Assembly (NCBI GenBank): GCA_007692665.1
Contig: REBP01000115.1
Location: 1 to 38,665, forward strand
Source of the DNA: Gemmatimonadales bacterium
GTDB lineage: Bacteria > Gemmatimonadota > Gemmatimonadetes > Longimicrobiales > Gaopeijiaceae
Length of the DNA stretch: 38,665 bases
Direction of reading: 5' to 3'
In this document: positions 1 to 38,665 of the stretch, in pieces
Layout of the letters: each line of letters begins with the position of its first letter
Position numbering within the stretch: position 1 is the first letter of the stretch
The notes under the pieces: generated by a model
The model's database searches: none
What the model was told of the DNA's origin: nothing
The model's input: only the letters and a program-made list of their open reading frames with translations
Made by a program: the position numbers and the translations under genes

Positions 1-47
<47 letters not shown>

Positions 48-157
48 CCGCGGCGCAGACGTCCGCATGACGGGTCTCCCGACGGTGGGTCGGCGAGCCG
101 GGTGGCGGCGCCGTGGACCCGGGTTCCCCACCGTTCCAAGGTATGCAGAGCGCGGCG

Positions 158-187
158 GTGACGGGAGCCCCGGAACCCCGTTAGACT
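158..187 (+). promoter_or_regulatory. Candidate sigma-70-type promoter for the TPR protein
   Basis: GTGACG (158-163) and TAGACT (182-187) are separated by 18 bases, and lie 70-100 bases upstream of the first exported-protein gene. Four of six -35 bases and four of six -10 bases match the consensus. This is a prediction by eye only. Confidence 0.35.
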
Positions 188-286
188 CCCTCTGACGACC
201 CCTGCCCGGCGGGTCCCGATGGTCGCGTCCGCTTCTGTCGATCGACCTGGTTCGATGTGCATCCGCCAAACGAGCGTCACGCCCCG

Positions 287-1981
287 ATGATCTCGAGACA
301 ATCCTGGTCCAGGCTCCGGCACACCGTGATGAGCGCGGGGGTTGCGGCTGCGCTGCTGGTTCTCGGCCCGCACGGGGAGCTCCGGGGGCAGGACGCCGCG
401 GATCCCCCCGGGCCCTCCATCCCGGCCCTCGAGGAGGAGGCCCGCAGGCTCGATCGGTCGTCTCCGGGTGTCGAAGCGGGCCGGGCCTGGCAGGCCCTGG
501 GCATGGCCTATCGCCGTGTCGAGCGACGCCCCGAGGCCGTGGGCGCCCTGGCTCGGGCCATCGTCCATTTCGAGACCCGGGGCGAGCCCGGGGAGGTTGC
601 CGAAGCCCGGCTCCAGCGGGGCATGACCTACTGGGCACTCGCCGAGTACGAGAGCGCGCTCCTGGACCTGGAGGAGTCCCGGCGGATCTGGACCGAACTC
701 GGCGACGCCCGCTCCATCGGCCGGGCCTGGAACAACCTCGGCGTGGTCCACTACCAGCGGGGCAACTACGAACTGGCTCTCGAGGCATACCTGCAGTCGC
801 TCCAGTTCCGTCAGGACGCCGGGGACGGCCAGGGCGAGGCCATCGTGCTGGCCAACATCGGGCTCACCTACCAGGACTGGGGGCAGTACGAGACCGCGCG
901 AGACGCCGTTGCCCGCTCCATCTCCCTGGCCGACGCGCACGCCGAGCCCTGGGTGCGCGGGTATGTCCGACAGATCCAGGGGCGGATCCTGCTCACCCTC
1001 GGAGAGCTCGACGCCGCAGAGGAGAGCTTCAGCGCGGCCCTCCCCTTCTATGACGAAGACCAGCAGTGGGAGACGCTGGCAGGGCTGTCGATGGTCCATA
1101 TCCGCCGCGGCCGACCCGAGCTGGCGATTCCGATCCTCGAGGGCATCCTCGAAGGCGCGCTGGACGTGGGCCAGCCCCGCCGCGAAGCCCGCGCCCACCT
1201 GCACCTCGGCGAGGCCAGCCGGGCCGCCGGGCGTCCCGACGAGGCCCTCGTCCACCTCGAGGCAGGCCTCGACGTGGCCCGCCGGTGGGAGCAGCGGACC
1301 CTCGCGCTCTCGTTCCTGTCCGAACTCGCCGAGGTCCACGAGGCGCGGGGCGCGCCAGTGGAGGCTCTCGCTGCGCTCCGGGCCCATGAGGCGCTCCGGG
1401 ACTCCATCTTCAGCCAGGGCACCGGCCAGCAGATCGTGGCCATGCAGACGCGGATCGAGACCGAGCGTCAGGAGCGCGAGAACCTCCGCCTCGTGGAGGA
1501 GCAGCTGGTCCAGGCGGCGGTGATCCGGCGCCAGCAGCTCATGGTGGCCCTGGGGGCCGGCATCCTCTCCATCGCCGCGATCCTCGTCGGGCTCCTCGCG
1601 CTGGTGAACCGGGAGGGGCGGCGGCGCGAGGCCGAGCTGGCGGACGCCAATTCCGCCCTCGCGTTCACGAACGAGGAACTCCGTCAGGCGCTGTCCGAGG
1701 TGAAGGCGCTCAAGGGACTCATCCCCATCTGCGCCCACTGCAAGAAGGTCCGGGACGACAGGGGGTACTGGGAGGCGGTGGAGACCTATATCTCGGAGCG
1801 CTCCGAGGCGCTCTTCAGCCATTCCATCTGCGCCGAGTGCGGACCGGTGGTCTACGGTCAGGACTGGGGGCCGGAGCTGTCGGAGCCCATGGAGCCCCTG
1901 GAGCCGGTGGATCCGTCGGAGCGCGCGGAGACGTCGGAGGTCGTGGGTGGTCTTCCCGTCGAGGTGTCGGCGCGGGAGTGA
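287..1981 (+). CDS. Exported TPR-repeat protein with transmembrane segment and C-terminal Cys motif
   Basis: The N-terminus has basic residues followed by an Ala/Leu-rich signal segment ending near LRGQ, so most of the protein should lie outside the cytoplasm. Residues ~40-380 are tetratricopeptide-like helical pairs (for example the WNNLGVVHYQRGNYELALEA and ANIGLTYQDWGQYETARDAV regions), a fold that usually mediates protein contacts. A short coiled region leads into one membrane span (around AGILSIAAILVGLLALV). The C-terminal ~60 residues carry the ICAHCKKVRDD...GYW...ICAEC pattern, a small Cys motif commonly found at the end of bacterial sensor and response-regulator proteins. No kinase or cyclase domain is present, so it may be a sensor-like adaptor. 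The start is uncertain: ATG 287 is used here, with GTG 257 and ATG 329 possible. None has a good ribosome site. Confidence 0.75.
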   Translation: MISRQSWSRLRHTVMSAGVAAALLVLGPHGELRGQDAADPPGPSIPALEEEARRLDRSSPGVEAGRAWQALGMAYRRVERRPEAVGALARAIVHFETRGEPGEVAEARLQRGMTYWALAEYESALLDLEESRRIWTELGDARSIGRAWNNLGVVHYQRGNYELALEAYLQSLQFRQDAGDGQGEAIVLANIGLTYQDWGQYETARDAVARSISLADAHAEPWVRGYVRQIQGRILLTLGELDAAEESFSAALPFYDEDQQWETLAGLSMVHIRRGRPELAIPILEGILEGALDVGQPRREARAHLHLGEASRAAGRPDEALVHLEAGLDVARRWEQRTLALSFLSELAEVHEARGAPVEALAALRAHEALRDSIFSQGTGQQIVAMQTRIETERQERENLRLVEEQLVQAAVIRRQQLMVALGAGILSIAAILVGLLALVNREGRRREAELADANSALAFTNEELRQALSEVKALKGLIPICAHCKKVRDDRGYWEAVETYISERSEALFSHSICAECGPVVYGQDWGPELSEPMEPLEPVDPSERAETSEVVGGLPVEVSARE

Positions 1982-2008
1982 TCCGCGGGTGGTCCCGGCA
2001 GCCTTCGC

Positions 2009-2962
2009 TCAGCCCCCACCTCCCCGTCTCAGCCAGCGCGAGGCTCGTCCCGCGAGGCGACGGGGCAGCGAGGGGGCACCGGGCAGGGATCGACAGGCGC
2101 GTCGGGCATCGGCCAGTTCGGCGGCACTCAGCGCGACTCCTGTGGCCCGCACGCTGCTCTCCAGGCTCTCCACGCGGCTCGCGCCGGGAATGGGCAGCAC
2201 GGTTGGGGAAAGATGGAGAAGCGTGGCGAGGATGACCTCCGCCGGCGCACACCCCACCTGCGCGGCCACGGCCTGCAGTGCCGGGTCGGCGAGAACGCCC
2301 TCCACCTTTCCGCTTCCCCCGAGCGGGGCATAGGGGAGGAAGGTCAGCCCCTCGCGGCGACACCAGGTCACGATGGGGATGTCGGTCTCTCCGAGCTCCC
2401 AGGGGGCGAGCCGGTTCTGAACCGAGACCACGGGGACCAGCTCCCTGGCCGCCCGCGCCTGCGCCACCGTGACGTTCGACAGCCCCACCGCCGCCACCTT
2501 CCCCTCCCCGAGGAGCCTGGACAGGGCGCCCACGCTCTCGAGAAAGGGCACCTCGGGATCCGGGGCGTGGAACTGGTACAGGTCGATGCGTTCGACGTCG
2601 AGGCGACGGAGACTCGCCTCGCATGCGGCGCGAAGCGCCTCCGGGCGACCGTCCCGCTCCCACCGCCCTCCCGGCCGGATCATCCCTCCCTTGGTGGCCA
2701 CCCTGACGCGCGGTGATCCATCGCGACCCCCGAAGCCGGCACCCATGCCGCGCAGCGCCTCCGCCACGAGGACCTCGTTGTGGCCGGTGTCCGCCTCGTC
2801 CAGCGCGTAGGCGTCAGCCGTATCGATGAAGGTGACACCCAGCTCCACGGCCCGCCGGACCACACGCAGCGCCGCCGGTCGTTCGGGACGACCCTTCAGC
2901 GACAGGGGCATGGCGCCCAGGCCCATGCGGAGCCCGCCCATGCGGTGGGGCGCGTTCTGCAC
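2009..2962 (-). CDS. Aldo/keto reductase
   Basis: This is an NADPH-dependent oxidoreductase of the aldo/keto reductase superfamily, a single TIM-barrel domain of ~317 residues. The catalytic tetrad is visible: Asp and Tyr in DTADAY, Lys in VATKGG and His in YQFHAPD. The late VLPIPGA motif is typical of the cofactor-binding end. The substrate cannot be read from sequence. I chose GTG 2962 because a GAGGG ribosome site lies just upstream and the start then follows the universal stress protein stop by 7 bases. ATG 2941 is the main alternative, and an upstream ATG near 3001 would overlap the stress protein. It is the last gene of a minus-strand run, and converges on the TPR gene with 27 bases between stops. 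Confidence 0.85.
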   Translation of the reverse strand: MQNAPHRMGGLRMGLGAMPLSLKGRPERPAALRVVRRAVELGVTFIDTADAYALDEADTGHNEVLVAEALRGMGAGFGGRDGSPRVRVATKGGMIRPGGRWERDGRPEALRAACEASLRRLDVERIDLYQFHAPDPEVPFLESVGALSRLLGEGKVAAVGLSNVTVAQARAARELVPVVSVQNRLAPWELGETDIPIVTWCRREGLTFLPYAPLGGSGKVEGVLADPALQAVAAQVGCAPAEVILATLLHLSPTVLPIPGASRVESLESSVRATGVALSAAELADARRACRSLPGAPSLPRRLAGRASRWLRRGGGG

Positions 2963-2969
2963 CGGGCCC

Positions 2970-3398
2970 TCAGGAGACCACGGTGACCGGTGTGGCGGCA
3001 TGGCGAAGGACCTTGTCGCTGACGCTTCCCATGACAAGGTTCTTCATGGGCGAACGCCCCCGGCGCCCCATGACGAGCAGGCTGTCCGGGTGGGCCTCGG
3101 AAAGTCGCACGATCTCCTCGGCCGGATCCCCGATGGCGGTTCGCTCGCGGAGATCGGCCGGGAGCTCGTCGGCCACGGCCTCGCGTACGGCATCGAAGGC
3201 CCGTCGCCCCGCGGACGCCCGGATGCGGTCGATCTCCTCGGCCGGGAGGCTGGCCAGTCCCACGAGCTCGGTGGAGACCGCGGAGAGCACGTGGAAGAGG
3301 CAGAGCTCGGCGCCCAGGCCTCGGGCCAGCCGGGCCGCCACCCTGGCCGCCCGGGTCGAGTTCTCCGATCCGTCGACGGGCACGAAGATTTCCTGCAT
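2970..3398 (-). CDS. Universal stress protein (UspA family)
   Basis: This is a 142-residue single Usp domain, the usual length. It starts with a VPVDGSENS nucleotide-binding strand. Near the C-terminus it has the full G-x2-G-x9-G-S ATP-binding pattern (GRRG...MGS), which marks the ATP-binding class of Usp. Family members are small cytoplasmic dimers linked to stress survival; the specific role here is unknown. ATG 3398 has a GGAG ribosome site 6 bases upstream. It lies between the Kdo transferase fusion gene and the aldo/keto reductase, and is probably cotranscribed with the latter. Confidence 0.9.
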   Translation of the reverse strand: MQEIFVPVDGSENSTRAARVAARLARGLGAELCLFHVLSAVSTELVGLASLPAEEIDRIRASAGRRAFDAVREAVADELPADLRERTAIGDPAEEIVRLSEAHPDSLLVMGRRGRSPMKNLVMGSVSDKVLRHAATPVTVVS

Positions 3399-3496
3399 GT
3401 GAGCTCCGGGTAACGGGGTGGGACGGCTCCGGGATCGTGCTGCGAACTCCCCGAAGGTAGGGCGGAGTCTGCCGGGGCTGCAACCCGCGGATCCCG

Positions 3497-5392
3497 CTAC
3501 CTCCGGACCACACCCCGGTCCGCCAGGAGGGACCGGAGTTCCGCGACGCGCCGGGCGTTCACGCCCAGGTCCGAACGGCCCACCCGCGACGCCGAGCGAA
3601 TCACGAGTTCATCGGACCCCCTCGCCCGGAAGAGCTCGACGTCGTCGACGAACCGGAAGATGCGGCTCTTCGCCTCGGCGTGAAGGAGGATTGCGCCGTC
3701 GGCCTCGTTCTCTCCCGCCGCCAGGTAGATGATCTCGGTCCGGTCCAGCTCCCGGACGGCCGCGGCGACCGCCTCGGCGAGGGCGGGTCCCGGCCGGGCC
3801 GCCCACTCGCCCGTCAGCACGACGGGCTCGGTGCCGTCGGGGTACCCCTGCCCGGTGTGGACGCAGTTGTCGGTGGCCGGGCAGGGAGCGAGCCCCGCCT
3901 CCAGGCTTCCCACCGTCTCGGGCGGTGCCGCCGTGCAGGCGATGCCGAGGAGGGGGAGGAGGCCGGCGGTTCGAGCCACCCCGCGCCGCGACCGGGGGGG
4001 TGGGGTGGCCACGCTCCCGCCCTCCCCGGCCGAAGGGGCTGCCCCGAGCCGGGCCGCCTCGATGATGAGCCGGGCGGAGCGCTCCGAAGCCCCCCGGTGT
4101 TCCCGAAGGATGCGAGGTCCCGCCTCCGCCATGGCGGCGTGGAGCCCCGGCTCGCGGAGGACCCGCGCCAGCGTCGGGATCAGCTCCTCGTCGCCGGCGC
4201 AGCGGATGGCCGCCCCGCCCGCCTCCGCCTGCCGGGCAATCTGGCGGAAGTTTTCCATGCGCGGACCATAGACGACGGGGACGCCGTGGGCCATGGGCTC
4301 CAGCGGGTTCTGCCCCCCCCCCATGCGAAAGCTTCGGCCCACGACGGCCACCGCCCCCAGCCCGTAGAGACCGGCAAGCTCCCCCACGGTGTCCAGGATC
4401 ACGACATCGGGACGCTCCGTTCCCGCCGGGCCCCGGCTCCTCCGCCACACCCTGAACCCCCGGCCCAGGGCGAGGGCCTCCACCGCGTCCGCCCGATCCG
4501 GGTGCCGAGGTGCCAGGAGCAGGCGGAGGTCGGTCCACCCCGTCGACCCGGTCTCCCCGTCCGGATCCCGCAGGGCAGCCAGCGCATCGAGCACCAGTTC
4601 GTCCTCGCCGGGGAACGTGCTTCCCGCCACCAGGAGGGGTGCGTCCCCGATCCCGAGTTCCTCGCGGAGTCTCGTGCGGTCCCCGGAGGTGAGCGAGGGA
4701 GCCTCCCGGTCGAACTTGGTATTGCCGGTCACGGTGATTCGCGCAGGGTCCAGGCCGAGTTCCTCGAAACGGTCGCGGTCCTCGGCCGTCTGGACCCCTG
4801 CAGCGGTCAGGCGGCGGAGCATCCAGCGGTAGAAGGGGCGAAGCCGTCGGGCGCGGGGCATCGTGCGGTCCGAGAGGCGGGCGTTGACGAGAACGACGGG
4901 GATCCGGGACGCGGCCTGCTGGAGGAGCGAGGGCCACAGTTCGGATTCTCCAAGGACGAGGACCGTGGGCTGAATGCGGCGGAGCGCGCGGGCGGTGGTC
5001 CACGGGAGGTCGAGCGGGGTGAACCGCCGCTCCAGGACATCGGGATAGAGGGCCTCGGCGCGTGCTCTTCCGGTCACCGTGGTGGTGCTCACGACGATCT
5101 CGGCCCGGACGTCCGGCGTGGCCTCCCGGAGGGCGGCGACAACCGGGGCCAGCGCCTCGGTCTCCCCCACCGAGACCCCGTGGAACCAGGCCCGGAGCCC
5201 CGGCAGGGGCGGGGGCGGCGGGAGCCTTCGTCCGCCTCCGAAGCGCTCCGGGCGCCCCTGGCGGGACCGGCCGAGAAAGAGGCGCCAGGCCGCGTAGAGG
5301 ATCCAGACGGGGCTCAGCAGGAGCAGGGCCGCCCGGTACGTGAGCCAGAGCGGGTCCCGGTGGGTCGGCGGAAGATCAGGGAGAGGGCGCAT
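3497..5392 (-). CDS. waaA: 3-deoxy-D-manno-octulosonic acid (Kdo) transferase fused to a DUF1499 domain
   Basis: Residues 1-~445 are a WaaA/KdtA glycosyltransferase, which adds Kdo from CMP-Kdo to lipid A precursor at the inner membrane. It has an N-terminal hydrophobic anchor (about 20-40), the catalytic-base motif SVGE (Glu77), GESELWP, and a C-terminal NPLEP...GP nucleotide-sugar site. The reading frame then continues without a stop into a second unit of ~170 residues with LAPCP...NCV, a VELFRARG segment and RSASRVGRSDLGVN, the DUF1499 signature. Between them (about residues 472-487) lies a stretch resembling a lipoprotein signal (LLPLLGIAC). GTG codons at residues 461 and 472 could start a separate DUF1499 lipoprotein in the same frame. 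WaaA alone is normally ~420-430 residues, so 631 is unusual. The methyltransferase gene lies 30 bases upstream. Confidence 0.9.
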   Translation of the reverse strand: MRPLPDLPPTHRDPLWLTYRAALLLLSPVWILYAAWRLFLGRSRQGRPERFGGGRRLPPPPPLPGLRAWFHGVSVGETEALAPVVAALREATPDVRAEIVVSTTTVTGRARAEALYPDVLERRFTPLDLPWTTARALRRIQPTVLVLGESELWPSLLQQAASRIPVVLVNARLSDRTMPRARRLRPFYRWMLRRLTAAGVQTAEDRDRFEELGLDPARITVTGNTKFDREAPSLTSGDRTRLREELGIGDAPLLVAGSTFPGEDELVLDALAALRDPDGETGSTGWTDLRLLLAPRHPDRADAVEALALGRGFRVWRRSRGPAGTERPDVVILDTVGELAGLYGLGAVAVVGRSFRMGGGQNPLEPMAHGVPVVYGPRMENFRQIARQAEAGGAAIRCAGDEELIPTLARVLREPGLHAAMAEAGPRILREHRGASERSARLIIEAARLGAAPSAGEGGSVATPPPRSRRGVARTAGLLPLLGIACTAAPPETVGSLEAGLAPCPATDNCVHTGQGYPDGTEPVVLTGEWAARPGPALAEAVAAAVRELDRTEIIYLAAGENEADGAILLHAEAKSRIFRFVDDVELFRARGSDELVIRSASRVGRSDLGVNARRVAELRSLLADRGVVRR

Positions 5393-5422
5393 GAACGATC
5401 CTGCGTCGGGGCGTGCGGGGTG

Positions 5423-6085
5423 TCAACGGGACGGCAGGCCGGGGGGACGTGGGCCCGGGGAACGTGGTGCAGGGGACCCGCCTTCCTCGGGGGAGGCGTC
5501 GAGGCGGCGGAGGATCCACCGCGACCGGAGGGAGGCCGGGGCGATGCGGAATCCCGCCTCCCGAACGGCGGCCTCCGTGTCCCGGTCCGGGCGGCACCCT
5601 CCCGCCAGGAGGGTCCACGCCGGCTGAACGCGCCCGGCAAGCCACGCTCCTGCGCGGGACCGGGGGCGCACGTGCTCCAGCATCCGGAGGGTGCCCCCGG
5701 GGGCGAGCACCCGTGCCACCTCGCCCAGGCCGCGCCCCGGGTCGTCCACCGAGCAGAAGACCAGGCTCGACACGACGACCTGGAAGGCGTCGTCCCGAAA
5801 GGGGAGGGCCTCGGCCCGGGCCCGGACGAGGGGAACTCCGGGGGCGCGTCGCCGGGCAGCCCGGAGCATGCCCTCGTCCGGGTCCATGCCGATGGCCCGA
5901 GTCCCCGGCGCGGCGAGGGGGAGATTCCTGCCGGTTCCGCAGCCCAGGTCCAGGAGCAGCGGGGGCCGGGGACCCGCCTCCGCCACCGGGGCCAGGAGGG
6001 AGCGCCGCCAGCGACCGAGCGCCACCCGGTCCAGGACCCACATGAGGGCGTCATAGAGGCGGGGGATCTGTTCGATGCCTCTCAT
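5423..6085 (-). CDS. Class I SAM-dependent methyltransferase (UbiE-like fold)
   Basis: This is a 220-residue protein with a Rossmann-type methyltransferase core. Motif I is DLGCGTGRN (about residues 46-54), the acidic SAM-ribose residue lies in IGMDPDEGM, and a post-motif VLAPGGTLRMLEH follows. The N-terminal LYDALMW and the loop arrangement resemble methyltransferases acting on lipids or quinones. A role on membrane lipid would fit its position just before the Kdo transferase gene, but this is inference. The C-terminal ~25 residues are Pro/Arg-rich and look disordered. The substrate is unknown. Confidence 0.8.
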   Translation of the reverse strand: MRGIEQIPRLYDALMWVLDRVALGRWRRSLLAPVAEAGPRPPLLLDLGCGTGRNLPLAAPGTRAIGMDPDEGMLRAARRRAPGVPLVRARAEALPFRDDAFQVVVSSLVFCSVDDPGRGLGEVARVLAPGGTLRMLEHVRPRSRAGAWLAGRVQPAWTLLAGGCRPDRDTEAAVREAGFRIAPASLRSRWILRRLDASPEEGGSPAPRSPGPRPPGLPSR

Positions 6086-6131
6086 GGGGGCGGCAGCCGG
6101 TGCGGGTCGCGGGATTCGGGCAGGACGCCCG

Positions 6132-6761
6132 TCAGCCGCCCGGGGACGTTGCCACTTCCACCGGGAGCGTGGTCTCGAGGTTGCCTTCCATGGAGGTGAG
6201 CAGGCCTCGGATCCGGTAGCTTCCGGGGGTCTCGGGGGCCGTGAGCACCAGCTCCCACTGGCGACCCTCGTCGCCGGGCTCGAAGCGCTCCTCTCCCAGC
6301 GCCTGCGTGAACATCTGCCCGTCGGACCAGCGGGAGACCACCTCGCCGTCGTCGTCCAGCAGGACCGCGTCGACGCGCTGGCCGTCCGGGAAGACCAGCG
6401 TGCGCGGCTCGTCGAGGCGGTTCACGACCCGGATCACGACCTGGATCGTGGCGCCGGGCGCGTAGGTGACATGGTCGATGCCCAGGCTGAGCTGGAGCCC
6501 GTCCGTCGCCGCCTCGGGGGATTCCGCCTCCAGGGGCGCCCGGTCGTCGGCCGGCTCCGGCGTCCCGGTTTCTCCGCATCCCCCAAGCATCACCCCGGCA
6601 AGGAGAACGGCGAGTCCCGAAGCGCTGCGGGCGGAACGGGGCGTTCGGAAGGGAACGTCCGTCCTGTCTCCGGGCACGGTGCGACAGGGCGGCAGAGGCG
6701 GTGAAGGTCGCGAGGGATCCGAAGGCTTCCAGCGAGTCGAGGCGGGCCGGTCTGGGCGCAT
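6132..6761 (-). CDS. Lipoprotein with BsuPI-like domain
   Basis: A hydrophobic segment ends in an LGGC lipobox (Cys62 from the chosen ATG), so the mature protein should be lipid-anchored. Residues ~85-205 form a beta-rich domain (ATIQVVIRVVNRLDEPRTLVFPDGQRVD... onward) resembling the BsuPI fold, first named for an intracellular proteinase inhibitor of Bacillus. Whether it inhibits any proteinase is not shown. The 60-residue lead before the lipobox is too long for a normal signal peptide, so the true start may be GTG 6677. It lies between another lipoprotein gene (56-base gap) and the methyltransferase gene (46-base gap), both on the same strand. Confidence 0.7.
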   Translation of the reverse strand: MRPDRPASTRWKPSDPSRPSPPLPPCRTVPGDRTDVPFRTPRSARSASGLAVLLAGVMLGGCGETGTPEPADDRAPLEAESPEAATDGLQLSLGIDHVTYAPGATIQVVIRVVNRLDEPRTLVFPDGQRVDAVLLDDDGEVVSRWSDGQMFTQALGEERFEPGDEGRQWELVLTAPETPGSYRIRGLLTSMEGNLETTLPVEVATSPGG

Positions 6762-6817
6762 GGTGAGTCGGGGTCGGAGGGTTTTCGAGATGCGATGAGT
6801 CCGGTCTCGCCGATGGG

Positions 6818-7702
6818 TCAGCGGGGCGGCACGGTGATGCGAACCGCTTCGAGTTCCACCATCGATACGAGGCGGAGCCGGCCCGTTCGATGGAACTCGT
6901 CATAGGCCGCCACGTCGCCCAGGTCCCCTTCGGCTTCGAAATTCTCGTAGTCCTGCAGCACGATGCCTTCGACGGCCCGGCGGTTCACGGCGCGGCGGAA
7001 TCGGGTTCCACCTTCTCCCGTATGATAGCGGTAGGCCATGAAATCGAGCATGTGGGTGTCGCGGTGGAACCAGTAGACGAACTGATCCTCCCAGTCGCGG
7101 CCGCCCCCTTCGGGCTCGAAGGTCGCCTCGATCTTCCGGTAGGGCTCCCCGTCCAGTTCGGCGTCGCCCAGGTCCCGGAGGCGGACGGCCGGATCCTGCA
7201 GGCGCCAGGGGAGGAGGGCGAAGTAGACCACCGAGTTGACGTCGGTCTCGAGGGAGGCGAGTTCCTGCGGCGCCAGGTCGATCCGCGTGCCGTTCACGGT
7301 GCGCGTCGTGCCGTCGTTGTCCATGCGGTCCACGACCGTGCGACCGTCCGGGCCGGTGGTCCGCCGCTCGAAGGCGAAGAGGCCGTCGTCGTACACCACG
7401 AGAAAGGGGGTTTCCCGGAACTCGAACTCGAGCCGGAGATTGCGAAAACGCTCTCCTCCGTGGGCCTTGATGGCGTCGTGCACCACGCGCTCCGGCGTGC
7501 CTTCGGGCGGGGGAGGGGCGCCGGGCGTGCCGGAGGTGCAGGCGGTGACGAACAGGGGCAGTGCGAGGACGACCGCGAGGGCGATCGCGAGGGCGTCCGG
7601 CGAGGAACCGGGATGCCGGCCCCGGGGGCGGCCGGCAGGAGTTCGGCGGAAGAATCCCCCGGGGGCCCGACGAGGGGTGGATGGAAGGGGACCTCGAGGC
7701 AT
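6818..7702 (-). CDS. Outer-membrane-type lipoprotein, DUF6503-like
   Basis: The start ATG 7702 has a GGAGAGG ribosome site 3 bases upstream. After a basic N-terminus, a hydrophobic segment ends in VTAC (Cys55), a usable lipobox. The mature region begins with the HDAIKAHGGERFRNLRLEFEF pattern and contains many aromatic beta strands (VYWFHRDTHMLDFMAYRYH). It resembles the DUF6503 family of secreted proteins, whose function is unknown and whose general fold recalls lipid or hydrophobe binders. It is the first gene of the minus-strand run down to 2009, and is divergent from the plus-strand gene at 7853. Longer open frames upstream on this strand are antisense to that gene and are not used. Confidence 0.75.
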   Translation of the reverse strand: MPRGPLPSTPRRAPGGFFRRTPAGRPRGRHPGSSPDALAIALAVVLALPLFVTACTSGTPGAPPPPEGTPERVVHDAIKAHGGERFRNLRLEFEFRETPFLVVYDDGLFAFERRTTGPDGRTVVDRMDNDGTTRTVNGTRIDLAPQELASLETDVNSVVYFALLPWRLQDPAVRLRDLGDAELDGEPYRKIEATFEPEGGGRDWEDQFVYWFHRDTHMLDFMAYRYHTGEGGTRFRRAVNRRAVEGIVLQDYENFEAEGDLGDVAAYDEFHRTGRLRLVSMVELEAVRITVPPR

Positions 7703-7726
7703 GAACCTCTCCGATTTGGGGGACCC

Positions 7727-7780
7727 TTGTTCACAGGGGCGCCGGGGCTCTATGCTTCCGGGTCCGGGAACATACCCGGA
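7727..7780 (+). promoter_or_regulatory. Candidate promoter with overlapping inverted repeat
   Basis: TTGTTC (7727-7732), an 18-base spacer and TATGCT (7751-7756) form a plausible promoter for the gene at 7853. Immediately after the -10, TCCGGGT (7757-7763) and ACCCGGA (7774-7780) form a perfect 7-base inverted repeat across a 10-base loop. It lies where a repressor could block transcription start. Function is inferred from position only. Confidence 0.4.
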
Positions 7781-7852
7781 GATGCTCTCCGGTTCCGTCT
7801 GCCCCCCTCGAAACCGAGCATCGCCCCACGAACCCGTCGGAGTCCCTTCCAC

Positions 7853-9688
7853 ATGACCTCCCCCGGCACGCCCCGCTTCCGTTTCCGGGCCCCAGACGGG
7901 TCCGAGGTTTCGGTCGGCTCGGTGGAAGATCTTTCCTCGAGGCTGGAAGCGGGGGAACTGCGCCCGGATACGCCCCTCTTCGACGCCGGAACGGGGGCCT
8001 GGGCGAGAGCGGGGGACGTCCCGGTCTTCCAGTTCGTCCTCGAGGAACTCCGGGCCGAGGGGCGCCTTCCCCCCGAGGAGGAAGTCCTGCTCCTCCCCGA
8101 CCCTCCTCCCTCGGAACCCATCGACGCCGGTGCCGCCTTCGAGCCGATCCGGCACGACGCAGACGCACCGAGACCGCGGGCGTCTCCCACGACGGACCCC
8201 TTCGAGCTCCACCTGCCGCTCTCGAACCCCCTCGATCCCCTCGAGGGCGCCGGTGCGGGACGGAGGGAGGAGGCCGGTGGGCGGGACGGGCCGGCAGGGG
8301 ATGCCGAGGCGGGGGCGGCGGCGGATCCGGGGCTCGGGGCTGACCCCGACGCTTCGCCTCGACGGGAGAAGGGGGCGGCGCCTTCCGGGGATGGGGAGGA
8401 TGCGGCCGAACCGTGGTTCGAGGATCGCCCCTTCACGGAGGCGGAGGTCGAGCCCGCCGGAAAGGCTGGCCAGGGAACTGGCCAGGGAAAGGACGAGCCG
8501 CGTACGCCGAGTTCCCGCCCGCCCCGGGAGGGGGAACGGGGAGGCTCGCCCCGGGATCCGGACATCGACCCGAGCCCGCTTCATGCCTGGCTCACCCACG
8601 GGCCGCCCGCGCCCGCAGTCCCCCCGGCCCAGGCGTCGGCCACGCGGGAGGCCCCGGACGATGTGCCGGGTCGCCGACCGTCGACAGGACCGGGCTCGAC
8701 CCCCGAAGAGGCGGCGGACCGTTCCTCCGTGCCCCTCGATGCCGACGCGGACGCCCCGCGGGGCAGCCCGGCACCGACGGCACCACCCCTCAGGATTCGA
8801 ACGGCGTGGGAAGACGACGCAGAGGTCGAGGACCCCCGTGCCGTCCGCCTCCAGGCACGGCGCCGGCGGAGGAATGCCCGGACCCTGGCGGGCCTGGTGG
8901 CCGTGGCCATCCTGGTCATCGGAGGGGCCGCCATCTTCGCGACGACCCGGTCCACCGGCGTGGCTACCGCCCCCGACACGCCTCCCGGTTCACTCCCGGG
9001 AGACGTCGCCCCGGACCCGGCCGTCGCCCTGAACGGCGTGGCACCGCCCCCGGGGCTCGAGGCCGAGGCGAACCTTCTCTGGCGAGACCTTCCCGGACAG
9101 GTCTCGGGGGTCGTGGATTCGCTCCGGGTGGAAGCCGGGCTTTCCGATGCCCCGCCCAGGGAATGGCTGGGCGGCTACTACCTGGCCAACGCCCGGGAAT
9201 TCCCGGAGGTCGTGGCATTCTGGGAGAGTTACGGCGCCTTCGTCGAGCGGCTGTCGGGGCAGGATGCGGAACTCGCGCAGACGGCGGCTCGACGCGCCAT
9301 GGGCCAGGGAGCCGCGTCGGAACTCGAGGCGCTGGAGGCGCCCGACCGGGAGCGGCTCCTCGCGTTCGTGGCCGAACGACACGACCGGATGCGTCCCGCC
9401 CGAATCGACCGGTTTCTCCACCTGCAGCGAACGGCGGAGGCGGCCCTGGGACTTCACGAGTTCCTCGTGCAGAACGGGGCGTCCATCACCCACTCCCCGG
9501 CCCTGGGCCGCGGGCTGTCGGCGGACCCGGTGCTGGAGGCCGTGACCGAGACGCCGGCGGTACGCCGCGAGATGGAGGGACATCTCGACCGGATCTTCGA
9601 GGCACTGGACCGAACCCGGGGAGGCGGTCAGCCCTCACTGGCGGGGCTGCGCTCCGAACTGTTCGGCAGCCTGGGCCGCCCGCTCTGA
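7853..9688 (+). CDS. Single-span membrane protein with GYF-like N-terminal domain
   Basis: The 611 residues fall into four parts. Residues ~4-60 look like a GYF_2/DUF4339-type module (RFRAPDGSEVSV, then LEAGELRPDTPLFDAGTGAWARAGDVPVF). Residues ~70-325 are acidic and Pro/Gly/Arg-rich, probably disordered. One membrane span lies at about 344-363 after a RRRRNAR stop-transfer cluster. The last ~240 residues are a helical domain rich in Glu, Ala and Arg without a recognised family. The positive-inside rule places the GYF-like head in the cytoplasm and the tail outside. No function is assigned. GGAG lies ~10 bases before the ATG. Its 3' end overlaps the oppositely oriented glycosyltransferase gene by 54 bases. 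Confidence 0.75.
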   Translation: MTSPGTPRFRFRAPDGSEVSVGSVEDLSSRLEAGELRPDTPLFDAGTGAWARAGDVPVFQFVLEELRAEGRLPPEEEVLLLPDPPPSEPIDAGAAFEPIRHDADAPRPRASPTTDPFELHLPLSNPLDPLEGAGAGRREEAGGRDGPAGDAEAGAAADPGLGADPDASPRREKGAAPSGDGEDAAEPWFEDRPFTEAEVEPAGKAGQGTGQGKDEPRTPSSRPPREGERGGSPRDPDIDPSPLHAWLTHGPPAPAVPPAQASATREAPDDVPGRRPSTGPGSTPEEAADRSSVPLDADADAPRGSPAPTAPPLRIRTAWEDDAEVEDPRAVRLQARRRRRNARTLAGLVAVAILVIGGAAIFATTRSTGVATAPDTPPGSLPGDVAPDPAVALNGVAPPPGLEAEANLLWRDLPGQVSGVVDSLRVEAGLSDAPPREWLGGYYLANAREFPEVVAFWESYGAFVERLSGQDAELAQTAARRAMGQGAASELEALEAPDRERLLAFVAERHDRMRPARIDRFLHLQRTAEAALGLHEFLVQNGASITHSPALGRGLSADPVLEAVTETPAVRREMEGHLDRIFEALDRTRGGGQPSLAGLRSELFGSLGRPL

Positions 9689-11728
9689 CGCGTCGCCCCC
9701 TGCCGCGGGGGGCACCGGCCCTTCCGGGGGTTCCAGCGCCAGGCGAAGCACGCGGTGAACACTGCCCCGCGGACGGTCCGCCGTGACGATCCGGGCCCCG
9801 AGCCCTTCTGCCAGGGCCGTCCACTCGGACACGGGGCGGTGTCGGAGCGGGGCCGCATCGCGCCCCATCCATCCCTCCCCGCGGTGCGCGTTCACCCACG
9901 CATCCGCCCTCGCGAGCATTCGGTGTTCCCATCCGCCCGGCGGGCCGCGGTAGACCGACTCCAGGACCACCACCCGCCTGCGGGCCACGCGCAACGCCTC
10001 CGCCAGCGCCTGCTCGGGATCGGCCGTGTGATGAAGGACGAAGGAGAGAAGGACCGTGTCCACGGACCGGTCGGGAAGTGGCAGGGCGGCGGCGTCTCCC
10101 CGGATCGATCCCCCCCGGATCGATCTCCCGTCGACGGATCCCTGGCCGGCGGGGTCCCGGAGGGTCGCCGCTCCGGGCTGGGGGTCCACCACCAGGACCA
10201 TGCCCCCCGGCAGGTACGGCGCCAGCGCCCGGGCCATGTCGCCCTCGCCGCCACCCACGTCGAGGAGGCTCGACCCCCGGATCGAGGGGGCCACCCACCG
10301 CGCCTTGCGCCGCCCGGCGGACTTCCGGAGAGGCCGGAGGAGACGCTCCCTCCCCGCGTTCACCGCGAGTGCGGCCATCCCGCCCCAGAACAGCACGGCG
10401 AGGGGGGTTGGCGCGATGCCGCGGTAGAAGAGGTAGGTCAGGAAGGCGGCCCACGACGCCCACATCCACGGACCCCGGCCCGTGGGCGTGAGGGCGAGGA
10501 AGGGGAGGACCCAGAGCAGGTACCAGGGGTGCACCGTGGTTGCGGTGACCAGGTAGAGGGAGAGGATGAGCACGCTCCCGCGGGCGAAGTGCTCCACGGA
10601 TCCCGCGGCATGGCGGAGTCCGATCCAGAACGCACCTCCCACGGCGACCCATCGGAGCGCCGGACCCAGCCAGTGCCCGGTCTCGACGCCGGCGAGTCGC
10701 CATCCGACCTCGCGGAGGAGCGCGTAGAGGCCGGCATTGAACTCGAAGAGGCTGACGTACAGCTGGGCGGAGCCCCACACAAGCCCCAGGTCGGAAACCC
10801 GCAGGAAGGGGAGGGAGAGGAGGAGTGCGACGATCGCCGCCGGCAGCATCTCGCCCACCCTGTCCCTCCACCCGGGACCGGGTCGGGCAGCGGATCGCGA
10901 ATCGTTTCCCTCACCTGCTTCGGCCCCCAGGGCGCGCCAGAGGAGCGGAGCCAGGAGGATCGGGATTCCCTTGGAGAGCACGGCGAGGGCGAGCCCCATC
11001 CACGCGAGCCACCCGCGACGGATGGCCACCCCCCAGAGGACGAGTCCCACCCCGAGGATCATGCCCCCCTCGCTGTGACCGCTCCCGGCAACGGTCACGA
11101 GGACCAGGGGGTTCCACGCATAGAGGACGAGGTGGGCGCGCCGGCGGGGGACCGAGGCCCCGAGTGCCTTCCAGATGGCCAGGACCCCGGCGAACTCGAG
11201 GAGGGTGAAGCCGACCCTGACGGCGCGACCCGAGGCGGGCCATCCCGTCACGTCGTGAACCCACCCGCCCAGCAGGAAGACGAGCTGGGAGAGCGGCGGG
11301 TAGACCGAGTGCCATCCGGGCGAGTTCAGGTTCCGGAAGAGCATGTCCTCCTGGAAGGGAGCGAGGACCGGGTCATCGGGGGCGTAGCGGTAGGGAGGCA
11401 CGCCCTGGATCCCCACCCACCCGTCCCACACGTACCGGAAGAGGTCGTCGGAGAGATCCTGGACGGGGAGGAGGAAGAGGGCGCGGAGGAGGAATGCCCC
11501 CCCCAGCAGCACCACCGGGGCCTCGATCCATGCCCCGTGGCGACGCCAGAGATGAAGGAGTGCGAGAAAGGCCGCCGTCCACGGAATGACGGCGAGGTGC
11601 AGGTTTTCCCGTTCCGGCCCCAGCGTCGCCAGCACGAGCATGGAGACCGCCAGGACAAGGGCGCCACCGAGGGGGGACGCCTTGCCGGGAACAGTGTCAC
11701 CGGTGGGGGACACTTGCGTCGGCGTCAC
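9635..11728 (-). CDS. Polytopic membrane glycosyltransferase fused to a SAM methyltransferase
   Basis: Residues 1-~455 contain about ten hydrophobic spans. An early loop reads DLSDDLFRYVWDGWV...GVPPYRYAPDD and is followed by SVYPPLSQ; acidic residues in the first outer loop are typical of GT-C-fold polyprenol-phosphate-sugar transferases of the GT87/mannosyltransferase type. Residues ~480-690 are a class I methyltransferase with motif LLDVGGGEGDMA (Asp490), VLVVDP, and SFVLHHTADPEQALAEALRVA. There is no stop or start between the two parts. A joint role in making and methylating an envelope glycan or glycolipid is an inference. The start GTG 11728 has GGAG 6 bases upstream. The C-terminal codons overlap the 3' end of the plus-strand gene by 54 bases. 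Confidence 0.8.
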   Translation of the reverse strand: MTPTQVSPTGDTVPGKASPLGGALVLAVSMLVLATLGPERENLHLAVIPWTAAFLALLHLWRRHGAWIEAPVVLLGGAFLLRALFLLPVQDLSDDLFRYVWDGWVGIQGVPPYRYAPDDPVLAPFQEDMLFRNLNSPGWHSVYPPLSQLVFLLGGWVHDVTGWPASGRAVRVGFTLLEFAGVLAIWKALGASVPRRRAHLVLYAWNPLVLVTVAGSGHSEGGMILGVGLVLWGVAIRRGWLAWMGLALAVLSKGIPILLAPLLWRALGAEAGEGNDSRSAARPGPGWRDRVGEMLPAAIVALLLSLPFLRVSDLGLVWGSAQLYVSLFEFNAGLYALLREVGWRLAGVETGHWLGPALRWVAVGGAFWIGLRHAAGSVEHFARGSVLILSLYLVTATTVHPWYLLWVLPFLALTPTGRGPWMWASWAAFLTYLFYRGIAPTPLAVLFWGGMAALAVNAGRERLLRPLRKSAGRRKARWVAPSIRGSSLLDVGGGEGDMARALAPYLPGGMVLVVDPQPGAATLRDPAGQGSVDGRSIRGGSIRGDAAALPLPDRSVDTVLLSFVLHHTADPEQALAEALRVARRRVVVLESVYRGPPGGWEHRMLARADAWVNAHRGEGWMGRDAAPLRHRPVSEWTALAEGLGARIVTADRPRGSVHRVLRLALEPPEGPVPPAAGGDASERAAQAAEQFGAQPRQ

Positions 11729-11909
11729 CGGGGCTCCAGACTCCTTGTCACGTGCTCAAGACCTTTTGTTGAAGGCATTTGGAGCGCAGGCTGCGATGCG
11801 GGAAGGGGGTGGCATCACCCTTGCAATTCCTGCCAAGGTACACGGAGTGGCGTGAAGCCGGGAGAGGTCGTCGGATCTCCCCCGGACCGCGGGAACCGAG
11901 GAGGGGTCG

Positions 11910-12932
11910 ATGCGACGTTTCATCCTGGGACTGATGATGGCTGGCGGTGCGGTCACCTCCCTCCCCCCCGCACAGGTGGAGGCCCAGGTCTCCGCCGGCG
12001 TGGTGCTCGACCGGGACGGTCTTCGACACTTCCACATGGCCATCGGCCACGTCTACGGCGTGCCCGTTCAGTCGGTGAGCCGCTGGCATCCCTCCTGGAT
12101 CCACGCCGACGAACTCCCCGTTGTCTACCTCCTGGCTCGGGAAGCCCGCGTTTCTCCCGAACTCGTCATCGCGCTGAGGGAGCAGGGATGGAGCTGGATG
12201 GACATCACGTATCACCTCCGCGTGGATCCCGCGATCTACGTGGCCCACCTCCCGGGCAGCTGGGGCCCGCCGGGACATGCGTACGGATACTGGCGCAAGC
12301 CGAGCCGCCATGACTACCGGCGGCTGAACGACCGGCGCATCATCGACTACGTGAACGTCTACTTCTGGGCCCACGCTCACCGCCGGCCCGTGACCGAGAT
12401 CATCGTGATCCGGGAACGCGTACCCACGTGGACCCACTACGTCCGCGCCGAGGCCCCCCGCGTCCGGTTCCAGGAGCCCGCCCGGGCCCAGCCCGTCTAC
12501 ACACACCCGGCGCCTGCCACCCGCCCGGCTCAGCCCCGTGGCACGACCCAGGCTCCGCCCGCCGCGCCGTCCCGCACCGCCGCCCCCTCGGCGAACCGCG
12601 CCCCTGCACCCGCTCCTGCGGCCGGGCGTTCGAACGCACCTGCAGCGAACCGGGCACCTGCACCTGCGGCGAACCGGGCACCTGCACCCGCGGCGAACCG
12701 GGCACCTGCACCCGCGGCGAACCGGGCGCCTGCACCCGCGGCGAACCGGGCGCCTGCACCCGCGGCGAGCCGGGCACCTGCGCCCGCGGCGAGCCGGGCA
12801 CCTGCACCCGCGGCGAGCCGGGCACCTGCGCCCGCGGCGAGCCGGGCACCTGCGCCGGCAGCCTCCCGCCCTGCAGCCCAGCGCGGGGGCGGCTCCGCAC
12901 CTCCGCCTCCCCGCCCTCGCGGCGGGAACTGA
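11910..12932 (+). CDS. Exported protein with C-terminal Ala/Pro/Asn-Arg repeats
   Basis: A GAGGAGGGG ribosome site precedes the ATG. Residues 1-26 are a signal peptide ending at VEAQ. Residues ~27-190 form an aromatic-rich globular part (FHMAIGHVYGVPVQSVSRWHPSW, REQGWSWMDITYHLRVDP), which I do not recognise. From ~190 the protein becomes a low-complexity tail, including nine 8-residue units AA(N/S)RAPAP and ending PPPPRPRGGN. Such Ala/Pro tails often extend across the periplasm or through cell-wall material, but no binding motif is seen. Its stop codon directly abuts the stop codon of the opposite-strand M16 gene with no base between them. Confidence 0.75.
   Translation: MRRFILGLMMAGGAVTSLPPAQVEAQVSAGVVLDRDGLRHFHMAIGHVYGVPVQSVSRWHPSWIHADELPVVYLLAREARVSPELVIALREQGWSWMDITYHLRVDPAIYVAHLPGSWGPPGHAYGYWRKPSRHDYRRLNDRRIIDYVNVYFWAHAHRRPVTEIIVIRERVPTWTHYVRAEAPRVRFQEPARAQPVYTHPAPATRPAQPRGTTQAPPAAPSRTAAPSANRAPAPAPAAGRSNAPAANRAPAPAANRAPAPAANRAPAPAANRAPAPAANRAPAPAASRAPAPAASRAPAPAASRAPAPAASRAPAPAASRPAAQRGGGSAPPPPRPRGGN
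12642..12857 (+). repeat. Nine tandem 24-base units inside the coding region
   Basis: Nine contiguous 24-base units encode AANRAPAP (units 1-5) and AASRAPAP (units 6-9). The last four share an A-to-G change that turns Asn into Ser. Units differ by only 1-4 bases, pointing to recent expansion by slippage or unequal exchange. A degenerate tenth unit follows. Because the unit is a multiple of three, the reading frame is kept when copies are gained or lost. Confidence 0.95.
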
Positions 12933-15095
12933 TCAGAGGGGCGAGACCCCGGTCAGTTCCAGCGCCACCGGTTGCCCCGGGAATTCCTGCCTGACGAGGA
13001 TGTGGGGTCCCTCCGCCCGGAGGAAGAGGGTGACCGTTCCCTGTTCACCGGTCACCTCCACCCTCCAGCAGTCGAACGTTCCGGCGGGGACCTCCACCTC
13101 TTCCCGCCCCACGACCCTGGCCTCCACGACGGTGCCCTGGCCCTGGATGACGTCGAGATAGGGGATCCGGAGACGGGTTCCGTCCTCGAGCCGGGCAGCG
13201 GCCATGGCCCATTCGTCCATGCCCGGGAGCAGAAGCCCCTCGGCGTCCTCGTCGATCTCCCGCTCCCCCCCCAGCTGCGCAGGGAGGCTGGCCTTCCCGA
13301 TCATTCGCCCGTCGACGACGTCGATCTGCACCTCGATCCGGAGCCCGCCGCCGGACTGGCTCTGGCGCAGCGACCGGGGGGCGAAGTCGGTAGCCCCGAA
13401 CCTGAGAACGGACTCCTGTGCGCCGCCCCCGGGCTGGGCCATCGTCGTCGTGGAAACCCAGTCGTCACCCTCTCGCTCCAGCCGGTACGATGCCGTTCCC
13501 GCCGGGTTGCCCTGCACGAGGAGCTCGTAGCGGCGTACCCCCTCCTCGAGGCGGCTTGCGTCCCAGGAGACCTCGGCATCGGCCGGTGACAGGATCTCGG
13601 ACCGGTCCAGCGGCTCGCCCTGGATATCCATCAGGGTGACCGGCGCGATCGCTTCCAGCGCCTCGAGCACCTGGGCCCCGTCCCCCACGACCACCACCAC
13701 GCTCCGCTCCGGCCGCATCACGCGTGCCCCCACCTCCTGCACCGCCTCGGAGGACACGGCGCGAATGCGCGCCGGGAAATCCGAGATCTCCTCCACGTCC
13801 CGGTCCAGGAGGAGAGCCGTGGCGAGGCGTCCGGCGACCTGGCCCGCTGTTTCGAGCTGGAGGGGGAAGCTGCCGGCCAGGTAGTTCCGGGCCGCATCGA
13901 GTTCATCGGGGGGAACCGGCTCCGACCCCATCCGGTCCATCTGGAGAAGCAGCTCCACGACGGTGGAGTCGGTGACCGGGGTCCGGACCTCGGCCGAGGC
14001 GGTGAAGAGTCCCGTGCCCGCCGGTCGTGACACCGACGAGTAGGCGCCGTAGGTCCAGCCCCGTTCCTCCCGCAGGATCCGGAAGAGCCGGGAGTCGGCA
14101 CCGCCCCCGAGGACGCGGTTGGCCACCTCGATGGCCGCAAAATCGGGCGAGTCCCCTGCCACCCCGGGCCGCCCTGCCAGGACCACGGACTGGACGGAGC
14201 CCGGTCGGTGGACCAGGTAGATGCGCGGTTCCTGGATCTCCCCCGGCGTCGCCAGGACGGGCGGGGCCGCCGGACGCCCGGTCCAGTCCCCCAGGTGGCG
14301 GTTCGCCAGGCGCTCGATCTCGTCCCGGTCCACGGCCCCGGCCACCATGAGGAGGGCACCCTCCGGCTGGAGCGCCCGGTCCCGGAAGGCCACGAGGTCG
14401 TCCCGGGTGATCGCCGCCACCGATTCGGGTGACGGGCTGATGCCGTACGGATGGTCGTCGCCGTAGAGGATGCGGTTGAAGTGCCGGCCGGCGATGGCCT
14501 GGGGCTGGCCCAGCTGGGCCTGGAGACTCGACAGGGTCTGCCTTCGCGCGATCTCCACCTCGCCCTCGGGGAAGTCGGCGTTGCGTGCCACGTCCGCGAG
14601 GAGTTCGAAGGCCACCTCGAGATGCTCCGAGAGCACGGTGGCGCTGACGTTCATGAAGTCCTGTCCCGCCCCGGCCGTGAGCGTTCCTCCCACACCCTCG
14701 ATGGTCTCGGAAATGTCGAGGGCCGAGCGCGAGGTCGTCCCTCTCGTCAGGACGGTGGAGGCGAGCCCGGCCACCCCGGCGCGCTCCGGCGCGGCGAGCG
14801 AACTGCCGCCTCGCTGGTACAGCCGGATGCTGGCCACCGGCTGGGTGCCGTAGCTGAGGACCACCACCTCGATGCCGTTTCCGAGGGTGAATCGCTCGAA
14901 CTCCGGAAAGGAGATGGAGCGGGCCTCCATCGGAGGCGGAGGACCCTGCTGGGCAGGGAGCAGAGAGGGGTTCCCGACCAGGGCCATTCCGCCCAGCGCG
15001 AGGGCGGTGACGGCCGCGCCTCCGATGGTGCCTCCGATGGTGCCGCCGGCCCTGCCGGGTGTGCGCGGTGCGAGGGTTCCGTCCAGGCGCATCAT
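12933..15095 (-). CDS. M16-family peptidase subunit lacking the zinc motif, with extra C-terminal domain
   Basis: A signal segment (residues ~20-50, ending LLPAQQ) is followed by two insulinase-type (M16) halves over residues ~65-480, including FTLGNGIEVVVL and later VVLAGRPGVAGDSPDFAAIEVANRVLGGG. Where an active M16 enzyme has HxxEH, this protein has AGVAGLASTVLT, so it cannot bind zinc there. It is expected to be the non-catalytic partner of the upstream gene, as in two-chain M16 systems. Residues ~505-720 form an added beta-rich domain (RYELLVQGNPAGTASYRLE...VPAGTFDCWRVEV) that resembles DUF3108-like periplasmic modules. The start ATG overlaps the upstream stop in a 4-base ATGA, indicating translational coupling. 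Confidence 0.88.
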   Translation of the reverse strand: MMRLDGTLAPRTPGRAGGTIGGTIGGAAVTALALGGMALVGNPSLLPAQQGPPPPMEARSISFPEFERFTLGNGIEVVVLSYGTQPVASIRLYQRGGSSLAAPERAGVAGLASTVLTRGTTSRSALDISETIEGVGGTLTAGAGQDFMNVSATVLSEHLEVAFELLADVARNADFPEGEVEIARRQTLSSLQAQLGQPQAIAGRHFNRILYGDDHPYGISPSPESVAAITRDDLVAFRDRALQPEGALLMVAGAVDRDEIERLANRHLGDWTGRPAAPPVLATPGEIQEPRIYLVHRPGSVQSVVLAGRPGVAGDSPDFAAIEVANRVLGGGADSRLFRILREERGWTYGAYSSVSRPAGTGLFTASAEVRTPVTDSTVVELLLQMDRMGSEPVPPDELDAARNYLAGSFPLQLETAGQVAGRLATALLLDRDVEEISDFPARIRAVSSEAVQEVGARVMRPERSVVVVVGDGAQVLEALEAIAPVTLMDIQGEPLDRSEILSPADAEVSWDASRLEEGVRRYELLVQGNPAGTASYRLEREGDDWVSTTTMAQPGGGAQESVLRFGATDFAPRSLRQSQSGGGLRIEVQIDVVDGRMIGKASLPAQLGGEREIDEDAEGLLLPGMDEWAMAAARLEDGTRLRIPYLDVIQGQGTVVEARVVGREEVEVPAGTFDCWRVEVTGEQGTVTLFLRAEGPHILVRQEFPGQPVALELTGVSPL

Positions 15096-16570
15096 CGGTC
15101 CTCTCCCGTGCCGGGGATGGTGAAGATCACGGCCCGGTTTTCCGGGTCCAGGTAGGTTCGGGCGACCCGATGCACCTCCTCGACCGTGACGGCCTGGATG
15201 GCCTGGACCACGGTGGCCACGGCCTCCGGCGTCCCGTGAAAGTGGTTGGCCGTCTGGAGCGCCTCGGCCCGTCCCATGGCGGTCTGCCGCGACAGCACGG
15301 TGGAAGAGAGGGCCCGGTTCCTGGCCCGCGCGACTTCCGACTCGCTGACCCCCTCGGTCCGGATCCGCTCCACCTGCTCGTCGAGGAGGGCGAGGAGTTC
15401 ATCGCCCTCGACCCCCTGGTTCGCGATGACGATGAACTGGAAGAGGCCGGGCCCCAGTCGGGGGGCGTGAAAGGCCGAGGCCTGGAGGGCTGCCTGCGCT
15501 TCCCGCACCAGCGTCTGGTTGAGGCGGGCGCTCTGCCCACCCCCGAGGATGTCGGCGAGGACGGTGAGCGCGGCGGCGTCGGGATGCCGCTGCTCCACCC
15601 CTCCGTACGACACGAACACGCCCGGGAGCTGGGCGTTCGGGTCCTGGATCCGCTCCACGACGGGGAGGTGCCGGAAGGGCTGGTCGCAGCCGACCTCGGG
15701 CGGGTCCGGGGCCCGGGGAATGTCAGCGAAGTAGCGTTCCACCAGCGAACGGGCCTCGCCGGCGTCGAAGGCGCCTGCAAGGACGAGGGTGGCATTGTTC
15801 GGCGCGTAATAGAGGTCGAAGAACTCCTGAACGTCGGGAAGCTCCGCGGCGTCCAGGTCCTCCATGCTCCCGATCACCGAGTGCCCGTAGGCGAAGCAGC
15901 CCTCGGCATCGTAGGGCGCGTAGTAGCTTGCCGCGAGCTGGGACGTGCCGTAGGGGGCGTTGTCGATGCGAAGTCTCCGTTCCTCCTTCACGACCTCCAC
16001 CTCCCGCCGCATGTTCTCCTCGGTCACCCGGAGGGAGCGCATCCGGTCCGCCTCGAGCCAGAGCGCCAGGTTCATGCGTTCCGGGGGGACGGTCTGGAAG
16101 TAGTTCGTGCGGTCTTCGGTGATCGAGGCGTTCAGGTTGCCGCCGGCCCGCTCCACGTACTGGAAGTGTTCGCCCTCGGCCACGTTCTCCGACCCCTGGA
16201 ACATGAGGTGCTCGAAGAGATGCGCGAACCCGGAGCGGCCGGGCCGCTCATCGCGGCTCCCGACCCGGTACCAGAGGTTCACCGCGGTGGCGGTGGCATC
16301 GGGATCGGGCGCGAGGATGACGTGAAGCCCGTTGTCCAGGTGGTAGGACTCGAAATCCATGGCCCCCGGCGCCTGGGCCTGGGCGGGCACGGCCGCCGCC
16401 CCGAAGGCGAGTCCGAGGCTCAGGCCGGGCAGGAGCAGGAAGGCCGGCAGGAGCAGGACGGAAGGGAAGGCGGCCCGGCCGGCACGCGGGATCGGCCGAG
16501 ACTCGGGCCGGGGAGGAGATGGGGCGGAGCGGGATGCGGATCCCGCAGGATGCACGGGGGACACGGGCAT
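15092..16570 (-). CDS. M16-family zinc peptidase, catalytic subunit
   Basis: This is a secreted insulinase-family metallopeptidase. The chosen ATG 16570 (GAGG about 8 bases upstream) gives 492 residues with a long signal segment ending PAQAQA. The zinc motif is HLFEH in SGFAHLFEHLMFQGSENV, and a conserved Glu lies about 75 residues downstream in the VEVVKEERRLR region. The C-terminal half has VFVSYGGVEQRHPDAAALTVLADILGGGQSARL, as in bacterial M16B peptidases. It is coupled by ATGA to the zinc-less partner, so the two probably form a heterodimer in the periplasm. Open sequence runs upstream to 16828, but that part is Pro/Arg-rich and antisense to the SRAP start. The usual substrates of the family are short peptides; the target here is unknown. 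Confidence 0.9.
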   Translation of the reverse strand: MPVSPVHPAGSASRSAPSPPRPESRPIPRAGRAAFPSVLLLPAFLLLPGLSLGLAFGAAAVPAQAQAPGAMDFESYHLDNGLHVILAPDPDATATAVNLWYRVGSRDERPGRSGFAHLFEHLMFQGSENVAEGEHFQYVERAGGNLNASITEDRTNYFQTVPPERMNLALWLEADRMRSLRVTEENMRREVEVVKEERRLRIDNAPYGTSQLAASYYAPYDAEGCFAYGHSVIGSMEDLDAAELPDVQEFFDLYYAPNNATLVLAGAFDAGEARSLVERYFADIPRAPDPPEVGCDQPFRHLPVVERIQDPNAQLPGVFVSYGGVEQRHPDAAALTVLADILGGGQSARLNQTLVREAQAALQASAFHAPRLGPGLFQFIVIANQGVEGDELLALLDEQVERIRTEGVSESEVARARNRALSSTVLSRQTAMGRAEALQTANHFHGTPEAVATVVQAIQAVTVEEVHRVARTYLDPENRAVIFTIPGTGEDR

Positions 16571-16827
16571 GGGACGGCCTCGGGGAGCGGGGTCAGGGTT
16601 CGGAACGGCGCGCAGGGATCGGGTGGCAAATGGATCCGGATCCGGAGGACACGGGGTGCCGCCGGGATCCGACGGCGGTGGAATCGGTATACACCGGGGA
16701 GCCGGCAGAGCCGCGGGAGCGGCTCGGATCCTCCGATGCCGCCCCCGCCGACCCTTCTGCCCTCGTCTACGTTCATTTGCCCGGAAAGGTTCAGAGAAAC
16801 CGATCCGGCCTGCTTCGGGACCCCCCA

Positions 16828-17640
16828 ATGTGCGGACGCTACACGCTGACGGTGGACCAGGAGGCGCTCTCGGCCGCGCTGGGAGTGGAGGTGCTCCTTT
16901 CCGAGCACCCGTCGCCCCGGTACAACGTCGCCCCGACCCAGGAGGCGCCGGTGCTCGTGGGCGGGCCCGTGGGCGGGGAGGTGAGGCGCCTCCGGTGGGG
17001 ACTCGTGCCGTCGTGGGCGGATGAGCCGTCGAAGGGCGCGCGCCTCATCAACGCCCGGTCCGAGACGGTGGCGACGAAGCCGTCGTTCAGGGAGGCGTTC
17101 CGTTCCGGACGCTGCCTGGTGCCGGCGGACGGCTTCTACGAATGGGTCACCGCGCAGCGCGACGGCCCCGGCGCGGCCGGGAAGATCCCCTGGTGGATCC
17201 ACGCTCCCGACCGCCGGGTGCTTACCCTGGCGGGACTCCATGCCCGGTGGGCGCCCGCCGGAGGGGGCCCGGCCCTGGAAACATTCACGATCCTGACCTG
17301 CGACGCCGTGGGGGAGATCGCTCGGCTCCACGACCGCATGCCGGTGGTGGTCCCCTCCGAGCTCCGGGGGGTATGGATGCAGGGAGGGGGGCCAGGCGGG
17401 CCCGGGTCTGCAGGCGGGCCCGGGCCCGCAGGCGGGGGAGGGGAGGGCGACACCGCCCCCGAGGTCGACATGGGCCGCCTCCTCGACGGGGCCCGCCGCG
17501 CCGGTGGCGCACTTCGGGCCCACCCCGTGTCGCGGCGGGTCAACCGTCCGGGTCCCGACGACCCTGCACTCGTGGAAAAGGTCGACCCTGCCGGGGATGC
17601 CCGATCCGCGCCCCCGGTGCAGACTTCCCTCTTCGATTGA
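16828..17640 (+). CDS. SRAP-domain abasic-site protein (YedK/HMCES family)
   Basis: This family protects single-stranded DNA by forming a covalent bond between Cys2 and an abasic site. The start is fixed by the family N-terminus MCGR: Cys2 becomes the first residue after Met removal. Other active-site residues are present: Arg4, Asn75 and Arg77 (INAR), Glu105 (DGFYEW) and His168 (LHDRMPV). RWGLVPSW is also typical. Between ~190 and 215 there is a Gly/Pro-rich insert built from near-repeats. The protein ends in QTSLFD; QTSLF (265-269) resembles the bacterial sliding-clamp-binding pentapeptide. It is divergent from the M16 pair across a 257-base gap. No SOS box was recognised there. Confidence 0.92.
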   Translation: MCGRYTLTVDQEALSAALGVEVLLSEHPSPRYNVAPTQEAPVLVGGPVGGEVRRLRWGLVPSWADEPSKGARLINARSETVATKPSFREAFRSGRCLVPADGFYEWVTAQRDGPGAAGKIPWWIHAPDRRVLTLAGLHARWAPAGGGPALETFTILTCDAVGEIARLHDRMPVVVPSELRGVWMQGGGPGGPGSAGGPGPAGGGGEGDTAPEVDMGRLLDGARRAGGALRAHPVSRRVNRPGPDDPALVEKVDPAGDARSAPPVQTSLFD

Positions 17641-17673
17641 GTCCGGCCGGGGCGCGAAATGGCGGGAACTCGA

Positions 17674-17703
17674 TTGACGTCACTTCCCCTCGCATCCTAA
17701 GAT
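17674..17703 (+). promoter_or_regulatory. Strong candidate sigma-70 promoter for the S9 peptidase
   Basis: TTGACG (17674-17679), an 18-base spacer and TAAGAT (17698-17703) give 5/6 and 4/6 consensus matches in otherwise GC-rich DNA. It starts just after the SRAP stop and would produce a leader of about 145 bases before the ATG at 17855. No riboswitch was recognised in that leader. Confidence 0.6.
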
Positions 17704-17854
17704 GGGGTGCACCTGTTCTCGACTGCTTCCACCGGATCGAGCCGATCCTCCGTTCCGGGTTTCCCCGGAAAACGGCCGGCGCGGCACTTCGGTGCAGATG
17801 TCCACCCGACCCCGCCATCCCCCGAGGATGGCTACTCCCCTGAAGGATGTTGCC

Positions 17855-20188
17855 ATGAGACGCCTCCTTGCCGGCCTCGCGGTCCTCTCGTTCCTCCCCG
17901 CCACTCTCGTGGGGCAGGACACCCGGACCATCGAGCCCGCGGACTACTACCGGGTCCAGAACCTGGGGAGTCCGGCCCTCTCCCCCGACGGCCGCCACCT
18001 GCTCTACACCGTCCAGACCATCCGTCAGGCCGAGAACGACCGGATCACCCACATCTGGTGGGCCGACCTGGACTCGGGACGCACCCAGCGCCTGAGCACC
18101 CGGGGGGTCAACTCCACGAACCCGAACTGGACTCCCGACGGGAGACGCGTCTACTTCAACACCTCGCGGGGCGACGAGAGCGGCGTGCACTTCCTGAACT
18201 TCGCCGAGCCCGGTGGAGAGGCCTACCGGATCCCCGGGCTCACCGGAGGCTTCACCTTCCACCCGTCCGGCGAGTGGGCCCTCGTGAGCCGGCAGGTCCG
18301 GGCGGAATCGGCGGAGCCCGCCCAGGAGGCCCAGCGGACGGCGCCGCAGACCACCACGTCCGGCGGCGGCAACCGGGCCCGCGCCTGCTGGCCCTCCGGA
18401 CCGCCGGCCTTCACCTCGGCCACCGACCCGGCCACCCGGGGGAGGACCGAGGAGGACCGGCAGTGTGACGTCTACGTCATCGAGCACTCCACCTACAAGC
18501 GCGACGACACCTTCACCTTCATCCCGCCGGGCGGCGGAGGTGGCGGCGGAAACAACGACACGTACACGCAGTTCTTCCGGGTGCCCGCCGACGGGCTCCG
18601 GGACGGAGAGGAAGCGGTCCAGATCACCTCGGACGCGGTGAACAAGAGCTTCCAGGAGTTCTCCCGCGACGGCCGCTGGATCCTCTACACGGTGAACCAC
18701 ACGCAGGCCGAGATGGATTCCGAGGAAACCCCCGTGCCGGAGGAACAGCACGAGGCCGCCGAGCCCGCCGATTCCACGCCTTCCGAAACCGGCTTCTACC
18801 GGGTTCCTGCGGCCGGCGGCGAGCCCGAACTCCTCCACCGGGTTCGCGGACAGGTCAGGGGCGCCACCCTCTCCCCCGACGGCCGGAGCCTGGCCTACGT
18901 GAAGACGGCGGCGGCCCGCACCGATCCCTTCGTGCGGGTCGTGAACCTGCAGAACGGCAACAGCACGGAGCTGGCCCGGGAGGACTGGATCTACTCCATC
19001 GGGTCCCCGGTCTGGTCGGCGGACGGTCGCGACCTGCTCTGGGTCTCGGCCATCGGCGGGACGGACCAGGTGGTGAAGGTCGCCGCCGCGGGGGGGCCGG
19101 TGCAGCGGGTCACCGACGGGCGGCACACCTTCTCCGGGACCGACCTGAACATCGCCCGCGGGAAGATGGCGTACGTGCGGAACTCCGCCGAGGAGCCCTG
19201 GGAGGCGTTCGTGGCCGACATCGACGGCCGCAATGCGCGCCAGATCACCTCGGTGAACTCCGACTGGATGCGGCAGGTCCGCCTGTCTCGGGTGGAGCAC
19301 TTCACCTACGAGGGCGTTCCCCACAACCGGGAGTGGCTGGACCAGCTCCCGGAGCGCGGGGTCGAGTGGATGCTCGAGAACAACGCGCCGGATGGTGACG
19401 CGTTCGAGGTGGATGCGTGGCTTGTCTACCCGGTGGACTACGTGGAGGGGCGCGAGTATCCGATGGTGGTCTACATCCACGGGGGCCCGCACTCGCGCTA
19501 CGCCGATACCTGGTTCCCCGAGTTCCAGATGCTGGCGGCGAAGGACATGTTCGTGCTCTACACCAACCCCCGCGGGTCGTCCGGGTACGGCATGCACTTC
19601 CAGTTCTCCACGCTGCGTGCCTGGGGGATCGACGACTACAAGGACATCCTGCAGGCCGTGGACATCGTCGTGGACCGGGGCGTCGTGGACCGGGAGAAGC
19701 TGGGCGTGACCGGCGGGTCCTACGGGGGCTTCATGACGAACTGGATCACCGCCCACGACCAGCGCTTCGCGTCGGCGGTCACCGACCGATCCATCACGAA
19801 CTGGCTCTCCTTCTACGGCGTCTCCGATGCGTCCGGGCTGGTGGAGGCGGAGTTCGGCGGCATGCCCTGGCCCTTCCTGAGCACGGAGGAAGGCAGCTAC
19901 AACCTCGCCATGATGCTCTCGCCCATCGTCTGGGCGGACCGGGTCACGACCCCGACCATGATCATCCACTCCATCAACGACTACCGGACGCCGCTGGAAG
20001 GGGGGGAGCAGTGGTTCCGCGCCCTTCAGAAGCACGAGGTTCCGGTCCGGATGGTTCTCTTCCCCGACTCGGCCCACGGACTGTCCAGGACCGGTGAACC
20101 CTGGCTGCTCGTGCGTCGGCTCAACGAATACGTGAACTGGTTCACCGGGTACCTGGTGGATGGCGAGCCGGTGGTGGCGAGCAACTGA
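17855..20188 (+). CDS. Exported S9-family (prolyl oligopeptidase-type) serine peptidase
   Basis: The ATG at 17855 has AAGGA about 7 bases upstream and begins a clean signal peptide (MRRLLAGLAVLSFLPATLVGQ). Residues ~25-500 are WD-like beta-propeller repeats with recurrent SPDG motifs that gate substrate entry. Residues ~520-777 are the alpha/beta-hydrolase domain with the triad Ser622 (GGSYGG), Asp709 (INDYRTP) and His741 (SAHG). Closest in style to acylaminoacyl/dipeptidyl peptidases of the S9 family, it should cleave short peptides outside the cytoplasm. A Gly-rich loop and an Ala/Glu-rich insert interrupt the propeller. It is monocistronic: a promoter stands before it and a terminator after it. 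Very long antisense frames across it are shadows. Confidence 0.93.
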   Translation: MRRLLAGLAVLSFLPATLVGQDTRTIEPADYYRVQNLGSPALSPDGRHLLYTVQTIRQAENDRITHIWWADLDSGRTQRLSTRGVNSTNPNWTPDGRRVYFNTSRGDESGVHFLNFAEPGGEAYRIPGLTGGFTFHPSGEWALVSRQVRAESAEPAQEAQRTAPQTTTSGGGNRARACWPSGPPAFTSATDPATRGRTEEDRQCDVYVIEHSTYKRDDTFTFIPPGGGGGGGNNDTYTQFFRVPADGLRDGEEAVQITSDAVNKSFQEFSRDGRWILYTVNHTQAEMDSEETPVPEEQHEAAEPADSTPSETGFYRVPAAGGEPELLHRVRGQVRGATLSPDGRSLAYVKTAAARTDPFVRVVNLQNGNSTELAREDWIYSIGSPVWSADGRDLLWVSAIGGTDQVVKVAAAGGPVQRVTDGRHTFSGTDLNIARGKMAYVRNSAEEPWEAFVADIDGRNARQITSVNSDWMRQVRLSRVEHFTYEGVPHNREWLDQLPERGVEWMLENNAPDGDAFEVDAWLVYPVDYVEGREYPMVVYIHGGPHSRYADTWFPEFQMLAAKDMFVLYTNPRGSSGYGMHFQFSTLRAWGIDDYKDILQAVDIVVDRGVVDREKLGVTGGSYGGFMTNWITAHDQRFASAVTDRSITNWLSFYGVSDASGLVEAEFGGMPWPFLSTEEGSYNLAMMLSPIVWADRVTTPTMIIHSINDYRTPLEGGEQWFRALQKHEVPVRMVLFPDSAHGLSRTGEPWLLVRRLNEYVNWFTGYLVDGEPVVASN

Positions 20189-20221
20189 CCCCCCGGGGCC
20201 CCGGCCCCGGATCCGGAGACG

Positions 20222-20260
20222 GGCCCCGGGGCGGATTCCTCCGCCCCGGGGCCGTTTCTC
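20222..20260 (+). terminator. Rho-independent-type terminator after the S9 peptidase gene
   Basis: A perfect 14-base stem (20222-20235 with 20240-20253) closes on a TTCC loop and is followed by GTTTCTC. It begins 33 bases after the peptidase stop. The stem is very GC-rich and the T tract is short, but the geometry is that of an intrinsic terminator. Confidence 0.75.
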
Positions 20261-20296
20261 AGACAATTTCATTCGAGTCCAGGGAGTACCTGCCGC

Positions 20297-21793
20297 GTGC
20301 CGATTCTTGGCTTCGCATCGACAGCGGGCGGGGCCCACGACGCCTCGCCGGTCCCCCTCCGGGCCCTGGGACTCTCGCTCCTGGCCCTTGCAGCACCCAT
20401 CCTGGGGTCCGTCTTCGCGCCGGACTGGATGTCGCAGGAATCCGGCGTTCTCCTGTGGCTGAGCGCGCTGATTCCTCCCTTCCTCCTGACGTACTACCGT
20501 GGCTGGATGGGTGCCTCGGCGGCGCTGGCGGCGGGGATGGCGGCGCTGGCCCTCGGAAACGTGGCTGCGGTGGCCCTCGGACTCGCCATTCCGGAGTTCC
20601 GTGTCCTCTTCTGGATGGTGACGACCTACGTCGCCGTCTGCATCGGGATCGGGCTCCTGGCGGAACTCCTGCGCCGGGAGGTGGCCGCCGCCGAGGCGAT
20701 GGCCCTGACCGATGTGCTGACCCAGATGCCGAACCGCCGCCACGCCGCGATCTTCCTCGACGCGGCCTTCGCATCGGCCGTGCGCGGAGACCCGGTGAGC
20801 GTCGTCATGGTCGACCTGGACAGGTTCAAGGAGGTGAACGACCGGCATGGTCACCGCGCCGGTGACGACGTGCTCCGGGCCTTCGCCGACGCCCTCCAGG
20901 TCGTGACCCGGCGGATGGACCTGTCCGCCCGGTGGGGAGGGGAGGAGTTTCTCAGCATCCTTCACCACTGTACCGGCGAGGGTGCCGAGATCTTCCTCGG
21001 GCGGCTCCGGAAGGAGTTCGAAACGAACCGCTTCCCCTGGGGACGCGTGACCTTCTCGGCCGGGATCGCCCAGTACGCCCCCGGAATGAAGTCGGCGGAG
21101 GCCATGCTCGGGGCGGCGGACGAGGCGCTGTACGCTGCGAAGGGTGCCGGACGGGACTGCCACCGGATCGCCGCGGCACCGCCCGTGGTATCCGAGATTG
21201 TCCCCGCGGGCGCGCCGGATCCCGTGGTCATCGTGGAGGGCGAAACGGAGCGGGTGAGGGGAGTCCTCTTCGAAGGCGACGAGGCGGCAGGCGTGCTTCT
21301 CGTGGACCGCGGCGTTCCCCTCCCCCGCGGCGACGAGCACCTCCTGGTCGTGGACGACGATCGGGACAGCCGTCGGGCCCTGGGCAAGCTCCTCCGACGC
21401 CTGGGCTACCGGGTGGTCGAGGCGCCGGACGGCGAGAGCGCCCTTGCCTCCGCCCGCTCGCTGGAACGGGTGGATCTCCTGGTCACGGACCTCGTCATGC
21501 CGGGGATCAGCGGGTTCTCGCTGACCAAGCGGCTCCAGGAGGAGCGGGGGCCTTCCCGTGTGCTGTATATTTCAGGCAGAGTCCAGGAAGAGGTGGAGTG
21601 GGCCTCGGCACCGGGCGCCGTGCAGCGCTATCTTCACAAGCCGGTGGGTTCCGCCGAACTTGCCGAGGCCGTGCGCGATATCCTGGACGCACCCATCCCC
21701 CGGCCCGTCAGGAGCCGGGGAGGGGAGAGCCACCCCGGTCCGTCCGCATCGTCCCTCTCCACCCAGCCGAGTCCACCGACGGAGTTACCGTGA
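20297..21793 (+). CDS. Membrane diguanylate cyclase with C-terminal receiver domain
   Basis: Residues ~15-120 contain about four membrane spans. Residues ~125-290 are a GGDEF domain that makes cyclic-di-GMP: the active site is GGEEF (214-218), and an RxxD product-inhibition site (RRMD) stands five residues before it. Residues ~345-465 are a receiver domain with acidic pocket VVDDD, phospho-acceptor Asp398 (VTDLVMP) and Lys448 (HKPV). Receiver domains more often precede the GGDEF domain; here it follows. The start is GTG 20297, with GGAG about 10 bases upstream. The stop overlaps the GTG of the next gene (penicillin-binding protein) in a 4-base GTGA, so the two proteins are probably made together. 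Confidence 0.88.
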   Translation: MPILGFASTAGGAHDASPVPLRALGLSLLALAAPILGSVFAPDWMSQESGVLLWLSALIPPFLLTYYRGWMGASAALAAGMAALALGNVAAVALGLAIPEFRVLFWMVTTYVAVCIGIGLLAELLRREVAAAEAMALTDVLTQMPNRRHAAIFLDAAFASAVRGDPVSVVMVDLDRFKEVNDRHGHRAGDDVLRAFADALQVVTRRMDLSARWGGEEFLSILHHCTGEGAEIFLGRLRKEFETNRFPWGRVTFSAGIAQYAPGMKSAEAMLGAADEALYAAKGAGRDCHRIAAAPPVVSEIVPAGAPDPVVIVEGETERVRGVLFEGDEAAGVLLVDRGVPLPRGDEHLLVVDDDRDSRRALGKLLRRLGYRVVEAPDGESALASARSLERVDLLVTDLVMPGISGFSLTKRLQEERGPSRVLYISGRVQEEVEWASAPGAVQRYLHKPVGSAELAEAVRDILDAPIPRPVRSRGGESHPGPSASSLSTQPSPPTELP

Positions 21794-24700
21794 CCCCGAG
21801 CCCTCCCCGCAACCGCCGCCGCCGCATCCTGGCGGGATTTCTCGTTGCGGTGCTCGTCATCATGGCAGCGGGCGCCTGGCTCGTGCTCCGGGAGATGCGG
21901 ACCTCCACCTGGCAGGCCCGGTACCTGGCCCCCCGGGCCGCCGAGGTTTCCTGGTGGATGGAGGCGGGTCCCGCCGACTCGCTGCTCCCCCCCGCCCGGG
22001 GTCCCTACGACCTCCGCATGGGCTACACCGACCTCGAGGACCGTGTGGCCATGGCCACGGGGCACGGGTTCGCCGTCGTCGAACAGGCCCGCAGTTCGGC
22101 CCGTCTCCACTCGCTGGTCTCGGAGCACGGGCTCTTCCCCGTCTACCGGGAGAAGGACCAGGGGGGGCTCACCATCGTGGACCGCGACGGCGAGTTCCTC
22201 TTCCGGCATCGCACGCCGGACCGCGTCTGGAACGCCTTCGAGGAGATCCCCCCGGTGGTGTGGCAGACCCTTCTCTACATCGAGAACCGGACCGCGCTGG
22301 ACCCGGATTCCCCCTTCCGGAACCCGGCAGTGGAGTGGGGTCGACTGCTCCGGAGCACCGCGGAACTCGGGCTCCGCGCCGTCGGGCGGGAGGGGAGTGT
22401 CGCCGGGGCCAGCACGCTGGCGACCCAGCTCGAGAAGTACCGCCACGCGCCGGAGGGGCTCACCGCCTCCCCCGGCGACAAGCTGCGCCAGATGGCCACC
22501 GCCTCCTTCCGGGCCTACGCCGACGGCGAGGAGACCATGGAGGCCCGGCGCCGCATCGTGCTCCACTACGTGAACTCGGTCCCGCTGGCGGCGATCCGCG
22601 GCGAGGGCGAGATCGCGGGGATTCCCGACGGGCTGTGGGCCTGGTACGGCACGGATCCGGAGGCGGCCAGCGTCGCGCTGTTCGGGATTCCCACGCGGCG
22701 GGTCGGCGTGATCCCGGCGCCCGAGGAGGTCTCTCCGTACCGCTGGCGCCCGATTCCGGAGATGGGTCCCATCGAGCGGGCGGATCTGGCCGGACTTCCC
22801 GGGGAGAACGAGGAAGCCGAGGGGACCGGGGAGGTCACCGTGGCCCGCACCGCCGCCGAGGGCGCCTCGCGGGAGGAGGCCATCGACGGTGAGTCCCGCC
22901 TCGTCACGTCGGCGCGGGTCTACCGCCAGGTCCTGAGCCTCTTCCTGGCCCAGCGGCGCCCGTCCTATTACCTGACCTCGGCCGAGGGGCGGGAATCCCT
23001 TGCGCGCCTCACGGACCGCTACCTGGATCTCCTCGCCGCCGACGGGCTCATCGAGCCGGCGCTGGCCCGGGCCGCCCGGGAAACCCGGGTGGACCCGCGG
23101 ATCCTCCCGCCCGAGCGCCCCCCGGTGGACTTCGTGGAACGAAAGGCCGTGAACACCGTGCGGACGGGGCTCCTCACCCTGCTGGGGGTGCCGCGGCTCT
23201 ACGACCTGGACCGGGTCGACATGATGGCACGCACCACCATCGACGCCGGGGCGCAGGCCGACGCCACCCAGCTCTTCCGCGACCTGCGGGATCCGGCGTT
23301 CATCGCGGCCCGGGGTTTCAACCAGTTCCGGCTGCTGGACCGGGGCGATCCTGCGGAGGTCGTCTACTCCGTGTCCCTCCACGAGCGGACGCCCATGGGG
23401 AACGTGGTGCGGATCCAGGCCGACAACCTCGACGCGCCCTTCAACCTGAACGAGTCCGCGCGCCTGGAACTCGGCTCCACCGCGAAGCTCCGAACCCTTG
23501 CCAGCTACCTGGAGATCCTGGCCGAGCTCCACGACAGGTTCGGAGCCATGCCCACCGACTCCGTGCGCGCCTTCCCCATCGCATCCCAGGACAGGCTGTC
23601 GCTCTGGGCACGGGACCGGAGGCTGACCCATCCGGGGGAGTCCACCGAGGACGCCCTCCGCGCCGCCATGAACCGCACGTTTTCCGCGAGCCCCGGGGAG
23701 CGCTTCGTCACCGGCGGAGGGGTTCAGACCTTCTCCAACTTCGACAACACCTACGACCACCAGTCCCTCACGGTCACGGCGGCGTTCCGGCACTCGGTGA
23801 ACCTCCCCTTCGTGCGCATGATGCGCGAGGTGGTGAACCACTACATGTTCCGGGTCCCCGGCTCCACGGCCTTCGTCCTCCAGGAGCGGGACACGCCGCT
23901 CCGGCAGGAGTACCTGGCCCGGTTCGCCGACCGGGAAGGGATCCAGTTCCTGAACCAGTTCATCCCGAAGTACCGGGGAAAGACGCGGGTCGAGATCCTG
24001 CAGGCCCTGTTCGGCGACCGGCGTCTCTCGCCGCAGCGCATGGCGTGGGCCTACATCACCGCCGTGCCCGGGCCCACGGTGGAGGAGTTCGAACTGGTCC
24101 TCCGGCAGAACATGCCGGACGCCCAGTTCAGCGACGCGGCCATCGCCGACATCTACCGCCGTGCCGACCCCACGCCCCATGACCTCGCGGACCTGGGGTA
24201 CCTGGCCAGCGTCCACCCGCTTGAACTCTGGGCCGCGCGCTTCTTCATCGAGAACCCGGACGCGGGGGGTGCGGACGCGATCCGCGGATCGGAGGAGGCC
24301 CGCCAGGAGGTCTATCGCTGGCTCTTCCGGACGAGCCGGGTGGGGGCCCAGGACCAGCGCATCCGGTCGCTCCTCGAGGTGGAGGCGTTCACGGAGATCC
24401 ACCGGGGGTGGCAGCGGCTGGGGTATCCGTTCGGCAACATCGTGCCGTCGCTCGGGACCTCCATCGGGAGTTCGGGAGACCGCCCGGCGGCGCTGAACGA
24501 ACTGGTGGGAATCATCCTGAACGAGGGGGTACGGCTCCCGACCTTCCGGGTCGAGGAACTGCACTTCGCGCAGGACACCCCCTGGGAGACCCGGCTCCTC
24601 CGGAAGGGCGCGGAGGGAACGCGGGTCATGGATCCCGCCGTGGCGAGAATCCTCCGGGAAGCCATGGTGGACGTCGTGGAGGAGGGAACGGCCCGCCGCA

Positions 24701-25110
24701 TGCGGGGGGTGCTCCGGGATACGGACGGCACGCCCCTGGTCGTGGGCGGAAAGACCGGGACCGGGGACAACCGCTTCCGCGTGTACGCCCCGGGGGGAAG
24801 GCTGCTCGAGTCCAGGAGCGTGAACCGCACCTCGACCTTCGTCTTCTTCATCGGGGATCGCTACTACGGGGTGATCAGCGCCTACGTGCCCGGGGACCAG
24901 GCCGACGGCTACCGCTTCACCTCCGCGCTCCCCACCCAGATCCTCCGGGAACTCGGGCCCGCCATCGAGGCGCTGATGGCCGAGGACCTGGCAGAGGCGG
25001 AGGCGGCAGGTGCGGAGGGCGTTCCCCGGCCGGGTGCCTCCCGCCCCGTCGTGCCCGAAGCGACCACCGGACTCGAGTCCGCTAGGGTGCCCGCGCCAGG
25101 AGGGCCTTGA
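21790..25110 (+). CDS. Divergent class A penicillin-binding protein
   Basis: The GTG start at 21790 has GGAG 6 bases upstream. A basic N-terminus (RNRRRR) and one span (residues ~13-33) anchor a 1106-residue periplasmic protein. Residues ~150-310 are a GT51-like glycosyltransferase domain. Motif 1 is present as YIENR (Glu165) and motif 2 as GASTLATQLEK, but the motif 3 Glu is Gln234 (KLRQM), so polymerase activity is doubtful. The transpeptidase domain has all three active-site motifs: Ser563-x-x-Lys566 (STAK), Ser669-Val-Asn671, and Lys988-Thr-Gly. It should crosslink peptidoglycan. At 1106 residues it is longer than usual class A PBPs. The 3' end overlaps the opposite RlmI-like gene by 29 bases. 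Confidence 0.88.
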   Translation: MTPSPPRNRRRRILAGFLVAVLVIMAAGAWLVLREMRTSTWQARYLAPRAAEVSWWMEAGPADSLLPPARGPYDLRMGYTDLEDRVAMATGHGFAVVEQARSSARLHSLVSEHGLFPVYREKDQGGLTIVDRDGEFLFRHRTPDRVWNAFEEIPPVVWQTLLYIENRTALDPDSPFRNPAVEWGRLLRSTAELGLRAVGREGSVAGASTLATQLEKYRHAPEGLTASPGDKLRQMATASFRAYADGEETMEARRRIVLHYVNSVPLAAIRGEGEIAGIPDGLWAWYGTDPEAASVALFGIPTRRVGVIPAPEEVSPYRWRPIPEMGPIERADLAGLPGENEEAEGTGEVTVARTAAEGASREEAIDGESRLVTSARVYRQVLSLFLAQRRPSYYLTSAEGRESLARLTDRYLDLLAADGLIEPALARAARETRVDPRILPPERPPVDFVERKAVNTVRTGLLTLLGVPRLYDLDRVDMMARTTIDAGAQADATQLFRDLRDPAFIAARGFNQFRLLDRGDPAEVVYSVSLHERTPMGNVVRIQADNLDAPFNLNESARLELGSTAKLRTLASYLEILAELHDRFGAMPTDSVRAFPIASQDRLSLWARDRRLTHPGESTEDALRAAMNRTFSASPGERFVTGGGVQTFSNFDNTYDHQSLTVTAAFRHSVNLPFVRMMREVVNHYMFRVPGSTAFVLQERDTPLRQEYLARFADREGIQFLNQFIPKYRGKTRVEILQALFGDRRLSPQRMAWAYITAVPGPTVEEFELVLRQNMPDAQFSDAAIADIYRRADPTPHDLADLGYLASVHPLELWAARFFIENPDAGGADAIRGSEEARQEVYRWLFRTSRVGAQDQRIRSLLEVEAFTEIHRGWQRLGYPFGNIVPSLGTSIGSSGDRPAALNELVGIILNEGVRLPTFRVEELHFAQDTPWETRLLRKGAEGTRVMDPAVARILREAMVDVVEEGTARRMRGVLRDTDGTPLVVGGKTGTGDNRFRVYAPGGRLLESRSVNRTSTFVFFIGDRYYGVISAYVPGDQADGYRFTSALPTQILRELGPAIEALMAEDLAEAEAAGAEGVPRPGASRPVVPEATTGLESARVPAPGGP

Positions 25111-26218
25111 GGTAGGCATTCTCCGGAATGCGCACCGGGTGATCCAGCGGGTGCCCGGTGCGGTCCACCTCCTCCAGCGGGCGCCCGGCATCGCGGGCCA
25201 CCTGGTGGATCCGGAGAAACAGGTCTTCGGCGGAAACCCGGCTCGAGCACGAGGCCTGGAGGAGAAGTCCCCCGGGCGCCAGCACCCGGAGGGCAAGGCG
25301 CGTGAGACGCCCGTACTGGTCCAGCGCCCCCGCCGCCTGCCGCGCCTCCTTCGCGAAGGAGGGCGGATCCACGACCACCGTGTCGAAGCGGGTCCCGCTG
25401 CGGGCCAGCCCCTCCATGGCCTCGAAGGCGTCCCCCCGGAGCGTATGGTGCCGGGTGGCGGCCACCGCCGGGAGATGGGCGTTCAGTTCGAAATGGCGGT
25501 CGGCCTGGGCCAGCGCCGCCTCGCTGACGTCGAGGCTCGTGACCTCGGTGGCGCCGCCGGCCGCCGCGGCCAGGGAAAAGCCCCCGGTGTAGCTGAAGAC
25601 GTTCAGGACCCGGGGTCCGGTGAGCTGGCCCAGGCGCGCGCGGTTGTCCCGCTGGTCCAGGTAGAAGCCCGTCTTGTGTCCCTGGATCGGGTGCGCCTCG
25701 TAGTGGAGGCCGGCCTCGACGAAGGGGAGGGTCTCGTCGGCGGGAAACTCCCCCAGGACGACTGCCGGCTCCTGCGCCACCCGGCGCGCGGCCAGGAGGA
25801 GAATGCTCCGGGGTGCCAGCTCGGCCTCCAGGGCTTCCGCGAGTTCCGGGAGTCTCGGGATCCAGGCCGGCGAGTAGATTTTCACCACCAGGTGCTCCCC
25901 GTAGAGGTCGGCCACGACCCCCGAGAACCCGTCGCTCTCGCCGTACAGGATCCGGACGCCGGTGGTCGCGGGATCGTCAAGAAGGGGTCTGCGGAGCGTC
26001 ACCGCGTCAGCCACCAGGCGGCGGAAGAGTTCCGCCCCGATGGGGGCCGGCTTTCCGGTGACAAGGATGCGCACCCGGATCGGACCTTCGGGGTCCCAGA
26101 GCCCCGCCGCGAGGAAGCGGTTCTTCCGGTCGAAGATCACCGCAGGGTCGCCGGCTCGACCTTCCCGATTCACCTCCCTGATGGAAGAGGCGAAGAGCCA
26201 TGGATGCCCGGCGCGCAC
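25082..26218 (-). CDS. RlmI/RlmK-like rRNA (cytosine-5) methyltransferase
   Basis: The protein has a PUA-type RNA-binding N-terminus (GHPWLFASSI...), an EEHAD-like middle and a Rossmann methyltransferase core with LNVFSYTGGFSLAAAAGGA, SLDVSEAAL and the DPPSFAK motif typical of RlmI-family 23S rRNA methyltransferases. Cys in LLQASCSS matches the catalytic Cys region of C5 methyltransferases. The first ATG/GTG/TTG codon (GTG 26218) cuts off the first PUA strand. In-frame sequence upstream reads AVRIVPAAERA, which fits the family N-terminus. The most attractive real start is CTG 26311, which would overlap the upstream stop as CTGA and has GGAG 6 bases before it; this gives 409 residues, close to E. 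coli RlmI (396). Confidence 0.85.
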   Translation of the reverse strand: MRAGHPWLFASSIREVNREGRAGDPAVIFDRKNRFLAAGLWDPEGPIRVRILVTGKPAPIGAELFRRLVADAVTLRRPLLDDPATTGVRILYGESDGFSGVVADLYGEHLVVKIYSPAWIPRLPELAEALEAELAPRSILLLAARRVAQEPAVVLGEFPADETLPFVEAGLHYEAHPIQGHKTGFYLDQRDNRARLGQLTGPRVLNVFSYTGGFSLAAAAGGATEVTSLDVSEAALAQADRHFELNAHLPAVAATRHHTLRGDAFEAMEGLARSGTRFDTVVVDPPSFAKEARQAAGALDQYGRLTRLALRVLAPGGLLLQASCSSRVSAEDLFLRIHQVARDAGRPLEEVDRTGHPLDHPVRIPENAYLKALLARAP

Positions 26219-26307
26219 GGCCCGCTCGGCGGCGGGGACGATCCGGACGGCCAGGGCGCGGTCCCCCGGGCGGGGAAGATCGGCAAGCCGGAGGTGGGGG
26301 ACCGGGG

Positions 26308-27303
26308 TCAGCGCAGGCTCCGGTCCGGTGAGGAGGGTTCCCAGTCATCGGCGGGCGAGGACACGCTGACGGAACTCCAGGCTCCGAGGTCGATGATGGC
26401 GCCGGCCCGTGCGATCCGCGGGGTCCGGGTCTGGTCGGAGGGGAGGTAGAAGAGAACCTCGCTGGAGCCGATGACCTCCGCCCGGTCCCCGGTCACCAGG
26501 AGGGCAGTGCCCTCGTCGAGTCCGATCCCCAGCAGGTCGGGGCGGAGCTGAAGCACTTCCCAGAGGTCGTTTTCCCGCGCCCGGGTCAGGAGATGCTGGT
26601 CCACTGCGGTCCCGGTCAGGAAGCCGAACCCTTCCTCGTAGTCGGGCGAGACCATCACCTGGTTGGTGCTGGGATCTCCCCGCACCAGGAATTCCGCCTG
26701 GATGGAGGCGCCGGCGGAGGTGCCGCCCACGACGCCGCCCCGGTGCAGGAGGTCCCGGAGTTCCTGGTGGACGCGGGTGTTCAGATAGGAGTCCACGAGC
26801 CGCCACTGGCGTCCCCCGGGGATCCACACGCCGGTCGCCTCGCGCAGCAGCTGGGCGAAGACCTCCGAGTCCGCCTCGCCGCGGTCCCGGGTATGGAGCA
26901 CGGTCAGGTTGTGGGCTCCCGCCTCCCGGAAGGGAAGGAAGCCGGGCCAGGTTTCGGGGAATTCCTCGTCGGTCCCCGCCGTGGGGATGATGACGATGCG
27001 CGCGTCCGGACCCCCGGCGAGTTCCACGAAACGCTCCCAGATTTCCGGGCCCAGGCGGCCTCCGCCGGCCACCAGGACGGATCCGTTGGCTGGCCCGATC
27101 CGGGGCGGAGCCTCTTCCGGGGCTGCGGTGCTCCCGGTCCAGCCCGGGGCACACCCCGAGAGCCCCCCAAGGGAGAGCACGGGAATCAGGAAAAGGGTCG
27201 AAAGCGTCGCCGGGGTGAGCCGGAGCCGACGGGCGGGAGACCGCTTCGCCGCAGCGCGGGACCCCACGTCAGTCGGAGAAGTAGGGGTTTTCGCCCGACG
27301 CAT
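26308..27303 (-). CDS. Cyanophycinase-like (peptidase S51) lipoprotein
   Basis: After a basic lead, a hydrophobic segment ends in the lipobox LSGC (Cys51), so the protein should be lipid-anchored outside the cytoplasm. The mature domain is of the S51/cyanophycinase type: SVLVAGGG at the start, IVIIPTAGT, WIPGGRQWRLVD, and the nucleophile Ser196 in GGTSAGAS. Intracellular cyanophycinases cleave Asp-Arg storage polymer to dipeptides; exported relatives may degrade external polymer or beta-aspartyl peptides. No cyanophycin synthetase lies in this window. The ATG lies inside the 3' end of the nfuA-like gene (35-base overlap). GTG 27267 is an alternative start just after that stop. Confidence 0.85.
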   Translation of the reverse strand: MRRAKTPTSPTDVGSRAAAKRSPARRLRLTPATLSTLFLIPVLSLGGLSGCAPGWTGSTAAPEEAPPRIGPANGSVLVAGGGRLGPEIWERFVELAGGPDARIVIIPTAGTDEEFPETWPGFLPFREAGAHNLTVLHTRDRGEADSEVFAQLLREATGVWIPGGRQWRLVDSYLNTRVHQELRDLLHRGGVVGGTSAGASIQAEFLVRGDPSTNQVMVSPDYEEGFGFLTGTAVDQHLLTRARENDLWEVLQLRPDLLGIGLDEGTALLVTGDRAEVIGSSEVLFYLPSDQTRTPRIARAGAIIDLGAWSSVSVSSPADDWEPSSPDRSLR

Positions 27304-27850
27304 GGTCGGTGACGTCGTGGATTTCGGTGATTTCCGGAATGGCCTGCCGGATCATCTTCTCCACCCCCTGGCGAAGGGTCATCCGGGACATGGCGCACCC
27401 CTGGCACCCACCGGTCATCTGCATGAAGATCTCGGTCCCCTGCACGTCGGCCAGGAGGATCTTTCCACCGTGCGAGGCGATGGACGGGTTGACCTGCTGG
27501 TCCAGGAGTTCCTGGACCCGATCCGCGATGGCGCCCGTCGGGGCCTTCACCGAGGGCTGGGGGGCCAGCGGGGTGATCTCGAAGCCGGTCTCGTTCACCC
27601 GCTGCACGAAGTCGACGCTGGCGCCCTCGAGACGTTTCGCGCTCGACGGGTCCACGAGCACGACGAGCCCGTCCGCCTCGACCCGGACATCGTCCTCCTT
27701 CGCCTCGTCGGGTCCCACCAGGGTCAGCTCGAACGAGGGGGCCACGGGGCTGCCCCCCGTGAGGTGAATGCGGAGGGCGTCGAGTTCTCCCTCGCTCTGA
27801 TCCATGAACGAGCGGACCATTTCGCGGGCCCGCGGCGTGAAACTCAGCAT
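27269..27850 (-). CDS. NfuA-like Fe-S carrier protein
   Basis: This is a two-domain protein of 193 residues. Residues 1-~100 are a degenerate A-type scaffold (LSFTPRAREMV...SPVAPSFELTLV), without the usual three cysteines. Residues ~110-193 are the NifU C-terminal (Nfu) domain with the cluster-binding motif Cys149-x-x-Cys152 (GGCQGC). The layout is that of NfuA, which receives an iron-sulfur cluster and passes it to target enzymes. Endonuclease III, a 4Fe-4S enzyme, is encoded 5 kb away, but nothing ties the two directly. ATG 27850 has AAGGAG 9 bases upstream. The gene is divergent from glycyl-tRNA synthetase and leads a three-gene run ending at 25082. Confidence 0.88.
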   Translation of the reverse strand: MLSFTPRAREMVRSFMDQSEGELDALRIHLTGGSPVAPSFELTLVGPDEAKEDDVRVEADGLVVLVDPSSAKRLEGASVDFVQRVNETGFEITPLAPQPSVKAPTGAIADRVQELLDQQVNPSIASHGGKILLADVQGTEIFMQMTGGCQGCAMSRMTLRQGVEKMIRQAIPEITEIHDVTDHASGENPYFSD

Positions 27851-27910
27851 GCAGCCGTTCTCCTTGAGAATTCGGACGTCCCCGGGAAGGGACTCGGCCC
27901 GACGTGATGG

Positions 27911-27933
27911 CCGACCGGGTCGGACCCGGTCGG
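27911..27933. promoter_or_regulatory. Perfect 10-base inverted repeat upstream of nfuA-like gene
   Basis: CCGACCGGGT (27911-27920) and its exact reverse complement (27924-27933) flank a CGG centre. The site is symmetrical, lies in the non-coding gap, and is 61-83 bases before the nfuA-like ATG. It could be an operator for a dimeric regulator or an RNA hairpin in the leader. The identity of any regulator is unknown. Confidence 0.45.
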
Positions 27934-28088
27934 TCGCCCGTGCCGGGAAGTACACGGCCCGCAACAGGGCGGGGAGGACAGGAATATCGGGGCTTTTTCT
28001 TTGCTACCCCCCAACCTACGCCATGGGTTCGCTGCGGGGCAACGGCGCAGGGGGGCGGCGGCGACCACGGAGGGCCCCCGGTTGTCGG

Positions 28089-28117
28089 TTGCTCCCGCCC
28101 CTCCGGCGGTCTAGCTT
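28089..28117 (+). promoter_or_regulatory. Weak candidate promoter for glycyl-tRNA synthetase
   Basis: TTGCTC (28089-28094), a 17-base spacer and TAGCTT (28112-28117) lie 67 bases before the ATG. The -35 is poor; the spacing and position support it. Confidence 0.3.
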
Positions 28118-28183
28118 TCGAGCCGTTTCACCAGAACCTGTTTCTTTCCCTGTCCCTGACCCTTTTCACGCCCGGGCGGATGC

Positions 28184-29518
28184 ATGGCCGAGCACGACGT
28201 GATGGAGAAGCTCGTTTCCCTTTCGAAGCGACGCGGTTTTGTCTTCCAGTCCTCCGAGATCTACGGGGGAACCGGGTCCGTCTGGGACTATGGGCCGCTC
28301 GGGATCGAACTCAAGCGGAACGTGAAGGAGCGCTGGTGGTCCCGCATGGTGCATCAGCGGGACGACGTGGAGGGGCTCGACTCTTCCATCCTCATGCATC
28401 CCAGGGTGTGGGAAGCGTCGGGTCACGTGGAGGGATTCACCGACCCGCTGGTGGAGTGCAAGACCTGCAAGAAGCGCTTCCGGCAGGACCAGCTCCCGAT
28501 GCAGGCCTGCGGACGGAAGCCTTCGAAGACCCCCGGTGCGACGGACGAGTGCGAGCTCGGGGAGCCCCGACTCTTCAACCTCATGTTCAGGACCTTCATG
28601 GGCCCGGTGGAGGAGGACGCGGCGACGATCTACCTGCGACCGGAGACGGCGCAGGGATCCTACGTCAATTTCCTGAACGTGCAGACCGCGTCACGGCAGA
28701 AGGTGCCGTTCGGGATCGCGCAGATCGGCAAGGCATTCCGGAACGAGATCACGCCCGGCAACTTCATCTTCCGCACGCGTGAGTTCGAGCAGGCCGAGAT
28801 GCAGTTCTTCGTGGAACCCGGCTCCGACGACGAATGGTTCGAGTACTGGCGGGAGGAGCGGATGGCCTGGCACCGTTCTCTGGGGATCCGGGCCGAACGG
28901 CTGCGGTTTCACGAGCACGGCCCGGACGAGCTCGCCCACTACGCGAAGAAGGCGGTGGACATCGAATACGAGTTCTCCTTCGGCTGGAAGGAACTCGAGG
29001 GGATTCACAACCGGACCGACTTCGACCTCTCCCGCCACGAGGAATTCTCGGGAAAGCGGCTGGAGTACATCGACACCGGGGCGGGGAAGCGCTTCCGTCC
29101 CTTCGTGGTGGAGACGGCGGTGGGGGTGGACCGGACGGTTCTGGTGCTGCTCACCGATGCCTACCACGAGGAGGAGGTCGAGGGTGAGACACGGGTGGTG
29201 CTCCGACTCCACCCGGCGTTGGCACCGATCAAGGCGGCGGTGTTCCCCCTCACGAAGAAGGATGGCCAGCCCGAGTTCGCCCGGAAGCTGGCCGAGGAAC
29301 TCCGGGGCGCATCCATTCCCTCGTTCTACGACGAGGCCGGCTCCATCGGCCGGCGCTACCGCCGGCAGGACGAGGCGGGGACGCCCTTCGGCATCACCGT
29401 GGATGGCCAGACCGCCGAGGACAACTCGGTGACGGTCCGGGACCGCGATACGCTGGAGCAGGTCCGCATCGACGCGGGGCAGGTGAAGGGCTGGCTCTTC
29501 GAGAGAATCCACGGGTGA
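28184..29518 (+). CDS. glyQS: Glycyl-tRNA synthetase, dimeric type
   Basis: This class II aminoacyl-tRNA synthetase charges tRNA-Gly. The N-terminus (KLVSLSKRRGFVFQSSEIYGG...WDYGPLG) is the classic start of the homodimeric, eukaryote-like GlyRS rather than the alpha2-beta2 form. Motif 2 lies in the IGKAFRNEITP region, and motif 3 includes VETAVGVDRTVL. The C-terminal anticodon-binding domain starts near LHPALAPIKAAVFPL. A CxxC element (CKTCKKRFRQD) with later cysteines is probably a zinc knuckle. At 444 residues it is near the normal size. ATG 28184 agrees with the family start, though the ribosome site is weak. Its stop overlaps the next GTG in a GTGA, so it heads an operon. Confidence 0.95.
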   Translation: MAEHDVMEKLVSLSKRRGFVFQSSEIYGGTGSVWDYGPLGIELKRNVKERWWSRMVHQRDDVEGLDSSILMHPRVWEASGHVEGFTDPLVECKTCKKRFRQDQLPMQACGRKPSKTPGATDECELGEPRLFNLMFRTFMGPVEEDAATIYLRPETAQGSYVNFLNVQTASRQKVPFGIAQIGKAFRNEITPGNFIFRTREFEQAEMQFFVEPGSDDEWFEYWREERMAWHRSLGIRAERLRFHEHGPDELAHYAKKAVDIEYEFSFGWKELEGIHNRTDFDLSRHEEFSGKRLEYIDTGAGKRFRPFVVETAVGVDRTVLVLLTDAYHEEEVEGETRVVLRLHPALAPIKAAVFPLTKKDGQPEFARKLAEELRGASIPSFYDEAGSIGRRYRRQDEAGTPFGITVDGQTAEDNSVTVRDRDTLEQVRIDAGQVKGWLFERIHG

Positions 29519-30987
29519 GTGCCGGGGGCGTGGAAGGGGGCTCACGGTCCGTCGTTTTCTCCTCCCGATGGGGCATGCTTCTCGCCATGGTGGGGATGGC
29601 CGTCGGGACGGGGAACATCTGGCGCTTCCCGCGGATTGCCGCCACGAACGGGGGTGGTTCGTTTCTCGTGGCGTGGGTCGTGTTTCTTCTCCTCTGGTCG
29701 ATCCCCCTCCTGATCCTGGAATTCGGGATGGGGAAGGGGACCCGCCTGGGGCCGGTGGGAGCCTTCGCCAGGACCATGGGACCGAAGTTCGGGTGGATGG
29801 GGGCCTGGGTGGCGTGGACCGCCACGGCCATCATGTTCTACTACTCGGTGGTCATGGGGTGGACGATCCGCTTCTTCTGGGCGGCCATCGTGGGTGAAGT
29901 ACCGGACATGCCCCCGGGTTCGTTCTGGGAAGGCTATGCCAGCTCCAACCAGGCGGTGCTCACCCACGCCATTGCCATGGCGCTGGGGGTCTTCGTGGTC
30001 TCGAAGGGTGTGAGAGGCATCGAGACGGCGGCGCGCTTCCTCATTCCGTCACTGGTGGTCCTCGTGGTCGTGCTGGCGCTGCGCGCCGTGACCCTGCCGG
30101 GGGCCGTGGACGGCCTGGCCTTCCTGTTCACGCCGAACTGGTCGGACCTGGCGTCCTATGACATCTGGCTGCAGGCTCTGACCCAGAATGCCTGGGACAC
30201 CGGGGCCGGGTGGGGACTCGTGCTCTGCTACGCGATCTACATGCGGCAGCGCTCCGACACGGCGCTGAACGCCTTCGTCATCGGGTTCGGGAACAACGCG
30301 ATGTCGCTCCTGGCCGGCATCATGGTCCTCTGCACGGTCTTCTCCGTGATGCCCGGGGCGGCGGCCGAGATCACCGGCGCCGGGAACGAGGGCCTGACCT
30401 TCATCTGGGTCCCGCAGCTCTTCGATACGCTCCCCTTCGGCCAGTTCTTCCTGATCATCTTCTTCCTGGCGCTGGTCTTCGCGGCGTGGAGTTCGCTCAT
30501 CGCCATGATCGAGCTGGCGAGCCGGGTGATCATGGACCTTGGGGTGGAGCGGAACCGTGCCATCGCCATCGTCGGGGTGGGCGGGCTCCTGCTGGGCATT
30601 CCCAGCGCGCTCTCCATGGAGGTGTTCGGCAACCAGGATTTCGTGTGGGGCGTGGGGCTGATGCTTTCCGGATTCTTCTTCGCGGTGGCCGTGCTCAAGT
30701 ACGGGGTGTCGAAGTGGCGGGCCGAGTTCATCAACACCGGTGACTCGGACATCCATATCGGTGCCTGGTGGGACTGGGCGATTCGACTGGTCGTGGTCCA
30801 GGCGGTGGTCCTCATCGTCTGGTGGCTCTGGCAGGTGAGGGGGGCGGGGTTCCAGGAGAACTGGACGCCCTTCGCCACCTTCAACATCGGAACTGTCGTG
30901 TTCCAGTGGGCTGTCGTCATCGGGGTGCTCATCGGGATCAACCGATTCCTGGTGACCCGGACGCTGGGCGCGCAGGGGCGACGCTGA
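29515..30987 (+). CDS. Sodium-dependent neurotransmitter:amino-acid symporter (NSS family)
   Basis: This 490-residue polytopic protein has about 12 spans. The first transmembrane helix shows the family sodium/substrate signature GMAVGTGNIWRFPRIAATNGGGSF, followed by the second helix ending LEFGMGKGTR. It imports an amino acid with Na+; the substrate is not readable. Known bacterial members carry tryptophan (TnaT), tyrosine, leucine or methionine/alanine. The GTG start is inside the glyQS stop (GTGA), so expression is coupled to glycyl-tRNA synthetase. A tryptophanase gene and a MetS-like small-subunit gene lie 5-6 kb downstream, which hints at tryptophan or a similar substrate but does not prove it. 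Confidence 0.92.
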   Translation: MSAGGVEGGSRSVVFSSRWGMLLAMVGMAVGTGNIWRFPRIAATNGGGSFLVAWVVFLLLWSIPLLILEFGMGKGTRLGPVGAFARTMGPKFGWMGAWVAWTATAIMFYYSVVMGWTIRFFWAAIVGEVPDMPPGSFWEGYASSNQAVLTHAIAMALGVFVVSKGVRGIETAARFLIPSLVVLVVVLALRAVTLPGAVDGLAFLFTPNWSDLASYDIWLQALTQNAWDTGAGWGLVLCYAIYMRQRSDTALNAFVIGFGNNAMSLLAGIMVLCTVFSVMPGAAAEITGAGNEGLTFIWVPQLFDTLPFGQFFLIIFFLALVFAAWSSLIAMIELASRVIMDLGVERNRAIAIVGVGGLLLGIPSALSMEVFGNQDFVWGVGLMLSGFFFAVAVLKYGVSKWRAEFINTGDSDIHIGAWWDWAIRLVVVQAVVLIVWWLWQVRGAGFQENWTPFATFNIGTVVFQWAVVIGVLIGINRFLVTRTLGAQGRR

Positions 30988-30994
30988 CCACCGC

Positions 30995-31951
30995 ATGGAT
31001 TTCGACGCCTTCGAGTCCCGCGCCCATGCCATGTGGGCCGAAATCCCCGAGACCTACAAGGAGGGGATCGACGGGATCGTGGTGAAGCGGGACCCCGAAG
31101 AGCATCCGGAGTACCCGGAGTACTACACGATGGGGATGTGTTTTACCGAGCCGTATCCCTCCGGATACATGGGGCCGGACACGACCCGTTCGATCCTTGC
31201 GCTGTACTGGGGTTCGTTCCGAAAGGTGGCCGAGCGGGGCGAGGGCTTCGACTGGGAAGAGGAGCTGTGGGAAACCATCACCCACGAGCTTCGTCACCAC
31301 CTGGAATTCCTGGCCGAGGACGATGCCCTGGAGGGGCTGGACTATGCCATGGAGGAGACCTACAAGCGGAGCCAGGGAGAGACCTTCGATCCATGGTACT
31401 GGCAGTATGGCCCGACCCTGGCCTCCGGGGTTCACCGGGTGGAGTACGACGTCTACATCGAGCTTCGACTCACCGATCAGGCCTTCGCTTCGGCGGAGCA
31501 GCTCGAGTTCGACTGGGACGGTGGCCGCTGGGCCATCCCCCGCCCGGAGGAGATGGGCGACATCCACTGGATCTGGATCCATGGCGTCGAGACGGCCGGG
31601 GGTTGGCTGCAGCTGGTGCTGGTGAGGGAGCGACCGTTCCTCGCCCGCCTGAAGCGGGTGCTCGGATCGAAGGAAGCGAGAGAGCTCGATCTCGTGGAAT
31701 CCGAGGCCGAAGCGGTTCGGATCGGCGACGCGCCGGGATCACCGGGTCCCCTCGATGGACGACCCGGCCGCGCCGCCGGGGGACCGCCGCCTGTCCCCGA
31801 TTCCAGGGAGGACGCAGGCAACCGCGACGGCAGCCCCAACGGCAACGGCAGCCCCAACGGCAACGGCAGCCGCCACGGCAACGACAACCACGACCGCAAT
31901 GGCGAGGACGCCGGCGACGATGACGGCGTTCGCAGCGAGGGAGACCAATGA
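30995..31951 (+). CDS. Zincin-like metallopeptidase-family protein with Asn/Gly repeat tail
   Basis: Residues 1-~165 resemble the Zincin_1/DUF1025-type fold: FESRAHAMWAEIPETYKEGIDGIVV at the start and a HExxH zinc motif at 97-101 (HELRH). A later region (~165-230) is unrecognised but orderly. From ~245 the tail is low-complexity and hydrophilic, with three near-copies of an 18-base unit encoding GSPNGN and a final Asp/Glu-rich stretch. No signal peptide is seen, so it is expected to be cytoplasmic. Proteolysis has not been established for most members of this family. It starts 7 bases after the transporter stop, and its stop overlaps the next start in ATGA. Confidence 0.75.
   Translation: MDFDAFESRAHAMWAEIPETYKEGIDGIVVKRDPEEHPEYPEYYTMGMCFTEPYPSGYMGPDTTRSILALYWGSFRKVAERGEGFDWEEELWETITHELRHHLEFLAEDDALEGLDYAMEETYKRSQGETFDPWYWQYGPTLASGVHRVEYDVYIELRLTDQAFASAEQLEFDWDGGRWAIPRPEEMGDIHWIWIHGVETAGGWLQLVLVRERPFLARLKRVLGSKEARELDLVESEAEAVRIGDAPGSPGPLDGRPGRAAGGPPPVPDSREDAGNRDGSPNGNGSPNGNGSRHGNDNHDRNGEDAGDDDGVRSEGDQ
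31829..31882 (+). repeat. Three 18-base units in the metalloprotein tail
   Basis: Two identical 18-base units (31829-31846 and 31847-31864) and a third with two to three changes (31865-31882) encode GSPNGN, GSPNGN and GSRHGN. The copies are in frame and lie in a disordered tail. Confidence 0.9.
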
Positions 31952-32913
31952 CCGGCGGAGCGAAAAAGAAGGCAGGCAGCACCCGACCGACCCCCTTCTC
32001 CCTGGGGCTCCCCGGGAGGGAGTGGGTGGACGAGCGGTTCGCTGCCATCGAAGCCGAGGCCCGATCCCGGGGGACGGATCTCCTTGATCTCCCGGCCTTC
32101 CTGCTGCTCGCCCAGGTCGGGGCCTCCCTCCAGGATCTCCGCCCCGAGGACGGCGAGTCGTCTCCGGAGCTCTTCCATACCTTCGGGTCGTTTCTCTTCC
32201 ACGCATTCCATTTGCTCCATGGCGACCCGCCGGGGCTTCTTCTTGACCTGGAGCCGGGTGCAGCCCGCTACCTCGTGGAGGCCCATCCGACCCCGGAGGG
32301 TTGGGACACCTCCCTGCCGGCCCGCGCCGGATATCTTCGTCTCCCCGTCCATCTCTTCTGGACCCGTCCGGCCGGCGAGTCGGGTCCGGCCGAGGCCATC
32401 GACGGGATCTCCTGGTGCATGAGCACCCACGGATCCTCCCATGCTTCGGAAGCCGCAGGGCCTCCGGAGAGCGCCGCGGGAAAGGCCGTCGAAGGCGCGC
32501 CCCCGAGCCATCCGGAACGAACGGCGCCGAAGTCCGGGCTTTCCCTGCTCGTCATCACCGGTGTGCGGGCGGATCGGCCCGGGTTCTCGGTCCTTCCTCT
32601 TCCGGAGGTGCCGATGGCGGATGTGGAGGCCTGGCTCGAGCGCAGGGCCCGCCCCGAGGGTGCAGGAGAGGATTTCCAGACGACGCTGCCCGGTGGCGAA
32701 CTCGGGAACCTCTACTCGGTGGAGACTACGGGCGAAACCCTCAAGCTGGTTGCCCGGGCCCTCGGGTACGCCATGACGGTTCCCGGTGCGATGTCCGCGG
32801 CGACCGTACCGGCCCCTGCCGACGCCGGCGCTGCCGACGCTGGTCCTGCTCACGGTGGCCCCGCGGATGAGGGCCTGACCGCCGCCACGCTTCGCCTCGT
32901 GGGAACGGGCTGA
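31948..32913 (+). CDS. Hypothetical cytoplasmic protein
   Basis: The 321 residues match no family that I recognise. There is no signal peptide or membrane span. Residues ~15-145 look like a compact helical domain (EWVDERFAAIEAEARSRG, AFLLLAQVGASLQDLRPEDG, LFHAFHLLHGDPPGLLLDLEPGAARYLVE). A linker rich in Pro/Glu/Ala follows at ~165-200, then a second part (GLSLLVITGVRADRPGFSVLPLPEVP...). The C-terminal ~45 residues are Ala/Gly/Asp-rich. The ATG overlaps the upstream metalloprotein stop (ATGA), so the two are coupled and may work together. Endonuclease III follows after 53 bases. Confidence 0.7.
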   Translation: MTGGAKKKAGSTRPTPFSLGLPGREWVDERFAAIEAEARSRGTDLLDLPAFLLLAQVGASLQDLRPEDGESSPELFHTFGSFLFHAFHLLHGDPPGLLLDLEPGAARYLVEAHPTPEGWDTSLPARAGYLRLPVHLFWTRPAGESGPAEAIDGISWCMSTHGSSHASEAAGPPESAAGKAVEGAPPSHPERTAPKSGLSLLVITGVRADRPGFSVLPLPEVPMADVEAWLERRARPEGAGEDFQTTLPGGELGNLYSVETTGETLKLVARALGYAMTVPGAMSAATVPAPADAGAADAGPAHGGPADEGLTAATLRLVGTG

Positions 32914-32966
32914 GGCCCACCATCCGGCAAGTCCCAGCTTTCGATCCCACTCACCGGGATGTCCAC

Positions 32967-33626
32967 GTGGCACCGAGAGAACGAAAGGCCGACCGGGCTC
33001 TGAGGGCCGACCGCATCTACCGGATTCTGGAGACGGAATACCCTGATGCGCACTGCGCGCTCCATCACCGGAATCCCTACGAACTGACAGTGGCGACCAT
33101 CCTGTCGGCGCAGTGCACTGATGAGCGCGTCAACATGGTGACACCCTCGCTCTTCGATGCGTTTCCGGACCCCCAATCGCTGGCGCAGGCCCGACAGCAC
33201 GACGTGGAGGAACTGGTCCGGTCGACCGGATTCTTCAGAAACAAGGCGAAAAACCTCATCGGCATGGCCGACGCGGTCATGGATCGCCACGACGGGGTCA
33301 TTCCGAACACGATGGAGGCACTGGTTTCACTTCCCGGGGTGGGTCGGAAGACGGCAAACGTGGTTCTGGGAAACGCCTTCGACATCGATCACGGCATCGT
33401 TGTGGACACTCATGTGAAGCGTCTCTCGAAGCGGCTGGGATTCACTCGGCAGACGGACCCGGTGAAAGTCGAGACCGACCTCGTTAAGATTTTCCCCCGG
33501 GAGCGGTGGACGATGCTCTCACACCTCCTGATCTTCCACGGCCGGAAGACCTGCGTCGCCCGGAAACCCCGGTGCGCAGACTGTTGCGTGGCCCATTTGT
33601 GCCCCTCGGCGGATCTGCCTGGGTGA
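32967..33626 (+). CDS. nth: Endonuclease III (DNA glycosylase/AP lyase)
   Basis: This is a base-excision repair enzyme that removes oxidised pyrimidines and nicks abasic sites. The helix-hairpin-helix motif is LPGVGRKTANVV with catalytic Lys128, and catalytic Asp147 lies in VVDTHVKRL. The 4Fe-4S cluster loop is complete: Cys196-x6-Cys203-x2-Cys206-x5-Cys212. Length (219) is normal. GTG 32967 is used because the family N-terminus starts about 15 residues later and no better upstream codon exists; the ribosome site is weak. It is the last gene of the glycyl-tRNA synthetase run. Confidence 0.95.
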   Translation: MAPRERKADRALRADRIYRILETEYPDAHCALHHRNPYELTVATILSAQCTDERVNMVTPSLFDAFPDPQSLAQARQHDVEELVRSTGFFRNKAKNLIGMADAVMDRHDGVIPNTMEALVSLPGVGRKTANVVLGNAFDIDHGIVVDTHVKRLSKRLGFTRQTDPVKVETDLVKIFPRERWTMLSHLLIFHGRKTCVARKPRCADCCVAHLCPSADLPG

Positions 33627-33628
33627 AC

Positions 33629-33648
33629 GCCCGCCGGCGACGGCGGGC
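33629..33648 (+). terminator. Possible hairpin after nth
   Basis: GCCCGCC (33629-33635) and GGCGGGC (33642-33648) can pair across a 6-base loop, starting 3 bases after the nth stop. There is no T tract, so it may be only a transcript-stabilising hairpin or chance. Confidence 0.3.
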
Positions 33649-33697
33649 CGAGCAGGGGGAGCGCGTCCTGGCGAACCGGGGGGTGCCCACCCGCCTC

Positions 33698-33721
33698 AGG
33701 GCTGTTCTACCTGGCTGTTGG
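33698..33721 (+). repeat. Left terminal inverted repeat of the IS
   Basis: The 24 bases include GGGCTGTT and CCTGGCTGTTGG. They pair with the right end at 21 of 24 positions. The first base is A instead of G. Confidence 0.75.
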
Positions 33722-33762
33722 GGAAGCATTCCTCCGGTTGCAGGCACCGGTGGTCATCACCG

Positions 33763-33789
33763 TTCAGGATGTTAAGGATGTTCAGGATG
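33763..33789 (+). repeat. Three tandem 9-base units
   Basis: TTCAGGATG, TTAAGGATG and TTCAGGATG follow each other with one substitution in the middle copy. They lie inside the left part of the IS, outside the transposase gene. Confidence 0.9.
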
Positions 33790-33979
33790 GCCCGGTTGAA
33801 ATGACCCATCCTGGGTGGGTGGCGAGCCCGGGCTCGAAACCATTGGCGAGGAGAGGCCCCCGCGGCCACTCCCGGCCGGATTCGATCCGGAGGGGTGAGA
33901 CGGTCCTGGTGGGAGGGGCCTCGCCCGGGAAGGCGACCGAAGCCAGGGCCCTCGCACCCAACCACTTTCCGAGCCACTT

Positions 33980-34930
33980 TCACCACCTCGGCAGCACGAA
34001 TCCCGACTGCGCCTGCACCAAAGTCGGTGGGCAGGCTCCACGATACGGTGGTTCCCGGACAGTTCGCCACTCCAGGTAATTGGGCAGGTAGCGTCTGGAG
34101 ACCCCGTGGAACGGAGCGAGCCAGGCGCGGAGCCCAAGGCCGATCTCTCTTGCCCGGACTGCACGAGCTTCCTCAATGGGATCAGCAGGGTTCGGCCGCC
34201 AGAGCCACCCGCCTCGTGCCGAGGCCTCCCGGAAGGCCGCATGGCGACAGCTTCCCCCGACCAGCGTGCCACCGGGGGCGATGGACCTCCGGAGAAAAGG
34301 GGATATCGACCCCCAGTCGGGAAAGCGCCTGGACCCAGCGACGATACCCAGTTCGATCCGTTGGCGCTCGGGACCTTCGGGCCGCGGCCACGGGTGCATC
34401 GGTGGGGGCGGAGTTCTCGCTTCTGCCGGGCGCCTTCTGTCCACGCCGACGAGAGTCACGATCCACGGGTAGGATGCGCCCGACGAAAGAGTGCCTTTCG
34501 CGCCGCATCCCGCAACCCGCAGCCGCGAAAGAAACACCCCTGCATCCTTTGCAAGGTGCCGGCTGCGAGCGACTCGACTCGTTTCAAGGATTCGGTGGCG
34601 CCAACGGAAGGAAGTCCGAAGTGCGATTCCCGCGTGTCGAGCGGCAGCTCTCAGGGTGAGACGCTCCTCCATGGCTTCCAGGTATCGGGTCCATGCATCG
34701 AGTCGACGACAACGGGCAAGGACGGTTCCCGTCAGGTCGCTGAAGGTTCGCCGGCACCCGGTGCATCGGTACCGACGGCGCCCGGAGAAGCTGCCCCAAC
34801 CCTGGACCCTTGGACACGCACACCGGGGGCATGGCGGCTTTGCCGTCGCATGATGCGTGGCTTTCGCCAGCACAACGGCAAGATCCCTGTGGAGGCGGGC
34901 CGTCGAATTTCGGGGACGTGTCTCGTTCAT
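33980..34930 (-). pseudogene. Degenerate IS1595-family transposase
   Basis: The N-terminal part fits the family well: a zinc ribbon (CPRC...YRCTGCRRTFSDLTGTVLA) followed by a helix-turn-helix (LTLRAAARHAGIALRTSFRWRHRIL). The C-terminus matches the family ending (LRAWLAPFHGVSRRYLPNYLEWR). In between, the expected first acidic motif (ADE-type) reads KDAG, and the DG of the second catalytic motif reads GG. The frame has no stop, but GC-rich DNA keeps frames open by chance. It is therefore called a probable dead transposase. ATG 34930 is used; the open frame extends to 34981, inside the right terminal repeat. Long frames on the opposite strand here are shadows. Confidence 0.7.
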
Positions 34931-34977
34931 CCCGAACCCTGCGTTCCGGCCCCGGGCGAGCGAATGGGTGGAGAGGA

Positions 34978-35001
34978 CCAACAGCCAGGCACAACAGCCC
35001 C
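34978..35001 (-). repeat. Right terminal inverted repeat of the IS
   Basis: Read on the minus strand it starts GGGGCTGTTGTGCC and continues TGGCTGTTGG. It matches the left end at 21 of 24 positions. Confidence 0.75.
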
Positions 35002-35110
35002 GATTCGGGATGAGCTGGTGACGCTGCAGCAGGGGCGACGGGGAGGTGGGGGCGCACGCCGGACTTGCGGCTGCGCAGTGCTGAAGGGAACTTCATGGTC
35101 TGGTCTTTCT

Positions 35111-35140
35111 TTCCTGTTCTCCCACTTCCTGTTCTCCCAC
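35111..35140 (+). repeat. Two identical 15-base units before the HD-domain gene
   Basis: TTCCTGTTCTCCCAC occurs twice in direct succession (35111-35125 and 35126-35140), ending 13 bases before the ATG of the HD gene. It lies outside the IS. No function is known. Confidence 0.9.
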
Positions 35141-35153
35141 CAGGTCACGCCGA

Positions 35154-35729
35154 ATGCCCCCACCCGCCCGCGATGATGCAGTGGCCCTGATGGAAGCCTG
35201 GGTGGAGAGCCCCGGGCTCCGGACCCACATGCTGGCGGTGGAGGCGGCGGTGCGGCACTACGCAGTGCTCGATGGAGCTGACCCGGAGGTGTGGGGCCTC
35301 GCCGGACTCCTCCATGACCTCGACTGGGAACGTTTCCCCGATAAGCATCCCAACCATGCGGTGCGGCTGCTTCGCGAGCAGGGATACCCGGAAGAGATCG
35401 TTCATGCCATCGAGGCGCATCGGCCCGAGTTTACCGGCGTCGAACCCGAGACGAGGCTCGACCGCGTGCTTTTCGCCTGCGATGAGCTTTCCGGTCTTGT
35501 CGTGGCGTGCTGTCTTGTGCGGCCCAGTGGGATCGATGACCTCGCACCCCGATCGGTCGTCAAGAAGCTCAAGGACCGGGCCTTCGCTGCGGGGGTCAGC
35601 CGCGCCGAGGTGAACCGCGGGTTCGAGCTTGTCGGGCTGGAGCGAAACGCCCATATCCAGAACGTGATCGACGGGCTGCGGGCACGGGGCGAACTCCTTG
35701 GAATTCGGGGGGTGGACGTTGGCAACTGA
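35154..35729 (+). CDS. HD-domain phosphohydrolase-type protein
   Basis: This 191-residue protein carries an HD domain: His25 in RTHMLAVEAAV, the His54-Asp55 pair in GLLHDLDWERFPDKHPNHA, His residues in EAHRPEF, and Asp in LDRVLFACDELSG. This metal-binding set is common to HD hydrolases that act on nucleotides or phosphate esters; the substrate is unknown. No membrane span is seen. The tryptophanase start lies within its last codons, so the two are probably cotranscribed. The ribosome site is weak, and the ATG is chosen because the sequence before it holds the 15-base repeats and the IS. Confidence 0.82.
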   Translation: MPPPARDDAVALMEAWVESPGLRTHMLAVEAAVRHYAVLDGADPEVWGLAGLLHDLDWERFPDKHPNHAVRLLREQGYPEEIVHAIEAHRPEFTGVEPETRLDRVLFACDELSGLVVACCLVRPSGIDDLAPRSVVKKLKDRAFAAGVSRAEVNRGFELVGLERNAHIQNVIDGLRARGELLGIRGVDVGN

Positions 35730-37116
35730 ACGGCGGAGCATCATCGAACCCTTTCGCATCCGGTCCGTCGAGCCGATCCGGATGACGACACGCGTGGAGC
35801 GACGACGACTCCTGGAGGAGGCGGGCTTCAACGTCTTCCTCCTGCATTCCGAAGACGTGCTGCTGGACTTTCTCACGGATTCCGGTACCTCTGCCATGAG
35901 CGCAGCCCAGTGGGCCGGCATGCAGCGGGGGGATGAATCGTACGCCGGGAGCCCTTCCTACTACCGCTTCGAGTCGGCAGTGCAGGAGATCTTCGGCTTC
36001 GAGCACGTCATCCCCACCCACCAGGGTCGTGCTGCCGAGCGCATCCTGTTCACCACCACCTGTCGGCCGGATGATGTCGTCCCCTCCAACACCCACTTCG
36101 ACACGACGCGAGCCAACGTGGAAGCCGTCGGAGCGCGAGCCGTTGACCTCCCTTGCCCGGAGGGTCTGAAGCCGGCCGAATCGCATCCCTTCAAGGGCAA
36201 CATGGACGTGGACCGGCTTGAGGCCCTCTTCAGGGACGAGGGCTCGGATCGGATTCCGCTGGTCATGCTCACGGTGACCAACAACTCCGGGGGAGGTCAG
36301 CCCGTCTCGATGGAAAACGTGAGGGCCGTCGCCGAAGTCTGCCGCCGACACGGGACGCCGCTCTTCATCGATGCCTGCCGCTTCGCGGAGAACGCGTACT
36401 TCATCCGGCTGAGGGAGCCCGGTTACGAGAACACCAGCGTCCGCGTCATCGCTCGGGAGATGTTCGATCTCGCGGACGGCTGCACGATGTCGGCGAAGAA
36501 GGACGGTCTGGCCAACATCGGGGGATTCCTTGCCCTTCGCGACCCCGAACTGGCCCGGAGCCAGCGCAACCTTCTCATCCTCACCGAGGGCTTTCCCACC
36601 TACGGGGGGCTGGCGGGTCGGGATCTCGAGGCTATCGCCATCGGCCTCGAGGAGGTCCTCCAGGAAGACTACCTCGACTACCGCCTGGCATCCGTCCGCT
36701 ACCTGGGAGAGAGGATCGCCGCCGGGGGTGTCCCCATCATGCAGCCTCCGGGCGGGCATGCCGTCTACATCGACGCCGCAGCCCTGCTCCCCCACGTGCC
36801 TCCGGTTGAATTCCCCGGACAGACGGTGGTGGCCGAACTGTACCTGGAGGGGGGCATCCGGGGTGTCGAAGTGGGAAGCGTCATGTTCGGTCGCCATAAC
36901 GCGGAAACGGGGGAGGAGGAGCCTGCGCGCATGGAGCTCGTCCGCCTTGCACTCCCCCGCCGGGTCTACACGCAGAGCCATGTGGATTACGCCGTGGAGT
37001 CGATCCTGGCATTTGCCGGGCGGCGCGAGAACGTGGGCGGATTTCGCTTTTCCGAGCAACAGCCGGTCCTCCGGCACTTTACGGCGCGGTTTGCACCCCT
37101 CTACGACCTGGGCTGA
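35719..37116 (+). CDS. tnaA: Tryptophanase (tryptophan indole-lyase)
   Basis: This PLP enzyme splits L-tryptophan into indole, pyruvate and ammonia. The N-terminus EPFRIRSVEPIRMTTRVER aligns with the family, and the cofactor lysine is Lys261 in MSAKKDG. It can be told from its twin, tyrosine phenol-lyase, by three sites. Asp128 in FDTT is the tryptophanase choice where the lyase has Thr. Val385 in VEVGS is hydrophobic where the lyase has Arg. His453 in RHFTARF replaces the lyase's Phe. The length, 465 residues, is normal. The start is TTG 35719 with a G-rich stretch just upstream; TTG 35698 is also in frame. It overlaps the HD gene end by 11 bases. A hairpin at 37153 may end transcription. 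Confidence 0.92.
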   Translation: MATERRSIIEPFRIRSVEPIRMTTRVERRRLLEEAGFNVFLLHSEDVLLDFLTDSGTSAMSAAQWAGMQRGDESYAGSPSYYRFESAVQEIFGFEHVIPTHQGRAAERILFTTTCRPDDVVPSNTHFDTTRANVEAVGARAVDLPCPEGLKPAESHPFKGNMDVDRLEALFRDEGSDRIPLVMLTVTNNSGGGQPVSMENVRAVAEVCRRHGTPLFIDACRFAENAYFIRLREPGYENTSVRVIAREMFDLADGCTMSAKKDGLANIGGFLALRDPELARSQRNLLILTEGFPTYGGLAGRDLEAIAIGLEEVLQEDYLDYRLASVRYLGERIAAGGVPIMQPPGGHAVYIDAAALLPHVPPVEFPGQTVVAELYLEGGIRGVEVGSVMFGRHNAETGEEEPARMELVRLALPRRVYTQSHVDYAVESILAFAGRRENVGGFRFSEQQPVLRHFTARFAPLYDLG

Positions 37117-37152
37117 CGCCGAGGGGAAGCGCAGGGTCCCCATGGGACCGAC

Positions 37153-37200
37153 GGCTCCGCGACCACCGCTCCCGGAGTGGCGGACGGAGCCTTGATTTCG
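37153..37200 (+). terminator. Probable terminator after tryptophanase
   Basis: GGCTCCG (37153-37159) pairs exactly with CGGAGCC (37185-37191), with additional partial pairing inside the loop, and is followed by TTGATTTC. It lies 36 bases after the tryptophanase stop. The T run is short. Confidence 0.5.
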
Positions 37201-37335
37201 ACCCCGATCCTCCCGAGTTTACCGGGACTGCAGCGCCGGTAGTGCCCGGGTCCCATTTCCTTCCCCCGTGGCAGTCTCACGGGCCGATGATCCCCCTTCG
37301 GGTTCGCCGGCGCCCAACAGGCAGGAGTTCCACCA

Positions 37336-37446
37336 ATGACGACGGTAACGTGGATCACCATGATCGCCATCCTCGGCTTTGTCTGGGGCGGATTCGCACT
37401 GGCCGTCACGACTGCGATCCGGAGCGAGGCGGGCAAGAAGGAGTGA
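37336..37446 (+). CDS. MetS-like small membrane protein (NSS transporter small subunit)
   Basis: This 36-residue protein has a strong AGGAG ribosome site 8 bases upstream. Its pattern is a short start, a hydrophobic helix with WITMIAILGFVWGGFALAVTTAI, and a short charged tail RSEAGKKE. The FVWGGF core is the hallmark of the MetS/MaAIMP small subunits that accompany some methionine/alanine NSS importers. It should form one inner-membrane helix. Such genes normally sit beside their transporter, whereas here the only NSS gene seen (29515) is 6.3 kb upstream and tryptophanase is the nearest upstream gene. It is too short for many gene finders. Confidence 0.7.
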   Translation: MTTVTWITMIAILGFVWGGFALAVTTAIRSEAGKKE

Positions 37447-37454
37447 CGGCTCCG

Positions 37455-37566
37455 GACTTCACGGCGTCTCCGGTCTTCACGGCGGCCCCGGTCTCCTTCG
37501 CGACCCCGGTCTCCTCCGCAACACCGATTTCTTGTGCGACCCCGGTTCTCTTCGCGATTCCGCCTG
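37455..37566 (+). repeat. Degenerate 18-base tandem repeat
   Basis: About six copies of an approximately 18-base unit (versions of CCCCGGTCTCCTTCGCGA) lie between the MetS-like gene and carB. In the plus frame they would read as (A/T)PV-x-F/S-x; in the minus frame as TGVAKE-like units. Neither frame has a credible start, so the repeat is treated as non-coding. Confidence 0.6.
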
Positions 37567-37689
37567 CCCTCGGGGGACATTGTGATTCGCAGAGCCTTGT
37601 TTCGCCCGCTGCCCGGGATTTCTCCCGGCGCCGGGCGTTTTTCACGCTCGCTGCCCCGGTTCGGGCGGCCCTGACACAGGTGAACTGAC

Positions 37690-38665
37690 GTGCCCCGACG
37701 CGACGATCTCGAATCCATCCTGATTCTCGGCTCCGGCCCCATCATCATCGGCCAGGCGTGCGAGTTCGACTATTCGGGAACCCAGGCGGTAAGGGCGCTC
37801 AAGGAAGAGGGGTACCGGGTGATCCTGGTGAACTCGAATCCCGCCACCATCATGACGGATCCGGAGCTTGCGGATCAGACCTACATCGAGCCCCTCACCG
37901 CCGAGTGGGTGGCCCGGGTCATCGAGAAGGAGCGCCCCGACGCCCTCCTCCCGACCATGGGCGGGCAGACAGCGCTCACCATTGCCATGGAACTGTCGGA
38001 GAACGGCACGCTCGAGCGGTTCGGGGTGGAACTCATCGGAGCGAATGCGGAGTCGATTCAGATGGCCGAGGACCGCGAGGATTTCGCGAAGGCCATGGCC
38101 CGCATCGGCCTCGAGGTGCCCACCGGCGGATTCGCGCACACGCTGGAAGAAGCCCTCACCATCGTGGAGGAGACCGGCTACCCTTCCATCGTCCGACCTT
38201 CCTTCACCATGGGCGGGACCGGGGGGGGGATTGCCTACAACCGCCAGGAGTTCGAAGTGGCGGTGAAGAGGGGGCTCGACGCTTCGCCCACCACCGAAGT
38301 CCTCATCGACCGCTCGGTCATCGGGTGGAAGGAGTACGAGCTCGAGGTGGTCCGGGACGGCGACGACAACGTCATCATCGTCTGCTCCATCGAGAACTTC
38401 GATGCCATGGGCGTGCACACCGGCGACTCCATCACGGTGGCCCCGGCCCAGACGCTGAGCGATGTCGAGTACCAGAAGATGCGGGACGCCGCCATCGCCA
38501 TCATCCGCGAGATCGGGGTGGAGGCCGGGGGGTGCAACATCCAGTTCGCCGTGAGCCCCGAGACGGGGGAGCTCCTGGTCATCGAGATGAACCCGAGGGT
38601 CTCGCGCTCCTCGGCGCTGGCCTCCAAGGCCACCGGGTTCCCCATCGCCCGGGTGGGGGCCAAGC
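37690..38665 (+). CDS. carB: Carbamoyl-phosphate synthase large subunit (5' part, cut by window end)
   Basis: This enzyme makes carbamoyl phosphate for pyrimidine and arginine synthesis, using glutamine-derived ammonia. The first 325 residues are present: [42 protein letters not shown], the ATP-grasp region [15 protein letters not shown], and [17 protein letters not shown]. All are typical of the carboxyphosphate-forming half. The GTG start follows AGGTGA by 7 bases. The frame is still open at the last base, so the gene is cut by the window, not broken. No carA gene is seen upstream in this window. Confidence 0.96.

Follow-up and report, generated by a model that had tools for sequence, protein, structure and literature searches.

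A Kdo transferase gene and a DUF1499 lipoprotein gene merged in one reading frame of a Gemmatimonadales bacterium, probably with two products

In the 38,665-nucleotide stretch of DNA analysed here in its whole length (the window), a Kdo transferase (WaaA) and a DUF1499 domain are encoded by a single open reading frame of the minus strand (3497..5392), and the explanation that we consider probable is that an acquired waaA merged in frame with a resident lipoprotein gene, giving both a fusion and a separate lipoprotein. A foreign-type waaA, presumably of horizontal origin, would first have arrived directly upstream of, and in frame with, the resident gene for the DUF1499 lipoprotein, and the stop codon between the two would have been lost, or never set up at the joining. 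Initiation at ATG 5392 would then give a 631-aa inner-membrane Kdo transferase on the cytoplasmic face, continued by some 40 disordered linker residues and by the DUF1499 domain, for which the former signal peptide may provide export to the periplasm; the fusion is the product of every completed round from 5392 because no stop precedes TAG 3499. Initiation at the internal GTG 4012, which we infer to be in use, would give the ancestral small lipoprotein as a 171-aa precursor, to be exported, lipidated and processed at Cys486. If the fusion protein is made, a core LPS enzyme would bear an extracytoplasmic lipoprotein domain, and the gene would have been caught in the act of merging with its neighbour, with the inner gene retaining its own start.

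The frame is free of internal stops over 631 codons, from ATG 5392 to TAG 3499-3497, just as a sequence-only reading of this DNA had described it, and the two domains that this reading had called complete are borne out as such by Pfam and NCBIfam matches. Glycos_transf_N (PF04413) covers residues 48-229 in Pfam (3.5e-55; 186.8 bits against a curated cut-off of 23.9; profile positions 4-179 of 179), and DUF1499 (PF07386) covers residues 501-622 (1.5e-22; 80.6 bits against a curated cut-off of 22.6; profile positions 2-113 of 114). The whole WaaA module spans residues 18-443 (4064..5341, minus strand) by Pfam, NCBIfam and alignment to PDB 2xci, and the DUF1499 domain lies at 3527..3892 of the same strand, as delimited by Pfam and by structure models. 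In DNA of about 70% GC, long open frames commonly arise by chance, an example being the 839-aa antisense frame that overlaps 3497-5392; a single frame with two complete Pfam domains is not explained by chance, and the GC content by codon position keeps one phase throughout the ORF, with no change of frame. The AlphaFold2 model, built on 29 aligned sequences, shows WaaA as far as residue 451, a segment with pLDDT below 50 at residues 454-496 and a separate DUF1499 domain thereafter, which is modelled as an alpha/beta domain. The N-terminal hydrophobic helix of WaaA (residues 14-39; 5276..5353, minus strand), defined by the model and by hydrophobicity, is a probable inner-membrane anchor, and the most hydrophobic 11-, 15- and 19-residue windows all begin at residues 21-22. 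On the same strand, the frame is preceded by a class I methyltransferase gene (5423..6085) and followed by a universal stress protein gene (2970..3398), both assigned by Pfam. No promoter- or terminator-like site was found by simple consensus in 2900-7000, and RNA structure at the waaA-DUF1499 junction is no stronger than in shuffled sequences.

The WaaA half is a divergent member of its family, not one to be filed under the equivalog subfamilies NF004385-NF004389, given that the NCBIfam WaaA models (PRK05749; NF004385-NF004389) align over residues 18-443 with scores below the equivalog cut-offs (the best being 312.5 vs. 438 bits). It shares a common family with the Aquifex aeolicus WaaA/KdtA (PDB 2xci, 2xcu) across residues 46-412, with the catalytic Glu and the CMP-binding residues conserved: in the alignment to 2xci, S74, E77, E149 and K226 correspond to S28, E31, E98 and K162 of the A. 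aeolicus enzyme, and R296, N362 and E365 to its R212, N273 and E276, whose catalytic and CMP-binding roles have been described (PMC6286764). The active-site residues are thus intact as judged from this alignment. Unlike the A. aeolicus protein, the present one does not end at the normal C-terminus but has about 180 further residues, which include a second domain. The ORF 3497-5392 is the sole match to PF04413 and also the sole match to PF07386 in its genome, a draft of 258 contigs that is 95% complete with 4% contamination. LpxC and LpxK were found on another contig, which makes a lipid A pathway likely in this bacterium.

The linker between the two domains aligns with the signal peptide of free-standing DUF1499 lipoproteins, having the same Arg-rich n-region, short hydrophobic stretch and Cys. 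The lipoprotein-signal-like stretch seen in the sequence-only reading is therefore confirmed by the alignment to relatives: it occupies 3935..4012 of the minus strand, with the Arg-rich n-region, the hydrophobic LLPLLGIA and Cys486 (codon 3935-3937), and the latter aligns with a Cys that is invariant in 14 of the 14 aligned sequences of the bacterial family. The lipobox is GIAC, with Gly at -3, which is not the commonest residue there. The putative lipoprotein start is the internal GTG at 4010..4012 (residue 461), near the position where WaaA stops in relatives, and it is preceded at a distance of 8 nt by a Shine-Dalgarno-like GGAGG (4021..4025, minus strand) with a duplex energy of -11.5 kcal/mol. 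Among 484 internal start-like codons in the genes of the window, this ribosome site is in the top 2%, nine of the 484 being preceded by sites equal in strength; its strength by itself proves nothing, but its position is exactly where the lipoprotein start is expected. The other candidate, GTG 3979 (residue 472), lacks a good ribosome site. Several listed gene starts in the window also have weak ribosome sites, and therefore this genome may not depend on Shine-Dalgarno pairing. The alternative raised by the sequence-only reading, either a genuine fusion or a pair of genes in a common frame, the second starting at an internal GTG (4012 or 3979), thus changes its shape: both sides are supported together, with 4012 and not 3979 as the start. 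In-frame internal starts with their own ribosome site and a shorter protein are known from genes within genes, clpA and others being among those cited in PMC11005335; what would set 3497-5392 apart from the clpA type is that its internal start would yield the product of an entire former gene, signal peptide included. The proposed topology, with a cytoplasmic transferase and a periplasmic DUF1499 part, fits the sequence, although the hydrophobic stretch at the junction looks like a weak membrane anchor of signal-peptide length, with a Kyte-Doolittle 19-residue mean of 1.41 vs. 1.76 for the N-terminal helix.

The check for the same fusion in related genomes, which the sequence-only reading had suggested, was run, and no genome searched had the same domain order: among the matches listed, no second WaaA-DUF1499 frame was found in 59 relatives, then in 121 genomes of the bacterial family, nor in a phylum sample of 395 genomes, of which about 157 have a DUF1499 match and 356 a WaaA match. 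Nineteen DUF1499 open frames, mostly the longest listed, were read across the phylum, and none of them contained WaaA. The opposite arrangement, adjacent genes parted by a stop codon, which that reading had named as evidence against a fusion, did not appear either, the two genes never being neighbours in the relatives searched. As a control, the M16 peptidase-DUF3108 ORF of the window (12933-15095, minus strand) was recovered as a continuous match in the same-genus genome G001 (69%) and in many relatives, and therefore the search method is able to detect conserved fusions. This M16-DUF3108 frame, kept across the relatives searched, is an old fusion, unlike WaaA-DUF1499. In G001, which is 75% complete, neither the fusion nor the 12 kb that flank it had a match as DNA, and contig C85 of this genome stops 370 bases beyond its copy of the M16 gene. 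A plasmid collection gave only partial WaaA matches, none of them covering at least 80% of the query, and almost no conserved gene order was found near waaA or DUF1499. In G113, a TPR gene resembling that at 257-1981 of the window is found about 5 kb away from DUF1499. Long N-terminal extensions of the WaaA frames of relatives, of up to about 500 codons, were also considered, and the six that were read by eye look like GC-rich frame noise. The merger looks real, recent and peculiar to this lineage.

Elsewhere in the family and phylum, DUF1499 is mostly a free lipoprotein with varied non-LPS neighbours. The free lipoproteins of G113, G107, G015 and G027 are 43-55% identical to the present one over the lipoprotein part and share with it the n-region, the hydrophobic stretch, the Cys and a CPxxxNCVHTG motif, whereas these family lipoproteins are separate genes with varied neighbours. 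Such neighbours in relatives encode an amidohydrolase, beta-lactamase-family serine hydrolases, an M20 peptidase, an ABC transporter ATPase and a bicarbonate transporter, and in the ten neighbourhoods scanned no LPS gene stood beside DUF1499. We found no function for DUF1499 in the literature, with two passing mentions in the open literature. The DUF1499 model found no match under E 0.001 in Foldseek, and its VIA-align matches (Z 8-9 with adaptin appendage and KA1, 7.1 with BamC) are too weak to name a function.

It has to be asked, of course, whether the fusion is instead a working bifunctional protein, in which a DUF1499 domain in the periplasm, physically linked to the Kdo transferase, would sense or handle either lipid A intermediates or the state of the envelope, the fusion having been selected. 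This would suit the only WaaA of the genome, with its catalytic residues intact and LpxC and LpxK of the lipid A pathway at hand, as well as the Arg-rich segment ahead of the hydrophobic stretch, which gives the right topology; moreover, in the family genome G019, WaaA is fused to a membrane-anchored domain with no obvious internal start, such that a C-terminal fusion looks tolerable. We nevertheless regard it as unlikely, because the pair occurs in a single genome among those searched, the DUF1499 neighbours of relatives are hydrolases, transporters and the like rather than LPS genes, the hydrophobic stretch is short, and the lipoprotein start codon, the ribosome site and the Cys have all been kept, none of which a pure fusion would need. 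The more specific proposal, that a selected 631-aa fusion couples cytoplasmic lipid A glycosylation to an envelope signal through the tethered periplasmic DUF1499, seems to us very unlikely; if the selected-fusion reading were true, it would provide the first function for DUF1499.

Mergers with other partners occur in the same bacterial family. In G101 (L058:3655-6225) and G019 (L067:46-2775), WaaA is in frame with a hydrophobic segment and a domain with PHP-like motifs, for which no Pfam match was obtained, and in these two cases, like in 3497-5392, waaA has merged in frame with the next gene downstream, which encodes a membrane-anchored protein. They differ from it in the partner, which in G029 (L063) and G112 (L068) is a separate gene directly downstream of the waaA stop. 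The inner ATG of G101 retains a GGAGG. The gene of the PHP-like domain, as these four genomes suggest, is a recurring neighbour of waaA. DUF1499 also appears with other partners: in G114 (L070:3384-5750) and G017 (L071:1601-3799), two species of one genus, the frame of the DUF1499 lipoprotein continues into an M14 zinc carboxypeptidase, and in G059 (L108, contig C28 near 290265), DUF1499 and a cytochrome P450 share a single open frame. Given that mergers of unrelated neighbours recur in the family, a lone fusion is weak evidence for a shared function. The merger of waaA with the lipoprotein gene is one that we infer to be tolerated rather than selected. The tie of DUF1499 to lipid A glycosylation, implied by the sequence-only reading on the basis of the shared frame, loses its ground because such mergers recur, besides the absence of the pair from any other genome searched and the non-LPS neighbours of DUF1499, and the case for such a role is weak. 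We suggest keeping the general caution in view that the function of DUF1499 is not to be deduced from a single fusion in a GC-rich family where mergers with unrelated partners recur. In the window itself, a 697-aa frame at 9635-11728 (minus strand) carries a methyltransferase at residues 489-584 preceded by about 480 residues with no Pfam match, and this may be either a further merger or a frame that is too long.

Could the stop codon be present in the organism and missing from the assembly? The sequence-only reading had worried about a frameshift hidden by C/G runs near 4000-4080, which does not hold as a simple explanation. One of the two other minus-strand frames has stops at 4182 and 3816 and none between, and the second has stops at 5378 and 3611 and none between; both are therefore open at the junction, and one indel cannot hide a waaA stop there. 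A single indel near 4000-4080 would instead create a waaA tail of about 60-130 aa overlapping DUF1499, not two clean genes, and such a tail is unlikely because the WaaA C-termini of relatives fall within -6 to +22 of window residue 450 (about 70 distinct genomes or records), except for three fused rows. A wrong base at one lost stop codon is possible, and two separate genes whose stop was erased by a consensus error would then have to be explained by a substitution, not an indel. The draft state of the genome, its contamination and the GC-rich homopolymers of the signal peptide region, including a C7 run near 3990, speak for such an error, as does the fact that separate genes are the ordinary arrangement. 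Consensus substitution errors in assemblies are rare, however, and the similar mergers at the waaA end in G101 and G019 also go against it, and hence we hold this explanation to be unlikely.

The preferred account, of an acquired waaA merged with a resident gene, draws on the different histories of the two halves. In the WaaA tree, the window sequence belongs to a clade of 21 rows (100/100) that also holds Acidobacteriota, an ectothiorhodospiraceal sequence and one of the WaaA types of the family, and the nearest relatives, G017, G021, G002, G016 and G015, chosen by their M16-DUF3108 gene, fall in the other clade of 26 rows (100/100); inside its own clade, the position of the window is weakly supported (85/41), with an end branch of 1.19. 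One bacterial family thus holds two strongly separated WaaA types (100/100), and the type of the window is absent from its nearest relatives. For the DUF1499 part, G017 and G114 come closest in identity and in path, and the DUF1499 tree leaves the window unplaced. The methyltransferase at 5423-6085 is 67-69% identical to the proteins of G021, G114 and G017, in whose fetched methyltransferase flanks neither waaA nor DUF1499 was found. The simplest history, as read from these sequences, is that a foreign-type waaA took its place among resident genes and displaced the waaA already there, and the lack of the old copy could alternatively come from assembly incompleteness. A chimeric contig, joining the waaA of one organism to the DUF1499 of another, would fit a WaaA type foreign to the lineage and an assembly contamination of 4%, but it is highly improbable, since waaA is flanked by relative-like genes on both sides (upstream, the methyltransferase at 67-69% and the M16-DUF3108 frame at 69% in G001; downstream, DUF1499) and the genome has no second waaA. 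For the aldo/keto reductase gene at 2009-3037 (minus strand), neither the same-genus genome nor genus g17 gives a match at E 0.001; the best matches come from G090 and G022, both of which carry WaaA of the window clade, and the gene may share the history of waaA.
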